From Microbacterium sp. Root61 (GTDB lineage Bacteria > Actinomycetota > Actinomycetes > Actinomycetales > Microbacteriaceae): DNA of 64,000 nucleotides. The translations under genes were made by a program, and so were the position numbers. The notes beneath the pieces were generated by a model. It worked only from the letters and a program-made list of their open reading frames with translations. It made no database searches and was not told where the DNA came from. Shown here one piece after another: positions 1 to 64,000 of this stretch. The stretch is taken from NCBI RefSeq assembly GCF_001427525.1, contig NZ_LMGU01000001.1:1397788-1461787 (forward strand), written 5' to 3'. How positions within the stretch are numbered: position 1 is the stretch's first letter; every line of letters begins with the position of its first letter.

Positions 1-207
1 CTCGAACTGTCGGGCGGCCTGAGCCGCGGCATCCAGTCCCGCGTTCGCGGAACCGCCGCCCGAAGGGCGCTTCAGATAGGCGACCAGACCGCCCTCGGGC
101 CCAGGGATGACCTGGACGAGCTCCCACCCCTGCTTGCCCCAGTTGTTGAGGATCGCGGCGGTGTTGTGGATCAGCAGAGGCGTGGTGAGGTATTCCCACG
201 TCGTCAT
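1..207 (-). CDS. DUF4177-like small protein, 3' end cut by window
   Basis: The reverse strand reads MTTWEYLTTPLL from an ATG at 207, preceded by a clear GAGGAG ribosome site 5 nt away. The frame stays open to the window edge (69 codons). The segment WGKQGWELVQVIPG, followed by LVAYLKRP, matches the small DUF4177 fold, a roughly 60-residue domain of unknown function. A Gly/Ser/Ala-rich tail follows and is incomplete here. The gene is divergent from the PBP gene and shares a 109-bp intergenic region with it. I recognise the family but no biochemical role is known to me. Confidence 0.7.
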   Translation of the reverse strand, partial: MTTWEYLTTPLLIHNTAAILNNWGKQGWELVQVIPGPEGGLVAYLKRPSGGGSANAGLDAAAQAARQFE

Positions 208-303
208 CGCGACTCCTCGGGTAGGCGAGCGGAGCCCGCGGCGGATGCTGGGAAAAACCCCCGTACGCGCACGCCTGTGAAGGCTTCGCCCAGGTAGCTC
301 CCT

Positions 304-309
304 TACGAT
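304..309 (+). promoter_or_regulatory. -10 hexamer for a leaderless PBP transcript
   Basis: TACGAT ends 7 nt before the ATG at 317 and there is no Shine-Dalgarno sequence. Transcription would start at or next to the A of the start codon. Confidence 0.5.
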
Positions 310-316
310 CAAGCCT

Positions 317-3127
317 ATGCCTGATACGAAACGAACGGCCACTGGTGTGCTCGGCGGTATCGCCGGCCTCGTCGGCCTCAGCGTTGTCGCCGGGGTCCTC
401 GTGGCCGCCACAGTGACCCCCGCCATCGCCATTTCGGGAGCGGCCGCGTCCAGCGCCATCACGATGTTCGACAACCTGCCCAAGGTTCTCGAGATCGAGA
501 AGCTCATGCTGCCGACCACGCTCTACTACAAGAACCCCGAGGGCGTGGACGTCGAGCTCGCCTCGTTCTACGACCAGAACCGCACCATGGTGACCTTCGA
601 TGAGGTGTCGCCCGTCATGTACGACGCGATCCTCTCCAGTGAAGACCCGCGCTTCTACCAGCACGGCGGAATCGACCTGATCGGCACGACCCGCGCACTG
701 CTGCAGAACTTCAAGGGCGGCGGCGAGACGCAGGGCGGATCCTCGATCAGCCAGCAGTACGTCAAGAACATCCTGATCCAGAAGTGCGAGTCCAACGCCG
801 GCGACGAGGCGAGGGACCAGCTCAACAAGGCGGCCGAGAAGACGGCAGAAGAGGTCGCCGCGCAGACCACCAAGGACACCGGCACCGAGACCGCGCCGGT
901 GGTCATCGCGCCGACGATCGACGAAATCATCGCGAAGACGGACGCGGTCCTGGCCAACTGCTGGACCCAGGCCACGACCGCGGACGGGAACGAGGGCATC
1001 CAGCGCAAGCTGCAGGAGATGCGCTATTCGATCGCCCTGGAGCAGAAGTACTCGAAGAACGAGATCCTGCTCGGGTACCTCAACACCGCCAACTTCGGTG
1101 GACAGACGTACGGCATCGAAGCCGCCGCGAACCGCTACTTCAACGTGTCGGCCAAGGACCTCACCGTCTCGCAGGCCGCGACGCTGGCCGGTATCGTGCA
1201 GAACCCCAACACGTACCGCATCGATAAGCCGGCCGGGTCGATCTTCGGCAACGACGGCGCGACCTACAACAAGGCGCCGGACGGTGTCATCGATGACATC
1301 AACAAGGGCCAGCTCGCCGCCCTGGACACGCTGCTGGCCGCCGGCACCATCACCCAGGAGCAGTACGTCGCCGCGGCCGATGGCTACAGCGCGACCAAGG
1401 GCCGCCAGCTCTATGTGCTCAGTCGCCTCCTGGATGACGGAAAGATCACACAGGAGCAGTACACCGCCGCGGTGATCGAGCCGATCACGCCCGTTCTGCA
1501 GCCGATGTCGAAGGGCTGCGCCGATGCCGGCGACAATGCCTACTTCTGCCAGTACGTGAAGTCGGTCATCAAGTCGGACCCCGCGTTCGGCGCCACGCAG
1601 GAGGACCGCGACAAGGCGCTGCAGCGCGGTGGCCTGAACGTTTACACCACGCTCGATCTCCGCGTGCAGGCCGCGGCCGTCGCCTCGATGCGGGCCAACG
1701 TCCCGTCATCGGTCGACTTCATGAAGCTCGGCTCAGCCATTACGAGCGTCGAAGCCGACACCGGACGTGTCCTGGCCATCGCGCAGAACACCTACTTCAG
1801 CGAAGATGCCGACGCCCTGGCGGCCGATCCCAACCTCAACGCGATCGTCTTCGCGGGCGACATGGCCCACGGTGCCTCCGGCGGGTTCCTCGCGGGCTCG
1901 ACGTTCAAGCTCTTCACCCTGATCGACTGGCTCGAGCAGGGGCACTCGCTCAAGGAATCCGTCAACGGCCGCGTCCACCAGATCACGAAGATCAAGGACA
2001 GCTGCAATGCGAGCGGCTGGTGGATCGATCCGGGTGCCAAGGCCATCAACAACTTCGGCGGAGGCGGCGGTAGCGTCGGCACCCCGCTGAGCTTCACCAC
2101 GTCGTCCCTCAACTCCGGATACCTGTCCATGGGCGAGAAGCTCGACCTCTGCGACATCCAGAAGGTTGCGACCAAGATGGGCGTGACGCTCGCCAAGAAC
2201 GGCGAGCCGGTCAGCATGAACGGCGCGTTCTCCATCCTCGGCTCCAACGCGGTCTCCCCGATCGCGATGGCGGGCGCTTACGCGACCGTCGCGAACAACG
2301 GCATCTACTGCCAGCCCAAGGTCATCGACAGCGTCACCGACTCCGACGGCAACGCGATCGTCCCGCCGGCGACCAAGTGCGAACAGGTCATCGACCCCAA
2401 GGTCGCAGCGACCGCGGCCTACGCGCTGGAGACCGTGATGGGCGGAGGCGGTACCGGACGGGCCGCCAACCCGCGTGACGGCATCGCCGTGCTCGGCAAG
2501 ACGGGAACCGCCGAGGAGCTGCAGACCTGGATGGTCGAGTCGAGCACGAAGGTGGCGACGGCCGCCTGGGTGGGCAACTACGTCGGTGACGCGAACGTCT
2601 ACCGCCCGTTCGGCAACCTCCGCTACGAACTCGCGAGAGACACTCAGGCCGCAGCGAACGCGGTCTATGGCGGCAACGACTTCCCCGGGCCGGACTCAGA
2701 CCTCATGCGTCAGGTACAGGTCGATCTGCCCTCGGTTCTGGGCATGAGCGTCGACCAGGCGACCCAAGTCCTGCAAGAGGCCGGCTTCGAAGTCACCGTG
2801 GGCGAACCCGTCGACTCCGGCGAGGCCGAGGGCATCGTCGTAGCGCAGAATCCCGGTGCCGGAAAGGTCTCGTCCGCGTCGACGATCACGATCAACGCGA
2901 GCAACGGCCAAGGCGTCTCGGTGCCCGACGTCACCGGCCGCCAGCTCGATAAGGCGATCGACGACCTGCGCTCTGCCGGCTTCGGCAACGTCGTGCCCGG
3001 CACGTGCACGGCCGACGCCAACGCCGACGTCAAACGCATCGTCACGAGCACCAACCCTGCGGCGACCACCGTCACGAACCGCAACGCGGCGATCTCGGTC
3101 AACTACACGACGAAGATCTGCCTTTGA
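317..3127 (+). CDS. Class A penicillin-binding protein with two PASTA repeats
   Basis: Bifunctional peptidoglycan synthase acting outside the membrane: a GT51 transglycosylase polymerises lipid II and a transpeptidase cross-links it. One N-terminal membrane segment (about residues 10-40) is followed by the GT51 motif EDPRFYQH with catalytic Glu109 and the SSISQQYVKN motif (142-151). The transpeptidase has Ser528 in STFK, Ser597-Leu-Asn599 (SxN) and Lys728-Thr-Gly730 (KTG). Two PASTA domains follow (about 805-862 and 867-932), usually binding muropeptides. At 936 aa it is long for the family, owing to an Ala/Thr/Glu-rich insertion at about 155-228 and a repeated ITQEQY-type helical segment at 335-385. 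The last codons overlap the next gene. No ribosome site is visible, so a leaderless start at 317 is likely. Confidence 0.93.
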   Translation: MPDTKRTATGVLGGIAGLVGLSVVAGVLVAATVTPAIAISGAAASSAITMFDNLPKVLEIEKLMLPTTLYYKNPEGVDVELASFYDQNRTMVTFDEVSPVMYDAILSSEDPRFYQHGGIDLIGTTRALLQNFKGGGETQGGSSISQQYVKNILIQKCESNAGDEARDQLNKAAEKTAEEVAAQTTKDTGTETAPVVIAPTIDEIIAKTDAVLANCWTQATTADGNEGIQRKLQEMRYSIALEQKYSKNEILLGYLNTANFGGQTYGIEAAANRYFNVSAKDLTVSQAATLAGIVQNPNTYRIDKPAGSIFGNDGATYNKAPDGVIDDINKGQLAALDTLLAAGTITQEQYVAAADGYSATKGRQLYVLSRLLDDGKITQEQYTAAVIEPITPVLQPMSKGCADAGDNAYFCQYVKSVIKSDPAFGATQEDRDKALQRGGLNVYTTLDLRVQAAAVASMRANVPSSVDFMKLGSAITSVEADTGRVLAIAQNTYFSEDADALAADPNLNAIVFAGDMAHGASGGFLAGSTFKLFTLIDWLEQGHSLKESVNGRVHQITKIKDSCNASGWWIDPGAKAINNFGGGGGSVGTPLSFTTSSLNSGYLSMGEKLDLCDIQKVATKMGVTLAKNGEPVSMNGAFSILGSNAVSPIAMAGAYATVANNGIYCQPKVIDSVTDSDGNAIVPPATKCEQVIDPKVAATAAYALETVMGGGGTGRAANPRDGIAVLGKTGTAEELQTWMVESSTKVATAAWVGNYVGDANVYRPFGNLRYELARDTQAAANAVYGGNDFPGPDSDLMRQVQVDLPSVLGMSVDQATQVLQEAGFEVTVGEPVDSGEAEGIVVAQNPGAGKVSSASTITINASNGQGVSVPDVTGRQLDKAIDDLRSAGFGNVVPGTCTADANADVKRIVTSTNPAATTVTNRNAAISVNYTTKICL

Positions 3128-4047
3128 CCGGCAGCGGATCCGCGCGCACCGCCCTCACGACCCTCGGGGTCGTGGGGGCGGTCGGCGTCGGCGCCGCCGT
3201 GTGGGGCATCGGCATCGAGCGGTATCTGTTCACGATCCGCCGGCACGAGCTCCGCGTGCTTCCCACCGGTGCCGCCCCGCTTCGGGTGCTGCACCTCTCC
3301 GACGCGCACATGGCACCCTGGCAGCATCGCAAGCAGCGCTGGATCGCCGGACTCGCCGCCCTCGAGCCGGACCTGATCGTGAACACCGGCGACAACCTCG
3401 GTCACGTGGACGGGCTGCGCGGCCTGCGTGCCGCCCTCGACCCGTTCCGCGGCATCCCGGGTGTCTTCGTGCACGGGTCCAACGACCACACGGCGCCGTC
3501 CCCACGCAACCCGCTGCGGTACTTCATGGGTCCCTCGAAGCACAAATCGGAGGCCGAGCCGCTCGACACAGGCGCACTCGACAGCTACCTGTCCGACGAC
3601 CTCGGCTGGCGCGACCTGAACAACGCCGCGACCGCGCTCGAGGCCGGCGGTCTGCGCATCGACGCGTTCGGCGTCAGCGACGCCCACCGGCACTGGGACG
3701 ACCTGGAAGTGCTCCCAGAGCTCGTCACCGCCCTCCCCGAGGCCGATCTCTCCATCGGCGTCACGCACGCGCCGTACCGCCGCGTGCTGGACTCCTTCAC
3801 CGACCTGGGCGCCGAGGTCATCTTCGGCGGCCATACCCACGGCGGTCAGGTGCGGGTCCCCGGTTTCGGCGCGCTCGTCGCCAACTGCGACATCCCGCTC
3901 CGGCAAGCTCGCGGTCTCAGCGACTGGTCGCACGACGGCCGCACGGTGCCGCTGAACGTCAGCGCGGGCCTCGGCCACTCGATCTACGCCCCGGTGCGCT
4001 TCGCGTGTTTCCCCGAGGCCTCCCTGATCACCCTCCTCCCCCGCTGA
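3124..4047 (+). CDS. Membrane-anchored calcineurin-like metallophosphoesterase
   Basis: I chose TTG at 3124 because it overlaps the PBP stop as TTGA, which suggests translational coupling; a later in-frame GTG is possible. The 307-aa product begins with one hydrophobic segment (ALTTLGVVGAVGVGAAVWGI). The metallophosphoesterase motifs then appear in order: LSDAHM (D-x-H), TGDNL (GD), HGSNDH in place of the usual GNHD, VTHAP and GGHTHGG. This set binds a dinuclear metal centre. The layout resembles YkuE-type proteins. Coupling to a PBP suggests a role in envelope lipid or phospho-substrate turnover, but the substrate is unknown. Confidence 0.85.
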   Translation: MTGSGSARTALTTLGVVGAVGVGAAVWGIGIERYLFTIRRHELRVLPTGAAPLRVLHLSDAHMAPWQHRKQRWIAGLAALEPDLIVNTGDNLGHVDGLRGLRAALDPFRGIPGVFVHGSNDHTAPSPRNPLRYFMGPSKHKSEAEPLDTGALDSYLSDDLGWRDLNNAATALEAGGLRIDAFGVSDAHRHWDDLEVLPELVTALPEADLSIGVTHAPYRRVLDSFTDLGAEVIFGGHTHGGQVRVPGFGALVANCDIPLRQARGLSDWSHDGRTVPLNVSAGLGHSIYAPVRFACFPEASLITLLPR

Positions 4048-4106
4048 TGCGTCACGTCGGCACGATCGAATTGCTCGCTCGATTCGGAGCACGGCTCCCG
4101 ATCAGG

Positions 4107-4112
4107 TAGACT
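4107..4112 (+). promoter_or_regulatory. -10 hexamer for tRNA-Pro
   Basis: TAGACT lies 13 nt upstream of the mature tRNA 5' end, giving a predicted precursor leader of about 7 nt. No convincing -35 element was found. Confidence 0.4.
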
Positions 4113-4125
4113 CGGAGGGTTGCCA

Positions 4126-4199
4126 CGGGGTGTGGCGCAGCTTGGTAGCGCGCGTCGTTCGGGACGACGAGGCCGCAGGTTCAAATCCTGTCACCCCGA
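4126..4199 (+). tRNA. tRNA-Pro (CGG anticodon)
   Basis: The acceptor stem CGGGGTG pairs with CACCCCG. The anticodon stem CGTCG/CGACG encloses loop TTCGGGA, so the anticodon is CGG, and the T loop is TTCAAAT. The discriminator base is A and the CCA end is not encoded. Confidence 0.95.
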
Positions 4200-4207
4200 C
4201 ACAACAG

Positions 4208-4250
4208 AAAGGCCCCGCATCACTTCCTGAGGGAACGATGCGGGGCCTTT
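4208..4250 (+). terminator. Intrinsic terminator after tRNA-Pro
   Basis: AAAGGCCCCGCATC pairs perfectly with GATGCGGGGCCTTT, with a 15-nt loop, immediately after the tRNA. It ends in only three T residues, as is common in high-GC Actinobacteria. Confidence 0.8.
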
Positions 4251-4278
4251 CACCTACGTACCGTGGAGAATTGAGACG

Positions 4279-5055
4279 ATGTCGAACACCGCCCCTCCCC
4301 TTCTCGTCGCGTTCGATCTCGACGACACGCTTGCTCCGTCGAAGACCGCGATCGACCCGCGCATCGGCGATCTGCTGATCGCCCTGGCCGGACGCGTCGA
4401 GGTCGCGATCATCTCGGGCGGCCAGATCGTGCAGTTCCGCTCGCAGGTCGTGGACCGACTTCCGGATGCCTCGGCCGACCTGTTGCGGCACATCCATCTG
4501 ATGCCGACCTGCGGCACCCAGTACTACCGGCACGGGGCGAGCGGCTTCGAGGTCGTCTACGCCCACGCACTCACCGACGACGAGAAGTCCCGCGCGTTGG
4601 CGGCCGTCGAGGGCGAGGCCCGCCGCCTCGACCTCTGGGAGGCTGAGCCGTGGGGCGACATCCTCGAGGACCGCGGCTCGCAGATCACATTCTCGGCGCT
4701 GGGCCAACGGGCTCCCCTCGACGCCAAGACGGCCTGGGACCCGACCGGCGCCCGCAAGAACGCGCTGCGCGCCGCGGTGGCCGACCGCATCCCCGATCTG
4801 GAGGTCCGCTCCGGCGGATCGACCAGCGTCGACATCACCCACCGCGGCATCGACAAGGCCTATGGCATGCGCAAGCTCGCCGAGGTCACCGGTATCGCAC
4901 TGGAGGACATGCTGTTCGTCGGCGACCGGCTCGACCCGGACGGCAACGACTACCCGGTGCTCGCGATGGGCGTGGCGTGCCACGCGGTGGAGGGCTGGGA
5001 GCAGACCGCCGTGTTCCTCGACGCCCTGCTGCCCACCCTCCCGCCGCGCGTCTAG
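4279..5055 (+). CDS. HAD-IIB family phosphatase
   Basis: The 258-aa cytoplasmic protein has the HAD nucleophile motif FDLDDTL near its N terminus, a conserved Lys in the [10 protein letters not shown] segment, and the Mg-binding motif [12 protein letters not shown]. The large C2 cap between the first two motifs and the GND pattern place it in subfamily IIB, alongside phosphomannomutase-, sucrose-phosphatase- and trehalose-phosphatase-like enzymes. The substrate is probably a sugar phosphate but cannot be named. It follows the tRNA-Pro terminator. Its TAG stop shares the palindrome CTAG with the stop of the convergent lldD-like gene. Confidence 0.85.
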
Positions 5056-6332
5056 CTCTTCGCTGCGGCGCGAGCGCGCGGCGCACGGGCCGCCGCGGGC
5101 TGGCCGATCGGCATCAGCCGGGCGAGCTGGGTCACGTGCTTGGGCTCGAGCTCGTGGAGCGACGAGACGCCGAGCAGCCGCATCGTGCGCTCGATCTCGC
5201 TCTGCAGGATCGCGATCATCCGCTCGACGCCCTGCTGCCCACCGGCCATGAGGCCGTAGAGGTACGCGCGTCCGACGAGCGTGAACTTCGCGCCGAGGGC
5301 GACGGATGCCACGATGTCCGCGCCGTTCATGATGCCCGTGTCGATCATCACGGTGGCGTCCTTGCCCACCTCACGCACGACGTTCGGCAGCAGATGGAAC
5401 GGGATCGGCGCTCGGTCGAGCTGACGCCCGCCGTGGTTGGAGAGGATGATGCCGTCGACGCCGAGGTCGATGAGCCGCTTCGAGTCCTCGACGTTCTGCA
5501 CGCCCTTGATCACGATCTTGCCGGGCCAGAGCGCACGGATGATCTCGAGGTCCTCGTAGCTGATCGTCGGGTCCATGGCGGCGTCCAGCAGCTCGCCGAC
5601 CGTGCCGCCGGTCGTCGACAGCGACGCGAACTCGAGCTTCGGCGTGGTGAGGAAGTCGTACCACCACCACGGACGCGGGATGGCGTTGATGATCGTGCCG
5701 AGCGTCAGCTGCGGCGGGATCGAGAAGCCGTTGCGCTTGTCGCGCAGCCGAGCGCCGGCCACCGGCGTGTCGACGGTGAACATGAGTGTGTCGAACCCCG
5801 CCTCCGCAGCGCGGCGGGCGAGGCCGTATGAGATCTCGCGGTCCTTCATCACGTACAGCTGGAACCAGTTGCGTCCGTGCGGGTTCGCCGCCTTCACGCC
5901 CTCGATCGAGGTCGTGCCGAGCGTGGACAGCGTGAACGGGATGCCGGCGGCTCCGGCCGCGGTCGCGCCGGCGATCTCGCCCTCGGTCTGCATGAGGCGC
6001 GTGAACCCGGTCGGTGCGATGCCGAACGGCAGGGCCGACGGTCCGCCGAGGATCTGCACCGAGGTGTCCACCGTCGGCGCGGGACGCAGGATGCCGGGGT
6101 GGAACTCGATGTCCTCGAACGCCTGGCGGGCCCGGCTGAGCGACAGCTCGCCCTCGGCGGCGCCATCGGTGTAGTCGAACGCAGCCTTGGGCGTGCGGCG
6201 CTTCGCGATCGTGCGGAGGTCGGCGATCGTGAGTGCGGCGTCAAGGCGACGCTTGCGTCCGTCGAGCTCGGGCTTCTTGAACTTCATGAGCTCGAGAAGC
6301 TCGACGGGGTTGGGGAGCTGGCGCTGGACCAT
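5052..6332 (-). CDS. lldD: FMN-dependent alpha-hydroxyacid (L-lactate) dehydrogenase
   Basis: Oxidises a 2-hydroxyacid, most likely L-lactate to pyruvate, with FMN and passes electrons to the quinone pool. The 426-aa protein matches the FMN_dh TIM barrel: an N-terminal [18 protein letters not shown] segment, [35 protein letters not shown] with the phosphate-binding Lys, and SNHGGRQLD with the active-site His and Arg. The ATG at 6332 has GGAAGA 5 nt upstream and lies 8 nt after the FadR-type regulator, so the two form an operon. Other 2-hydroxyacids such as mandelate or glycolate remain possible. Its stop overlaps the convergent HAD gene by 4 nt. Confidence 0.85.
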
Positions 6333-6340
6333 GGGTCTTC

Positions 6341-7078
6341 CTACTCTTCGGGTGTCAGTTCGCGGGCTAGGCCCGCTTCGGCGTAGTAGCCGGAGATGTG
6401 GTCGTGGATGAGTGCCCCGGCGCGCACGGAGTCGCCCGCGTCGATGATGTCGAGCAGGGCGCGGTGCTCGTGGCGCAGGCGGGCGGACGTGACATCCCAC
6501 TCCGGGATCCGGGCCGCGCCCGCCAGCACGTAGGACTCGATCGAGGTGCGGAGACCTGCCATCATCGCGGCGATGACGACGTTGCCGGATGCCTCGGCCA
6601 GCGCGAGGTGCAGCTGCGCGTCCAGCGCCAGGAACTCGGCGGGAGTGAGGTCCCCTGCATCCATCGCATCGACGATCACCCGCGCATCCACGGTCGATCG
6701 GTCCGGATCAGCCGCCAGCGCCGTCACGACGGCCGATTCGAGCACGAGGCGGGTGCGGACCACATCGTCGAGCGGAAAGCCGTGAGCGGCCACCTGGAGC
6801 CGTAGAAGGGCCGACATGCCGCCCTGGGGGGTCGCGACGATGATGGCGCCGGAGCTGGGCCCCGAGCCGGTGCCCGTGCGGATCAGCCCCATGACCTCGA
6901 GCACACGCAGCGCCTCGCGGACGCTGGAGCGGCCGACACCCAGCTGCGCGGCGAGCTCGCGCTCCGGCGGCAGGCGGTCTCCGGGGACGAAACGACCCTC
7001 GAGCAGGTCGCGCTCGATCCGCTCCAGCACGAGCCGCCAGGCCCGTGCGGGCGCGGCCGTCAAAGCATCGTCGGCGAT
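6341..7078 (-). CDS. FadR-subfamily GntR regulator (LldR-like)
   Basis: DNA-binding repressor that probably senses a hydroxyacid. The N-terminal winged helix carries [20 protein letters not shown] and VREALRVLE, and the C-terminal half is an all-helical FCD ligand domain with conserved Asp/His positions. It lies directly upstream of the lldD-like gene, and two perfect 17-bp palindromes sit upstream of it, so local autoregulation is expected. The start is odd: AGGAG at 7085-7089 is 6 nt from an in-frame ATC at 7078, and no ATG, GTG or TTG stands at proper spacing. The frame is open further upstream through the operators, where a GTG could serve. I use 7078, giving 245 codons, the usual family length. 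Confidence 0.8.
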
Positions 7079-7100
7079 GGTGTGCTCCTGTGTGGATTCG

Positions 7101-7117
7101 GTGTGGTCTGACCACAC
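7101..7117. promoter_or_regulatory. Operator 1, 17-bp perfect palindrome
   Basis: GTGTGGTCTGACCACAC is a perfect palindrome around a central T. Its core TGGTCnGACCA fits the TGGT-n-ACCA pattern of FadR/LldR-type GntR regulators. It lies just upstream of the regulator's ribosome site. Confidence 0.75.
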
Positions 7118-7123
7118 TACCTC

Positions 7124-7140
7124 GTGTGGTCGGACCACAC
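7124..7140. promoter_or_regulatory. Operator 2, 17-bp perfect palindrome
   Basis: GTGTGGTCGGACCACAC is identical to operator 1 except for the central base. The two start 23 bp apart, so bound dimers lie close to the same DNA face. A TAGTGT on the minus strand between the sites could be the -10 box that they occlude. Confidence 0.75.
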
Positions 7141-7182
7141 AACGACACTCCACCGGTGCGCCTCTGTGCGGCATCCCGGCCC

Positions 7183-7188
7183 TATGCT
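7183..7188 (+). promoter_or_regulatory. -10 hexamer, leaderless DUF1295 gene
   Basis: TATGCT ends exactly 6 nt before the ATG at 7195; no Shine-Dalgarno sequence is present. Confidence 0.5.
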
Positions 7189-7194
7189 GGGCGC

Positions 7195-8040
7195 ATGGAT
7201 CCGCTGTCGCTCGTCCTGATCGTGTTCGGCGCCGCGTGCGCGTTCTGCTGGATCACGTCCCTCATCACGAAGGAGACGTCGTGGGTCGACCGGCTCTGGT
7301 CGATCGTGCCGGCGATCTACGTGTGGATCTTCGCGATCGCGGGGATCCTCGCCGGAGAGGATGCCGCGCGCCTCGTGCTGATGGCGGTGCTGGTCACCGC
7401 GTGGGCCGTGCGTCTGACGTTCAACTTCGCCCGCAAGGGCGGATACACCGGCATGGAGGACTACCGCTGGGCGATCCTGCGCGCGCGCATGAAGCCGTGG
7501 CAGTTCCAGATCTTCAATCTGCTGTTCATCGTGCTCTACCAGAACGCCCTGCTCGTGCTGATCACCCTCCCCGCGCTGATCGCGTGGCAGCACCCGGTAC
7601 CGGTCAACGGATGGGATGTCGTGTTCGCCCTTCTGTTCGCCGCATTCCTCGTGGGCGAGTTCACGGCCGACCAGCAGCAGTGGAACTTCCACCAGGCCAA
7701 GAAGCGTGCCGGCGGCCACCTCGATCCGGGGTTCCTCACCACAGGGCTGTTCCGCGTCAGCCGTCACCCCAACTTCTTCTTCGAGCAGGCGCAGTGGTGG
7801 GCGTTCTACGCCCTCGGCGCGACGGCCGCCGTAGCCTCGGGGCTGGGCCTGTGGGGCGGCGCGATCAACTGGACGATCCTGGGCGCCGTGCTGCTGACGG
7901 TGCTGTTCATCGGCTCGACGATCTTCACCGAGTCGATCACCGCCTCGAAGTACCCGGCGTACGCCGACTACCGACGCACGACGTCGATGCTGGTGCCGTG
8001 GCCGCCGAAGCGATCGGCTGAGCAGCCGCGCACGGCCTGA
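7195..8040 (+). CDS. DUF1295 integral membrane protein
   Basis: 281-aa polytopic membrane protein with about seven hydrophobic segments, beginning MDPLSLVLIVFGAACAFCWI. The C-terminal segment TGLFRVSRHPNFFFEQAQWW, then FTESITASKYPAYADYRR, is the DUF1295 signature. This family is related to steroid 5-alpha-reductases and isoprenylcysteine methyltransferases and has a C-terminal NAD(P)H- or SAM-binding loop. Most bacterial members have no assigned substrate, and none is suggested here. The gene is divergent from the FadR-type regulator and converges on tdk with a 7-bp gap. The ATG at 7195 is supported by the leaderless spacing. Confidence 0.85.
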   Translation: MDPLSLVLIVFGAACAFCWITSLITKETSWVDRLWSIVPAIYVWIFAIAGILAGEDAARLVLMAVLVTAWAVRLTFNFARKGGYTGMEDYRWAILRARMKPWQFQIFNLLFIVLYQNALLVLITLPALIAWQHPVPVNGWDVVFALLFAAFLVGEFTADQQQWNFHQAKKRAGGHLDPGFLTTGLFRVSRHPNFFFEQAQWWAFYALGATAAVASGLGLWGGAINWTILGAVLLTVLFIGSTIFTESITASKYPAYADYRRTTSMLVPWPPKRSAEQPRTA

Positions 8041-8047
8041 GCGCGGC

Positions 8048-8683
8048 TCAGGAGCTCAGGCGTCCGCCCGACTCGCGCAGGTAGCACTCGCCGCACAGCG
8101 ACTCGTAGGTGACCTCCTGGCCGTCGATGGCGACCTGGTCGCCGTCGAAGACGAAGTGACCGTCGACGAGGCGCCCGTTGAACAGCGCCTTGCGTCCGCA
8201 GCGGCAGATGGTCTTGAGCTCTTCGAGCGTGTGCGCCACCTCCAGCAGGCGTCGCGATCCGGGGAACGCGCGCGTCAGGAAGTCACCGCGGATGCCGTAC
8301 GCCATCACCGGCACGTCATCGAGCACCGCGACGCGGAACAGGTCGTCGATCTGCGCCGGGGTGAGGAACTGCGCCTCATCCACCAGGAGGCAGGCGACTT
8401 CCGCCGGACCGCGGCTGAGCCCGGTGAGCTCGTCGTGCGTGTAGCGGACCCGCGCCTGATGCTCAGCGAACAGGCCTCGGGCGTCGTCGGCCGCATCGAT
8501 CAGGAAGTCGACGGGACGCGTCATCCCGAGCCTGCTGGAGATCTGACCGGCACCCTTGGTGTCGATGCGGGGCTTCGCCAGCAGCACGTGCTGCCCGCGC
8601 TCCTCGTAGTTGTACGCGGCCTGCAGCAGGGCGGTCGACTTCCCCGAATTCATCGCGCCGTAGCGGAAGTAGAGTTTGGCCAC
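8048..8683 (-). CDS. tdk: Thymidine kinase, type II
   Basis: Phosphorylates thymidine to dTMP using ATP in pyrimidine salvage. The 211-aa protein has the P-loop YGAMNSGKSTALLQ at its N terminus, the Walker B-like CLLVDEAQFL, the lasso region that closes over thymidine, and two Cys pairs (CRCG and CGEC) forming the structural zinc site of tetrameric type II enzymes. The GTG start at 8683 is supported by TAGAAT ending 6 nt upstream and by the absence of a ribosome site. It is probably monocistronic. Confidence 0.93.
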   Translation of the reverse strand: MAKLYFRYGAMNSGKSTALLQAAYNYEERGQHVLLAKPRIDTKGAGQISSRLGMTRPVDFLIDAADDARGLFAEHQARVRYTHDELTGLSRGPAEVACLLVDEAQFLTPAQIDDLFRVAVLDDVPVMAYGIRGDFLTRAFPGSRRLLEVAHTLEELKTICRCGRKALFNGRLVDGHFVFDGDQVAIDGQEVTYESLCGECYLRESGGRLSS

Positions 8684-8689
8684 CCGCCG

Positions 8690-8695
8690 ATTCTA
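8690..8695 (-). promoter_or_regulatory. -10 hexamer, leaderless tdk
   Basis: On the minus strand TAGAAT ends 6 nt before the GTG of tdk, predicting transcription from the start codon itself. Confidence 0.5.
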
Positions 8696-8723
8696 CGGAA
8701 AGCGCTTCCGCAGCGAGGCGCGA

Positions 8724-9149
8724 CTACGGCCGTTCCCAAGACTCGATCCCACCGGCGGCCAGGATGAAGCTCGGCGCCGCCCTCGCCGGATCGTCCAGTC
8801 GTGGCAGCCAGGCGGCATCCCGTGCCGTCACCTTCCTGCGCAGGTGCTCGAGCTCGTAATCCAACTGACCGGACGTGACCGGAATACCAGGGGCCGCCGC
8901 ATCCGGTGCAAGGACTCGGGTGAGGTCGAACCGGTAGCCTCGCGCCGTCGCTTCGTCGTGCAGCCGCGCGAGGTAGTGGCCGATCGCGTCGTCGGGGCGC
9001 GCACAGGCGCGGAAGCGCTCGAGCTGCGGGTGCCGGGTATAGCCGCGCGTGCCACCGGCGAGCACCTTCTGCGCCAGCAGTCCCTCGCGCCAGCAGGCGA
9101 CGAGTGCCGCACGATCGAGGATCGACGGATGCAGCGACCAGAGCCTCAT
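8724..9149 (-). CDS. Pyrimidine-dimer DNA glycosylase, endonuclease V type
   Basis: Small 141-aa protein beginning MRLWSLHPSILDRAALVACW, followed by REGLLAQKVLAG and YTRHPQLERF. These match the T4 DenV-like family (Pyr_excise), in which the N-terminal amine at residue 2 attacks the sugar of UV-induced cyclobutane dimers and cuts the strand. In phage DenV the mature N terminus is Thr; here residue 2 is Arg, as in many bacterial homologues of uncertain activity. GGGAG lies just upstream of the ATG at 9149. It is downstream of mqo on the same strand, 43 nt away. Confidence 0.75.
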   Translation of the reverse strand: MRLWSLHPSILDRAALVACWREGLLAQKVLAGGTRGYTRHPQLERFRACARPDDAIGHYLARLHDEATARGYRFDLTRVLAPDAAAPGIPVTSGQLDYELEHLRRKVTARDAAWLPRLDDPARAAPSFILAAGGIESWERP

Positions 9150-9192
9150 AGACTCCCGATGCCCTTCCCCGTCGCTGCCCAGCTGAGACGGA

Positions 9193-10665
9193 TCAGGCTG
9201 TCAGCGCCAGTGCTTGCGCCGTCTCGGCCTGCACCTCGGCCGCAGCCTCGGGGCGCGGGTTGAGGGTCTCGCCGTAGGTCGGGATGAGCTCGCGCAGGCG
9301 CGGCTCCCAGCCGTCGATCTGCTCGGGGAAGCACGTCTGCAGCAGCCCCAGCATGATCGAGACCGCCGTCGAGGCGCCCGGAGAGGCGCCGAGCAGGCCG
9401 GCGATCGTGCCGTCGGCACCCGTGACGACCTCAGTGCCGAACTGCAGCACGCCGCCCTTCTTCGGGTCCTTCTTCATGACCTGCGCGCGCTGACCAGCCT
9501 GGATCAGCTCCCAGTCCTCGTCCTTCGCGGTGGGCACGAAGTCACGGAGCGTGTCGACCTTCTTGGCGTGGTTCTTCAGCAGCTCGCTGACGAGGTACGT
9601 GATCAGCGACGGGTTGTCGATCGCGACCTTGAGCATCGGGCCGATGTTGCCGGCCCGCACCTGCGTCACGATGTCCAGCATCGAGCCGTTCTTGAGGAAC
9701 TTGGGGCTGAACGTCGCGAACGGGCCGAACATGAGCGCGGCCTCGCCGTCGACGACGCGCGTGTCCAGGTGCGGCACCGACATCGGCGGGGCACCGACGG
9801 ACGCCTGCGAGTACACCTTCGCCTGATGCTGCGCGACCAGGGCGGGGTTCGTGGTCTTCAGGAACTGCCCGCCGATCGGGAACACGCCGAAGCCGGAGAT
9901 CTCGGGGATGCCGGAGCGCTGCAGCAGCTTGAGCGCCCAGCCACCGGCACCGACGAACACGAAGCGCGCCCTCGTCGACCCGGGCGTGCGGCCCAGTGAG
10001 TTGCGCCACTTGATGAGCCAGGTGCCGTCCTTCTGACGCTTGAGCGTGCGGACCTCGCGGTTGGTGACGACGTCGACTCCGCGGGCGCGGAGGTTGTCGA
10101 ACAGTTGGTGGGTGAGCGCACCGAAGTCCACGTCGGTGCCCGCAGGCACACGGGTCGCCGCGAACGGCTCGCCCGCACGGCGCTTCTGCATCAGCAGCGG
10201 GGCCCACTGGTTGATGACCCGGGAGTCCTCGCTGTACTGGATGCCGGAGAACAGCGGCTGCGTCTTGAGCGCTTCGTAGCGCGCCTTGAGGAACGCGACA
10301 TCCTTCTCGCCCCGCACGAACGTCATGTGCGGCGTCGAGTTGATGAACGTCGAGGGTGCGTCCAGCACGCCCTGCTCCACGAGCGACGACCAGAACTGGC
10401 GGCTCTGCTGGAACTGCTCGTTGATCGAGATGGCCTTGGCCGGGTCGACGGAGCCGTCCGGGCCCTCGGGCGTGTAGTTCAGCTCGCACAGGGCGGCGTG
10501 CCCGGTGCCGGCGTTGTTCCACGCGTTGGAGCTTTCCAGTCCGACGTCGTGAAGTCGCTCGAAGACCGAGATCTTCCAGTCGGGCTGGAGCTCGGAAAGG
10601 AGGGTACCGAGAGTGGCGCTCATGATGCCACCGCCGATGAGTACGACGTCGACCGTATCTTTCAC
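9193..10665 (-). CDS. mqo: Malate:quinone oxidoreductase
   Basis: Membrane-associated FAD enzyme of the TCA cycle that oxidises L-malate to oxaloacetate and reduces menaquinone. The 490-aa protein begins with VVLIGGGIMSATLGTLL, a Rossmann FAD motif, then has SSNAWNNAGTGHAALCELNY and, near the C terminus, LLGASPGASTAVSIML, all diagnostic of Mqo. An ATG lies at 10668, but TAGAAT at 10672-10677 ends exactly 6 nt before the GTG at 10665, as in the other leaderless genes here. I therefore prefer the GTG, which removes one residue. No ribosome site is visible. Confidence 0.95.
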   Translation of the reverse strand: MKDTVDVVLIGGGIMSATLGTLLSELQPDWKISVFERLHDVGLESSNAWNNAGTGHAALCELNYTPEGPDGSVDPAKAISINEQFQQSRQFWSSLVEQGVLDAPSTFINSTPHMTFVRGEKDVAFLKARYEALKTQPLFSGIQYSEDSRVINQWAPLLMQKRRAGEPFAATRVPAGTDVDFGALTHQLFDNLRARGVDVVTNREVRTLKRQKDGTWLIKWRNSLGRTPGSTRARFVFVGAGGWALKLLQRSGIPEISGFGVFPIGGQFLKTTNPALVAQHQAKVYSQASVGAPPMSVPHLDTRVVDGEAALMFGPFATFSPKFLKNGSMLDIVTQVRAGNIGPMLKVAIDNPSLITYLVSELLKNHAKKVDTLRDFVPTAKDEDWELIQAGQRAQVMKKDPKKGGVLQFGTEVVTGADGTIAGLLGASPGASTAVSIMLGLLQTCFPEQIDGWEPRLRELIPTYGETLNPRPEAAAEVQAETAQALALTA

Positions 10666-10671
10666 CATACG

Positions 10672-10677
10672 ATTCTA
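10672..10677 (-). promoter_or_regulatory. -10 hexamer, leaderless mqo
   Basis: TAGAAT on the minus strand ends 3 nt before an ATG and 6 nt before a GTG in the same frame. The spacing favours the GTG as both transcription and translation start. Confidence 0.5.
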
Positions 10678-10767
10678 GGCTGGCCCGCGAGTGCCCCCGA
10701 CCGAGGGGCTGGTCACCCGGCGAAAGTCTGCCGATTCTTGACGCCAGGGCAAGCCCCGACCGCGGCG

Positions 10768-11493
10768 TCAGGGAGTCGGGGCGGGGGTGACATCCAGGTC
10801 GACGTCGATCTGCGGCAGGAACTGGTCGACCAGCTCGAACACGTTTCCGGCGAGGAACGAGAGCAGGGCGATGAACAGGCCGATCGTGACCGACCGCGCG
10901 ATCGCCCGCACCGGATGCCCCGTCCCGGCGCGCGCCGAGACGAGCCCCGTGACCGTCAGGGAGATGACCACGACGCTCATCGCGACGGCGAAGCGCCACT
11001 CGTCGGGCACGAACACCACCGCAGCGGTCACGGGCATGGCGCCGGAGATGAATCCGAAGAAGCCGCGCAGCGCGATCCACAGCGGACGGGTCGCAGGAGC
11101 CGCGCCCTCCAGCATCCCGTGCTCGGTCTCCAGTTGGGCCCCGAGCGGATCGGTGCGCATGAGCTGGGCCGCGACCTGATCCGCGAGTCGTTCGTCGAGG
11201 CCGCGCTCGAGATAGTGCGCCCGCAGCTGCTCGCGCTCGTCGTCCGGACTCATGGCGAGGCGCCGCTTCTCCTCGGCGATGACCTCGAGCTCGGCATCCC
11301 GATCCTGCGCCGCCTCGGCGTACGCCGCGCCGCCGAGCGAGAGCCCGCCCGTGATCATCAGCGTCACCGCCGCGAACAGCACCGTCTCGTCGTTGGCACC
11401 GGCTCCGGCGAAGCCCTGGATGATGCCGGTGGTCGAGATGATCCCGTCGTTGGCATCGAGCACCCATTTGCGGACGACGGAGGCGTCGACCAC
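10768..11493 (-). CDS. VIT1/CCC1-family iron/manganese transporter
   Basis: 241-aa membrane protein of the vacuolar iron transporter family. It opens with KWVLDANDGIISTTGIIQGF, the first membrane helix with the family's conserved Asp residues. The cytosolic metal-binding helices follow (Glu-rich EAAQDRDAELEVIAEEKRRL to about residue 120) and then three C-terminal membrane helices ending in a short acidic tail. The family exports Fe(II) or Mn(II) by proton exchange. I start it at the GTG at 11493, 14 nt after the asd stop, making it the second gene of an asd operon; the open frame extends further upstream only as a shadow of asd. Metal preference cannot be read from the sequence. Confidence 0.8.
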   Translation of the reverse strand: MVDASVVRKWVLDANDGIISTTGIIQGFAGAGANDETVLFAAVTLMITGGLSLGGAAYAEAAQDRDAELEVIAEEKRRLAMSPDDEREQLRAHYLERGLDERLADQVAAQLMRTDPLGAQLETEHGMLEGAAPATRPLWIALRGFFGFISGAMPVTAAVVFVPDEWRFAVAMSVVVISLTVTGLVSARAGTGHPVRAIARSVTIGLFIALLSFLAGNVFELVDQFLPQIDVDLDVTPAPTP

Positions 11494-11507
11494 GGGGTGC
11501 GTCCCGG

Positions 11508-14933
<3,426 letters not shown>

Positions 14934-14937
<4 letters not shown>

Positions 14938-16119
14938 GCCTCCACGCTCCAGCGCTGGGGATCGGTCACGGCGGAGATCTCGTCCTCCAGCTCGGCGTGG
15001 ATCTGCTCGACGAGCTTCTGCCGCGCACCGAGCAGCACCGGCTGCCGCCCGGTCCCGCTGGTGCGGATCGAGAGCTTGGGACGTGCCGAGGCATCCATCC
15101 GCGCGTTCACCAGCTCGGCGAGCGCTTCTCCGCCCGCTGAGCCGGTCGGGCCGCCGAGCACGATCAGCGCGGGGTCGAGCACGGCCAGCAGCGGCTCCAC
15201 GGCCAGCACGATGCGGTCGGCGAGCGCGGCCAGCGCGGCCGGATTCTCCGGCAGCCCCACGAGCACGTCCGCGAGTGGCTGCGACTCGCTCCCCCCGAGC
15301 AGCCGCAGCACGGCCGGGCCGCCGAGCAGGTCGGTGAGGTCGTTCGCGTCCGGTTCGAACTCGAGTGCGGCCCGCGGCACGGCGAGATAGCCGAGCTCGC
15401 CGGCGCCACCGTGGGCGCCGCGGAGGACGATCCCGCCGACGTCGAGGCCTACGCCGAGGCCACCGCCCATCCACAGCAGGGCGAAGCTCGAGGCGTCCTG
15501 CGCCACCCCTGCGGAACGCTCGGCCATCGCCGCGAGGTTCACGTCGTTGTCGAGGGTGACGTCCAGGTCCAGGGCCGCCTCGATCTGCTGCCGGGCGCCG
15601 GATTCGGGCCAGCCGGGCAGCGTGTCGGTGAACGACAGCTCATCGCCCTCGACGAACACGGCGGCCTGCACCCCCACGACGACCCGGCTGACGGATGCCT
15701 CGGAGATGCCGGCGGCATCACACGCGGCCAGGACGGCCGCCCGCACGTCGTTCTGCGGCGAGCGGTCCGCGGCGTCGCGCACCACCTCGACGATCGGGTG
15801 GTCCGCGTCGACGGCGTCGACGACGACGGCATGGATGCTGTGCTCGAGGATCGAGATCGCCACCCCCGTGATGCGGTCGGTGCGCACCCCGTAGGTGACG
15901 GCGTTGGGCCCGCGTCCGGCCGAGACTTCACCGACCGGCGCGATCAGGCCGACGCGCTCGAGGCGCGCCAGCATCTGCGCTGCGGTCGGTTTGGACATGC
16001 CCGACAGCTTGCCCAGCCGCGCGCGGGTCAGCGGTCCGTGCTCCAGGAGCAGGCGGAACGCCGTCCGGTCGTTGTGGGCCCGCAGCCACGTGGGGGTACC
16101 CGGGTCGATCTGACTCATC

Positions 16120-16127
<8 letters not shown>
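14934..16127 (-). CDS. ROK-family transcriptional regulator
   Basis: About 397-aa repressor: an N-terminal winged helix (GPLTRARLGKLSGMSKPTAAQM) and a C-terminal sugar-kinase-like ROK domain with ALLWMGGGLGVGLDVGG and GAHGGAGELGYL. The Cys-rich zinc signature that usually follows the last motif in kinases and many ROK repressors is missing; the sequence there reads LAVPRAALEFEPD. Two starts are plausible, ATG at 16127, overlapping the upstream ATPase stop, or ATG at 16118. It lies inside the transport/GH4 operon and probably controls it in response to the imported sugar. A direct-repeat array upstream of the binding-protein gene is a candidate target. Confidence 0.85.
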
Positions 16128-16973
<846 letters not shown>

Positions 16974-16977
<4 letters not shown>

Positions 16978-17849
16978 GCCGCACCTCCTTCGGCCTCGAC
17001 CACGTCGGGCCCACGTCGCACGAAACCGCCGCGCACGCCACGCAGACTCGGGAAGCTCGCCAGCAGCCTGCGCGTGTACTCGTGCGTCGGCCGGCGGTAG
17101 ATATCCTCGGCGGGTCCCTGTTCGATGATCTCGCCCTGCAGCATGATCGCGATGTTGTCGCTGATCTCGATCAACAGCGGCAGATCGTGCGTGATGAAGA
17201 TCACGGCGAACCCGAGTCGCTCGCGCAGCCGCATGATCTCGCGGATGATGCCGCGCTGCACGACGACATCCAGTGCCGTGGTCGGCTCATCCATGATCAT
17301 GACCTGCGGGTCCAGCGCGAGCGCCATCGCGATCATGACGCGCTGCCGCATCCCGCCGGACAGCTCGTGCGCGAAGCTGGACAGCCGTGACGGGTCGACC
17401 CCGACCAACTCGAGCAGTTCGACCGAACGCGCCTCCCGCTGCGCCCGCGTCATGCTGCGGCGATGCGTGGTGAAGACGTCATGGAGCTGCGTGCGGACGT
17501 TGAGCACCGGGTTCAGGGAGTTCATCGACCCCTGGAAGACCATCGAGACCTTGTCCCACCGATACGTGCGCAGCGACTCCTCGCGCAGCTCGACGACATC
17601 GATGTCGTGCCCGCCCGCATCGTGGAAGATCACCTCGCCGGAGGTCATCAGCGCGGGCGCTTTCAGGAGCCGGTTGATGCCGTACGCCAGCGTCGTCTTG
17701 CCGCATCCGGACTCCCCGGCGAGCCCGAGGATCTCGCCGCGGTGGAGAGTGAGGGATGCCTCGCGCACGGCCTTGACCGGAGGATCGACCTGGTACTCGA
17801 TCGAGATGCCGCGCGCTGTCAGCACCGGCTCGCCCATGGTCCCGTTCAT
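16974..17849 (-). CDS. Opp/Dpp-type ABC transporter ATPase (first)
   Basis: 291-aa ATPase of the OppD/DppD group: Walker A GESGCGKTT, Q-loop VFQGSMNSLNPV, signature LSGGMRQRVMIAMAL, Walker B VMIMDEP, H-loop ITHD, and the C-terminal RPTHEYTRRLLASFPSL extension. The ATG at 17849 overlaps the stop of the permease gene as ATGA; an alternative Met lies four codons later. It partners the second ATPase of this operon. Confidence 0.92.
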
Positions 17850-18919
17850 GCCAGTGCTCCCGCGTCCTCGGTGATGCCGATGCCGGCCTTGGCCGCCTTG
17901 CGCACGCGCCGGGCGTTCTGCGGGGCCAGGCGCAGCTTGGGATCGACGACCTCGTCGATCGCGAAGTTGATGAGCGACAGTGCCGCCCCGAGGGCCGCGA
18001 TCATCGCTCCCGGCGGCACGAACCACCACCAGGCTCCGGTACCGACGGCCTGGCCGGTCTGCGCGTCGTTGAGCATGGTGCCCCACGTGATCGATCCGGT
18101 GGCGCCGAGCCCTAGGTAGGAGAGCCCGGCCTCGCCGAGGATCGCGAAGATGATGCCGAACAGGAACTGGGCGGCCAGCAGCGGCACGAGGTTCGGCAGG
18201 ATCTCGACGAAGATGATCCGTCCGGGCTTCTCCCCCGCGACACGGGCAGCGGCCACGTATTCGCGCGATCGCAGCGACCGCGCCTGCGAGCGCAACACCA
18301 CGGCGGATCCAGCCCACCCGGTGATGCCGAGGACGATCGCGATCATCAGCCAGCTTCGCGCCATGTCGCCGAGCCCCTCGGCGCGCTGCACGTACGCGGC
18401 GATCACCATCACGAGGGGAAGACCCGGGATGACCAGGATGATGTTCGTGAACAGCGAGAGCGCTTCGTCGGCGAACCCGCCGAAGTAGCCCGCGAAGACG
18501 CCGAACATCACCGCGAGGACGAGCGCGATCACGCCCGCGATCAGGCCGATCAGGAGCGATCCGCGCGAGCCCGTCGCCAGCTGTGCGAACACGTCGTAGC
18601 CCAGCTTCGTCGTGCCCAGCCAGTGCTCGGTGCTCGGCGGCTGGAGCGAGGGATTGTGCGAGTTGTACGGGTCCTGGGCGAACATCGGGCCGAAGATCGC
18701 GAACAGCACGATGGCCGAGACGATCGCGATGCCGGTGATGAGCTTGGCGGACGGGCGCGGAAGGAGGTCGGTGAACCGGCCTCGGGTGCGTTGCGCCTGC
18801 GCCTCGCGGGACGCCTCGCGCACGGCCTCCGCCTCGGCCGGGGAGTCGAAGGAGATCTGCGTCTCCTCTACGAATTCGAGGCGCTCGAGTTCGGCGGAGC
18901 TCAGGTCGGTGTCAGCCAT
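17846..18919 (-). CDS. ABC transporter permease, DppC-like
   Basis: 357-aa inner-membrane permease with about six helices. A long charged cytosolic N-terminal stretch (about 60 residues) is followed by a first helix and an extracytoplasmic loop with PPSTEHWLGTTKLGYDVFAQ, typical of OppC/DppC. The EAA-like loop is YVAAARVAGEKPGRIIFVEI, which contacts the ATPases. The start at 18919 overlaps the upstream permease gene by 8 nt. Confidence 0.92.
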   Translation of the reverse strand: MADTDLSSAELERLEFVEETQISFDSPAEAEAVREASREAQAQRTRGRFTDLLPRPSAKLITGIAIVSAIVLFAIFGPMFAQDPYNSHNPSLQPPSTEHWLGTTKLGYDVFAQLATGSRGSLLIGLIAGVIALVLAVMFGVFAGYFGGFADEALSLFTNIILVIPGLPLVMVIAAYVQRAEGLGDMARSWLMIAIVLGITGWAGSAVVLRSQARSLRSREYVAAARVAGEKPGRIIFVEILPNLVPLLAAQFLFGIIFAILGEAGLSYLGLGATGSITWGTMLNDAQTGQAVGTGAWWWFVPPGAMIAALGAALSLINFAIDEVVDPKLRLAPQNARRVRKAAKAGIGITEDAGALA

Positions 18920-19913
18920 TGTGTCGGGCCCTCGGGTCGATGAAGCCGTAGATCAGATCCATGATGAAGTTCGCGGCGAGCACGGTGATCGTGATGACCA
19001 GGAAGACGCCCTGCATCAGCGCGTAGTCCAGCCCCTGCACCGACTGGATCATGAGCTTGCCGATGCCCGGGTAGCTGAACACCTGCTCCATCACGATCGA
19101 GCCGGCCACGACGAAGCCGAGCGCGATGCCGAAGCCGGCGAGCGACGGGATCTGCGCGATGCGGGAGGCGTACGCGGTACGGATGCGGCGGGGTCTGAGG
19201 CCCTTCGCCTCCGCCGTGACGACGTGGTCCTCGGAGAGCGTGGAGACCATCATGTTGCGCATCCCCAGCAGCCAGCCGCCCACCGAGGACAGCACGATCG
19301 TGACGGCCGGAAGGATCGCGTGGGTGATGGCGCTGCCCACGAACGCCCAGCTCCATTCCGGGCCGCCGGGGAACTCGAAGACGTCGTAGCCGCCGATGAT
19401 GGGCAGCCAGCCCAGGTTCACCGAGAAGATCGCGACGAGCACGAGTGCCAGCCAGAAGTACGGGATCGACTGGAAGATCGTCGTGATCGGCACCAGGTGG
19501 TCCAGCCACGTGCCGCGCCGCCATCCCACCCAGGCACCGACGACGATGCCCAGGACGAACGAGATCACCGTCGCGACTCCCACCAGGATGACGGTCCACG
19601 GCAGGGCCTGGGCGATCAATTCGCCGACGGATGCCGGATACCGCGTCGAGGAGATCCCGAGGTCGCCGTGCAGCAGGCGCCCCCAGTAATTCAGGTACTG
19701 CTGCCACAGCGGTGTGTCGTCCGCGCCGAGCAGCGCCTTGATCGAGTCGATCGTCTCCTGCGAGATGGGCCGGCCTCCGCTGGCCCTTCGCAGTTTTCCG
19801 ATCATGATCTGCGCCGGATCCCCCGGCAGGAGGCGCGGCAGCAGGAAGTTCAGCGAGATGGCCGCCCACAGGGTCACCACATAGAAGGTGAACCGCCTCA
19901 AATAGAACTTCAT
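18912..19913 (-). CDS. ABC transporter permease, DppB-like
   Basis: 333-aa permease that pairs with the DppC-like protein. It starts MKFYLRRFTFYVVTLW and has the family's N-terminal helix, the LPGDPAQIM loop and the EAA loop EDHVVTAEAKGLRPRRIRTA. I prefer the ATG at 19913; a GTG at 19922 is in frame with a similarly weak ribosome site. The binding-protein stop lies 42 nt upstream. Confidence 0.92.
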   Translation of the reverse strand: MKFYLRRFTFYVVTLWAAISLNFLLPRLLPGDPAQIMIGKLRRASGGRPISQETIDSIKALLGADDTPLWQQYLNYWGRLLHGDLGISSTRYPASVGELIAQALPWTVILVGVATVISFVLGIVVGAWVGWRRGTWLDHLVPITTIFQSIPYFWLALVLVAIFSVNLGWLPIIGGYDVFEFPGGPEWSWAFVGSAITHAILPAVTIVLSSVGGWLLGMRNMMVSTLSEDHVVTAEAKGLRPRRIRTAYASRIAQIPSLAGFGIALGFVVAGSIVMEQVFSYPGIGKLMIQSVQGLDYALMQGVFLVITITVLAANFIMDLIYGFIDPRARHNG

Positions 19914-19955
19914 GCCGCACACATCTTCATGCCGGGAGTCCGTCGCATGGCCGGG

Positions 19956-21623
19956 CTACTTGACGGGCTTCAGATGCGTGAGCACGATGGCGCTGGCCAC
20001 CGACGTGTACGGCAGCGGCACCGCGTACAGGTCGCTCTCGCTGGGCCATCCGGTGAAGTCCTTCGTGTTGAAGAACGACTGGGAGGCGTTCAGGACCACG
20101 GGGATGTAGGGGAGGTCGCGGGCGATCTCCGTCTGGACCGTCGCGTATGCCGCCTGCTTGGTCGCTTCGTCGTTGGTCGCACCGGCGGCCACGATCGCGG
20201 CATCCGCCACGGGGTTGGAGTAGCGGGAATAGTTCTGACCCGAGACCGGGTCCTCTCCCACCTTCGCCGTCGATACACCCTCGAAGTACTCGTGGTACGT
20301 CGAGTACGGGTCCGCGACGAGGCTCGCCGCGAGGCCGTAGAGCGCCATCTGGAAGTCACCGCTGGAGATCGGCGTCCAGTAGTCGGCGTCCGACACGGTG
20401 CGCGGGGTGATCTTGATCCCCGCCTCTCCGGCCTGCTCGGCGATCAGCTTGGCGGCGTCGTTGTAATCGGTCCATCCATCCGGCGAGAACAGGTCCAGAT
20501 CGATCGTCTCGCCGTCCTTGCCGTAGAAGCCGTCCGATCCCTTGGCGTAGCCGGCGGCCTCGAGGATCGCCCCGGCCTCTGCGGCGTTCGGGCTCTGCGG
20601 GCTCGTCTCCAGCGACGGGTCGCTCAGCCACGCCTCATCGCGCGGGAGGAGCAGGAACGCGGGGTTGCTCTCCCCGGCGAGACCGGCGAAGGCCTTCTCG
20701 CGGATGGTCGAGCGGTCCAGCGCGACGTTGATCGCCTGACGCACGGCGGGATCGGTCTGCGCACCCGTGCAGCCCTGTTCGGCCGAGGAGCACGTCACCA
20801 GGACGGTCGGGTCCTGCTGCAGGTTGAGCGTGGAGATCACGCCCTTGCCGGTGACGGCGTCCGGGTTGGCGATGAACTGGCCGACCCAGTCGAGCTTGCC
20901 GGTGGCCAGGAGATCCTGCGAGGACTGGTTGCTGTCGATGCCGATGTACTGGACCTCTTTCACGGCGGGCTCGCCGTCACGGAAGTTCGGGTTCGCCTCG
21001 ACGGTGTACGCGGCATCCGAGAACGTCTTCAGCATGTACGGACCGCTGCCGATCGGCTTCGGGTTCGTCTCCGCCATGTAGTCGGTGATCTTGCCCCACA
21101 CGTGCTCGGGCACGATCCACGTGGAGCCGAGGGTGAGCGAGAGCCCGGTGAAGTGCGGCTTGGAGTAGGTCAGGACGACGGTGGTGTCATCCGGCGCTTC
21201 TGCCGAGACCATGTCGACGCTCTTGTTCGGGCCGTAGCCCATCGTGAAGACCACGTCGGCGGCGGTCAGCGCCTCGCCGTCGTTCCACTTCAGATCGGGC
21301 TTGAGGGTCACCGTGACGACGGTGCCGTCCTCGCTGATCTCGTAGCTGTCGCCGAGCAGACCGACGGGCGGGTCGCTGGAGAGCTGGTTGAAGAAGAACA
21401 GCGGCTCGTAGATCGGTCCGAAAGTCGCGTGCACGGCCGAGTCGAGGTTGAACGGGTTGAAGTTCTCGTTGACGGGAGTGGCACTGCCGGCCCACACCCG
21501 CAGCGGGCGGTCAGCGCCGCTCGAGGAACCGCCGGACGGACTGCAGCCGGCGAGAGCGAGAGACAGAGCGGTCGCGCCGGCGGCGATGGCCACGGCGAGA
21601 GAGCGCTTCGATCGACGAATCAT
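19956..21623 (-). CDS. Lipoprotein solute-binding protein (SBP_bac_5)
   Basis: 555-aa extracytoplasmic binding protein anchored by a lipid: signal peptide MIRRSKRSLAVAIAAG with lipobox LALAGC and a Ser/Gly linker. The body is a family-5 peptide/nickel/oligosaccharide-type protein, recognisable from EPLFFFNQL, YEISEDGTVVTVTLKPDLKW and DVVFTM. It is the first gene of the sugar-uptake operon. AAGGAA sits next to the ATG at 21623, and the upstream region is AT-rich with direct repeats, unlike its surroundings. A beta-linked oligosaccharide or glucoside is the likeliest ligand from context. Confidence 0.92.
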   Translation of the reverse strand: MIRRSKRSLAVAIAAGATALSLALAGCSPSGGSSSGADRPLRVWAGSATPVNENFNPFNLDSAVHATFGPIYEPLFFFNQLSSDPPVGLLGDSYEISEDGTVVTVTLKPDLKWNDGEALTAADVVFTMGYGPNKSVDMVSAEAPDDTTVVLTYSKPHFTGLSLTLGSTWIVPEHVWGKITDYMAETNPKPIGSGPYMLKTFSDAAYTVEANPNFRDGEPAVKEVQYIGIDSNQSSQDLLATGKLDWVGQFIANPDAVTGKGVISTLNLQQDPTVLVTCSSAEQGCTGAQTDPAVRQAINVALDRSTIREKAFAGLAGESNPAFLLLPRDEAWLSDPSLETSPQSPNAAEAGAILEAAGYAKGSDGFYGKDGETIDLDLFSPDGWTDYNDAAKLIAEQAGEAGIKITPRTVSDADYWTPISSGDFQMALYGLAASLVADPYSTYHEYFEGVSTAKVGEDPVSGQNYSRYSNPVADAAIVAAGATNDEATKQAAYATVQTEIARDLPYIPVVLNASQSFFNTKDFTGWPSESDLYAVPLPYTSVASAIVLTHLKPVK

Positions 21624-21642
21624 CGTTCCTTCTTTCGTGCTT

Positions 21643-21720
21643 CCGGGGGAACGCCAAGGGAACGTGGCGCTTATTGGGAAGAACGTTATCTGAAAAGGAA
21701 CGAACTGGAAAGAACATTTT
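21643..21720 (-). promoter_or_regulatory. Direct-repeat array upstream of the sugar operon
   Basis: On the plus strand a GG(G/A)A(A)GAACG-like element recurs, ending near 21653, 21664, 21685, 21702 and, as GGAAAGAACA, at 21716. Spacings are about 11, 21, 17 and 14 bp. The stretch is the most AT-rich non-coding DNA nearby and must hold the promoter of the binding-protein gene. It may be bound by the operon's ROK regulator; that is inference. Confidence 0.4.
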
Positions 21721-21766
21721 CTATTACGATTCGGCGACGGTCGCCGCTAGACGCCGCAACACGGCG

Positions 21767-21800
21767 AAACCCCCTCCTCCGGCAGACCGGACGAGGGGGC
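21767..21800 (-). terminator. Intrinsic terminator of lysC
   Basis: CCCCCTC-c-TCCGG, loop CAGA, CCGGA-c-GAGGGGG forms a 12-bp stem with one C/C mismatch. It begins 13 nt after the lysC stop and is followed in the lysC direction by GTTT. It separates lysC from the sugar operon. Confidence 0.75.
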
Positions 21801-21812
21801 TTCGGTGGTGTG

Positions 21813-23099
21813 TCAGCGGCCGGTGCCGGCGTGCACGACGGCCTCGTCATCGCCGTCGAGCCCGTAGGCGGTGTGCACGACACGCGCGGCGGCCACCAGG
21901 TCATCGCCTCGGACGACGACGGAGATGCGGATCTCGGACGTCGAGATCATCTCGATGTTGACGCCCGCGATCGACAGCGCCTCGAACAGCGTCGCCGAGA
22001 CCCCCGAGTGGGTGCGCATTCCGGCACCGACGACCGACAGCTTGCCGATCTGGTCGTCGTGCACGAGGCTCTCGAACCCGACCTCGGCCTGCTCCCCCGC
22101 GAGGGCGCGGAGAGCGATGGCGGCCTCCGACTTGGGCAGAGTGAAGGAGATGTCGGTGCGTCCTGTCGCGGCGGCGGACACGTTCTGCACGATCATGTCG
22201 ACGTTCGCGCCGGACTTCGCGATGATCTTGAAGATCTCGGCGGCCTTACCGGGGACGTCGGGGACGCCGATGACCGTGATCTTCGCCTGGCTGAGGTCGG
22301 TGGCGACTCCGGCGACGATGGGCTCTTCCATGTGCTCTCCCTGATCCAGGTAGCGGGAACGCTGCTTCTCATTGAGGACGTAGGTGCCCTCGCTCGAACT
22401 GAAGGTGGACCGCGCGTGGATGAGCACGCCATGCCGGCGGGCGTATTCGACGGCGCGGATGTACAGGACCTTGGCCCCATTGGCGGCGAGCTCCAGCATC
22501 TCCTCACTGGAGACGCGGTCGAGCTTGCGGGCCTTCGGCACGACCCGGGGGTCGGCGGTGAAGATGCCGTCGACGTCGCTGTAGATCTCGCACACGTCGG
22601 CGTCCAGCGCCGCGGCGAGCGCGACGGCGGTGGTGTCCGAGCCGCCGCGACCGAGGGTCGTGATGTCGCGGGTGTCGCGGTTGAAGCCCTGGAAGCCGGC
22701 GACGATGACGATCGCGCCCTCGTCCAGCGCTTCGCGCAGCCGGATCGGGGTGACATCGACGATGCGTGCGGCGCCGTGCGTGGCATCCGTGATCATCCCG
22801 GCCTGGCTGCCCGTGAAGGAGCGCGCCTCGAAGCCCATCGAGTGGATGGCCATCGCCAGCAGCGCCATCGAGATGCGCTCTCCGCTGGACAGCAGCATGT
22901 CGAGCTCGCGCGGCGCGGGAATCGGCGCCACCTGGTTCGCCAGGTCGAGCAGCTCATCGGTCGTGTCGCCCATGGCGCTCACGGCCACGACGACCTCGTG
23001 GCCCGCGCGTCGGTTGTCGACGATGCGCTTGGCGACACGTTTGATGCTCTCCGCATCGGCGACGGATGAACCGCCGTATTTCTGCACGATCAGCGCCAC
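21813..23099 (-). CDS. lysC: Aspartate kinase
   Basis: Phosphorylates aspartate, the first step to lysine, threonine and methionine. The 428-aa protein starts [20 protein letters not shown]; the kinase domain includes [19 protein letters not shown] and [15 protein letters not shown]. The C-terminal third holds two ACT domains (around [18 protein letters not shown] and [20 protein letters not shown]) for lysine/threonine feedback. The GTG at 23099 has GGGGAG 7 nt upstream. An internal ATG at 22331 with its own strong ribosome site should give a separate 172-aa regulatory beta subunit, as in Corynebacterium glutamicum. Confidence 0.95.
22329..22342 (-). promoter_or_regulatory. Internal ribosome site and start of LysC beta subunit
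   Basis: On the minus strand AGGGAGAG is followed by CAC and an in-frame ATG at 22331. Translation from there gives [17 protein letters not shown] onward, 172 aa containing both ACT domains. The C. glutamicum beta subunit begins at the equivalent MEE sequence. Confidence 0.75.
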
Positions 23100-23181
23100 T
23101 GTGGAACTCCCCGGGGGTGTGCCGCCGCCCGATGACACACGTCCGGCGGCGATGGGCGACGGATGCGGCGCCCAAGGTCCC

Positions 23182-23187
23182 ATCTTA
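23182..23187 (-). promoter_or_regulatory. Candidate -10 hexamer for lysC
   Basis: TAAGAT on the minus strand would start the lysC transcript near 23175, leaving a leader of about 75 nt. No -35 is obvious. Confidence 0.35.
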
Positions 23188-23226
23188 CGGAAAGTGCATG
23201 CCCCCCTCGTTATGCGTGACGCGCGC

Positions 23227-23232
23227 TACAGT
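23227..23232 (+). promoter_or_regulatory. -10 hexamer, leaderless membrane-protein gene
   Basis: TACAGT ends 6 nt before the ATG at 23239; no ribosome site is present. Confidence 0.5.
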
Positions 23233-23238
23233 GCTCGC

Positions 23239-23730
23239 ATGGACGCGGCGACGCAGGCATGGAGCGAGTTCAACGTCGCGATGCTCGGCGGGCTCGCCGC
23301 GCTCGTCGGTCTGCTGATCGTGGCGATGTCGGTGAACGTCAAGGACATACTCGACGCTCCGCATCTGCCCGCTCGCGCCGCGGCGGCGATCGCGACCCTC
23401 ACTCTCGCGCTGATCGTGTGCGCGCTGGGCCTCGTCCCCGCCCAGCCGCTCTGGCTCTACGGCGCGGAAGTCGCGATCGGCGCCGTCATCGCGGCCGTCT
23501 TCGCCTTCCATGCCGTGCGTGCCGTGTACCTCAACACGCTCGCGCCGCGCGGCACGCGCACCCCGAAGTCGGCGGCGATCATCGCTCCCGTCGCGGCCTA
23601 TGCCGCGGGGTCTGTGCTGCTGGTCATCGGCTCGACGGCCGGTCTGGCCTGGCTCGGCGCCGGCGCGATCCTCGCGGTGGTGTCGGGCGTGACGTTCGCG
23701 TGGGTCGTCCTGATCGAGATCCTGCGCTGA
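23239..23730 (+). CDS. Four-helix membrane protein of unknown function
   Basis: 163-aa protein with four to five hydrophobic segments: GGLAALVGLLIVAMSV, AAAIATLTLALIVCALGLV, AVIAAVFAFHAVR and a C-terminal pair ending FAWVVLIEILR. No soluble domain or catalytic motif is visible. The start codon follows the leaderless rule. It is divergent from lysC and converges on the EamA gene with 6 bp between stops. I do not recognise a named family. Confidence 0.7.
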   Translation: MDAATQAWSEFNVAMLGGLAALVGLLIVAMSVNVKDILDAPHLPARAAAAIATLTLALIVCALGLVPAQPLWLYGAEVAIGAVIAAVFAFHAVRAVYLNTLAPRGTRTPKSAAIIAPVAAYAAGSVLLVIGSTAGLAWLGAGAILAVVSGVTFAWVVLIEILR

Positions 23731-23736
23731 ACCGGG

Positions 23737-24678
23737 TCAGCCGGGTGGGATCGGCGGCAGATCGCCTCCGATGACAGCCTGCTTGCGCGGCCGGAACGTG
23801 CCTCCGGTGGCGGCCAGCCAGCAGCCCAGGATGACGAGCGGGAAGCCGATGATGAGGCCGAGGGTGATCTGCTCCCCCAGGATCACCACGCCGAGCAGGA
23901 TCGCGACGACCGGGTTGACGTACGTGAACAGCGGGGCGCGCACGGGGCCGACGCGGGCGATGAGCGCGAAGAAGACCATGAAGGCGACGGCTGTGCACAG
24001 CACCGCGAGCGCGACGAGTGCCGCCGTGCTCTCCATCGTCGGCACCTCGTGCTGGGTGAACAGGGCGATGGGCAGGTAGAACAGTCCGACCGCGGCCAGC
24101 GAGATCGTGATCGTACCGAGCGCCGGAATGCCCTTCAGCTTGTGCGCGACGATGAATGGCGCGGTTGCGTAGCAGACAGCGACCAGCAGCACCTCGCCGA
24201 GTGCGAGCAGACCGGCGGTGCCGCCGACCGCGAGTCCGGGCCCGGCGACGATCACCGCGACGCCGGCGAAGCCGAGCGCGAGACCGATCATGCGGGAGGG
24301 CCGCAGGACGGCGCGATCACCGCCGAGCACAGCGATCACCGCCGCGAACAGCGGGACGGTCGCGACCAGGAGTCCGGTGAGGCCCGAGGGCAGCGTCTGC
24401 TCGGCGTGCCCCAGCAGCAGGAACGGCCCGGCCATCTCGATCGCACCGAATGCGAGCACCCACCCGATCTTGCCGAACGCGGGGCGCAGTGCCTTCTGGC
24501 GCAGGGCGAACGGGAGCAGCAGGAGCGCCGCGATGAGCGTGCGACCCGCGACGACGGATGCCGGTGTGTACGAGTCGACGGCCTGCTTGATGAACAGATA
24601 CGGCATGCCCCACAGGAGGGCCATCGCCGCGAAGAGGATCCAGGCGCGGGTGTCGAAGCGCGCGACGGCGGCGCTCAT
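23737..24678 (-). CDS. EamA-family (DMT) exporter
   Basis: 313-aa drug/metabolite transporter with ten predicted helices in two EamA repeats. The N-terminal repeat contains AMALLWGMPYLFIKQAVD, and the second begins about residue 160 and includes FTYVNPVVAILLGVVILGE, the strongest family signature. Substrates are typically amino acids or metabolites; none is indicated. It begins 13 nt after the recR stop on the same strand, so it may be read through from dnaX-recR. Confidence 0.88.
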   Translation of the reverse strand: MSAAVARFDTRAWILFAAMALLWGMPYLFIKQAVDSYTPASVVAGRTLIAALLLLPFALRQKALRPAFGKIGWVLAFGAIEMAGPFLLLGHAEQTLPSGLTGLLVATVPLFAAVIAVLGGDRAVLRPSRMIGLALGFAGVAVIVAGPGLAVGGTAGLLALGEVLLVAVCYATAPFIVAHKLKGIPALGTITISLAAVGLFYLPIALFTQHEVPTMESTAALVALAVLCTAVAFMVFFALIARVGPVRAPLFTYVNPVVAILLGVVILGEQITLGLIIGFPLVILGCWLAATGGTFRPRKQAVIGGDLPPIPPG

Positions 24679-24691
24679 CGGACCGCGTTCA

Positions 24692-25285
24692 TCAGACGGC
24701 CCGGCGCCCTTCGAACGCGCGCCCGAGGGTGACTTCGTCGGCGTACTCCAGGTCGCCGCCGACCGGCAGGCCGGACGCCAGGCGCGTCACCGAGATGTCG
24801 AGGGTGTGCAGCAGCCGGCTGAGGTAGGTCGCGGTCGCCTCGCCCTCGAGGTTCGGGTTGGTCGCCAGGATCACCTCCTGCACGGTGCCGTCGGCCAGGC
24901 GCTGCATGAGCTGGCGGATGCGCAGGTCGTCGGGGCCGATGCCCGCGATCGGGCTGATGGCCCCGCCGAGCACGTGGTAGAGCCCGCGGAACTCCCGCGT
25001 GCGCTCGATGGCGGCGACATCCTTCGCGTCCTCGACCACGCAGATGAACGTCGCGTTGCGGCGCGGGTCGCGGCAGATCGTGCAGCGCTCCTGTTCGGAG
25101 ACGTTGCCGCACACCTCGCAGAAGCGCACCTTCTCGCGCACCTCGGCCAGCAGTTCGGCCAGGCGCGACACGTCGAACGACGGTGTCTGCAGGATGTGGA
25201 AGGTGATGCGCTGCGCCGACTTCGGGCCGATGCCGGGCAGGCGACCGAACTCGTCGATCAGCTCTTGGACGATTCCGTCATACAT
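24692..25285 (-). CDS. recR: Recombination mediator RecR
   Basis: 197-aa protein of the RecFOR pathway that helps load RecA at gaps. A helix-hairpin-helix ([17 protein letters not shown]) is followed by a four-Cys zinc finger ([16 protein letters not shown]) and a Toprim domain with [14 protein letters not shown] and [19 protein letters not shown]. The ATG at 25285 lies 2 nt after the dnaX stop, indicating tight coupling. The ybaB/ebfC gene often found between dnaX and recR is absent here. Confidence 0.96.
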
Positions 25286-25287
25286 GG

Positions 25288-27468
25288 CTAGTTGAACCTC
25301 GTCGGCGGCGCGTAGGGCTCTTCACGCACGAAGGTCGCGTCCAGGACCTGCCGCACGACGGCTTCGCCGTAGCGCTGGATGCCGCCGGCCGACGGCGGAA
25401 GCCGCGGCGCGACGACGGGTGGGATCGGCACGTCGACGGCGGGGGCGGCGGTGTCGTCTTCGGGCTCCTCGTCGTCGGTCACGTGAGACGGCTCGATCTC
25501 GGCGGCCGGGAGCACGTCGCCCGCGCGGGCGGGGGCCAGCGTCGCCGTGCGCGAGTGGGAGGCAGCGGATGCCGCTTCTTCCGGTTCGTCGTCGACGGCG
25601 AACTGCGCGATCGGGGAGGACGCGTCATCCGTCGGGATCGGAGCGACGGCCCAGTCGGTCACGGGCGCGGCGGATGCCCGCGCGACGGGTGCCGACGTCG
25701 AGCGCTCCGGCGCGCGCGGCGGCGCGGCGGGCGGAGTGCGGGGTGCCGGCGGACGGGCGCTCGGGGCGGAACCGGCCGGGGCGTCGAACCCGGACGGACC
25801 CGGGTCGTACGGCTCGGACGGCGGGACGTCGGGGCCGTCTGGTCCTTCGCCGGCGTCGAGCTTGGCGAGGTACTTCACCCTGACGCCGACGACACCGAGG
25901 ATCGCCTGGCGGAGGTCTTCGCTGGGGCCGGCGCCGCGCGTCAGCTGCTTGAAGCGGGTCAGGTCGCCCTGGTTCGGGAACGCGAGCGACAGCACGTCGT
26001 CCGCGAACGTGATGACGCGTGCATTCGCGGCCACGAGCCAGGACGTGCGGCTGATGCCCTCGAGCTTCGTGAGGATCTCGGGCCACGCCTCGCGCAGGCG
26101 CTGCACCGTCACCGGACCGGACGGGACCGGCGGCGCGACGACGACGGGGGCTGCCGGAGCCGGAGCAGGAGCAGGAGGCGCTTCGTCTCGCTGCGCTCGC
26201 TCAGCGGCGGGAGCAGCGGCAGGCTGCGCGACGACCGGAGCCGCAGGCGGCTGCACCGGAGCCGCGGCGGGTGCCACGGGGGCAGCGGCCGGGGCGGCCG
26301 CAGGGGCGGAGGACGCGGCGACGGGCGTCGCGGCGACGCCGGGGGCGGCCGTGTCGCGTGCCAGGACGCGGGCGACCATGAGCTCGAGCTGCAGGCGGGG
26401 CGAGGTCGCGCCGGTCATCTCGTCCAGCGTGCCGATCACGAGGTCGGCCGTGCGCGAGAGGCGCTCGGAGCCGAACGCCGCGGCCTGGGCGTTCATGCGC
26501 TCGAGCTCTTCGGCGGGCACTCCGCGCAGCACCGCGGCGGCGCCGCGTCCGGTCGCCGCGATGACGATGAGGTCGCGCAGGCGCTCGAGGAGGTCGTCGA
26601 CGAACCGCCGTGGATCCTGGCCGGTCTGCACGACACGGTCGACGGCGGCGAAGGCGGCCGCGGCATCCGACGCTGCGAACGCGTCGACGGCCTCATCCAG
26701 CAGGGCGCCGTGCGTGTACCCGAGCAGCGAAACCGTGCGCTCGTAGCGCACCAGGACGGTGTCGGAGCCTTCGCCCACGTCGGAGCCGGCGATCAGCTGA
26801 TCCAGCAGCGACAGGGTGTCACGCGGTGACCCACCTCCGGCGCGGACCACGAGCGGCAGCACGCCGGGCTCGACGCGGACCCCCTCGACCTCGCACAGCG
26901 ACTCGACGTACTCCAGCATCGCGGCCGGCGGGACGAGTCGGAACGGGTAGTGGTGCGTCCGCGAGCGGATCGTGCCGATGACCTTCTCGGGCTCCGTCGT
27001 CGCGAAGATGAACTTGACGTGCTCGGGCGGCTCTTCGACGAGCTTCAGGAGCGCGTTGAAGCCCCCCGAGGTCACCATGTGCGCCTCATCGATGATGAAG
27101 ATCTTGTAGCGGTCACGTGCGGGAGCGAAGATCGCCCGCTCGCGCAGGTCTCGGGCGTCATCGACACCACCGTGGCTGGCCGCGTCGATCTCCACGACAT
27201 CGAGTGAACCGCCGCCGCCGCGACTGAGCTCGATGCAGCTGTCGCACACGCCGCACGGGGTGTCGGTCGGCCCCTGGGCACAGTTCAGACAGCGCGCCAG
27301 GATGCGCGCCGACGTCGTCTTGCCGCAGCCGCGGGGTCCCGAGAACAGGTAGGCATGGCCGACCCGATCACCGCGCAGCGCCGTCATGAGCGGCTCGGTG
27401 ACCTGGGACTGGCCGATCATCTCGCCGAACGTCTCGGGACGGTAGCGGCGGTAGAGGGCGATGGTCAC
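25288..27468 (-). CDS. dnaX: DNA polymerase III gamma/tau subunit
   Basis: 726-aa clamp-loader ATPase that opens the beta sliding clamp. It starts [18 protein letters not shown]; Walker A is [20 protein letters not shown], the zinc finger [19 protein letters not shown] follows, then Walker B FIIDEAHM. Sensor and lid domains extend to about residue 370. The rest is a long Ala/Pro-rich linker with a folded patch around [20 protein letters not shown], and a low-complexity C terminus. The GTG at 27468 sits 6 nt after TAGGCT, so the mRNA is probably leaderless. No slippery frameshift heptamer was noted. Confidence 0.96.
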
Positions 27469-27474
27469 GTGCCC

Positions 27475-27480
27475 AGCCTA
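27475..27480 (-). promoter_or_regulatory. -10 hexamer, leaderless dnaX
   Basis: TAGGCT on the minus strand ends 6 nt before the dnaX GTG. Confidence 0.5.
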
Positions 27481-27529
27481 TGCTGTGGTCGCGACATCCC
27501 GCCGGGCGCGCACGCCCCCGCCGCCGTCC

Positions 27530-30055
27530 TCACGCGTCGAGACCGGCGCGCGCGGGATCGCCCTCCGGGTCGACCTCGGAACCGATGATCGGGATGGTGG
27601 TCGTGACCGTGGGGACGGATGCCGACAGCAGCGTGCCGTCCTCCCGCCGGACGTCGGCGAACTGGCGCAGCGAGGGCTTGCCCGCGATCACCGGTCCCTG
27701 TCCCTCGAGCGGGGCGACGACCTCGGTCCCGCCTTCGACCGTGTAGGGCACGCCCCGCACGGTGAATGACACGGGCTCCCCGGCATCCGCTCGCACGCTC
27801 AGCGCGTCCCGCGTGACGGTGACCGTCAGACGCGTGCCGTGCCAGTGCAGCACGTACGAGAGTTCCGGCCAGTCCGCGGGCAGGCGCGGGTCGAACGACA
27901 GGTCGCCGAAGTGGTCGCGCATGCCGCCGAAGCCGGCGACGAGCGAAGTCCAGATGCCGCCCGCGGATGCCACGTGCACGCCGTCCGCCGCGTTGTTGTG
28001 CAGGTCGGCGAGGTCGACGAACAGCGACTCCTCGAAGTACTCGCGGGCCAGATCCTGGTAGCCCACCTCGGCCGCGAGGATCGACTGCACGACCGCGGAC
28101 AGGGTCGAGTCCCCCGTGGTCAGCGGGTCGTAGTACTCGAAGTCGGCCAGCTTCTCGCCGTCGGTGAAGTGGTTGCCCTGCAGGAACAGCGCGAGCACCA
28201 CGTCGGCCTGCTTGAGCACCTGGTACCGGTAGATCACGAGGGGGTGGAAGTGCAGCAGCAGCGGCCGCTGGTCGGCGGGCGTGTGCTCGAGGTCCCACAC
28301 CTCCTTCTCGAGGAAGACGTGATCCTGCGGGTGGATGCCGAGGGCCGGGCTGAACGGGATGTTCATGGCCTCCGCGGCGCGCTCCCAGCCCTCCTCCTCG
28401 GAGGGATCCAGACCGAGTCGGTCGACCATGTGGCGGTAGGCCTCGGGGTCGTCCACCGCCATCTCGCGGACGGTGCGCGCCGCGAACCGGAGGTTGAAGC
28501 GCGCCATCACGTTCGTGAAGAGGTTGTCGTTGACGACCGTCGTGTACTCGTCGGGGCCGGTGACGCCGTGGATGTGGAACGAGTCCTCGCCGTCGCTCTC
28601 GCGCCAGAAGCCGAGGGTGGCCCACAGACGGGCGGTCTCCACCGCGATGTCGACGCCTTCTCGGTGGAGGAACTCGGTGTCGCCCGTGGCCCGCACATAC
28701 TTGGCCAGCGCGAAGCTGACGTCGGCGTTGATGTGGTACTGCGCAGTGCCGGCCGCGTAGTAGGCCGAGGCCTCTTCGCCGTTGATCGTGCGCCACGGGA
28801 ACAGGGCGCCCGCCTCGTTGAGCTGGTGCGCGCGCTTGCGGGCGGCGGGAAGCATGAGGTACCGCATCCGCAGGGCGTTGCGCGCCCACAGGGGGGTCGT
28901 GTAGGCCAGGAACGGCAACACGTAGATCTCGGTGTCCCAGAAGTAGTGGCCGCTGTAGCCCGAGCCCGACACGCCCTTGGCCGGGACGCCCAGACCGTCG
29001 GCACGGGCCGCCGCCTGCGCGAGCTGGAAGAGGCACCAGCGGGTGGCCTGCTGCAGGTCGTCGTGGCCGCCGATGCGGACGTCCGAGCGCGACCAGAATC
29101 CGTCGAGCCACTCGCGCTGACGGGCGAACTGGCGCTCGATGCCCTCGGTGCGCACGCGATCCAGGGTGCGGCGGCAGCGGTCGACGAGTTCGCGCGCGGG
29201 CACGCCGCGGGACGTGTGGTAGCTGACCAACTTGGTGACGCGGATCGGAACACCGGCCTTGGCCTGCACGCGGAACACGTTCTTGGCGATGTCGGATTCG
29301 ATGAGCGTGCGTGCCGAGCACTCGTTCTCGGTCTCGACGAGGTGGTCGGCGACGACGGCGAGCGTCATGTCCGACTCGGTCGCGCGATAGCTGAGCGCCG
29401 AGCGCAGTCCGTCCTGCCAGAACTCCTGCGGCTGCAGGACGCGCTCGTGGATGCGCTCCGCCTTGCGCGGGTCGAAACCGGCCTTCTTCGGCGCGTTCGG
29501 CGTGCCGCCGTAGACGTCCTCACCGTCCTGGCGATTGACGATCTGGCAGTTGACGGTCACCGGGGCGTCCGCGTTGAGCACGGTCACCTCGACGGACATG
29601 ATCGCGAGGTGCTTCTCCTCGAACGACACCATGCGCTCGAAGTCGATCCGCACGAGCTTGCCCGACGGGGTGTTCCACAGGATGTGGCGTCGCAGAACCC
29701 CGTCGCGCATGTCGAGCGTGCGCTCGTACTCGCGGACGTCGGCCACATCCAGCGACAGGGGCTCGTCGTCGACGTAGACCCGCATGACCTTGGCGTCGGG
29801 GGCGTTGATGATCGTCTGCCCGACCTCGGCGAAGCCGTAGGCCTGTTCGGCGTGACGGATCGGGAACGTCTCGTGGAACCCGTTGATGAAGGTGCCGTCC
29901 TCGTGGGAGTGGCGTCCTTCCGGGTGATTGCCCCGCAGACCGAGGTAGCCGTTGCCGACGGAGAAGAGTGTCTCGGTGACCCCGGCATCCTCCAGCGCGT
30001 AGTGGTTTTCGACAAGTCGCCAGGGGTCGACGGGGAAGCGGTCGCGATCGATCAT
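27530..30055 (-). CDS. GH65 disaccharide phosphorylase/hydrolase
   Basis: 841-aa protein of glycoside hydrolase family 65. These enzymes split maltose, trehalose, kojibiose or nigerose, most by phosphorolysis to beta-glucose 1-phosphate plus glucose. An N-terminal beta-sandwich (FSVGNGYLGLRGNHPEG) is followed by an (alpha/alpha)6 barrel with SGYSGHYFWDTEIYVLPF and the catalytic acid Glu in GVTGPDEYT. The phosphate-site region near the barrel end is present, and a C-terminal beta domain closes the protein. It follows the beta-phosphoglucomutase-like gene by 58 nt, and AGAAGG lies 6 nt before the ATG. That pairing supports a phosphorylase; the disaccharide is not certain. Confidence 0.9.
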   Translation of the reverse strand: MIDRDRFPVDPWRLVENHYALEDAGVTETLFSVGNGYLGLRGNHPEGRHSHEDGTFINGFHETFPIRHAEQAYGFAEVGQTIINAPDAKVMRVYVDDEPLSLDVADVREYERTLDMRDGVLRRHILWNTPSGKLVRIDFERMVSFEEKHLAIMSVEVTVLNADAPVTVNCQIVNRQDGEDVYGGTPNAPKKAGFDPRKAERIHERVLQPQEFWQDGLRSALSYRATESDMTLAVVADHLVETENECSARTLIESDIAKNVFRVQAKAGVPIRVTKLVSYHTSRGVPARELVDRCRRTLDRVRTEGIERQFARQREWLDGFWSRSDVRIGGHDDLQQATRWCLFQLAQAAARADGLGVPAKGVSGSGYSGHYFWDTEIYVLPFLAYTTPLWARNALRMRYLMLPAARKRAHQLNEAGALFPWRTINGEEASAYYAAGTAQYHINADVSFALAKYVRATGDTEFLHREGVDIAVETARLWATLGFWRESDGEDSFHIHGVTGPDEYTTVVNDNLFTNVMARFNLRFAARTVREMAVDDPEAYRHMVDRLGLDPSEEEGWERAAEAMNIPFSPALGIHPQDHVFLEKEVWDLEHTPADQRPLLLHFHPLVIYRYQVLKQADVVLALFLQGNHFTDGEKLADFEYYDPLTTGDSTLSAVVQSILAAEVGYQDLAREYFEESLFVDLADLHNNAADGVHVASAGGIWTSLVAGFGGMRDHFGDLSFDPRLPADWPELSYVLHWHGTRLTVTVTRDALSVRADAGEPVSFTVRGVPYTVEGGTEVVAPLEGQGPVIAGKPSLRQFADVRREDGTLLSASVPTVTTTIPIIGSEVDPEGDPARAGLDA

Positions 30056-30113
30056 GCGGTGCCTTCTGTTGATCTCGGTATCGAGGTACTGGGGGTGGAG
30101 GGGTAGTTCGCGC

Positions 30114-30845
30114 TCAGCGCACGAGGGCGTCGAGGTCGTCGACCACGACGTGTGCGCCGGCCTCGCGGAGAGCGGATGCGCCGACCCCGCGGTCGACGCC
30201 GACCACGAGTGCGAAGCCGCCCGCGGCCGCGGAGGCGACGCCGCTGATGGCGTCTTCGACGGCGGCGGACCGCGCCGGGTCCACGCCCATCATGCGGGCG
30301 GCCTCGACGAAGACGTCCGGAGCAGGCTTGGAGGCCAGGTTGTCGCGCTCGGCGATCACCCCGTCCATCACGACCGGGAATCGATCGCGGATGCCCGCCG
30401 CAACCAGCACTTCTTCGGCGTTCTTCGAGCTGGACACCACCGCGATCGGCGTTCCCGCCGCCTGCAGTGCGTCCAGCAGCCGAATCGAGCCCGGGAACGC
30501 GGTGACGCCGTCCTCGCGCAGGACGCGCGCGAAGACCTCGTTCTTGCGGTTGCCGATGCCGCAGACCGAATCGACACTCGGGTCATCGCTCGGGTCGCCC
30601 CACTTGACCTCGACGTCGCGGCTGCGCAGCAGGCTGGCGACGCCGTCGTAGCGCTTCTTGCCGTCGAGGTAGTCGAAGTAGTCCTGGTCGGAGTACGCCG
30701 GAGCGATGTCCCACGCCGCGAACAGCTCTTCGAACATCGACCGCCAGGCGTGCATGTGTACCTCGGCGGTCGGCGTGAGCACGCCGTCGAGATCGAACAG
30801 CACGGCGTCGTACGCGGTGAGATCGGGCAGAGTTTCGGCGGTCAC
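30114..30845 (-). CDS. Beta-phosphoglucomutase-like HAD enzyme
   Basis: 243-aa HAD-I enzyme with nucleophile motif AVLFDLDGVLTPTAE, a helical cap starting MHAWRSMFEELF, motif II IAVVSSSKNAEEV, the motif III Lys in SKPAPDVFVEAA and motif IV AVEDAISGVASAAAGG. The order and cap match the beta-phosphoglucomutase-family group that converts beta-glucose 1-phosphate to glucose 6-phosphate. The GTG at 30845 has GGGAGG 4 nt upstream, and a TACGCT (30906-30911, minus strand) could be its -10. It precedes the GH65 gene, whose product would supply its substrate. A phosphatase role is the alternative. Confidence 0.85.
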   Translation of the reverse strand: MTAETLPDLTAYDAVLFDLDGVLTPTAEVHMHAWRSMFEELFAAWDIAPAYSDQDYFDYLDGKKRYDGVASLLRSRDVEVKWGDPSDDPSVDSVCGIGNRKNEVFARVLREDGVTAFPGSIRLLDALQAAGTPIAVVSSSKNAEEVLVAAGIRDRFPVVMDGVIAERDNLASKPAPDVFVEAARMMGVDPARSAAVEDAISGVASAAAGGFALVVGVDRGVGASALREAGAHVVVDDLDALVR

Positions 30846-30963
30846 AGGACCTCCCGGCAGAGAGCGGATGAAGGGCGAAACGGCTCACCTTCGTGCCGTC
30901 CTGCAAGCGTAGTCGCGGGACCTCCCCTCGGGAACCGAAGCGGGCGCAGTCGGGACCCGATTG

Positions 30964-32202
30964 TCAGCTCTGGGCCACCTCGAGCGTCTGCCGCGCGATC
31001 TCGACCTCTTCGTCGGTCGGAACCACGAGGACGGTGACCGCCGAGGCATCCGTCGAGATGATGCGGATGCCGGGGCCCCGCGTTTCGTTGCGCTCCGGGT
31101 CGAGCTCGACGCCCGCGAAACCGAGGGTGGCGAGGGCTCCCGCGCGCACCGCCGGGGAGTTCTCCCCGACACCCGCTGTGAAGGAGATGACATCGACGCC
31201 GCCGAGCTGTGCCAGGTAGGACCCCGCGTAGGCGCGGAGGCGGTGCACGTAGACATCGAAAGCGAGGGTGGCAGCGGCATCCCCCCGCTCCGCCCGCTCG
31301 AGGAGGTCGCGCATGTCGGAGACGCCGGCCAGGCCCAGCAGGCCGCTGCGCTTGTTCAAGAGGTCGTCGAGGTCGTCGATCGACAGGTGCGCGCGGCGCG
31401 CGAGCTGCACGAGCACGGCCGGATCGATGTCGCCGGATCGCGTGCCCATCACGAGGCCCTCGAGCGGGGTGAGCCCCATCGAGGTCTCGACCGAGCGTCC
31501 ACCGTCGATCGCCGTCACGGACGCGCCGTTGCCGAGGTGGAACACGATCTGCTTCAGCTCGGCGAGCGGCCGATCCAGGAACGCGGCGACCGCTTCGCTG
31601 ACGAACTTGTGGCTCGTGCCGTGGAAGCCGTAGCGGCGGATGCGGTGGGCGGCCGCCAGCTCCGCGTCGATCGCGTACGTGTAGGCGGCCGGGGGCAGGG
31701 TCTGGTGGAAGGCCGTGTCGAACACCGCCACGTGCGGCACGTCGGGGAACGCGCGCCTGGCCGCGACGATCCCGGCGAGGTTCGCGGGGTTGTGCAGCGG
31801 GGCGAGCACGGAGAGCTCGTCGATGTTGATCTCGACCAGCGGCGTGATCAGGGTGGGCGCGAAGAACCTGGCACCGCCGTGCACGACGCGGTGTCCGACC
31901 GCGACCGGCGGCCGCTCCGTGAGCGAGGGACCGTTCTCGGCGAACGCCTCGAGCATCACCGCGAACCCGGCGGTGTGGTCCGGGATCGGCAGTTCTCGCG
32001 TATACGTGGCGTCCAAGACCGTGGGGGCCGCATCCGTGCCGTCCGCCCCCATGCCCGCGGCCGTGACCGTGTGCCGCGCGCGCCCGGTCGCCTCGCCGAT
32101 GCGCTCGACGAGCCCGGAGGCGAGCACCTGCTCGTGATCCATGTCGAGCAGCTGGTACTTGAACGAGGACGATCCGCTGTTGACGACCAGCACCACGCTC
32201 AT
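30964..32202 (-). CDS. ackA: Acetate kinase
   Basis: 412-aa ASKHA-fold kinase interconverting acetyl phosphate plus ADP with acetate plus ATP. It begins VLVVNSGSSSFKYQLLDMD, and also carries VGHRVVHGGARF, VFDTAFHQTLP, RRYGFHGTSHKFV, IVFHLGNGASVTAI and FTAGVGENSPAVR, the canonical AckA motifs with the catalytic Arg and His residues. Its ATG overlaps the pta stop as ATGA, so pta and ackA are translated from one message. Confidence 0.97.
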   Translation of the reverse strand: MSVVLVVNSGSSSFKYQLLDMDHEQVLASGLVERIGEATGRARHTVTAAGMGADGTDAAPTVLDATYTRELPIPDHTAGFAVMLEAFAENGPSLTERPPVAVGHRVVHGGARFFAPTLITPLVEINIDELSVLAPLHNPANLAGIVAARRAFPDVPHVAVFDTAFHQTLPPAAYTYAIDAELAAAHRIRRYGFHGTSHKFVSEAVAAFLDRPLAELKQIVFHLGNGASVTAIDGGRSVETSMGLTPLEGLVMGTRSGDIDPAVLVQLARRAHLSIDDLDDLLNKRSGLLGLAGVSDMRDLLERAERGDAAATLAFDVYVHRLRAYAGSYLAQLGGVDVISFTAGVGENSPAVRAGALATLGFAGVELDPERNETRGPGIRIISTDASAVTVLVVPTDEEVEIARQTLEVAQS

Positions 32203-34328
32203 GCTGCTCCCTCGCCCTGCGCCTGGATCGCGGTGATCGCGATCGTGTTGACGATGTCGTCCACGAGCGCCCCGCGCGACAGGTCGTTGATCGGCTTGTT
32301 CAGCCCCTGCAGCACCGGCCCGATCGCGACTGCACCGGCCGAGCGCTGCACCGCCTTGTAGGTGTTGTTGCCCGTGTTCAGGTCGGGGAAGATGAACACG
32401 GTCGCCCGCCCCGCGACGGCCGAATCCGGCATCTTGGCCTTGGCGACGGCCGCATCGGCGGCGGCGTCGTACTGGATCGGACCCTCGACGAGCAGCTCGG
32501 GGGCGCGCTCGCGCACCAGCGCGGTCGCGGTGCGCACCTTCTCCACCTCGGCGCCCGACCCCGACTCCCCCGTCGAGTACGACAGCATCGCGACGCGCGG
32601 GTCGATGCCGAACTGGCTCGCGGTCGCCGCCGACGAGATCGCGATGTCGGCGAGCTGCTCGCTGGTCGGGTCCGGGATGACGGCGCAGTCGCCGTAGACG
32701 AGCACGCGGTCGGCGAGCGCCATCAGGAAGACCGAGGAGACGACCGAGACGCCCGGGGCGGTCTTGATGATCTCGAACGCCGGTCGGATCGTGTGCGCCG
32801 TCGTGTGCGCGGCGCCCGAAACCATGCCGTCGGCCAGGCCGAGGTGCACCATCATCGTGCCGAAGTACGAGACATCCGTCACCGTGTCGGCAGCCTGCGC
32901 ATAGGTGACGCCCTTGTGCGCGCGGAGTCGCTCGTACTCGGTCGCGAACTGCGCGACGTGGGCCGGATCGAACGGGCTGAGCACCTGCGCGCCGCTGATG
33001 TCGATGCCGAGCTCGACCGCGCGGGTGCGCACGTCGTCCTCCTCGCCGAGGATCGTGAGGTCGGCGATGCCGCGCGTCAGCACGGTGGCGGCCGCGCGCA
33101 GGATGCGGTCATCGCTCCCCTCGGGCAGCACGATGCGCTTGCGGTCGGAGCGCGAACGCTCCATCAGGCCGTACTCGAACATCAGCGGCGTCACCACGGT
33201 GGCACGGGCCAGACCCAGCGCGCGGCGTAGTTCATCGGTGTCGACGTGCCGTTCGAACAGCGCGAGGGCGGTGTCGTAGCGGCGCTGCGAGTCGGCAGCA
33301 AGACGTCCGCGCGTGTTCATCACGCGCACGGCGGTCTCGAAGGTGCCGAGCTCGGTCGCGACGATCGGGATGCTGGAATCCAGGCCGTCGATGAGGCGGT
33401 CGATGTCATCCGGCAGCACGAAGGGACCGTTCAGCACGATGCCGGCGATGGAGGGGAACGTGCCGGAGGCGTTGGCCAGGAGCGCGGCGAGCAGCACATC
33501 GGTACGGTCGGCGGCCACGATCAGCACGGCGCCCTCGATCAGGCGCGGCAGCACGTTGACCATCGACATGCCCGCGACGACCACGCCGAGCACCTCGCGG
33601 GTGAGCAGTTCCGAGTCTCCCTTGAGCAGAGTGCCCTCGACGGAGCGCAGGATGCCGCGGATCGACGGCGCGACCAGGCTGCGGTCCTCGGGCAGCGCCC
33701 AGACCGGCACTGCCCGTCCGTGCGCCGTGGCGACCGCGCCGCCGATCGCCTCGACGATCTCGTCGAGGCGCTCCGGGTCGGCGCGGTTGGCGATGACGGC
33801 GAACAGCTCGGCGCGACCGTGCGCGAGCTCGGCGAGGGTGAGGTCCGCGATCTGCCCCATTTCGGCCGGAGTGCGCGGCAGCGTCGTGCCGAGCTGCTCG
33901 CTCTGCCCCTGCTGCGCGCGTCCGCCGAGCACGAGGAGCACGGGGGCGCCGAGGTTGGCGGCGATGCGCGCGTTGTAGGCGAGCTCGGCCGGGCTGCCGA
34001 CATCCGTGTAGTCGCTGCCGAGCACCACGACCGCGTCGCACTGCGCCTCGACGGCCTTGTAGCGCGACACGATCGTCGACAGCGCGGCGTCCGGATCGGC
34101 CCGCACATCGTCGTAGGTGACGCCGATGCACTCGTCGTAATCGAGGTCGACGCCGTCGTGATCGAGCAGCAGCTGGAGCACGTAATCGCGCTCCGCGGTC
34201 GAGCGGGCGATCGGGCGGAACACGCCGACTCGGGCGGTCGCGAGACTCAACGCCTCCAGCACGCCGAGCGCGATGGTCGACTTGCCGGAGTGACCTTCGG
34301 CCGAGGTGATGTAGATGCTCTGCGCCAC
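32199..34328 (-). CDS. pta: Phosphate acetyltransferase, long form
   Basis: 709-aa enzyme converting acetyl-CoA and phosphate to acetyl phosphate. The long form has an N-terminal BioD-like P-loop domain (YITSAEGHSGKSTIALGVLE), a central DRTGG domain (about 215-330) and a C-terminal PTA_PTB catalytic domain (about 390-705) with RIVLPEGSDDRILRAA, GMVSGAAHTTAHTIRP, MLSYSTGESGSG and FPDLNTGNN. An upstream extension of the open frame exists, but the GTG at 34328, 7 nt after TAGGCT and starting VAQSIYITSAEG, fits both family alignment and the leaderless pattern. Confidence 0.95.
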   Translation of the reverse strand: MAQSIYITSAEGHSGKSTIALGVLEALSLATARVGVFRPIARSTAERDYVLQLLLDHDGVDLDYDECIGVTYDDVRADPDAALSTIVSRYKAVEAQCDAVVVLGSDYTDVGSPAELAYNARIAANLGAPVLLVLGGRAQQGQSEQLGTTLPRTPAEMGQIADLTLAELAHGRAELFAVIANRADPERLDEIVEAIGGAVATAHGRAVPVWALPEDRSLVAPSIRGILRSVEGTLLKGDSELLTREVLGVVVAGMSMVNVLPRLIEGAVLIVAADRTDVLLAALLANASGTFPSIAGIVLNGPFVLPDDIDRLIDGLDSSIPIVATELGTFETAVRVMNTRGRLAADSQRRYDTALALFERHVDTDELRRALGLARATVVTPLMFEYGLMERSRSDRKRIVLPEGSDDRILRAAATVLTRGIADLTILGEEDDVRTRAVELGIDISGAQVLSPFDPAHVAQFATEYERLRAHKGVTYAQAADTVTDVSYFGTMMVHLGLADGMVSGAAHTTAHTIRPAFEIIKTAPGVSVVSSVFLMALADRVLVYGDCAVIPDPTSEQLADIAISSAATASQFGIDPRVAMLSYSTGESGSGAEVEKVRTATALVRERAPELLVEGPIQYDAAADAAVAKAKMPDSAVAGRATVFIFPDLNTGNNTYKAVQRSAGAVAIGPVLQGLNKPINDLSRGALVDDIVNTIAITAIQAQGEGAA

Positions 34329-34335
34329 GGGGACC

Positions 34336-34341
34336 AGCCTA
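34336..34341 (-). promoter_or_regulatory. -10 hexamer, leaderless pta
   Basis: TAGGCT on the minus strand ends 7 nt before the pta GTG at 34328. Confidence 0.45.
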
Positions 34342-34392
34342 TGGCGCGGCATCCGCTCGCGCTGGGGTCCGGGCCGTGAGTATCCGGGCATG

Positions 34393-34484
34393 AAAAGACT
34401 CTCCGCGCACCCGGCAGAGCCTGGTTACCCTTGCTACGTTTCCGTCCTGGGGGAGTTGGCCTGGATGCCGCCGCGCGGAGAGCT
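34393..34484 (-). ncRNA. ffs: Signal recognition particle RNA, small bacterial type
   Basis: About 92-nt RNA on the minus strand. The ends pair as CTCTCCGCGC with GCGCGGAGAG. The apical part reads CCCCCAGGACGGAAACGTAG followed by CAAGGG, the conserved helix 8 with a GGAA-type tetraloop and the asymmetric AGCA-side loop that binds Ffh. It ends in TCTTTT, a natural terminator. TAGACT at 34491-34496 places the 5' end near 34484. Ffh and this RNA form the SRP that targets membrane proteins. It sits between pta and the moxR operon. Confidence 0.85.
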
Positions 34485-34490
34485 GCCACC

Positions 34491-34496
34491 AGTCTA
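34491..34496 (-). promoter_or_regulatory. -10 hexamer of the SRP RNA gene
   Basis: TAGACT lies 6 nt upstream of the first base of the terminal helix on the minus strand. Confidence 0.5.
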
Positions 34497-34616
34497 ACCG
34501 AGACGAACGGATGCCTCGTGCATTCAGGGAACTCCCTGATCCGCTGGGGCTTTGCCAGGGTTACGATCGAGGGGTCGGGCGATGACGCTCGAACCACGGC
34601 GGATCCGAGGGGCCCA

Positions 34617-35636
34617 ATGGACCACAGCGCGACGACCCAGATCGATCACGGCCGTTCGGCGGACGCGATCACCCCGGAAACCTTCGAGCGCCAGACCACC
34701 GACATCCTGACCGCCGTCGGCAGTGTCATCGACGGCAAGCCGGACGCGGTCCGCAGCGCGCTGGTCACGCTGCTGGCCGAGGGGCACCTGCTCATCGAGG
34801 ATGTCCCCGGGGTCGGCAAGACGATGCTGGCGCGCGCACTCGCGGCATCCGTCGACGCGTCCGTGCGCCGCATCCAGTTCACGCCCGATCTGCTTCCCGG
34901 CGATGTGACCGGCGTCTCCGTCTTCAATCCGGTCGACCGCGAATTCGAGTTCAAGCGCGGCGCGATCTTCGCGAACATCGTCATCGCCGATGAGATCAAC
35001 CGCTCCTCCCCCAAGACGCAGTCGGCGCTGCTGGAGGCGATGGAGGAGGGCCAAGTCACCGTCGACGGGCAGACGCACATGCTGCCCGACCCGTTCCTGG
35101 TCGTCGCGACGCAGAACCCGCTCGAGATGGAGGGCACGTACGCCCTGCCGGAGGCGCAGCGCGACCGCTTCATGATGCGCATCTCGATGGGGTATCCCGA
35201 CGCTCGCTCCGAAGCACTGATGCTGCGGCAGCGCGACACCGTCAACCCGCTCGAGGCGCTCAAGCCCGTCGTCACCTCGGCACAGATCACCGACCTCATC
35301 GGCTGGGCACGCGCGGTGCATGTCGCGCCCGCGATCGAGGACTACGCCGTCGCGCTCTCGCAGGCCACCCGCACCCATCCCGACCTGCGCCTGGGCGCGA
35401 GCCCACGCGCCACGCTGCAGCTCGTGCGTGCCGCCAAGGTCTGGGCCGCCCTGGACGGGCGCGGCTTCGTCATCCCCGACGACATCACCGCGCTGCTGCT
35501 CCCGGTGTTCGCCCACCGGCTCATCCCCACTCGCGCGACCGGCGGGGCGCGGTCGCGCGCGAACTCCGACACGATCGCCTCGATCCTCGAACGCATCGCG
35601 AGCAGCGTCCGCGTCCCTCTCGCCGCACGTCAGTGA
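34617..35636 (+). CDS. MoxR-family AAA+ ATPase
   Basis: 339-aa chaperone-like ATPase: Walker A EDVPGVGKTMLARALA, Walker B NIVIADEINRSSPKTQSALL, sensor 1 VVATQNPLEMEGTYALPEA, then the lid domain with a sensor 2 Arg in LGASPRATLQLVRAA. The frame is open further upstream, but the ATG at 34617, with GAGGGG nearby, gives the normal length; the upstream part overlaps the SRP RNA promoter. A TACGAT at 34562-34567 may be its -10. MoxR proteins remodel or insert metal into client proteins, usually those with a VWA fold. It leads the MoxR-DUF58-transglutaminase operon. Confidence 0.92.
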   Translation: MDHSATTQIDHGRSADAITPETFERQTTDILTAVGSVIDGKPDAVRSALVTLLAEGHLLIEDVPGVGKTMLARALAASVDASVRRIQFTPDLLPGDVTGVSVFNPVDREFEFKRGAIFANIVIADEINRSSPKTQSALLEAMEEGQVTVDGQTHMLPDPFLVVATQNPLEMEGTYALPEAQRDRFMMRISMGYPDARSEALMLRQRDTVNPLEALKPVVTSAQITDLIGWARAVHVAPAIEDYAVALSQATRTHPDLRLGASPRATLQLVRAAKVWAALDGRGFVIPDDITALLLPVFAHRLIPTRATGGARSRANSDTIASILERIASSVRVPLAARQ

Positions 35637-35643
35637 GTCGACC

Positions 35644-36891
35644 ATGAGACGCCTGTGGCCGCTGACCGTACGCGGCACCGGCGCGCTCATCCTGGCGATC
35701 GCGTGCTTCGTCCTGGCGAATGAGCTCGGGCTGATCGAGCTGGTCTACTTCGGAATCCTGCTGTGCGCGGTACTGGCCGCCAGCATCGCGTCGCTCTATC
35801 TCACGCGGCGCACCGAGAGCATCAGCCGTTCCCTCTCCCCCGACGTGCCGTCCGTCGGCCGCGATGCGAACGTCACGGTGCGGGTCTCGGTCCGCACAGC
35901 CGTGCCGAGCGCGCAGGGCCGCTGGAGCGACACCGTGCCGCGCGGACTGACCGGACGCGCGCAGGGCAGCTTCCCCGCCCTGGGCTCCGGGCTGCGCGGC
36001 GGCGAGCGCTCCGTCGAGCTGCGGTACAGCGTCACCGGCGCACGCCGCGGCATCCATTCCCTGGGACCGCTGACGGTCACCTCCTCCGATCCATTCGGAC
36101 TCGCGCGCCGCCGCAACGTCCTCGGCGACCGGACCCGGGTCACCGTCGCCCCCGCGGTAGTGGACCTTCCTGCCCTGTCGAGCTTCATCGGCGACACCGG
36201 CGGAACCCTGCACTCCACGACGAATCAGCTGGGGCAGGGGTCGGACAACCTGATCGCCCGCCCGTATGCCCCCGGCGATTCGATGCGCCGCATCCATTGG
36301 CGCGCGACGGCGCATCGCGACACGCTCATGGTTCGCCAGGAGGAGCAGGAGTCCGCTCCGGAGGCGGTCGTCGTGCTCGATCGCGGCGTGCTCCGGTGGA
36401 GCCCCGAGGCCATGCAGGCGCCCGGCGCGGATGCGGCGTTCGAAACGGCGGTCTCTGCGTGCGTGTCGGTCGTGTCCCGGCTCGTCCACGACGGCTACAC
36501 CGTGGAGATCATCGACTCCGACGGCACCGCACTGGCCGAACCGATCGAGGGCGGCGACGTCACCGAGGTCGAGGCGCTCACCGTGCAGCTCGCCACGCTG
36601 ACCGCCCGACGCGACGACCACCTGACGCGTCTGCCGCATCTGTTCACGTCCCTGATGACCGGGCCGGTCGTGATCATCACCGGCCGGTTCGATCCGCGAG
36701 ACGCCGATGCGCTGGCCCCCGTCGTGCACCACTCCGCGCTCCCCGTCCTGCTCGCGGCATCTGCCTCGGGTGACGCGCTGGACCGCGCGGCCGATGACGG
36801 CTGGCGTACCGCCGCGATCGACGCCGACGTCGACCTCGCCGCCGCCTGGGCGACCGCCGTGGATCGGGGGGTCAGCCATGCCCTCCAGTGA
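35644..36891 (+). CDS. DUF58 membrane protein
   Basis: 415-aa protein with two adjacent N-terminal membrane helices (GTGALILAIACFVLANEL and VYFGILLCAVLAASIASLYL). A beta-rich region is followed by the DUF58 core, recognised by LIARPYAPGDSMRRIHWRAT and LMVRQEEQESAPEAVVVLDRG, and a VWA-like C-terminal domain. It starts 7 nt after moxR and its end overlaps the next gene by 14 nt. DUF58 proteins are the presumed partners of MoxR ATPases; their biochemical role is unknown. Confidence 0.9.
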   Translation: MRRLWPLTVRGTGALILAIACFVLANELGLIELVYFGILLCAVLAASIASLYLTRRTESISRSLSPDVPSVGRDANVTVRVSVRTAVPSAQGRWSDTVPRGLTGRAQGSFPALGSGLRGGERSVELRYSVTGARRGIHSLGPLTVTSSDPFGLARRRNVLGDRTRVTVAPAVVDLPALSSFIGDTGGTLHSTTNQLGQGSDNLIARPYAPGDSMRRIHWRATAHRDTLMVRQEEQESAPEAVVVLDRGVLRWSPEAMQAPGADAAFETAVSACVSVVSRLVHDGYTVEIIDSDGTALAEPIEGGDVTEVEALTVQLATLTARRDDHLTRLPHLFTSLMTGPVVIITGRFDPRDADALAPVVHHSALPVLLAASASGDALDRAADDGWRTAAIDADVDLAAAWATAVDRGVSHALQ

Positions 36892-39160
36892 GGCACCGCT
36901 CCGCCGCGGCGGAGAGCTGGCCCTGACCATCGGGGTGTTCGTCGCCGTCTTCGCGGCGATGATGCCGCTGCTGCGCGTCATCGAGACGGGATGGTGGGTC
37001 CTGGGCGCGGTCGTCCTGTCTGCCGCCGTTCTGGCCGCAGGCTTCGTGGCGCGCCGGTTCCGACTGCCCGCCGTCGCCGTCAGCCTCATCGAGGCGGCCG
37101 TCTGGGTGGTGCTGCTGACGGTGATGTTCCTGCGGGACTCGGCCCTGCTCGGCCTCATCCCCACCCCCGACACCGTGCGCACGGTGCCGGGGCTGATCGG
37201 TGCGGGCATCGACGAGGTCGTCCTCGGTGCTGCACCGCTGGAGGCGGGCACGCCGCTGTCGTTCTTCATCGTCGGCGCCATGGGCATCCTCACGATCGTC
37301 ATAGATCACGTGGTCCTCACCGCCCGGATGCCGCTGCTGGCATCGGTCGGTCTCATCGCGATCTCGCTCATCCCCTCGATCGCGGTTCCCGGCGAGATCG
37401 ACGTCACCTCGTTCGTGCTGCTCGCGGCATCCATCCTGTTCCTGCTGCGCGTGGAGACCCGCGCGCGCGAGACCGCCGGCGACACCAGTACTCCATCGAC
37501 CCGCACCGCGCCCGCGGGCGGCGTGTCGGCCACGGCCCTCGGCATCGGCGCGATCGGGGTGATCGTCGCGATCGTCGCGACGCCGCTCCTCCCCCCGCTC
37601 GCGGAGGCCGGCTCGGGAGTGGGCGTCGGCGCCGCGATCGACCCGACGCTGCAGCTCGGCGACGACCTGCGCCGGCCGGCCGAGGTCGAGGTGCTCACGG
37701 TGCGTACCTCCGCGCAGGCCCCGCCGTATCTCCGAGCCGCGACGCTGTCGGCCTTCGACGGCTCGGTGTGGCAGCCGGACCGTTCCCGCACGCTGCCGCT
37801 GGACAGCCCGTCCGGCCTCGGTCCGATCACCGCCGACGAGGAGATCCGCGTCGTGCAGGAGACCACGACCGTACAGGTGCAGGATCTCGACTCCCCGTGG
37901 CTGCCTGTGGCATTCCCCGCGATCTCGGTCACCGGACTCGATGGCGAGTGGTCGGCGGTCCCGTACAACCGCACCGTCGTCAGCCGCGACGGCTCGGCGC
38001 AGGGGCAGTCCTACGACGTGACGACGGAGCTGCCGCGCCCGACGCTGGAGCAGATCCGCGCGCGCACCGCCGGTGGCCCGGAATTGCGCGACGAGACGAC
38101 GGCCCTGCCCGCGGATCTTCCTCCGATCATCGGCGAGCTCGCCGCGCAGATCACGGCCGACAAGACCAACGACTACGACCGGCTCGTCGCGTTGCAGACG
38201 TGGTTCCGGGGCTCCGAGTTCCAGTACTCGCTCGAAGCCCCGGTCGAAGAGGGCTTCGACGGCACCGGTGCCGACGCGGTCGCACGATTCCTCGAGGTGC
38301 GCGCGGGCTACTGCGTGCACTTCGCATCGGCGTTCGCCCTGATGGCGCGCACGCTCGGGATGCCGGCACGCATCGTCGTCGGCTACCTCCCCGGCTCGAA
38401 CACCAACACCACGATCGACGGCAAGACCGTCTACGCCGTCTCCAGCAGTCAACTGCACGCGTGGCCCGAGGTGTACTTCGGGGGAATCGGCTGGGTGCCG
38501 TTCGAACCGACCAACAGCCTCGGCGTGCCGACCACCTTCTCCGCCGGTTCGACCACGCCCGGCGGTGCCGACCCGCAGCAGTCCGCCGCCCCGCTGCCCC
38601 GCGAATCCGCGTCGTCGTCCGCCTCGCCCAGCCCGAGTGCCGGAGGCCTGCGTCCCGGCGACTCGCAGGCCGGGCGCGCCGAGGACGCGCTGGACCCCAC
38701 CCCCGTGCTGGTGACGCTGTTCGGCATCCTGGTGGCCCTCGCCATCCCCGGACTGATCCGCGAGCTGCGGCGTCGTCAGCTGCTGGCGGCGGCACGGGGC
38801 GGTGACGCGGCCGCAGCCTGGACCAGCGTGCAGGACGTCGCGATCGACCTCGGCATCGACGTGCCGGGCAGCGAGTCCGCCCGTGCGCTGGGCACGCGCC
38901 TCGTGCAGGCGCACGGCGCCCCGGCCGACGAGATGTCGCTGCTGATCGGCGGCATCGAGCGCGCCAGCTACGCCGCGGGTGGCCGTCACGGCTTCTGGCA
39001 GGGCGCCGAGATGGCGGATGCCGCGACCGCCGTTCGCGCCGGCATGCTCGCCGCCGTCGACCGTTCCCGCCGCATCCTCGCCCTCGCCGCACCCCGGTCG
39101 CTGATCGTTCGTCCGGGCAGTGTGTACGCCGGGTCCGGGAGAGGCTCTCAGGCAAGGTAG
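36878..39160 (+). CDS. TgpA-like transglutaminase membrane protein
   Basis: 760-aa protein with about six N-terminal helices, an extracytoplasmic transglutaminase-like domain and one C-terminal helix (TPVLVTLFGILVALAIPGLI) before a DUF4129-like cytosolic tail. The catalytic Cys lies in VRAGYCVHFASAFALMARTL and the His in SSQLHAWPEVYFGGIGWVPF, in the Cys-His-Asp/Glu protease/transglutaminase fold. A Ser/Pro-rich linker precedes the last helix. The ATG at 36878 has a G-rich ribosome site and overlaps DUF58. It probably processes an envelope protein together with MoxR and DUF58. Confidence 0.9.
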   Translation: MPSSEAPLRRGGELALTIGVFVAVFAAMMPLLRVIETGWWVLGAVVLSAAVLAAGFVARRFRLPAVAVSLIEAAVWVVLLTVMFLRDSALLGLIPTPDTVRTVPGLIGAGIDEVVLGAAPLEAGTPLSFFIVGAMGILTIVIDHVVLTARMPLLASVGLIAISLIPSIAVPGEIDVTSFVLLAASILFLLRVETRARETAGDTSTPSTRTAPAGGVSATALGIGAIGVIVAIVATPLLPPLAEAGSGVGVGAAIDPTLQLGDDLRRPAEVEVLTVRTSAQAPPYLRAATLSAFDGSVWQPDRSRTLPLDSPSGLGPITADEEIRVVQETTTVQVQDLDSPWLPVAFPAISVTGLDGEWSAVPYNRTVVSRDGSAQGQSYDVTTELPRPTLEQIRARTAGGPELRDETTALPADLPPIIGELAAQITADKTNDYDRLVALQTWFRGSEFQYSLEAPVEEGFDGTGADAVARFLEVRAGYCVHFASAFALMARTLGMPARIVVGYLPGSNTNTTIDGKTVYAVSSSQLHAWPEVYFGGIGWVPFEPTNSLGVPTTFSAGSTTPGGADPQQSAAPLPRESASSSASPSPSAGGLRPGDSQAGRAEDALDPTPVLVTLFGILVALAIPGLIRELRRRQLLAAARGGDAAAAWTSVQDVAIDLGIDVPGSESARALGTRLVQAHGAPADEMSLLIGGIERASYAAGGRHGFWQGAEMADAATAVRAGMLAAVDRSRRILALAAPRSLIVRPGSVYAGSGRGSQAR

Positions 39161-39163
39161 GAT
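39158..39163 (+). promoter_or_regulatory. -10 hexamer for tRNA-Ser
   Basis: TAGGAT includes the TAG stop codon of the transglutaminase gene, so the tRNA promoter is embedded in the end of that gene. A small GGCCC/GGGCC-type hairpin follows in the leader. Confidence 0.45.
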
Positions 39164-39186
39164 TGTTGCGGCCCTCCGGGGCCGAA

Positions 39187-39271
39187 GGAGGATTCGCCTA
39201 GTGGCCTATGGCGCACGCTTGGAAAGCGTGTTGGGTGAAAGCCCTCGGGGGTTCGAATCCCCCATCCTCCG
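39187..39271 (+). tRNA. tRNA-Ser (GGA anticodon)
   Basis: 85 nt: the acceptor stem GGAGGAT pairs with ATCCTCC. The anticodon stem CACGC/GCGTG encloses TTGGAAA (anticodon GGA). A long variable arm TTGGGTGAAAGCCC is typical of serine tRNAs, and the T arm is GGGGG-TTCGAAT-CCCCC. The discriminator is G and CCA is not encoded. Confidence 0.95.
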
Positions 39272-39277
39272 CCCTTG

Positions 39278-39314
39278 AGAATGAGCCCGGCCAACGGCCG
39301 GGCTCATTCTGTTT
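39278..39314 (+). terminator. Intrinsic terminator after tRNA-Ser
   Basis: AGAATGAGCCCGGCC pairs perfectly with GGCCGGGCTCATTCT around a 3-nt loop, followed by GTTT. It can also act for the convergent DUF4166 operon, whose stop is 7 nt away. Confidence 0.88.
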
Positions 39315-39320
39315 CTCCCG

Positions 39321-39989
39321 TCACGTACGCGCTTCGTGCCGCTTCGGCTTGAGCCGCTCAGGGGCGTCGGTCGCGGGAACCCATTCGCAGGCGAAGGAGC
39401 CCTGGTAGCCGAACAGGAACCCGAACCGCGAGTTGCGCACCTCGAGGTCGATGTGGAACAGCCCGTCACGGTCGTCGAATCGTTCTCGCAGGCGGGCCCG
39501 ACCGCTGAACAGCATCGGGAACCGGAACGCGACCGGACCCTCGTAGAACCGCTGCGCATCCGAGGTGAGGATGAGCGCGCCATCGTCATCGACACCCAGG
39601 TCGAGGTCGACGGCGAGATGCTGGTGGGTACCGAGATAGTCGATGATCCGATCCCCCACGCCGATCATCGTGGCGTCGAAGCGTCGACGGCGACCGCGGA
39701 TGTCGTACTCCCGCACGAAGGTGACGGTCTCCCGCCCGAATGGGTCGAGGTAGGGGTAGTTCTCGATCCGGAACGGGACATCGGTGCCGACATCCGGGAT
39801 GAGGATGTTGCGCAGTCGGCCGACCTGCAGGAATGGCACCGTCCACCACGGACCGCGCCGGATCCGCACCATCGTCCCGCGCCCGACGCATGCCTCACCG
39901 GAGTCCAGCCCGATTCCGAACCGCTTCTGCAGCATCGGGTGCAGGCGCGCGAAGTCCTCGACCAGCGCGCGCTCGAACATCGACGTCAT
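39321..39989 (-). CDS. DUF4166 domain protein
   Basis: 222-aa protein beginning MTSMFERALVEDFARLHPML, followed by the DUF4166 body with GRGTMVRIRRGPWWTVPFL, VPFRIENYPYLDPFGRETV and PMLFSGRARLRERFDD. The fold is probably a beta-barrel lipid- or steroid-binding type domain; no catalytic residues are evident. DUF4166 is often found fused to or next to NAD(P)-binding oxidoreductases, as here. The ATG has GGAGG 5 nt upstream and overlaps the SRPBCC stop by one base. It is the third gene of the epimerase-SRPBCC-DUF4166 operon. Confidence 0.82.
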   Translation of the reverse strand: MTSMFERALVEDFARLHPMLQKRFGIGLDSGEACVGRGTMVRIRRGPWWTVPFLQVGRLRNILIPDVGTDVPFRIENYPYLDPFGRETVTFVREYDIRGRRRRFDATMIGVGDRIIDYLGTHQHLAVDLDLGVDDDGALILTSDAQRFYEGPVAFRFPMLFSGRARLRERFDDRDGLFHIDLEVRNSRFGFLFGYQGSFACEWVPATDAPERLKPKRHEART

Positions 39990-40633
39990 CAGCTCCTCCT
40001 CGGGTCGGCGAGCACGGCGAGCGTGGCCGGCGCGTCGCGCAGATGGTCGTCCTGCCGCGCCCCGTGCGCAGGCGCGCGCAGGCACCGCGCCGCACGCGGG
40101 CGATCAGGCCGCCACAACCACAGCGCACTGGAAAACGGCCACGCCTCGGGAGCTTCGCCCCGCTCGATCCAGATGCGCAGTCGATCGAAGCTCCACGCGG
40201 TCACCCACCCCAGGAGGGGCCGCACGATGAGGTCCGGAATCCGCCCCCAGCCGGGGGTGTAGTCGTATCCGGTGAGAAACCGGGTGTCCCCGTCATCCGG
40301 GACGTACCGCCAGTACCCCCGGCCGTCGCGGATCGGCGAGAGCGGGTCGACTGTCGAGAAGCGTAAGGCGGACGTGCGCGTGCCGTCCGGGCGGGAGCGT
40401 TCTCCGATGGTGACGCCGGTGCCGGCCACCGTGTGGAACGCGATGCGACGCGCATAGGTGAAACGCGTCTCGCCCGCTTCGCTCGACTCAGTGGGCACGA
40501 TCTGCGAGAACCGGGCATCCCACCGACCGTGCGCGGCCGGATCCTGGGTGAGCTCCCACACTTTCTCCGGGTCGGCCCGGATCACGATCTCGACATAGAT
40601 GGCTGATGCGCCCCGCCTTCGGCGCCCGCTCAC
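39989..40633 (-). CDS. SRPBCC (START-like) domain protein
   Basis: 214-aa protein with the SRPBCC signature near its N terminus (VEIVIRADPEKVWELTQDPAAHGRWD), a fold that encloses hydrophobic ligands such as lipids, steroids or polyketides. The C-terminal third, with WSFDRLRIWIERGEAP, contains aromatic helices and an Arg/Ala-rich tail. The GTG at 40633 overlaps the epimerase stop as GTGA, so it is coupled. The ligand is unknown; the adjacent KSIII/HDO genes make a long acyl chain or ketone plausible. Confidence 0.78.
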   Translation of the reverse strand: MSGRRRRGASAIYVEIVIRADPEKVWELTQDPAAHGRWDARFSQIVPTESSEAGETRFTYARRIAFHTVAGTGVTIGERSRPDGTRTSALRFSTVDPLSPIRDGRGYWRYVPDDGDTRFLTGYDYTPGWGRIPDLIVRPLLGWVTAWSFDRLRIWIERGEAPEAWPFSSALWLWRPDRPRAARCLRAPAHGARQDDHLRDAPATLAVLADPRRS

Positions 40634-41541
40634 CTGAACACCGCCGCGACGCCGCGACGCGGCATCCGCAGATCTGCGCACCCGAATCCGCCCGGAGCAG
40701 GGAGCGCGGCCCGGATCGACGCCTCATCGAACGGGAGCCGCGGTCGCAGCGCCCGCGGCAGTTCACCCGCGGGCTGGACGGCATCGGTGACGCCTTCGGC
40801 CAGCATCCGCACCTGCGCCATGGCCACCAGCGGGACCTTCATCGTCCACTCGGCGACCTGCGCCAACGCGTAGTGGAACGCCACCGGCGCGGGCACCACC
40901 AGCACCCGTCGGCCGACGACGCGGGCAACGCGTCGCACGGCCTCGCTGAGCAGGAGGGTCTCACCGCCGCGCACCGCGACCGTGCGCTGCGCGAGCTCTC
41001 CCCCGAGCGCGGCGACCATCACGTCGACGAGTTCGGCGACCGGAATCGGGCTGATGGTCTTCTCGCGCAACCCGACCGCGGCGAACAGCGGGATGGTCTG
41101 CACCGTGTGGCTGAGGTGGTCGACGAGATGGTCGCCGCGGCCGTAGATCATCCCCGCCTTGAGGACCGTGTACTCCAAACCCGATGCGCGGACGATCTCC
41201 TCGGCCGCCCACTTGGACTCGTGATAGCGCGAGCCGCAGTCCGGGCGCGCGCGCAGGAAGCTGAGCAGCACGATTCGCCGCACGCCTGCGCGACGCGCGG
41301 CCTCGACCACGGCCGCGGTCCCCCGCACGTGGACGCGGTCGAACGTCTGGTCGCCGAGCTCACGATTGATCCCGGCGCAATGGGCGACGGCCTCGCACCC
41401 GTCGAAGGCACGGGTCAGGGCATCGACATCGTCCACCTCGACGCCGGTGCGGCGCGAGGCGAGCACGACGTCGGCGGGCGCGAACCGCTCGGCGAGATGC
41501 CGGCCCACGAAGCCGGTCCCTCCCGTGATCGCGATCTTCAT
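40630..41541 (-). CDS. Atypical extended SDR / NAD(P)-dependent epimerase
   Basis: 303-aa Rossmann protein: MKIAITGGTGFVGRHLAERF gives the TGxxGxxG cofactor motif. CEAVAHCAGINRELGDQTFD follows, then VHVRGTAAVVEAARRAG and LLSFLRARPDCGSRYHESKW with the YxxxK pair, and a C-terminal substrate region. It resembles NDUFA9/ complex-I-like or ketoreductase-type atypical SDRs. It may reduce or epimerise a small carbonyl substrate. I prefer the ATG at 41541; an upstream ATG at 41577 lies inside the palindrome. It heads a three-gene operon divergent from the KSIII gene. Confidence 0.82.
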   Translation of the reverse strand: MKIAITGGTGFVGRHLAERFAPADVVLASRRTGVEVDDVDALTRAFDGCEAVAHCAGINRELGDQTFDRVHVRGTAAVVEAARRAGVRRIVLLSFLRARPDCGSRYHESKWAAEEIVRASGLEYTVLKAGMIYGRGDHLVDHLSHTVQTIPLFAAVGLREKTISPIPVAELVDVMVAALGGELAQRTVAVRGGETLLLSEAVRRVARVVGRRVLVVPAPVAFHYALAQVAEWTMKVPLVAMAQVRMLAEGVTDAVQPAGELPRALRPRLPFDEASIRAALPAPGGFGCADLRMPRRGVAAVFR

Positions 41542-41569
41542 GCCCGCCCTCACCGGCATCACATCAGAA

Positions 41570-41583
41570 CTGAACATGTTCAG
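41570..41583. promoter_or_regulatory. 14-bp perfect palindrome between divergent operons
   Basis: CTGAACATGTTCAG is perfectly self-complementary. It lies 29 bp upstream of the epimerase ATG and 49 bp upstream of the KSIII start, in the only sizeable gap between the two operons. Size and symmetry fit a TetR- or MarR-type site. No such regulator is encoded nearby. Confidence 0.6.
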
Positions 41584-41619
41584 AAAGTATCACATGCGCT
41601 CCGGATTCCGCTCGTGGCC

Positions 41620-41625
41620 TAGGGT
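41620..41625 (+). promoter_or_regulatory. -10 hexamer, leaderless KSIII gene
   Basis: TAGGGT ends exactly 6 nt before the ATG at 41632; no ribosome site is visible. Confidence 0.5.
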
Positions 41626-41631
41626 CGTGAC

Positions 41632-42774
41632 ATGGGCTCGACGGCGACCGCATACCTCACGGGCTTCGGCCGGTACCTCCCCGGAGATCCGGTCGACAAC
41701 GACGCGATCGTCACCCGCCTCGGCGGCGATGACCCGGTCACGGAGCGCATCCGTCGCCGCATCCTGGATTCGAACGGCATCCGGCAACGCCACTACGCGC
41801 TCGACGAGAACGGCGAGCCGACCGAGCTCAACGAGGAGCTCGCGGTCAAGGCCCTCCGCGCCGCGCTGGAGGATCGCGGCATCGACGCGGCCGACCTGCG
41901 GATGCTGGCGTGCGCGACGACGATGGGCGATGCGCTCGTGCCGGGCTTCGCCTCCATGGTGCACGGCCGCCTGGGCGGCGGACCGATGCAGGTGCTGTCC
42001 GCGTCGGGCGTGTGCGCGTCCAGCCTCGCCGCGCTCGACGCCGCGGTGAGCAAGATCCGACTCGGCGACCATCCGATCGCCGCGGTCGTCGGCTCCGAGC
42101 TGGCGAGCCGCAATCTGCGGCAACGCCGCTTCGACGGCATCCGTGCCGGGATGGACTCGCACTTCCTCCGCTGGATGCTGTCCGACGGCGCGGGTGCCGC
42201 CATCGTCGAGTTCCAGCCCCACCCGAGCAAGCCCTCGCTGCGAGTCGATTGGGTGCGTCAGGTCTCGCTCGCCCACGAGCACGACGTCTGCATGCGGGCA
42301 GGCATGACCGGCACCGAGGCGAGCGTGGGCACGACGTGGCAGGACGTCGGGATCGACGAGGCCGAGGCGGCCGGCATGTTCCTGCTGCGGCAGGACGTGA
42401 GCGTGCTGGACGACCTCGCCGACGCGGGCATCCGGCAGTTCGAAGAGCTCGTCGACATCGGACTCGTCGACGTGAAGAACCTCGACCACGTCGTGTGTCA
42501 CTACAGCACCAACGCCTTCCGCGACGTCGCGTTCGACGCGCTGCGGCGCCGCATCCCGACACTCGACACGGACCGGTGGTTCTCGAACCTCGAAACCCGC
42601 GGCAACACCGGAGCGGCGAGCATCTTCATCGCGCTGGAAGAGGCCTGGAGCACCGGCCGGTTCGCACCCGGCGAGACGGTGCTGCTGGCCGTGCCCGAAT
42701 CGGGGCGCTTCTCGTTCGCCTTCGCCCACCTCACCGTGGTCGCCCCACCCGTTCAGCAAGGAGCACCGACATGA
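41632..42774 (+). CDS. Beta-ketoacyl synthase III-family (thiolase-fold) enzyme
   Basis: 380-aa FabH-like protein. The catalytic triad is visible: Cys128 in SASGVCASSLAAL, His290 in VVCHYSTNAF and Asn325 in TRGNTGAASIF, so Claisen condensation or acyl transfer via an acyl-Cys is expected. It is longer than housekeeping FabH (about 320 aa) and is not in a fatty-acid synthase cluster. In size and context it is closer to specialised KSIII proteins such as OleA- or DarB-like enzymes. The downstream HDO gene overlaps its stop as ATGA, implying a shared pathway. Substrates cannot be read directly. Confidence 0.87.
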   Translation: MGSTATAYLTGFGRYLPGDPVDNDAIVTRLGGDDPVTERIRRRILDSNGIRQRHYALDENGEPTELNEELAVKALRAALEDRGIDAADLRMLACATTMGDALVPGFASMVHGRLGGGPMQVLSASGVCASSLAALDAAVSKIRLGDHPIAAVVGSELASRNLRQRRFDGIRAGMDSHFLRWMLSDGAGAAIVEFQPHPSKPSLRVDWVRQVSLAHEHDVCMRAGMTGTEASVGTTWQDVGIDEAEAAGMFLLRQDVSVLDDLADAGIRQFEELVDIGLVDVKNLDHVVCHYSTNAFRDVAFDALRRRIPTLDTDRWFSNLETRGNTGAASIFIALEEAWSTGRFAPGETVLLAVPESGRFSFAFAHLTVVAPPVQQGAPT

Positions 42775-43469
42775 CGAACCCGACGACCACGACGCTCGAC
42801 ATGCCGCCCGCCGGCGACGGCGCCCTGCCGGATCGGCTCGCCGACGTCTGGACCGAGCTCGACGAACGCCTCGCACGGGTACCGGTCCTGAGCCGGCTCG
42901 CCGATGGCACCGTCACCCTCGAGGACTACAAGCGACTGCTCTTCAACCTCCGGCAGCAGGTCGTCGACGGATCCGCGTGGATCTCGCGGGCCGCTTCGAG
43001 CTTCGACATCGACCATTTCGAACTCCGGTCGGCGGCGATCCACCATGCCGAGGAGGAGCACCGCGACTACCTGATGATCGAACGCGACTACGTCGCGGTC
43101 GGCGGTTCACTGGACGACCTGCGCCGCGGGCGCAAGAACATCGGCTCCGAGGCGCTGTCCGGATACATGTTCCACTACGCCGATCGGCCCAACCCCGTCG
43201 GGCTGCTCGGCGCGATGTTCATCATCGAAGGGCTCGGCGCCAAACGAGCCGCCGGGTGGGCGGCCCGCTTCCAAGAGGTGCTCGGGCTCGCCGACAGCCA
43301 GGTGCACTTCATGAAGTACCACCAGGAGGCTGACGCCCAGCACACCGGAAACCTCGGCGTCATCCTCTCCTCGGGGATGATCGACGGCGCGGCGGCCGAT
43401 GAGATCGTGCGCTGCGCGCAGGTGGTCGCGCGCCTCTACGCACTCCAGCTCGAAGAGCTGGATCACTGA
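42771..43469 (+). CDS. Heme-oxygenase-like diiron (HDO/TenA-like) protein
   Basis: 232-aa all-helical protein of the iron-containing redox/TenA-PqqC-like fold. Probable metal ligands are visible: HHAEEEH at 91-97 (central helix), Glu153 in MFIIEGLGAK, and H184-x3-D188-x2-H191 in the helix YHQEADAQH, the typical HxxxDxxH of heme-oxygenase-like dimetal oxidases. Known members decarboxylate fatty acids (UndA), oxidise N-groups (SznF) or cleave C-C bonds. The overlap with the KSIII gene suggests it acts on the condensed acyl product. Ligand assignment is by pattern only. Confidence 0.82.
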   Translation: MTNPTTTTLDMPPAGDGALPDRLADVWTELDERLARVPVLSRLADGTVTLEDYKRLLFNLRQQVVDGSAWISRAASSFDIDHFELRSAAIHHAEEEHRDYLMIERDYVAVGGSLDDLRRGRKNIGSEALSGYMFHYADRPNPVGLLGAMFIIEGLGAKRAAGWAARFQEVLGLADSQVHFMKYHQEADAQHTGNLGVILSSGMIDGAAADEIVRCAQVVARLYALQLEELDH

Positions 43470-43470
43470 C

Positions 43471-44322
43471 GTGGCGGAGTTCGTCCGCTCCGACCCGAGC
43501 ATGTGGGAGGCGATCTACGCCGATCCTTCCGTGCCGCTCGACCGCGCGCTAGTCCGGCAGATCATCAACGACCAGCGGCGCCTGTCGCGCCGCTGGCTCT
43601 ACCCGATCGTCCGCGTGCTCTCCCGCGTCATCGTCGCCCTCGTCTCGATCATCAAGCGCGTCCTCCCGTTCCGATGGATGCCGCTGCGCACCATGGACGT
43701 GTTGTGCGTGTGGTTCCTCCGACGGTTCGTCTCCCCCGACGCCGTCGAACTGCTCATCCGACATTTCGTCATCGAGACCAATCTCGTCAACTTCATCATC
43801 CGCAACACGCCGGTCGACATGGAACCGGTCACTCTGCGACCCGAGACGCTCGCCGGACTCGGCGATCACGCCGTCGTCGAGCACGACGTCAACGTCTACG
43901 ACGTGCTCATCGCGCTCGACAAGGTGCCGCTGACTCGGGCCGAGACCTTGGACTTCGCCCAGCTCGACATCCCCCGACTCGATGCCGAACGGCGCCGCCG
44001 CCGCATCGTCCGCCTCGACATCCAGACAGCCCTGTGCTTCATGAACATTCCGTTCTCCATGGCGCTCACCGTCGAGGAGTACCGCCGCGCGGTGCACTCG
44101 ATCCGGTTCGACGACTCGTTCATGGAGATCCTCGCGCTCGTCTGCGACGACGACACGTTCCGGCACTGGAAGCTCGGAGGGCTGAGCCTCTGGATGGACT
44201 CGAACGTCGATGTCCCGCGCATGGTCTACCGGCACGCGCTCGTGTGCGAATACGCCCACGCCCGCCTCGTGAAGCTCGCGGGCGGCGCATATCCGCGGAA
44301 CACCGACGCCGCGTTCGACTGA
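43471..44322 (+). CDS. Uncharacterised protein coupled to KSIII and HDO genes
   Basis: 283-aa protein starting at a GTG one base after the HDO stop. The N-terminal 30 residues are polar. A strongly hydrophobic, Arg/Lys-flanked region follows (residues about 40-75: WLYPIVRVLSRVIVALVSII) that could lie in or on the membrane, then a conserved-looking patch HFVIETNLVNFIIRN. The C-terminal half is helical and charged, with KLGGLSLWMDSNVDVPRMVY. I recognise no catalytic motif or named family with confidence. Its position makes it a dedicated partner of the KSIII and HDO enzymes. Confidence 0.75.
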   Translation: MAEFVRSDPSMWEAIYADPSVPLDRALVRQIINDQRRLSRRWLYPIVRVLSRVIVALVSIIKRVLPFRWMPLRTMDVLCVWFLRRFVSPDAVELLIRHFVIETNLVNFIIRNTPVDMEPVTLRPETLAGLGDHAVVEHDVNVYDVLIALDKVPLTRAETLDFAQLDIPRLDAERRRRRIVRLDIQTALCFMNIPFSMALTVEEYRRAVHSIRFDDSFMEILALVCDDDTFRHWKLGGLSLWMDSNVDVPRMVYRHALVCEYAHARLVKLAGGAYPRNTDAAFD

Positions 44323-44350
44323 CGCAGACATGACCGGGAGAGGCACGCCG

Positions 44351-45760
44351 ATGACGAGGATCGCCGTGGACACCATCATCCGCGGCGGAATCGTCGTGAC
44401 CCCGTCCGGGCGCAGCGCGAGCGACATCGGCATCCGCGACGGCAGGATCTCGCACGTCATCGATCGCGACTCGACGACGATCGAGCTGGATGCCGCGACC
44501 GTCCTGGACGCGCGCGGGGCGTTCGTCCTTCCGGGCGCGATCGACGCGCACGTGCACTTCGCGACAACGAGCCCGGGGGCGGAACCCGGATTCGTCGACG
44601 ACTTCCTTCGCGGAACACGGGCGGCGATCCACGGCGGGGTCACCACCGTCGGTCAGATGAGCTTCACCGACACGGGAAGCTTGCGGGCGGCGGTGGAGGC
44701 CGACCACGCGCAGGCGCGTGCCCTCTCGACCATCGACTACGTGCTGCATCCGGGCACCTATGCGGTGGCCGCCGAAGCGATCTCCGAGCTCGCGGGGCTC
44801 GCCGAAGAGGGCTATCGGACACTGAAGCTCGTCACCCTGGCGCTGGATGAGGACTCCACGCACTTCGCGGAGGCGGTTGCACGGGCAGGCGAGCACGGGA
44901 TGCTCACCCTGCTGCACTGCGAGGACGGCGCGCTCATCGAGCACGCCACCTCCGAGCTCATGTCGGATGGCAGGAGCGATCTGCGGTTCTACCCGGAGAG
45001 CCGGCCGGTCGTGACCGAATCGGCAGCGGTCGATCGCGCCATCGCCCTGTGCGAGCTGACCGGATCACCGATCTACATCGTGCACCTGTCGTCGGCGCGA
45101 GCCCTTGAGGCCGTGCGCGCCGCCAAGGGCCGCGGACTGCCCGTGTTCGCCGAGACCCGCCCGATCTACCTGTACCTCACCGATCGGGTGCACGCGGAGC
45201 CGGACGGCGGGCGCTTCATCGGGATGCCGCCGCTGCGCCGGGATGAGGATGTCCGTGCCCTCTGGGAGGGACTGGCGGACGGCTCGATCGACACCGTCGC
45301 GAGCGACCACGCGCCGTGGTCGCTCGCCGCGAAGATCGACCCCGCCCTCACCGTCGAGACAGCCCGCAAGGGCATGGCCGAACTCGACACGTTCCTCCCA
45401 CTCCTGTACTCGGAGGGCGTGCGGACCGGCCGCCTCAGCCTGGAGCGGCTGGTGGCGGTGTCGGCGGAGAACCCGGCGCGCCTACTCGGCCTCTATCCGC
45501 AGAAGGGCGCGCTCCAGGTCGGCAGCGACGCCGACATCGTCGTGCTCGACCCCGCGGACGAGCGCACGATCCGGGCAGCGGAGCTGGAGAGCGCGGCGGA
45601 CTACTCGGTCTACGAAGGCTGGACCGCCACGGGCTGGCCGCGCCTCGTGCTCTCGCGCGGCGAAGTCGTGCTCGCCCGCGACGGATCGTCGTGCACCATC
45701 ACCGCCGCGCCCGGCCGCGGGCGATGGCTGCCCGCCGGCGAACGGCGAGAGCCGGTCTGA
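44351..45760 (+). CDS. Cyclic amidohydrolase (dihydropyrimidinase/allantoinase-like)
   Basis: 469-aa amidohydrolase hydrolysing a cyclic amide such as a hydantoin, dihydropyrimidine or allantoin. All metal ligands of the binuclear site are visible: GAIDAHVHF (HxH), the carbamylatable Lys in TLKLVTLAL, His in LTLLHCEDG, His in YIVHLSSARAL and Asp in TVASDHAPWSL. A C-terminal SENPARLLGLYPQKGALQVG strand region matches D-hydantoinase-like enzymes. GAGAGG lies 7 nt before the ATG at 44351, which I prefer over the ATG at 44330. It may be the fourth gene of the KSIII operon or independent. It converges on the GNAT gene. Confidence 0.88.
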   Translation: MTRIAVDTIIRGGIVVTPSGRSASDIGIRDGRISHVIDRDSTTIELDAATVLDARGAFVLPGAIDAHVHFATTSPGAEPGFVDDFLRGTRAAIHGGVTTVGQMSFTDTGSLRAAVEADHAQARALSTIDYVLHPGTYAVAAEAISELAGLAEEGYRTLKLVTLALDEDSTHFAEAVARAGEHGMLTLLHCEDGALIEHATSELMSDGRSDLRFYPESRPVVTESAAVDRAIALCELTGSPIYIVHLSSARALEAVRAAKGRGLPVFAETRPIYLYLTDRVHAEPDGGRFIGMPPLRRDEDVRALWEGLADGSIDTVASDHAPWSLAAKIDPALTVETARKGMAELDTFLPLLYSEGVRTGRLSLERLVAVSAENPARLLGLYPQKGALQVGSDADIVVLDPADERTIRAAELESAADYSVYEGWTATGWPRLVLSRGEVVLARDGSSCTITAAPGRGRWLPAGERREPV

Positions 45761-45776
45761 GCCCTTCGACCTGGGC

Positions 45777-46643
45777 TCAGACCGCCCGCTCGAGGCAGTA
45801 GTCCCCCGCACGGGTGAAGTCGGTGACGCGCCATCCGTCGTCCATGAGCGTGGTGAGTGCGTCGCGCACCGCCAGCCGCCAGCGCGCCGACAGCTCGGGC
45901 GACTCCAGACGCATCCGCTCGATGTCGGACGGAATCTGCACCCGACAGGATGCGGAATCCGCCACGCCCGCGAGGTCCAGAACCGGCTCCCGATCGATGC
46001 TGCGCAATGCATACCGCTCCGAGGCCGATGATGCCTCGGCCGCGGGATCGGCGGGAGGTTCGCCGTACAGGTCCCAGACCAGCAGCATCCGATCGCTCGG
46101 CTGACCACGGTTGATGCCATCCGTCATCGCGCCGTAGAAGTCGGGCAGATACGCAGTCGCCGTCGTCCCCAGCCGGTGGATGTTGAAGTAGGCGTTGCGG
46201 GCGACCAGCGGATCGAAGGTCCAGGTGATCGAGTCGGCGCCCTTGCGCAGACACCACGCCCGCTGGTGGTGCTTCAGCGCCTTCCCCACACCCGCGCCGA
46301 GGAAGCCGTCTGCGACGCCCGCGATGTGCGAGTGCACCGAGTGATCGCTCGGGGGGTGGAAGAACCCGACGCACACCGCGACGAGCCGACCCTCGTGATA
46401 GGCACCGGCGACGTAGTTGTCCGCGTGGGCGAGCGCCACCAGCAGCCCGGGATCGAGATGGGACTTGTTCTCCTCCACGTGCCAGATCTCGGCCAGCAGG
46501 CGGGATGCCGCGATCATCTCGTCGGGCGTGTGAAGCTCGCGCACCACCACACCGCTGTGCTCGGCGAGTGCCCTGGCGTCGGCTTCCGCGCGCGCCGCCG
46601 CCTTCTCCGCCGTTGGCGGAGTGCTCCGCAGCGAGGTCGTCAC
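45777..46643 (-). CDS. GNAT-type N-acetyltransferase-like protein
   Basis: 288-aa protein with a GNAT core: VVVRELHTPDEMIAASRLLAEIW, GRLVAVCVGFF, and a loop AGVADGFLGAGVGKALKHHQR that stands in for the acetyl-CoA pyrophosphate-binding RxxGxG/A. ITWTFDPLVARNAYFNIHRL follows. A C-terminal extension of about 100 residues has no obvious motif. The GTG at 46643 overlaps the S9/beta-lactamase gene as GTGA, so it is the last gene of the peptide-type uptake operon. It may N-acylate an amine released by the upstream hydrolases. Confidence 0.8.
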   Translation of the reverse strand: MTTSLRSTPPTAEKAAARAEADARALAEHSGVVVRELHTPDEMIAASRLLAEIWHVEENKSHLDPGLLVALAHADNYVAGAYHEGRLVAVCVGFFHPPSDHSVHSHIAGVADGFLGAGVGKALKHHQRAWCLRKGADSITWTFDPLVARNAYFNIHRLGTTATAYLPDFYGAMTDGINRGQPSDRMLLVWDLYGEPPADPAAEASSASERYALRSIDREPVLDLAGVADSASCRVQIPSDIERMRLESPELSARWRLAVRDALTTLMDDGWRVTDFTRAGDYCLERAV

Positions 46644-49600
46644 GCCTCAGCCGCCACTCGGGGCACATAGCGGTAGCCGAGGTAGATGCCGCCCGGCACC
46701 GGCCGGTACTGGCCCCATCCGGCCATGTCCGGCGAGGTATACGCCCACACTCCGGCGGCGTTGGCCGGCACGAGCCCCACGGTGGTGCTCTCCGGCTCCG
46801 CACCGAGACGCAGGATGTCGGTGCGCTCCGTCATCGTCAGCTGGGGGCCGTCCTCCCCGTGCGCGAGCGTGACGACGATGCCACCGGACGCATACTCCGT
46901 CGGCTCCGGCGCGGCCGCCTCGGGGCTCGGTGCGTCGCGGAACGGTGCGGGGATGTGCACGCCCGCCGCGGCACTCGCGGCGTCGTCGAACATCTCGCGG
47001 TACAGGCCGTCGCTCTGACCGCCGGAGGTGAGCAGCCCGACGGCGAACCCGTGCTCGGGGAAGATCCGCAGGTAGGCGCGCTGCCCGATGGTGCCCCCGT
47101 CGTGCCCGAATGCGAAGGTGCCGTTCCAGTCCTCCAGGAACCAGCCGAGCCCCCACCCTGTCACCGTCGGCACCGCTTCGCGCAGGCTGATCTGCTCCTC
47201 GAGCATCGCTGCTGCGGATGCCTCAGAGAGGATCCGCATGCCGTTGGGAGCGACGCCTCCCCGCAGCGCGGTTTCGGCGAACGTGAGCAGGTCGCCCATC
47301 CGCGCGGCGATCAGGCCGGCCGGACCCATCGAGCGGGCGATCGGCCACACCGGTACTGCTTCGGCCTCGGCGCCGAAGCCGCCGTGGCCCGTCGCGACGC
47401 CGAAGCGCGGAGCATCCTCCGTCAGCGTGATCGTGTGGGTCAGTCCCATCGGGGTCACGATGTACTTCTTCAGCGCGTCGTCCCAGCTCATGCCGCGCAG
47501 CACCTCGATGATGCGACCGGCCACCACGAAGCCGGAGTTGCAGTAGGAGAACCGTTCCCCGAGCGGGTGGACCTGTTCGGCCGTGGTCAGGGTGGCGACG
47601 TACTTTTCGACGCAGTCGTCGCCGCGCCCGGTGTCGGTGAAGAGGTCGCCGTCGATGCCGCTCGTGTGCGAGAGCAGGTGACGCACCGTCACCGCGGCAG
47701 CGACCGACTCGTCCTGCACCGCGAAGTCCGGCAGGATCGCGCGCACGGGCGTGTCCAGATCGAGCGCGCCCTCGTCGACGAGCTGCATGATCAGGATGCT
47801 GGTCCACACCTTGGTGATGGAGCCGAGCTGGAAAAGCGCGTCGTCGTGCGTGGACACGCCGGTCGTGACATCCAGCACCCCGGAGCTCGCGGTTGTCCGC
47901 TCGAACGGCGTGCCGTCCTCGCCGAGGCGGACGATGCCGAACTGGGCGCCGGTGACACCGTAGCGCGTGCGCAGCGCGTCGAGGCGCTTCCGCCAGAACG
48001 CCTCGCCCTGTCCCGCGGCGACCAGACCGGCCGCCGCCGCCTTCGTCACGGTGTACCGCTCGACCCACTCCACGAGTCGACTGTTGTAGTCGATCCGCTG
48101 CGCCAAGGGCCCCTGCAGGATCACGAGGTGGCTTCCCCCGGGGTAGACGACCAGCCGAGTGGGGACGCCCTGCACGCGCAGCGCGGAGAACCACTCCTGC
48201 GCCTGCCCGACCGGGCAGGTGTCATCGGCCGCGCCGTGCAGGACGAGCGTCGGGGTCGTGACGTTCTGGACGCGGGAGATGGGCGATGCCTCCAGCAACG
48301 TGGCGTAGTGGCCTACCGGAGCGACATCCGCCGCCATCTCCGAGAAGTACGCGGGGCCCTCGCCTTCGGCGGCCATGCTCGTGAAGTTGCAGATCAGTCC
48401 GCCCGCGACTGCCGCCGAGAAGCGGTCCGTGGAGGCGGTGAGCGCGCACGTGCTGAACCCGCCGTAGCTGTAGCCGGTGAGGGCGAGCCTCTCGGGATCG
48501 GCGAGTCCCTCGGCGATGAGCTGGTCGACCGGTTCGAGGAAGTCCTTCTCGTCGGCAGCGCCCCACCCGCCGTTGACCGCACGGAAGAAGTCGTCTCCGT
48601 AGCCGTCCGAGCCGCGCGGGTTCACCATCAGGATGCGCCACCCGCGGGCGGCCAGCACCTGGTGATAGAGGTGGATGTCGTCCGCCAGGCCCGTCCACGC
48701 GTTGTGCGGGCCGCCGTGGATGTCCAGCAGCAGCGGGGCCGCACCGGTCGTGTCCGGCGCGGAGAGCAACCATCCGTGCACGCGGGTGCCGTCCGAGAGG
48801 GAGAACTCGCGCTCCTGCGCCGTGAACAGGTCGACGTCCGGGAGTGCGGTCGCCGTGACGCTGGTGAGCACGGTCATCTCACCGGTGGTGAGGTCCACCA
48901 CGGCCACCTCGCCGAAGCTCTCCGGGGTGCGCACGACGACGGAGGCGCGCGGGGCAGCCGCGGCCACGGAGAGGGCGGAGACCGCTGCGTGCGCGTCCGC
49001 CATGAGCGCGCGCGTCTGAGAGCCGTCCGCCGACACCGCGTGCAGATGGGTCCAGCCGCGTTCGCGGAGGCAGAAGACGATCTCCGCGCCGTCCGCGGTG
49101 AACGCCGGAGCGCCTCCGGGGTAGGCCGGAGCCCCGACCATGACGTTGCGGTCCAGCCCCGCGGCCAGGTCGACGTCCGCGGTCGCCGGGTCGAGCGCGA
49201 GGCGGAGCAGTGCGGCGTTGCCCACGCGCGGCACGGCCGAGCCGACCGCGATCAGCGCTGCCCCATCCGGCGCCCAGGCGATCGGGCCGCTGACGCTGCG
49301 CGCCTGACCGACGCTAACCGGCACCGGGATCTTGGCGTCGGCCTCGACGACATACGCGCACGAGGTGAGATCGACGTCGGAGCGCGGCTCCGACGATGCG
49401 GTGAAGGCGACCAGGCGGCCATCCGGAGACCAGCTCGGCGGCCCGGCGTGCCAGTCGCCGTCGGTGAGGCGGCGGTTCGCGCCCGTGGCCAGGTCCACCA
49501 CGAACAGGTGCCGGCGCACGGAGCCGAACCAGCCGACGCCGTCCGCCTTGAAGCCCAGCCGGTCGATCACCAGCGGCGTATCGGCAGCGGGGGTGTCGGA

Positions 49601-50002
49601 GTCCCGCGAGACCGGAGCGGCGACCACGACGCGGGTGGCGTCGGGACTGAGCCGGCCGAGCGAGACCCCCAGCGGGAAGTCGGATGCGGCGGTCACGACG
49701 CGCGGCTCGCCGCCGTCGATCGGAAGGAGGTGGAGCTGGGCGACGCCATCGACCTCACGCGTGAACAGGAGGGAACGGCCGTCGCGAGAGAACTCGGGTG
49801 CCGCATCCGCCGGCCCGCTCGTGAGACGCCGCGGCTCGGCGGGTTCCCCGACCGTCGCGACCGACCAGAGGGAGCTCGCGGGCGCGCCATCGACGACCTC
49901 GGTGCGCGAGAACACGACGATCAGCCCGTCCGGCGAGATCGCGGTCTCCGCGGGAACCGCGATGCGCGCGAGGTCGGCGAGTTCGATGGATCGATTCGTC
50001 AC
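46640..50002 (-). CDS. Fusion: S9 prolyl-oligopeptidase plus beta-lactamase-fold hydrolase
   Basis: 1120-aa two-enzyme protein without a signal peptide. Residues about 1-390 are a WD-like beta-propeller and 400-655 an alpha/beta-hydrolase with Ser512 in TGYSYGGFS, Asp in HGAADDTCP (593/594) and His625 in PGGSHLV, as in acylaminoacyl peptidases. After a short linker comes a class C/PBP-like serine domain: Ser728-x-x-Lys731 in LGSITKV, Tyr820-x-Asn822 in SYCNSG and an HxG triad in FGHDGGTIG, followed by a small C-terminal beta domain (about 990-1110). The GTG at 50002 overlaps the ATPase stop. The fusion implies sequential cytoplasmic hydrolysis of one imported compound. Confidence 0.92.
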
Positions 50003-50817
50003 TGTGGAGCTCCTTCTTCTTCTGGAAACAGGGGCACACCGAGGTGCGGTACTGCGGTCATCAGCTGTTGGGTGTACGGATGCTGCGGATCATCGATCAC
50101 GCGCACCGCGGGGCCGCTCTCCACGATGCGACCGTCCTTCATGACCGCGACTCCGTCGCAGAGCTGGCGCACCACCGCGAGGTTGTGGCTGATGAACAGG
50201 ACGGTGAGGTCGAGCTGCTGCTGCACGTCGCGCAGGAGATTCAGCACCGTTCCCTGCACGGACACGTCCAGGGCGGACGTGATCTCGTCGGCCAGCAGCA
50301 CGGTCGGCTCCGCGGCGAGCGCGCGCGCCAGCGCCACGCGCTGGCGCTGGCCGCCGGAAAGCCTGCTGGGGTACTCGCCCGACCTGGCCGGGTCGAGTTC
50401 GACGAGGGTCAGAAGTTCGGCGATGCGCGCTGCGCGCTGGGCCTTCGTGACCCCACGCCCCCTCTCGCGCCGCCGCTCGGTGACGCGAAGTGCTTCTTCG
50501 ATCGACTGTCCGATCGTCATCCGGGGGTCCAGGCACGAGTTGGGATCCTGGAAGACCATCTGCACGTTCTGCCGTGCACGTGCGGTCTTGCCCTTCGCTC
50601 GGACGACATCCACGCCGTCGAGCAGGATCCGTCCCGCGCTCGGTTCGTGCAGTCCGACGATCGCCCGTGCAATGGTGGACTTGCCGGATCCGGATTCGCC
50701 GACGAGACCGAAGATCGTCCCCGATGGAATCGTCAGATCCACCCCGGCGACCGCCTGGTGGCTGGAGCGCCCCGACCCGAAGTGCACCTGGAGTTCCTGT
50801 ATCTCGAGCGTGCTCAC
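49999..50817 (-). CDS. Opp/Dpp-type ABC ATPase (OppF-like)
   Basis: 272-aa ATPase: Walker [16 protein letters not shown]-loop [11 protein letters not shown], signature [15 protein letters not shown], Walker B VLLADEI and H-loop ISHN. The C terminus has the oligopeptide-transporter [14 protein letters not shown] segment. The GTG at 50817 overlaps the fused permease-ATPase stop as GTGA. It pairs with the ATPase half of that fusion. Confidence 0.92.
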
Positions 50818-52688
50818 GAGAGTGCCTCCACCGCGTCCGTCGGGAAGACCGTGCCCTCGGGAATGGTCGCGAATTTCGCGCCCGGTTCGCCGGTCATGTC
50901 GGGCACCGCCTCCAACAGCGCACGGGTGTACGGATGGCGCGCCTCCCCGGCGACGAGCGCCGTCACGGCGATGTCCTCGACGATCATGCCGCGGTACATC
51001 ACGAGCACGCGGTCGCACAGCGCGGACACGACGGCGATGTCGTGCGAGACGAACAGGATCGCGGCCTGGTTCTTCCTGTTGACCGCGTGCAGCAGGGCCA
51101 GCACCTCGCGCTGGACCGTGACATCGAGCGCCGTCGTGGGCTCGTCAGCGATGATGAGGGCCGGGTCGCCCATCAGGCCCATCGCGATCATCGCGCGCTG
51201 GCGCATCCCCCCGGAGTACTCGTGCGGATACTGGCGGTAGCGTCGCTCCGGGTCCGCGATGCGCACGGCGCCGAGCCGGTCCACGGCGCGGGCCTTCGCC
51301 TCCTTCGCGGAGAGGTTCTCGTGCAGGATGCCGATCTCGGCGACCTGCGGACCCACGTGCAAGGCGGGGTTCAAGGACGTCGACGGGTCCTGGAAGACGA
51401 ACGCCATCCGGGTGCCCAGGTGGCCGGCGAGCTCGCGCGACGGCACGGAGGTCGGCACGACGCCGCCACGGACCAGCTCACGACCGTCGAAGACGACACT
51501 GCCGGCCGTCACGACCAGCGGATCGTCGATGAGCCCCGCGACCGACATGCAGGTGAGCGACTTGCCGGAGCCGGATTCGCCGACGATGCCGACGATCTCC
51601 CCGCGGGCGACATCGAAGCTCACGCCGCCGACCGGGTACGACCAGGTGCCGTTCGTCGGCACCCCGACCCGGAGCTCCCGCACGCGCAGCACGAGCTCGG
51701 TGTCCGCGGCATCCGTCACCGGTTCCGCGCTGCGCGCCCCGCGCTTCGGGCGCCGTCCGACGAGGGAGTCCAGGCCGAAGCCGCGCGCGAGCGATTCGCC
51801 GACCAGGGTGAACACCAGGCCGGCGAACACCACGGCAGCCCCGGGGGCCAACGCGGTGGCCGGATTGACGTAGATCTTGCTCAGACCCTCGTTCAGCATC
51901 CGTCCCCAGTCGAACTCCGGCGCCTGCACGCCCAGGCCGAGGAAGGACAGCCCCGCGAAGGCGATGAGGGCGCCGCCCGCGCTGATGCTCGCGTTCACGA
52001 TGAGCGGCTCGGAGACGTTGGGCAGGATGTGGCGGCGGAGGATCGTGAAGCGCCCGACGCCGAGGATCCGCGCCGCCGCCACGAAGTCGCGTCCGGCGAT
52101 CGACGCGCTCAGCGTCTGTGCGAGACGGCCGTAGAACGGCACCATGGCGAACCCGATGGCCAGCACCGCGCCCACCGCCCCGGTGCCCACGACGATGGAC
52201 AGCACGATCATGAGCAGCAGCGCCGGGAAGGCGAGTGCGATGCCGGTCGCACTGACGACGAAGCGCGCCCCGCGCCGCGGCAGGACGTTGGGCAGGAACC
52301 CGACCCCGACGCCGAAGATGACGCCGATGGCGGTCGCGGCGAGCGCCATCATCACCGAGAGCCGGGTCGCGGTGAGCACGCGGGCGAGGACATCGCGTCC
52401 GCCCGCATCCGTTCCGAGCGGATGCTCCGGACTGGGCTTGGCGGACAACTGGGTCAGATCAGCGACGGTCGCCTCCTGCCCCCAGATGATGGGACCGAAG
52501 ATCGTGAAGAACGTCAGCACGACGAGGCCGATGACCGCGGCGATGCCGAGTGGAGAACGCAGCACGCGCACGAACCGCTGGGCGCGATTGGCCGCCGGAG
52601 CCGGTCCGGTCGCGACGCTCCCGGTGGGGACGTCCGGGAGCGGATCGAGAACGTGTGACTCGACTCCTACGGTGGGGGCGATCGACAT
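50814..52688 (-). CDS. Fused DppC-like permease and DppD-like ATPase
   Basis: 624-aa protein combining two normally separate subunits. Residues about 40-310 form a permease ([18 protein letters not shown], then the EAA-like loop [20 protein letters not shown]). Residues about 335-624 form an OppD-type ATPase with Walker [11 protein letters not shown], signature [15 protein letters not shown], Walker B LIIADEP, H-loop VSHD and the [16 protein letters not shown] tail. The frame is continuous with a short Arg-rich linker ([15 protein letters not shown]), so this is a true fusion rather than an error. The ATG at 52688 shares one base with the upstream stop. Confidence 0.92.
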
Positions 52689-53710
52689 CAGTTGTCCTTC
52701 AGCGCGGAGCGCGGGTCCAGTACCACCAGAACGATGTCGACGACGAGCGTCACCAGGAGCACGATCAGGCCGTAGACGATGACGACGCCCTGGGCGAGCG
52801 GATAGTCCTTCGTGCGGATGGAGTCCACGATGGTGGTGCCGAGTCCCGGCCACGCGAAGATCGTCTCGACAAGGACGGTCCCGGCGATGAGCGCCCCGAG
52901 CACGAGACCGCCGATCGTCAGCGCCGAGGTCAGCAGGTTCGGGAGCGAATGGCGCATGTACAGGCGCCAGCGCGACATCCGCTTGGCCCGCGCAGTGCGG
53001 ATGTAGTCCTGATCGAGGACCGAGAGCGCCTCGGCCCGCACGATGCGCGACATCGCCGCGACCGCGCCGATGGAGAGGGCGGCGACCGGCAGGATGTAGG
53101 TCTCCGGCCCGCCGCGACCCGCGACCGGGAGCAGGTGGGTCTGCACGGCGAACACGTAGACAAGGCCGACGCCGATCAGGAACTCCGGGATGACCGCGAT
53201 GAAGCCGCTGACCGTGGTGTAGCCGAGTTCGAACCCGCGACGGCGCCCGCCACGGGTGAGGGCCGCTGCGCCGATCCCGATGGGGATCGCCAGCAGCAGC
53301 ATGACCGCCAGCGCGAGCAGGGCGAGTTCGAGGGTGGCCGGGAGCCGTTGCGCGATGACCGTCGTCACGGGGATCTGGAGGGTGAACGACTCCCCCAGGT
53401 CCCCAGTGAGGAGGCCTTGCCAGAAGCGCAAGTACTGCTCCCACAGGGGAAGGTTCAGTCCCAGCGCTTCTCGCTTGGCCTCCACCACGGACTGCGCGGC
53501 GTTGATGCCGAGGGCGTTGCGGATCGGGTCACCGGGGATGAGCCGGATCATGAAGAACGCGACGGTGACCAGGACCACGATCGAGACGAGCAGGCGCCCC
53601 GTCCGCCTCAGGAGGAAACCGACCCACGGTGAGCCGCCCCGTTGACGGTCGTTGTCGCGCGTGGGCGCTGCAGCGACCTGGAGCGGCGCCACCGTGTCGT
53701 GCTCGGTCAT
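52688..53710 (-). CDS. ABC transporter permease, DppB-like
   Basis: 340-aa permease with a polar 30-residue N-terminal extension, then VGFLLRRTGRLLVSIVVLV, the LIPGDPIRNALG loop and the EAA loop DQDYIRTARAKRMSRWRLYM. It is the membrane partner of the fused permease-ATPase. The ATG at 53710 is 13 nt after the binding-protein stop; a TTG one codon earlier is also open. Confidence 0.9.
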   Translation of the reverse strand: MTEHDTVAPLQVAAAPTRDNDRQRGGSPWVGFLLRRTGRLLVSIVVLVTVAFFMIRLIPGDPIRNALGINAAQSVVEAKREALGLNLPLWEQYLRFWQGLLTGDLGESFTLQIPVTTVIAQRLPATLELALLALAVMLLLAIPIGIGAAALTRGGRRRGFELGYTTVSGFIAVIPEFLIGVGLVYVFAVQTHLLPVAGRGGPETYILPVAALSIGAVAAMSRIVRAEALSVLDQDYIRTARAKRMSRWRLYMRHSLPNLLTSALTIGGLVLGALIAGTVLVETIFAWPGLGTTIVDSIRTKDYPLAQGVVIVYGLIVLLVTLVVDIVLVVLDPRSALKDN

Positions 53711-53723
53711 CAACGGATCAGCA

Positions 53724-55328
53724 CTACTTCAGGACGCGGATGCCGGGACCGGGGATGGATCCGATGACCGGCTGGTAGAGCGAGGTGGCGCCGTTGAAGT
53801 ACATCTTGAAGGGGGTGACGGAGACCGGGAGGATGTTCGCGTCCCGCATCAGCGCCTGCTCGGCCTGCTTCCACAGGTCGCACGCCGTGTCTCCGGACTC
53901 CAGCGCGGCGGCACTGGACAGCTCGACGTATTCCGGGTTGTCGACCGAGGCGTAGTTGTTGCCCTCCGGCACGGTCGGGCCCGACAGGTACGGCGGGAAG
54001 ATGCTGGGCGTGTTGGACTGCAGATCGACGCCCACCGATGCCTCCCAGCCCGACGGGTCCTCCGCGGAGAAGGTCTGCCCCATCACGAAGCTCGCGTCGC
54101 CGCCGCTCAGCTCCACCGTGACGCCGAGCTTCTCCCACTGTGCGGCGAGGTACTCGGTCGCCGCGCTGCGGGTATCGGGCTGGTTGTTGTAGACGAGACG
54201 GATGGAGAGGGGTTCGCCGTCCTTGGTGAGCTTTCCGTCGGCGCCGAGCGTGTAGCCGGCCGCTTCCATGCCTGCCGCAGCCGCCTTCTCATCGAAGGTC
54301 GGCAGGGTGCCGTCGACGCTGTCGTAGCTGCAGGTCTTCGGCTCCACTGTGAGCAGGGACGTTGCGCGCGATCCCTTGCCGGCGGTGATGATGTCGGTGA
54401 ACGCGTCGAGATCGACGGCCTGCGTCAGTGCGATGCGCACCGCGGCATCGCCGGTCGGGAGCGACGCGAGGTTGTTGAACCCGATCATTCCGGAGAGGTT
54501 CGGGGATGACAGTGATTCGAGGTCCGCCAGCCGCTCCTCGTCCGCGCCGGATACCAGCGCCGCGTTCAAGCCCTTCGACAGCAGCAGGTTCGCGACGGTG
54601 CTCGGATCCGGGATCATCTTCACGGTGATCGTCTTCGGGACGCCGGCAGTGTCGGACGTCGTCGTGCGGTCCGGGGCCCAGTCGTACCCGTCGCGACGCT
54701 CGAGCGTGATGTGGTCGTTGGCCACGACCTCGGTGATCTCGAACAGCCCCGTGCCGTTGCTCGCGGCCGACGTGCTCTTCGGGTCGTCCAGTGCCCCCTC
54801 GCACACCATCTGCTGTGCGCCCACGTTGTAGAGCAGGAAGGGCGACGGCTCCGGCGTCGTCACGGTCAGAACGTTGCCGTCTGCCTTCGCGACCGCGGTC
54901 CCGGGAATGATCGAATCGAGCAGCGGCGATCCGTTGGCGGGATCGACGATCCAGTTGAGGTTGTCGGCCGCCGTCTGCGCGGTGAACGGGGTGCCGTCGG
55001 CGCACGTGATGCCCTCGTGCAGAGTGAAGCTGACCTCGCTCGCGCCGTCCGTCCAGCTGTCGGCCAGGAACGGCTTGATCTCGCTGGTGGCGGGATCCAC
55101 GAAGATGAGCGTGTCGTACGCGAAGGCGCCGACGAACTGGGCGGCGACCAGGTTGGTCACCAGCGGGTTGAGATCCCCTGGATCGCCCGCGATCGACGTC
55201 GCGTAGCTGCCGTCTACCGCGAACTCGCCGGAATCGCCGGACGACTCCGGGGATCCGCCGCTGCAGCCCGCGAGGACCAGCGGCACGACGACGATGAGGG
55301 GCAAGAGATTACGTGCACGAAATGTCAT
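53724..55328 (-). CDS. Lipoprotein solute-binding protein (SBP_bac_5)
   Basis: 534-aa family-5 binding protein. The signal peptide MTFRARNLLPLIVVVPLV ends in lipobox LAGC and is followed by a Ser/Gly linker. The body includes AYDTLIFVDPATSEIKPFL, VSFTLHEGITCADGTPF and the C-terminal VTPFKMYFNGATSLYQPVIG. It probably captures a peptide or related amide for the permeases encoded downstream. It is the first gene of the operon and is next to, and on the same strand as, the PucR regulator upstream. Confidence 0.92.
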   Translation of the reverse strand: MTFRARNLLPLIVVVPLVLAGCSGGSPESSGDSGEFAVDGSYATSIAGDPGDLNPLVTNLVAAQFVGAFAYDTLIFVDPATSEIKPFLADSWTDGASEVSFTLHEGITCADGTPFTAQTAADNLNWIVDPANGSPLLDSIIPGTAVAKADGNVLTVTTPEPSPFLLYNVGAQQMVCEGALDDPKSTSAASNGTGLFEITEVVANDHITLERRDGYDWAPDRTTTSDTAGVPKTITVKMIPDPSTVANLLLSKGLNAALVSGADEERLADLESLSSPNLSGMIGFNNLASLPTGDAAVRIALTQAVDLDAFTDIITAGKGSRATSLLTVEPKTCSYDSVDGTLPTFDEKAAAAGMEAAGYTLGADGKLTKDGEPLSIRLVYNNQPDTRSAATEYLAAQWEKLGVTVELSGGDASFVMGQTFSAEDPSGWEASVGVDLQSNTPSIFPPYLSGPTVPEGNNYASVDNPEYVELSSAAALESGDTACDLWKQAEQALMRDANILPVSVTPFKMYFNGATSLYQPVIGSIPGPGIRVLK

Positions 55329-55458
55329 TGCTATCCGCCTCGAGAGATGTGGTGCAGGGATGACGATCGGGGGGTCCGACGCGCACTCTCCACAATCGAC
55401 GCTCAGCCACCATCGAGCATCGGTCGATCACACAGCGGTTTGCAGAAACGTTGGCCGT

Positions 55459-57096
55459 TCACCCAATCGCAGCGGCCGGGAACAGCCGCAGCTGCAGCAT
55501 CAGGCCGAACCGTACGTCCGGGTCGTCCAGGTCTATCCCGCCCACCTCGGTCAGACGCGCCAGCCGGTAGCGGAAGGTGTTCTTGTGCACATGGATGACC
55601 TGCGCGGCCGCGGTGACGTCGCCGAACTGCTCCAGCCAGGTGCGCAGCGTCAGCAGCAGCTCGGTGTCGTGCTCCTGGTCGTAGGTGCGCAGCGTGGCGA
55701 TGGGACCGGCCACACCCACCCGATCGGCGACCAGCGAGTCGGCCACCCTCAGAATGAGCGCCTCGACCTGCATCGTGTCCAGCGTGGCGACGCGCACGGT
55801 TGAGCTCGATCGACTCCGCAGAACCCGCAGCGCCTCGTCGGCCGCCCGCCGTGACAAGGGCAGCTCGGAGGGTTCCCGCACCAGGTTGCCCACCCCCGCG
55901 TAGACCTCGCCCTGGGAGTCCAGGCGGCTGATGAACTCGCGCGCCAATCGCTCGGCCTCCGCCGCGGAGGCGGCGTCGTCGGCGCGGAGCGGGATGACGG
56001 CGTAGATGGTGCCTCCCAAGGGTGCGGAGACCGCCCGGGGGTAGATCGGCTGCAGGTACATGTTCAGCGCGCTCGCAGTGCGCTGGATGTCCGCCTCCAT
56101 CCGGGCGTCATCGAGAGTCCCCTCCTTCGGGCCCAGGGCGATCACGCACACCGGCGACGATCCGAAGCGCAGCTGCTGTGCGGCCTCGCGTGCACGACCG
56201 GCGCCGTCGAGCAGCATGCTGACCAAGCCGAGCCGGAGTCGCTGCGTGGAGTCGGCGCTGACCCGCGCCCGCAGCATGGTGAGCGCCACGACCCCCGCTG
56301 CCTCCACCATCCCCTGCTCGCGCTGCGGCGACAGCGGCTCGTGCACCACGGCCCAGATCGACCCCAGGACCTCCTCGCCGGCGCGGATGCGCATGGCCAC
56401 GCGCGGCAGACCCTCGGGTTCCGCCTTCGCGACGTACACCGGCCGCTCGGACGCGTAGATCTGCCGGAAGACCCCGCGGCTGCGCTGCATGTCGCTGTAG
56501 ATCTCCGGCACCTGCAGCCCGAGGATCGTCAGCCGTCGAGGCTCGTCCGTACCGGCCTGGTCGGCGGAGAACGCCATCACCCGCGACGAGAGGTTCTCGA
56601 TCGTGACCGGGGCCTGCAGCAGTGCGGCGAGCGAGTCGGCGAGTCCGAAGAGGTCTGCACCGGCATCCGCGTGCGAACCGGGAGTCTCTCCGGTCGCCCC
56701 GACATCGAGCGCCCCCGCGAGCATCGTCGCGATCTGGATCCAGGATGCCCCGCGGATGAGTCCGTAGATCGGCAGGGCGTGCTCCTCCGCCATCCTGATC
56801 ACTTCTGTCGTGGTGATCACGGGTTCGCGCACGATCAGGGCGATCGCCCCGGATCCCGCCAGATCGGGGATGCGCGCCAGCAGATCGTTCACGCCGTTGA
56901 TGCCGACGCCGAGCACCAGCGCGCCTTCGCTCAGCACGGGCGGATCCGCCGGGTCGTAGAGCACGACGGAGCTGACGATGCGGCCCTGCTCGCCGTGGCC
57001 GGCCACGAGCGTGAGCAGGGTCGATCCCAGTCGATCGACGAGCCGCCCGAGCGGCTGACCGAACACGGACGCGGACGACGTGATCACCGTTGACAT
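55459..57096 (-). CDS. PucR-family transcriptional regulator
   Basis: 545-aa regulator. The N-terminal third is a PucR-type sensor domain (about 1-140, with VLGVGINGVNDLLARIPDL and LPIYGLIRGASWIQI), the centre is a GGDEF-like/CdaR domain (about 280-430) and the C terminus is an HTH_30 domain (FGDVTAAAQVIHVHKNTFRY, then RLARLTEVGGIDL). PucR/CdaR proteins usually activate nitrogen or purine/peptide use. Its position between the transporter operon and the divergent hydrolase gene makes both likely targets. Start ATG 57096. Confidence 0.9.
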   Translation of the reverse strand: MSTVITSSASVFGQPLGRLVDRLGSTLLTLVAGHGEQGRIVSSVVLYDPADPPVLSEGALVLGVGINGVNDLLARIPDLAGSGAIALIVREPVITTTEVIRMAEEHALPIYGLIRGASWIQIATMLAGALDVGATGETPGSHADAGADLFGLADSLAALLQAPVTIENLSSRVMAFSADQAGTDEPRRLTILGLQVPEIYSDMQRSRGVFRQIYASERPVYVAKAEPEGLPRVAMRIRAGEEVLGSIWAVVHEPLSPQREQGMVEAAGVVALTMLRARVSADSTQRLRLGLVSMLLDGAGRAREAAQQLRFGSSPVCVIALGPKEGTLDDARMEADIQRTASALNMYLQPIYPRAVSAPLGGTIYAVIPLRADDAASAAEAERLAREFISRLDSQGEVYAGVGNLVREPSELPLSRRAADEALRVLRSRSSSTVRVATLDTMQVEALILRVADSLVADRVGVAGPIATLRTYDQEHDTELLLTLRTWLEQFGDVTAAAQVIHVHKNTFRYRLARLTEVGGIDLDDPDVRFGLMLQLRLFPAAAIG

Positions 57097-57178
57097 TTGC
57101 CCGACTGTACAGACGAGGTGGTCGTTGATTGGTCAAAAGCCCGAACATGTGGATACCGGCCGCGGGAATACTGATCTC

Positions 57179-58123
57179 GTGACGACCACTCTTCGAGATC
57201 TGTCCACTGCCCACGACGCCCTTCTGGCGGCCTTCGCGGAAGTGCCCGTGCGGGGGCTCATCCACGCGGTCGACATCGATACGGGGCACGAGATCGGCGT
57301 GGGATCCGACGAGTCGGTCGTCTCTGCGAGCGTGTTCAAGGTGCCCGTGCTGGTCGAGCTCTGTCGGCAGTATTCGTCCGGACGGATCGATCCCCGGGCG
57401 CGCATCGCGCTGGGGGCGGACGAGCGTCGCACCGACGGCTCCACCGGGATCTCGGTGATGCTCGACGAACTGAACCTCTCGGTGCGCGACATGTCGCTGC
57501 TGATGATGTCGGTCAGCGACAACCGGGCCACCGACGTGATCACGGACCTCGTCGGCCTGGACAACGTCAACGCCACGATGCGGGAGTTCGGGTTCGACCG
57601 CACCGTCGTGGACTACGACTGCGACATGCTGTTCGCGACGATCATGGAGGATCTCGGCGACGCGCACGCGGAAGGCATCGCCGAGCTGGAGCACGGCGAG
57701 CTGACCGACGACCTCAAGGAGCGGCTGCGGGTCCTGCGCGCCACGACTCCTGAGGAGACCGACCGCACCACGCCTCGGCAGATCGCGGAGCTCCTGTCCG
57801 CGATCTGGCGCGACGAGCTACTCGACGCGGATGCCGCGGCCGAGGTCCGCCGCGTGATGGGACTGCAGGCGTGGGGGCATCGCCTCACGGCGGGCTTCTC
57901 CGACCCTGCCGTGCGGGTGAGCGGCAAGACCGGAACGCTCTTCTACGTGCGCAATGAGGTGGGTGTCGTGGAGTTCCCGACCGGCGAGCGCTTCGCGGTC
58001 GCGGTCTTCCTGCAGGAGCCGACGTTCGAGCCGCGCAACCCGGACGCCGATCGCGTCATCGGCACCGCGGCCCGCCTCGCCGTCGACTACCTGCGCGCCA
58101 GCCAGTCGGTCGACGCCGGCTGA
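57179..58123 (+). CDS. Cytoplasmic serine hydrolase, class A beta-lactamase fold
   Basis: 314-aa protein from a GTG at 57179. Class A motifs are clear: Ser51-V-F-Lys54 (SxxK), Ser113-Asp-Asn115 (SDN) and Lys250-Thr-Gly252 (KTG). There is no signal peptide and no ExELN omega-loop motif (Glu166), so efficient beta-lactam hydrolysis is doubtful; an amidase, esterase or transpeptidase-like reaction is likelier. It is divergent from the PucR gene across an 82-bp gap and probably belongs to the same regulon as the S9/beta-lactamase fusion. Confidence 0.85.
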   Translation: MTTTLRDLSTAHDALLAAFAEVPVRGLIHAVDIDTGHEIGVGSDESVVSASVFKVPVLVELCRQYSSGRIDPRARIALGADERRTDGSTGISVMLDELNLSVRDMSLLMMSVSDNRATDVITDLVGLDNVNATMREFGFDRTVVDYDCDMLFATIMEDLGDAHAEGIAELEHGELTDDLKERLRVLRATTPEETDRTTPRQIAELLSAIWRDELLDADAAAEVRRVMGLQAWGHRLTAGFSDPAVRVSGKTGTLFYVRNEVGVVEFPTGERFAVAVFLQEPTFEPRNPDADRVIGTAARLAVDYLRASQSVDAG

Positions 58124-58207
58124 GGCCGTCGCGCTCGCGGCCCGCCAACTGGCCGCGTCTCGGGCCGCCCGATAGTCTGAGCTGAGACTTATCGAGGGGA
58201 ACTCCTG

Positions 58208-58363
58208 ATGTTCATTGTGGCAATGGTCCTGTTCTTGGGCGGCATGTACCTGTTCGGGCTGGCCTTCACGATCACGGAGTGGCAGGGACTCGTGTTCGTG
58301 CTCGGCATCCTCGCGATCTCCGCCGCGCTGGCCATCCCCACGCACCTCCTCAACCGACGCTGA
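58208..58363 (+). CDS. Small two-helix membrane protein
   Basis: 51-aa protein MFIVAMVLFLGGMYLFGLAF, then a short ITEWQG loop, a second helix LVFVLGILAISAALAI and the tail PTHLLNRR. GAGGGGA lies 8 nt before the ATG, and a TAGTCT about 30 nt upstream may be its -10. The hydrophobicity pattern and strong ribosome site argue that it is real. Function unknown. Confidence 0.7.
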   Translation: MFIVAMVLFLGGMYLFGLAFTITEWQGLVFVLGILAISAALAIPTHLLNRR

Positions 58364-58404
58364 TCGGGCGGCCCCTCCGCCCGCAGGCGCGGCGTCGCCG
58401 CCGC

Positions 58405-58410
58405 TAGGGT
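58405..58410 (+). promoter_or_regulatory. -10 hexamer, leaderless SDR gene
   Basis: TAGGGT ends 6 nt before the ATG at 58417. Confidence 0.5.
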
Positions 58411-58416
58411 CGAGGG

Positions 58417-59082
58417 ATGCCTCTCGTCCTCCTCACCGGCGCCGCGCGGTCGAACAGCATCGCCGCCGGCATCGCGCCACGCCTCATCGCCGACGGCTGG
58501 ACCGTGGTCACCAGCGACCTCGCCGATACCGACTACCCGTGTGACCTGTCGACACCGACGGGTCCGGATGAGCTGATCGCCGCCGTCCATCGCGATCTCG
58601 GCCCGATCGACGCGCTGATCCTGAGCCACGCGCACGATGTGGAGTCCGGCATCCTCGATACGACCGCGGAGAGCTTCGACCGGCACGTCGCCGTGAACGC
58701 ACGAGCCGGCCTCCTCCTCATCGCCGCATTCGCCCGGCAGATCGGCAGCGGCGGGGGCGCAATCGTGGCCCTGACCAGCGACCACACGACCGGGAATCTG
58801 CCCTACGGCGCATCCAAGGGCGCGCTCGATCGCATCGTGATCGCCGCCGCTCGCGAGCTGGGACCGCTCGGCATCTCGGCCAACGCGCTCAATCCCGGAC
58901 CGGTCGACACCGGGTGGATGGACGAGGGCGTCCGCACGTACCTGACCGCGCAGCAGCCGCTCGGCCGACTGGGCACTCCGACCGACATCGCGGCCATGGT
59001 GTCGTTCCTGGTCTCACCCGAGGGGCGCTGGGTATCCGGTCAGCTCCTGCACAGCGACGGGGCGTTCTCGGCGCGCTACTGA
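58417..59082 (+). CDS. Short-chain dehydrogenase/reductase
   Basis: 221-aa classical-type SDR, short for the family. The cofactor motif is TGAARSNSIAAGIA, a variant of TGxxxGIG. LSHAHD replaces the usual NNAG, VALTSDHTTGNLPYGASKGALDR carries the Ser/Thr and YxxxK pair, and NPGPVDTGWMDEG is the PG motif. The C terminus VSGQLLHSDGAFS is standard. The substrate is unknown. Confidence 0.87.
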   Translation: MPLVLLTGAARSNSIAAGIAPRLIADGWTVVTSDLADTDYPCDLSTPTGPDELIAAVHRDLGPIDALILSHAHDVESGILDTTAESFDRHVAVNARAGLLLIAAFARQIGSGGGAIVALTSDHTTGNLPYGASKGALDRIVIAAARELGPLGISANALNPGPVDTGWMDEGVRTYLTAQQPLGRLGTPTDIAAMVSFLVSPEGRWVSGQLLHSDGAFSARY

Positions 59083-59303
59083 GCCGCGCAATGGCGGCAT
59101 CGGTGCCCGCACTCGTCGGAAGGGAGGGGCCCCGCTCGTGCTGGAGAATCCGACCCTCGTCGTCGAGGCGATCCGCAACATCGTCCGAGGTTCGGTCGCG
59201 CCGGGAACGGCGACGGGCTCTGTCGTACCCGTCCTCGCCTCTGATACCGTCCACCCACACGGGCGGGATGCCCGTCCGTAGGCTGGACGATCGGAGAGCG
59301 ACG

Positions 59304-60557
59304 ATGAGATCTACGGGGCCGACCGCAATGATCCTGGTCGCAGGAGCTTGTCTGCTCATGACCACCGGCTGCACCGATACACCCGAGAGCACGTCGACGG
59401 CGCAACCGCACCGGACATCGGATTCGGGAATTCGGGCGGGGTATCAGGATGCGGAGACTCTGGAGTTCTCGCCGCTCATCATCGATCCGCTCGCGACGGA
59501 AGTCGTCCCGGTGGAGGGATCGGACGGCCGGTTCTGGGTGGCGTACGAGCTCAGCGTGTTCAACGCGTCACCACGAGATGCCACTCTGACCCAGGTAGAG
59601 ACTCTCCTCGGCGGCGAGAACGGCGATGTCATCACGACACGCGATCTGAATCGGGTCGCGGCCAACACGATGCTGCTCGGGGGCGGCGAAGGAAGCTCCG
59701 AAATCCCGGCCGGCCGAACGGCGATCGTCGTGCTCCGTGACAGCTATCCGTCGAGAGGAGAGATTCCGACGTCGTTCACCCACCGCATCGACGCCACCTT
59801 CGCAGCCCCTGGTGATGACGCACCCCGGCTGGCCGGCATCTACCCCGACCAGGTCGAGGCGATCGGCGGCGCGGTGACCACGATCGATGCGGAACCCCTC
59901 GTCATCGGCGCGCCGGTAGCGGGCGACAACTGGTACGCGAACAACTCCCTGGAGTCCCTGGCACTGAACCACCACAGCAACGTCGTGATTCCGGTGGGCG
60001 GACGCATCACCGGCGCCGAACGCTACGGGATCGACTTCATGAAGGTCGATCCCGTAGCGCAGTCCTCCTACAACGGCGATCCTGCTCTGAACACCAGCTA
60101 CCTCGCTTTCGACGAGCCGTTGCTCGCCGTAGCCGACGGTCGAGTCGTCCGGGTGACCTCCGACCACCCTGACGTGGCGCCCAAGGTGCTCGCGGACCTG
60201 CAGGTCGTCGACGATGCCACCGGCAATCAGGTGGTGATCGACATCGGCGGCGGCGTCTACGCGCTGTACGCACACATGAAGGAGGCAAGCGCCACCGTCG
60301 AGGTGGGTGACATCGTCACCAAGGGCCAGGAGATCGGCCGCTTGGGCAACTCCGGCAACACGAGCGAGGCCCACCTGCACTTCCAGCTGCAGCGCAGCCC
60401 CCTCCTTTCCGGCGAGAATGTGGCCTGGGTGCTCGAGCGCTTCGAGACGGTAGGTGCGCTCGCGCCCGATGGCGAGGCCGTTATGCCCCCTCCCGACGTC
60501 GGCATCCGCTCCGCACAGCTCCCGATCCAGGGCACGATCTTCTCGATTCCGAGATAG
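59304..60557 (+). CDS. M23-like lipoprotein with an altered metal site
   Basis: 417-aa exported lipoprotein: signal MRSTGPTAMILVAGACLL with lipobox MTTGC (Cys23), a large N-terminal beta-rich domain to about residue 205, then an M23/LytM domain. The usual HxxxD pair reads Arg240-Y-G-I-Asp244, so the first metal His is replaced. His324 in YAHM and H357-L-H359 in EAHLHF are present. It may be an inactive, scaffold-type LytM protein or use altered metal binding. GGAG lies 7 nt before the ATG. Upstream, 59083-59303 holds a possible TAGGCT -10 (59279-59284) and no gene that I can support. Confidence 0.85.
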   Translation: MRSTGPTAMILVAGACLLMTTGCTDTPESTSTAQPHRTSDSGIRAGYQDAETLEFSPLIIDPLATEVVPVEGSDGRFWVAYELSVFNASPRDATLTQVETLLGGENGDVITTRDLNRVAANTMLLGGGEGSSEIPAGRTAIVVLRDSYPSRGEIPTSFTHRIDATFAAPGDDAPRLAGIYPDQVEAIGGAVTTIDAEPLVIGAPVAGDNWYANNSLESLALNHHSNVVIPVGGRITGAERYGIDFMKVDPVAQSSYNGDPALNTSYLAFDEPLLAVADGRVVRVTSDHPDVAPKVLADLQVVDDATGNQVVIDIGGGVYALYAHMKEASATVEVGDIVTKGQEIGRLGNSGNTSEAHLHFQLQRSPLLSGENVAWVLERFETVGALAPDGEAVMPPPDVGIRSAQLPIQGTIFSIPR

Positions 60558-60644
60558 ATCGACCGCGACCCGACCGCACCGGACACATCGTGCCCCGCAT
60601 TCATTCACTGGAATAGAAACCACCTCGCTCCCGTTGCACCCGTC

Positions 60645-61673
60645 ATGCAGCGATTCGGCACACTTTCCTTCGGCCATTACGGCCCCCTCGGCGGCGGGCG
60701 ATCCCTGTCGGCCGGCAATTCCTTGCACCAGGCGATCGATCTCGCCCAGGGCATGGACGAGCTCGGCGTCGACGGCGCGTACTTCCGCGTGCACCACTTC
60801 GCACGCCAGCAGGCCTCCCCCATGCCGCTCCTCGCCGCGATCGCCGCGCGCACGAAGCGCATCGAGGTGGGCACCGGCGTGATCGACATGCGCTACGAGA
60901 ACCCGCTCTACCTCGCGGAGGAGGCCGCCGCAGTCGACCTCATCAGCGACGGTCGGCTCGCCCTCGGCGTGAGCCGTGGTTCACCAGAGACCGTCGTGCG
61001 CGGCTACGAGGCGTTCGGCTACACCGGGTCGCAGGACCCGCGCGGCGCCGACATCGCCCGCGAGCACTTCTCGACCTTCCTGCGCGCGATCGAGGGCGAG
61101 GGCATCGCCGAGGGCGACCCGCGCAGCCCGTTCGGCGGCGCCACAGGCCTCCAGCGCATCGAGCCGCATTCCCCCGGGCTGCGCTCGCGCATCTGGTGGG
61201 GCGCCGGCAACAGCGAGACCGCGGAGTGGGCCGGGCGCATGGGTGTGAACCTCATGTCCTCGACGCTGCTCACCGAAGACAAGGGACTGCCCTTCGACGA
61301 GCTGCAGGCGCAGCAGATCGACGCGTTCCGCGCCGCGTGGCGCGAGGCGGGTCATCCGGGCGAGCCCCGCACCTCGATCAGCCGCAGCATCTTCCCCATC
61401 ACGACGACCGAGGAGGAGATGTACTTCGGCGGACGCCAGGACGGCGACCAAGTCGGCATCATCGACGGCATGCGATCCACGTTCGGCAAGACGTATGCCG
61501 CGGCGCCCGACGTGCTCGTCCAGCAGCTGCTGGACGACGCCGCCATCCGCACGGCCGACACCCTGATGCTCACGATCCCCAGCCAGCTGGGCGTCGAGTT
61601 CAACCTCCGCGTCGTCGAGTCCTTCGCGAAGTACGTCGCCCCCGCGCTCGGGTGGAAGAACCCCCACGTCTGA
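60645..61673 (+). CDS. LLM-class flavin-dependent oxidoreductase
   Basis: 342-aa bacterial-luciferase-like TIM-barrel protein using reduced FMN or F420. It has LAQGMDELGVDGAYFRVHHF, PLLAAIAARTKRIEVGTGV, ENPLYLAEEAAAVDLISDGR, LALGVSRGSPE and RIWWGAGNSETAEWAGRMG. No strong ribosome site was seen before the ATG. A good terminator follows. The substrate is unknown; relatives act as monooxygenases or F420-dependent reductases. Confidence 0.9.
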   Translation: MQRFGTLSFGHYGPLGGGRSLSAGNSLHQAIDLAQGMDELGVDGAYFRVHHFARQQASPMPLLAAIAARTKRIEVGTGVIDMRYENPLYLAEEAAAVDLISDGRLALGVSRGSPETVVRGYEAFGYTGSQDPRGADIAREHFSTFLRAIEGEGIAEGDPRSPFGGATGLQRIEPHSPGLRSRIWWGAGNSETAEWAGRMGVNLMSSTLLTEDKGLPFDELQAQQIDAFRAAWREAGHPGEPRTSISRSIFPITTTEEEMYFGGRQDGDQVGIIDGMRSTFGKTYAAAPDVLVQQLLDDAAIRTADTLMLTIPSQLGVEFNLRVVESFAKYVAPALGWKNPHV

Positions 61674-61690
61674 TCCGCAGCACATTTCCG

Positions 61691-61723
61691 AAGCCCCGTC
61701 ACCGCTCCGGGTGGCGGGGCTTT
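61691..61723 (+). terminator. Intrinsic terminator after LLM gene
   Basis: AGCCCCGTCACC pairs with GGTGGCGGGGCT (one G-T pair) around a 6-nt loop, followed by TTG. Confidence 0.75.
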
Positions 61724-61795
61724 GTCATGAACCGCGGCATCGCGGCGACGACACCCCAACGCTAGGCGTCGAGCACGCTTCCTTGTAGACCCCCG

Positions 61796-61801
61796 TAGAT
61801 T
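61796..61801 (+). promoter_or_regulatory. -10 hexamer, leaderless GNAT gene
   Basis: TAGATT ends 6 nt before the ATG at 61808. Confidence 0.5.
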
Positions 61802-61807
61802 TGCACG

Positions 61808-62242
61808 ATGGCCATGACCCTTCGCCGCAGCACCGACGCGGACCTTGACTGGCTTGTCGAACTCCGAGCTCTCGTGCTCCGCGACGATTTGGAACGACTG
61901 GGCCGTTTCGACGCCGTTCGCGTGCGCCAACGCATGCGCGATGGCTTCGACCCGACGTTCACGCGCATCATCGTCGTCGATGAAGCCGACGTCGGATCCG
62001 TCACCGTTCGCCGCGACACGGATGTCCGCTGGCTTGAGCACTTCTACGTGCTGCCGGCAATGCAAGGTCGGGGCGTGGGACGAGACGTGCTTCGACACAT
62101 TCTCGCTGCACAGGATCCGATGCCGCTGAGACTCAACGTGCTCCGCGGAAGCGGCGCGCGCCGTCTGTACGAACGTCACGGCTTCGTCGTCGACCACGAG
62201 GACGACGTCGACGTATTCATGACGTTTCATCCCGGATCCTGA
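61808..62242 (+). CDS. GNAT-family N-acetyltransferase
   Basis: 144-aa single-domain acetyltransferase: TLRRSTDADLDWLVELRALV, IIVVDEADVGSVTVR, then the strand HFYVLPAMQGRGVGRDVLRH with the acetyl-CoA-binding QGRGVG motif, and LNVLRGSGARRLYERHGFVV. The substrate is unknown. Expression is probably leaderless. It converges with the XRE-cupin gene. Confidence 0.9.
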   Translation: MAMTLRRSTDADLDWLVELRALVLRDDLERLGRFDAVRVRQRMRDGFDPTFTRIIVVDEADVGSVTVRRDTDVRWLEHFYVLPAMQGRGVGRDVLRHILAAQDPMPLRLNVLRGSGARRLYERHGFVVDHEDDVDVFMTFHPGS

Positions 62243-62287
62243 TCGACACGCCGTAGCACCAGCGCGGGAGCGGCACGGTACCGCCTC

Positions 62288-62863
62288 CTAGCCGACCGAC
62301 TCCTCGAGCTCAGGCCCACCGTGGGTGTGCATGCGAACCCCCGCCTCGTTGAAGATGCTCAGCACCTCTGCCGGACGCGTGCCCGACGCACTCATCGCGT
62401 GCGGAACACGGGTGTCGAACTCGGCAGCCTCGCCCCGTCCGAGGACGAGGTCCTGATCGCCCACTCGCAGTCGCAGCTTGCCGGACAGCACGTAGAGCCA
62501 TTCGAAGCCGTCGTGCACCTTGAGGCCCGGAAGTTCGGCGATGGGCGGATAGGTGATCTTGTACGTGTGGATCGACGAACCCTCCAGCGCCAGCGGGGCG
62601 ATGGTCAGCCCGTCACGCCGGATGACGGATCGCCGGACCCGCGGGTCCGGCGAGGCCGGGCGCACGAGATCGTCGATGCGCACGCCCAGGTGGCGCGTCA
62701 AGGGCAGCAGCAGGCCGAGGCTCGCCTGCCGCTTGCCCGACTCCAGCCTCGACAGGGTGCTGACCGACATGCCGGCCTGACTGGCGAGCTCCTCCAGCGT
62801 CCACCCACGTGCCTTGCGCGCCGCTCGAAGCCGCGGTCCGACCTGATCGAGTTCGTCGGTCAT
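62288..62863 (-). CDS. XRE-family regulator with C-terminal cupin
   Basis: 191-aa regulator: an N-terminal helix-turn-helix (LRAARKARGWTLEELASQAG, then MSVSTLSRLESGKRQ) and a C-terminal cupin (about 105-185) with HDGFEWLYVLSGKLRLRVG and GRGEAAEFDTRVPHAM, which probably binds a small ligand. AAGGA lies 7 nt before the ATG at 62863. It is divergent from the FAD oxidoreductase-methyltransferase gene, with a palindrome between them, and is probably its regulator. Confidence 0.92.
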   Translation of the reverse strand: MTDELDQVGPRLRAARKARGWTLEELASQAGMSVSTLSRLESGKRQASLGLLLPLTRHLGVRIDDLVRPASPDPRVRRSVIRRDGLTIAPLALEGSSIHTYKITYPPIAELPGLKVHDGFEWLYVLSGKLRLRVGDQDLVLGRGEAAEFDTRVPHAMSASGTRPAEVLSIFNEAGVRMHTHGGPELEESVG

Positions 62864-62885
62864 GAATCCGTCCTTTGCTATTTCT

Positions 62886-62899
62886 GCAAGCGAGCTTGC
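62886..62899. promoter_or_regulatory. Inverted repeat between XRE-cupin and oxidoreductase genes
   Basis: GCAAGC-GA-GCTTGC is a perfect 6-bp inverted repeat in the 68-bp divergent gap, a candidate XRE operator. Confidence 0.55.
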
Positions 62900-62931
62900 C
62901 CATCTGTCATTCTGCCCCGCAGGCTGGAGCA

Positions 62932-64000
62932 ATGGAACATGCAGAGTGGGACGCGGTCGTGATCGGCGGCGGCGTGGCGGGACTGAGTGCGGCGCTGATG
63001 CTGGGGCGCGCCCGACGCCGCACGCTCGTCATCGACGGCGGCGCACCGCGCAATCGCTTCGCCGCGCACATGCACGGGGTGCTCGGCAACGACGGGACAC
63101 CTCCCGAAGAGCTCCTCGCCCGAGGCCGCGCCGAGATCGAGCGCTACGGCGTTCGTATCGTCTCCGGCAGCGTCGAATCGGTGGAGGACGATCCCGCGGG
63201 GCTCGCGGTCACGATCGCGGGCCGGGGCGCGGTGTCGACCCGCGCCGTCCTCGTCGCGACCGGACTGACCGACGAGCTCGCCGACGTCCCCGGCCTCGCC
63301 GAGTACTGGGGGCGCGGAGTGCTGCATTGCCCGTACTGCCACGGGTGGGAGGTGCGTGACCGGGTTCTGGGTGTGATCCTCAGCTCCGAGCTCGGCCTGC
63401 ACCAGACAGAGCTCGTACGACAGTGGAGCGACGAAGTGATCGTGTTCACGAGCGCGATCGGGTCTCTGCGCCCCGAGGTCGAAAAGCGACTCCGCGCGCG
63501 CGGGATGCGGATAATCGCCGAGCCCGTCGCGGAGGTCATCGGCGACGGCACGGACGTCACCGCGGTGCGTCTGTCGAACGGCGAAGACATCCCCGTCGGT
63601 GCGGTCTTCACCACCGGCGCCGCCCGACCGCACGACGGCTTCCTCTCGTCGCTCTCTTTGGACCGGACCGAGGCACCCGCAGGGAGCTTCCTCGCCATCG
63701 ACCCGATGGGGCGCACGAGCGACAGCCGTATCTGGGCCGCGGGCAACGTCGTCGCGCCCGCCGCAAGCGTTCCGATGGCCATGGGAGCCGGCACCGCAGC
63801 GGGAGCGTCCGTCAACGCGACCCTCGTGGCCGAGGACTTCGATGCGGCGGAGCGCGACGCCCGCGCCATGCACGAAGAACCGTCACCCGTCGAGTTCTGG
63901 GAAAACCGATATTCGGATGCCGCGAAGGTCTGGTCCGGGCATCCGAACAAGGCCCTCACCGACGTCGTCGCGGCCCTCATTCCGGGCCGCGCCCTGGATC
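62932..64000 (+). CDS. FAD oxidoreductase-methyltransferase fusion, 3' end off window
   Basis: 356 codons before the window ends. The first 305 residues are thioredoxin-reductase-like: the FAD motif VIGGGVAGLSAALMLGRARR, redox pair C133-P-Y-C136 in LHCPYCHGWE, and the second FAD motif RIWAAGNVVAPAASVPMAMG. From about residue 318 a new domain begins (VEFWENRYSDAAKVWSGHPN, then LTDVVAALIPGRALD), matching the start of a class I SAM-dependent methyltransferase just before its glycine-rich motif I. A weak GGAG precedes the ATG. The domain pairing suggests redox control or detoxification linked to methylation. Confidence 0.88.
   Translation, partial: MEHAEWDAVVIGGGVAGLSAALMLGRARRRTLVIDGGAPRNRFAAHMHGVLGNDGTPPEELLARGRAEIERYGVRIVSGSVESVEDDPAGLAVTIAGRGAVSTRAVLVATGLTDELADVPGLAEYWGRGVLHCPYCHGWEVRDRVLGVILSSELGLHQTELVRQWSDEVIVFTSAIGSLRPEVEKRLRARGMRIIAEPVAEVIGDGTDVTAVRLSNGEDIPVGAVFTTGAARPHDGFLSSLSLDRTEAPAGSFLAIDPMGRTSDSRIWAAGNVVAPAASVPMAMGAGTAAGASVNATLVAEDFDAAERDARAMHEEPSPVEFWENRYSDAAKVWSGHPNKALTDVVAALIPGRALD

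Follow-up and report, generated by a model that had tools for sequence, protein, structure and literature searches.

A conserved ketosynthase, diiron protein, and DUF6999 gene module in bacteria and Marine Group II archaea, with a candidate role in making an acyl-derived metabolite

Introduction

The described systems closest to the locus reported here are the StlD/DarB pathways (dialkylresorcinol and isopropylstilbene), the OleABCD pathway, and the superfamily of haem-oxygenase-like diiron proteins (HDOs), which includes UndA, CADD, BesC, SznF, and MboA. The Azoarcus dar locus is listed with an aromatase (darA) and an ACP (darC) (PMC3949708). According to a 2026 review, HDO substrates have so far been predominantly fatty or amino acids, and the fatty acid decarboxylase UndA belongs to the superfamily (PMC13108848).

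The window (the whole 64,000-nucleotide stretch of Microbacterium sp. Root61 DNA that was analysed) has features in common with all three. Its beta-ketoacyl synthase III (KS) shares a catalytic triad and an LRWMLSDGAGA stretch with StlD. Unlike the enzymes of the StlD/DarB pathways, however, it is adjoined by an HDO and a DUF6999 protein and scores under the curated cutoffs. A KSIII-family enzyme is likewise common to OleABCD, and an SDR lies nearby, in the window only; the window KS nevertheless lacks Glu at the tested spacings, and the SDR is unlinked in relatives. The window HDO has the PF14518 domain, with three invariant His residues and five invariant carboxylates, but it is co-inherited with a ketosynthase and, in places, its homologues are fused to one.

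Results

Layout of the locus

All six genes predicted in the first-pass annotation were confirmed, at the following positions.

41632..42774, plus strand: StlD/DarB-like beta-ketoacyl synthase III (KS), 380 aa
42771..43469, plus strand: haem-oxygenase-like diiron protein (HDO), 232 aa, PF14518
43471..44322, plus strand: DUF6999 protein, 283 aa, GTG start, PF22523
40630..41541, minus strand: SDR/epimerase, divergent neighbour, with an alternative earlier in-frame ATG at 41577
39989..40633, minus strand: SRPBCC / Polyketide_cyc2 protein, divergent neighbour
39321..39989, minus strand: DUF4166 protein, divergent neighbour
41620..41625, plus strand: TAGGGT, -10-like box, 6 bases 5' of the KS start codon

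KS, HDO, and DUF6999 (the gene triad) form one tight operon (41632-44322), in which the end of KS and the beginning of HDO share 4 bases (ATGA) and the GTG start of DUF6999 lies one base past the HDO stop. The ends of the minus-strand SDR, SRPBCC, and DUF4166 genes overlap. The -10-like box precedes KS as CCTAGGGT in the window and in loci L010 and L011, and as CCTATGTT in L012; farther upstream, the four sequences diverge. This pattern suggests that the gene triad may be transcribed without a leader, from a promoter separate from those of its neighbours. The G+C content of the triad (0.680) is near that of the window (0.692) and thus lends no support to recent transfer.

Conservation of the module across genomes

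The survey covered the best 80 of 448 HDO relatives; among these, KS, DUF6999, and a His-rich membrane protein (up185) were found in 79, 79, and 77, respectively. The order KS>HDO>DUF6999 was contiguous in 77 of the 78 fetched loci that had all three genes, and such loci came from Gammaproteobacteria, Myxococcota, and Marine Group II archaea; the order is conserved across phyla. In 10 further loci, KS and HDO lay within a single ORF; a scan of two of these ORFs, those of L129 (631 aa) and L138 (726 aa), confirmed both Pfam domains in each. Conserved order and fusion together support the earlier view of KSIII and HDO as a functional pair.

The association was also apparent from the side of DUF6999, which was adjoined by KS and HDO in all nine Microbacteriaceae (own-family) genomes that had it and in all nine Pseudomonadota matches. 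Pairwise distances over 90 loci, with species history uncontrolled, gave correlations of 0.934 (HDO-KS), 0.885 (HDO-DUF6999), and 0.948 (KS-DUF6999). In L142, KS and DUF6999 were present and HDO was not found; in L143 and L128, partial DUF6999 matches were the only trace, and neither KS nor HDO was found. The genes around the module were otherwise variable. We read the triad as the core of a self-contained module with a patchy distribution. Its locus was found in Shewanella, Halomonas, and Pseudoalteromonas, among others. No description of the KS-HDO set appeared in the titles or abstracts of the literature matches listed.

The divergent operon

The first-pass annotation had joined all six genes in one pathway. 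In such a route, SDR, SRPBCC, and DUF4166 would reduce and carry the KS product. The SDR and KS genes are indeed 90 bases apart in the window, or 54 with the earlier SDR start codon at 41577, and a perfect 14-base palindrome (41570-41583) lies between them. However, homologues of the three divergent genes were not found near the triad in the 20 kb fetched from each of three own-family relatives, and the palindrome was missing from the 200 bases 5' of KS in L010-L012. Conversely, SRPBCC adjoined DUF4166 in 29 of 30 fetched loci of the genus, and KS, HDO, DUF6999, and SDR were seen in none of these within about 3.5 kb. Locus L180 kept the order SRPBCC-DUF4166-transglutaminase, with neither the triad nor the SDR seen in the stretch examined. 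We judge from this distribution that SDR, SRPBCC, and DUF4166 are unrelated neighbours outside the module; the six-gene pathway is very unlikely.

Affinities of the ketosynthase

The intact Cys-His-Asn triad noted earlier was located at Cys128, His290, and Asn325 and was invariant in 98 of 98 aligned KSs. The description of this enzyme as non-housekeeping also held: the genome has a separate FabH (C1:457336-458283) that scored 303 bits on the FabH model TIGR00747 (cutoff, 292 bits), on which the KS reached 76.9-80.4 bits. Its KSIII family and this weak score would speak for a second FabH for ordinary fatty acid initiation, with incidental neighbours. In the KS tree, however, the genome's own FabH and four plasmid KSIIIs clustered at 99/94, separate from all 37 module KSs, which lay on the StlD/DarB side, away from FabH (fork support, 81/88). 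As the KS stands apart from the genome's own FabH and its HDO partner is conserved, even fused in places, a second FabH is barely credible. The outcome named in the first-pass annotation as refuting its proposal, a KSIII inside a FabH clade and lacking a conserved HDO neighbour, was accordingly not observed. StlD and two Bacteroidota plasmid rows formed a separate 100/100 group. The tree leaves out OleA, CerJ, and PqsD, and its row own_L148, translated from stop to stop, sits on a very long branch.

The closest solved relative of the KS was StlD (5gk0). A profile gave 304 bits, and the resemblance, LRWMLSDGAGA included, spans almost the full length. On the curated models NF005293 (StlD/DarB subfamily; cutoff, 450 bits) and NF053539 (DarB; cutoff, 550 bits), the KS scored 318 and 287 bits, respectively, below both cutoffs; ring formation is therefore an analogy. 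Three other module KSs scored 333-380 and 271-331 bits, a Streptomyces plasmid KS 374 and 339 bits, and a Prevotella plasmid KS 492 bits (over the NF005293 cutoff) and 480 bits (under the DarB cutoff).

No chain named OleA was among the 37 solved chains listed up to an E value of 1e-5, where OleA entries may carry general names. In OleA, the partner monomer supplies a Glu that is placed ahead of the active-site Cys. In a check by residue spacing only, without superposition, the residues 24 and 26 before Cys128 were Pro104 and Leu102, respectively, and neither is Glu; the spacing of 26 depends on the position that we assume for the OleA cysteine. In PpyS, E105 and C129 are 24 apart, as given in PMC4578411. 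An OleA identity of the KS was rejected by this spacing only. In these comparisons, the KS is more like StlD/DarB than OleA.

The diiron protein

The HDO matched PF14518 at 39.4 bits (cutoff, 28.9), and the HxxxDxxH motif reported earlier was confirmed at 184-191. H92, E96, D99, E127, E153, H184, D188, and H191 were invariant in 95 of 95 HDO rows, while position 66 was E in 91 rows and D in 4, the window among the latter. The invariant residues are candidates for the 3-His/3-carboxylate ligand set of the superfamily. The HDOs of L071, L129, and L138 also exceeded the PF14518 cutoff; those of Pseudoalteromonas (46% identical) and L009 gave no PF14518 match up to an E value of 1. Against solved proteins, the HDO profile found 3dde (E value, 1e-9) and, weakly, MboA (E value, 0.83), with no match to UndA up to an E value of 1.

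DUF6999 and the membrane partners

The 283-aa protein had been described as uncharacterised, with a hydrophobic segment. A single hydrophobic stretch was found (43-61), but the protein does have a family, DUF6999 (PF22523; 323 bits, cutoff 27). Twelve positions were invariant in 93 of 93 rows, including R97, H98, H138, D139, D183, D214, H255, and E260. No mention of DUF6999 was found in the literature search, and profile comparison revealed no kinship with the HDO.

In most loci examined outside Microbacteriaceae, the module is adjoined by a fatty acid desaturase or by up185. Desaturase genes (PF00487, the kind to which UndB belongs) with invariant His in three boxes occurred next to the module in several non-gammaproteobacterial loci. 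The 58 gammaproteobacterial loci mostly had up185 in the desaturase's place, and no desaturase homologue adjoined the module there or in the three own-family regions. The own-family loci have the three-gene form, lacking desaturase and up185 at the locus; up185 was seen neither in the three own-family regions nor in the Root61 genome. Since both were also absent from the stretches of L135, L137, L139, and L142, a membrane partner is not general. A scan of 41 up185 members found no Pfam family (best stray E value, 0.0066, in one member), and profile comparison gave no kinship of up185 with DUF6999 or the desaturase. Neither DUF6999 nor up185 had a usable match among PDB sequences: one search was empty up to an E value of 5, and the other returned a single ADP/ATP carrier match (E value, 0.004) that we took as chance.

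Discussion

Competing readings of the chemistry

If the KS condensed acyl chains head to head as OleA does, and the HDO then carried out an oxidative decarboxylation like that of UndA, a ketone or alkene would result. The acyl context, with its fatty acid desaturase neighbours, and the place of UndA within the HDO superfamily (PMC13108848) are compatible with such a route. However, the nearest KS is StlD, the tested spacings hold no Glu, the HDO profile did not retrieve UndA, and no ole gene was among the recurrent neighbours family-searched, which represent some clusters only. The resemblance of the KS to StlD/DarB and not to OleA makes the ole/und route less likely, and we consider it improbable.

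The KS might instead be a non-condensing, CerJ-like acyltransferase, with the HDO acting on an acylated small molecule or amino acid. Some KSs are known to acylate (PMC4578411), and the predominance of fatty and amino acids among HDO substrates would suit this reading (PMC13108848); but the nearly full-length resemblance to StlD argues against it, and no obvious acceptor-making gene was among the recurrent neighbours family-searched. An acyltransferase role is accordingly unlikely.

Proposed pathway

We regard the chances as about even that the triad-centred module makes a small acyl-derived metabolite by KS condensation followed by HDO oxidation. The enzyme set probably joins two fatty-acid-like chains, after which the product would undergo O2-dependent oxidation. 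The earlier pairing of an acyl-condensing enzyme with a diiron oxidase for an acyl-derived product is supported by comparison and remains the best reading; the long-chain ketone or alkene named with it becomes just one option.

An acyl thioester would be loaded on Cys128 and joined to a second acyl thioester from primary metabolism; no carrier protein or ligase was among the recurrent neighbour genes family-searched. By analogy with StlD/DarB, one partner may be a beta-ketoacyl thioester and the other an alpha,beta-unsaturated acyl thioester, each an intermediate of beta-oxidation; the product may then be a dialkyl-cyclohexane-1,3-dione or a diketone without ring closure. This product could be handed directly to the HDO, which would use O2 at a di-metal site for desaturation/aromatisation, hydroxylation, or oxidative C-C cleavage, a step that would take the place of the DarA-type aromatase in the known pathway. 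DUF6999, probably membrane-associated, may catalyse a further, possibly metal-dependent step through its invariant His, Asp, and Glu residues. In most loci examined outside Microbacteriaceae, the desaturase (a membrane His-box enzyme) or up185 would modify the acyl chain.

A bolder reading, which we hold tentatively and at somewhat less than even chances, is that the module represents a new O2-dependent C-C bond-forming class in bacteria and Marine Group II archaea, with KS and HDO acting as one channelled step and DUF6999 and up185 as new, perhaps metal-dependent, enzyme families.

Significance

In its main text, the 2026 review of HDOs nowhere uses the words "ketosynthase," "neighborhood," or "fusion," and we found no mention there of this combination of chemistries (PMC13108848). 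That the KS-HDO pair is conserved in several phyla and in two domains of life, with fusions in places, points to a metabolite yet to be discovered. The module also gives a context in which DUF6999 and the unnamed membrane family up185 can be tested. The product could be sought in the cultivable genera Shewanella, Halomonas, and Pseudoalteromonas. For Marine Group II archaea, which are hard to study, the module would provide a metabolite lead. If the reading as a new class is true, the product would be a widespread acyl-derived metabolite or membrane lipid.

The KS-HDO-DUF6999 triad

Window coordinates and family matches confirmed the gene arrangement claimed by the first-pass annotation, namely, a KSIII ketosynthase (KS), a heme-oxygenase-like diiron protein (HDO), and a 283-amino-acid protein.

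Genes of the triad in the window
41632-42774, plus strand: KS, of KSIII type, with StlD/DarB as its closest subfamily (Pfam, NCBIfam)
42771-43469, plus strand: HDO, a PF14518 protein (Pfam)
43471-44322, plus strand: DUF6999 protein, 283 amino acids (Pfam)

The KS and HDO genes overlap by four bases, and the DUF6999 gene starts one base past the HDO stop. The third product, previously called uncharacterized, does belong to a family, but the term DUF6999 did not occur in the literature searched. A -10-like box directly upstream of the KS start was kept in all four own-family loci compared, which makes a separate promoter for the triad probable. The G+C content of the triad (0.680) is close to that of the window (0.692), so base composition does not point to a recent transfer. 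A dihydropyrimidinase/hydantoinase-like amidohydrolase gene (44330-45760) lies on the same strand, 7 bases downstream of DUF6999; it was not found near the triad in three own-family relatives (L010 to L012) and is therefore probably unrelated to it.

Identity of the ketosynthase

As previously proposed, the KS is not the housekeeping enzyme. A separate FabH in the genome (C1:457336-458283) scored 303 bits on the FabH model, above its cutoff, versus 77 bits for the window KS. In a 47-row tree (37 module KSs; OleA, CerJ, and PqsD absent), this FabH and four plasmid KSIIIs formed one group (99/94) that held none of the 37 module KSs. Among solved structures, StlD came closest to the KS (212 bits; 304 bits with a profile). 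The 37 module KSs shared a fork (81/88) with StlD and with three plasmid KSs, two from Bacteroidota and one from Streptomyces. The module KSs did not form a single clade, StlD and the two Bacteroidota rows formed their own group (100/100), and 12 of 44 inner branches remained open. Filing the KS as DarB was rejected because the curated StlD/DarB scores were not reached; at most, the KS works like DarB.

DarB-like ketosynthase genes were also seen on plasmids of Bacteroides ovatus (L100), near a tail-fiber-domain gene, and Prevotella nigrescens (L099), with no aromatase-annotated gene in the stretches shown around either. A Streptomyces sp. NBC_01383 plasmid (L098:3370-17113) carries a StlD/DarB-like KS together with two acyl carrier proteins, a phosphopantetheinyl transferase, FabF, FabG, a P450, an FAD oxidoreductase, and an SCP2-type sterol-binding protein, in what looks like a separate biosynthetic cluster.

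Distribution and gene order of the module

DUF6999 was detected in 9 of 249 genomes of the window's family, all with adjoining KS and HDO (KS cut by the stretch end in five loci), and in 4 of 396 genomes of its phylum. Matches were also obtained in the phyla of a Nitrincola genome (9 of 398, all nine with adjacent KS and HDO), a Myxococcales genome (15 of 146, 14 above the cutoff), and a Poseidoniaceae genome (11 of 194, searched with DUF6999 only), and in 1 of 14 control genomes (Caulobacter vibrioides).

On a Pseudoalteromonas plasmid (L009), the gene order is up185-KS-HDO-DUF6999, where up185 (L009:17645-18202) is a His-rich membrane protein encoded upstream of KS. The plasmid HDO is 46% identical to the window HDO and gave no PF14518 match up to an E value of 1. 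A contig scan with HDO yielded 448 relatives, and the loci of the best 80 were examined (by record title, 58 from Gammaproteobacteria or proteobacterial MAGs, 20 from archaeal MAGs, and 2 from Myxococcota). Among these 80, KS, DUF6999, and up185 were found in 79, 79, and 77, respectively. All three core genes were present in 78 loci and contiguous in the order KS, HDO, DUF6999 in 77 of them, the sole exception being L096, where DUF6999 is inverted; loci missing a part (L054, L080, L081, and L093) end close to the missing gene. Around the archaeal loci, five flanking gene families (each with 11 to 16 members) occur repeatedly, which argues against contamination without proving the origin of these loci.

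Nine of the 15 Myxococcota matches were read in a wider region. In the 3- to 4-kb stretches of the other six, KS and HDO were visible at L115 and L117, HDO at L119, HDO and a desaturase at L120, and neither KS nor HDO at L121 and L128, the last having only a partial DUF6999 match below the cutoff. At L142 (G1071, 8388-10597), KS and DUF6999 are adjacent and no HDO was found beside them; either the oxidase was lost or the HDO is very diverged. At L143 (G1087), the DUF6999 match is only partial, and KS and HDO were not found.

The divergent operon

As the first-pass annotation stated, the divergent genes on the minus strand encode an SDR, an SRPBCC protein, and DUF4166; the six-gene pathway drawn from them did not hold. 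No homologs of the three were found near the triad in 20-kb regions of the three own-family relatives. DUF4166 occurred in 61 of 119 genomes of the window's genus, and the SRPBCC gene adjoined it in 29 of 30 genus loci fetched (compare window 39321-40633). SDR, KS, HDO, and DUF6999 occurred in none of the 30 within about 3.5 kb, and all were absent from four of these loci when read at 19 kb. In one of the four (L180), the window's transglutaminase gene and three more genes are retained in the same order. No other window-neighborhood genes accompanied the triad in L010 to L012, save one weak match in L012. Because the divergent-operon homologs are absent near the triad in relatives and SRPBCC-DUF4166 is found without it, we consider the triad's neighbors unrelated to it.

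DUF4166 is present in two or three copies, some of them adjacent, in several genomes of the genus. A perfect 14-base palindrome, CTGAACATGTTCAG, occurs once in the window, in the SDR-KS divergent gap (41570-41583), and is absent from the 200 bases before KS in L010 to L012; it may be an operator through which a regulator acts on the SDR side.

KS-HDO fusion and conserved residues

At 10 loci, KS and HDO share one open reading frame (626 to 726 amino acids), followed by DUF6999.

Fused KS-HDO loci
Pseudomonadota: L129-L134 (six loci)
Myxococcota: L137, L138, L139, and L141 (four loci)

Pfam placed both domains on the same protein in the two fusions scanned (L129, 631 amino acids; L138, 726 amino acids); KS and HDO are separate genes at L018, L089, L096, L135, L136, and L140. 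The DUF6999 tree (34 rows) splits by architecture: the 20 up185 rows form one group (100/98), and L135 falls with eight of the nine fused rows in a second (100/100). Three own-family rows join L141 and L142 on long branches, and this join is unsure.

Residue alignments were built from the loci fetched, in which gammaproteobacteria and archaea predominate. C128, H290, N325, E156, and W207 were invariant in KS (98 aligned), as were H92, E96, D99, E127, E153, H184, D188, and H191 in HDO (95 aligned); at position 66, 91 HDOs have Glu and 4 have Asp. DUF6999 (93 aligned) has 12 invariant positions, including R97, H98, H138, D139, D183, D214, H255, and E260. Judged from sequence, the KS residues fit a catalytic KS, and the HDO residues, as putative ligands, fit the 3-His/3-carboxylate set described for HDOs (PMC13108848). 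Pairwise distances across 90 loci, shared species history included, correlated at 0.934 (HDO-KS), 0.885 (HDO-DUF6999), and 0.948 (KS-DUF6999), values reached in 0 of 500 permutations uncorrected for that history.

Membrane partners

In L129-L134 and L138, Pfam identified a fatty-acid desaturase gene (PF00487) next to the module; farther upstream, L129 also encodes a fatty-acid hydroxylase (PF04116). By similarity, desaturases also occur in L141, L120, L089, L096, and 10 of 20 archaeal loci (two archaeal ones confirmed by Pfam); His is invariant in three boxes across 11 aligned desaturases. None of the 58 gammaproteobacterial loci had a homolog within the stretch examined. Of these, 57 have up185, the exception being L080, where the contig ends. 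This protein of about 185 amino acids has several hydrophobic segments (five in L009, two to four in three others), matches no Pfam family, and keeps D26, H30, E43, H47, H81, E82, H86, D88, E102, H104, and H106 invariant (41 rows); it may represent a new membrane metal-enzyme family. Neither partner was found at L135, L137, L139, and L142. A search for up185 did not find it in the window's genome, which has two PF00487 genes elsewhere than at the triad; a companion up185 alignment (A8) matched eight of eight genomes that carry up185.

Proposed role of the module

We take the KS class that makes 2,5-dialkylcyclohexane-1,3-diones to be that of DarB. Enzymes of this class join a beta-ketoacyl thioester and an alpha,beta-unsaturated acyl thioester into the dione (PMC4578411). 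The dialkylresorcinol pathway of the darABC operon passes through cyclohexanediones (PMC4414361), with darA listed as the DAR-aromatase and darB as the DAR-cyclase (PMC3949708). By analogy, the module KS would catalyze a DarB-like condensation of two acyl thioesters, and the KS-HDO fusion suggests that HDO receives the product directly. Known HDO reactions include C-C cleavage, desaturation, N-oxygenation, and rearrangements (PMC13108848), so the HDO here could replace an aromatase or cleave a C-C bond. The first-pass annotation was right about the genes, and its pathway idea is partly supported. As far as our searches show, the module is without a description in the literature searched and combines known enzyme kinds with two families of no known function.
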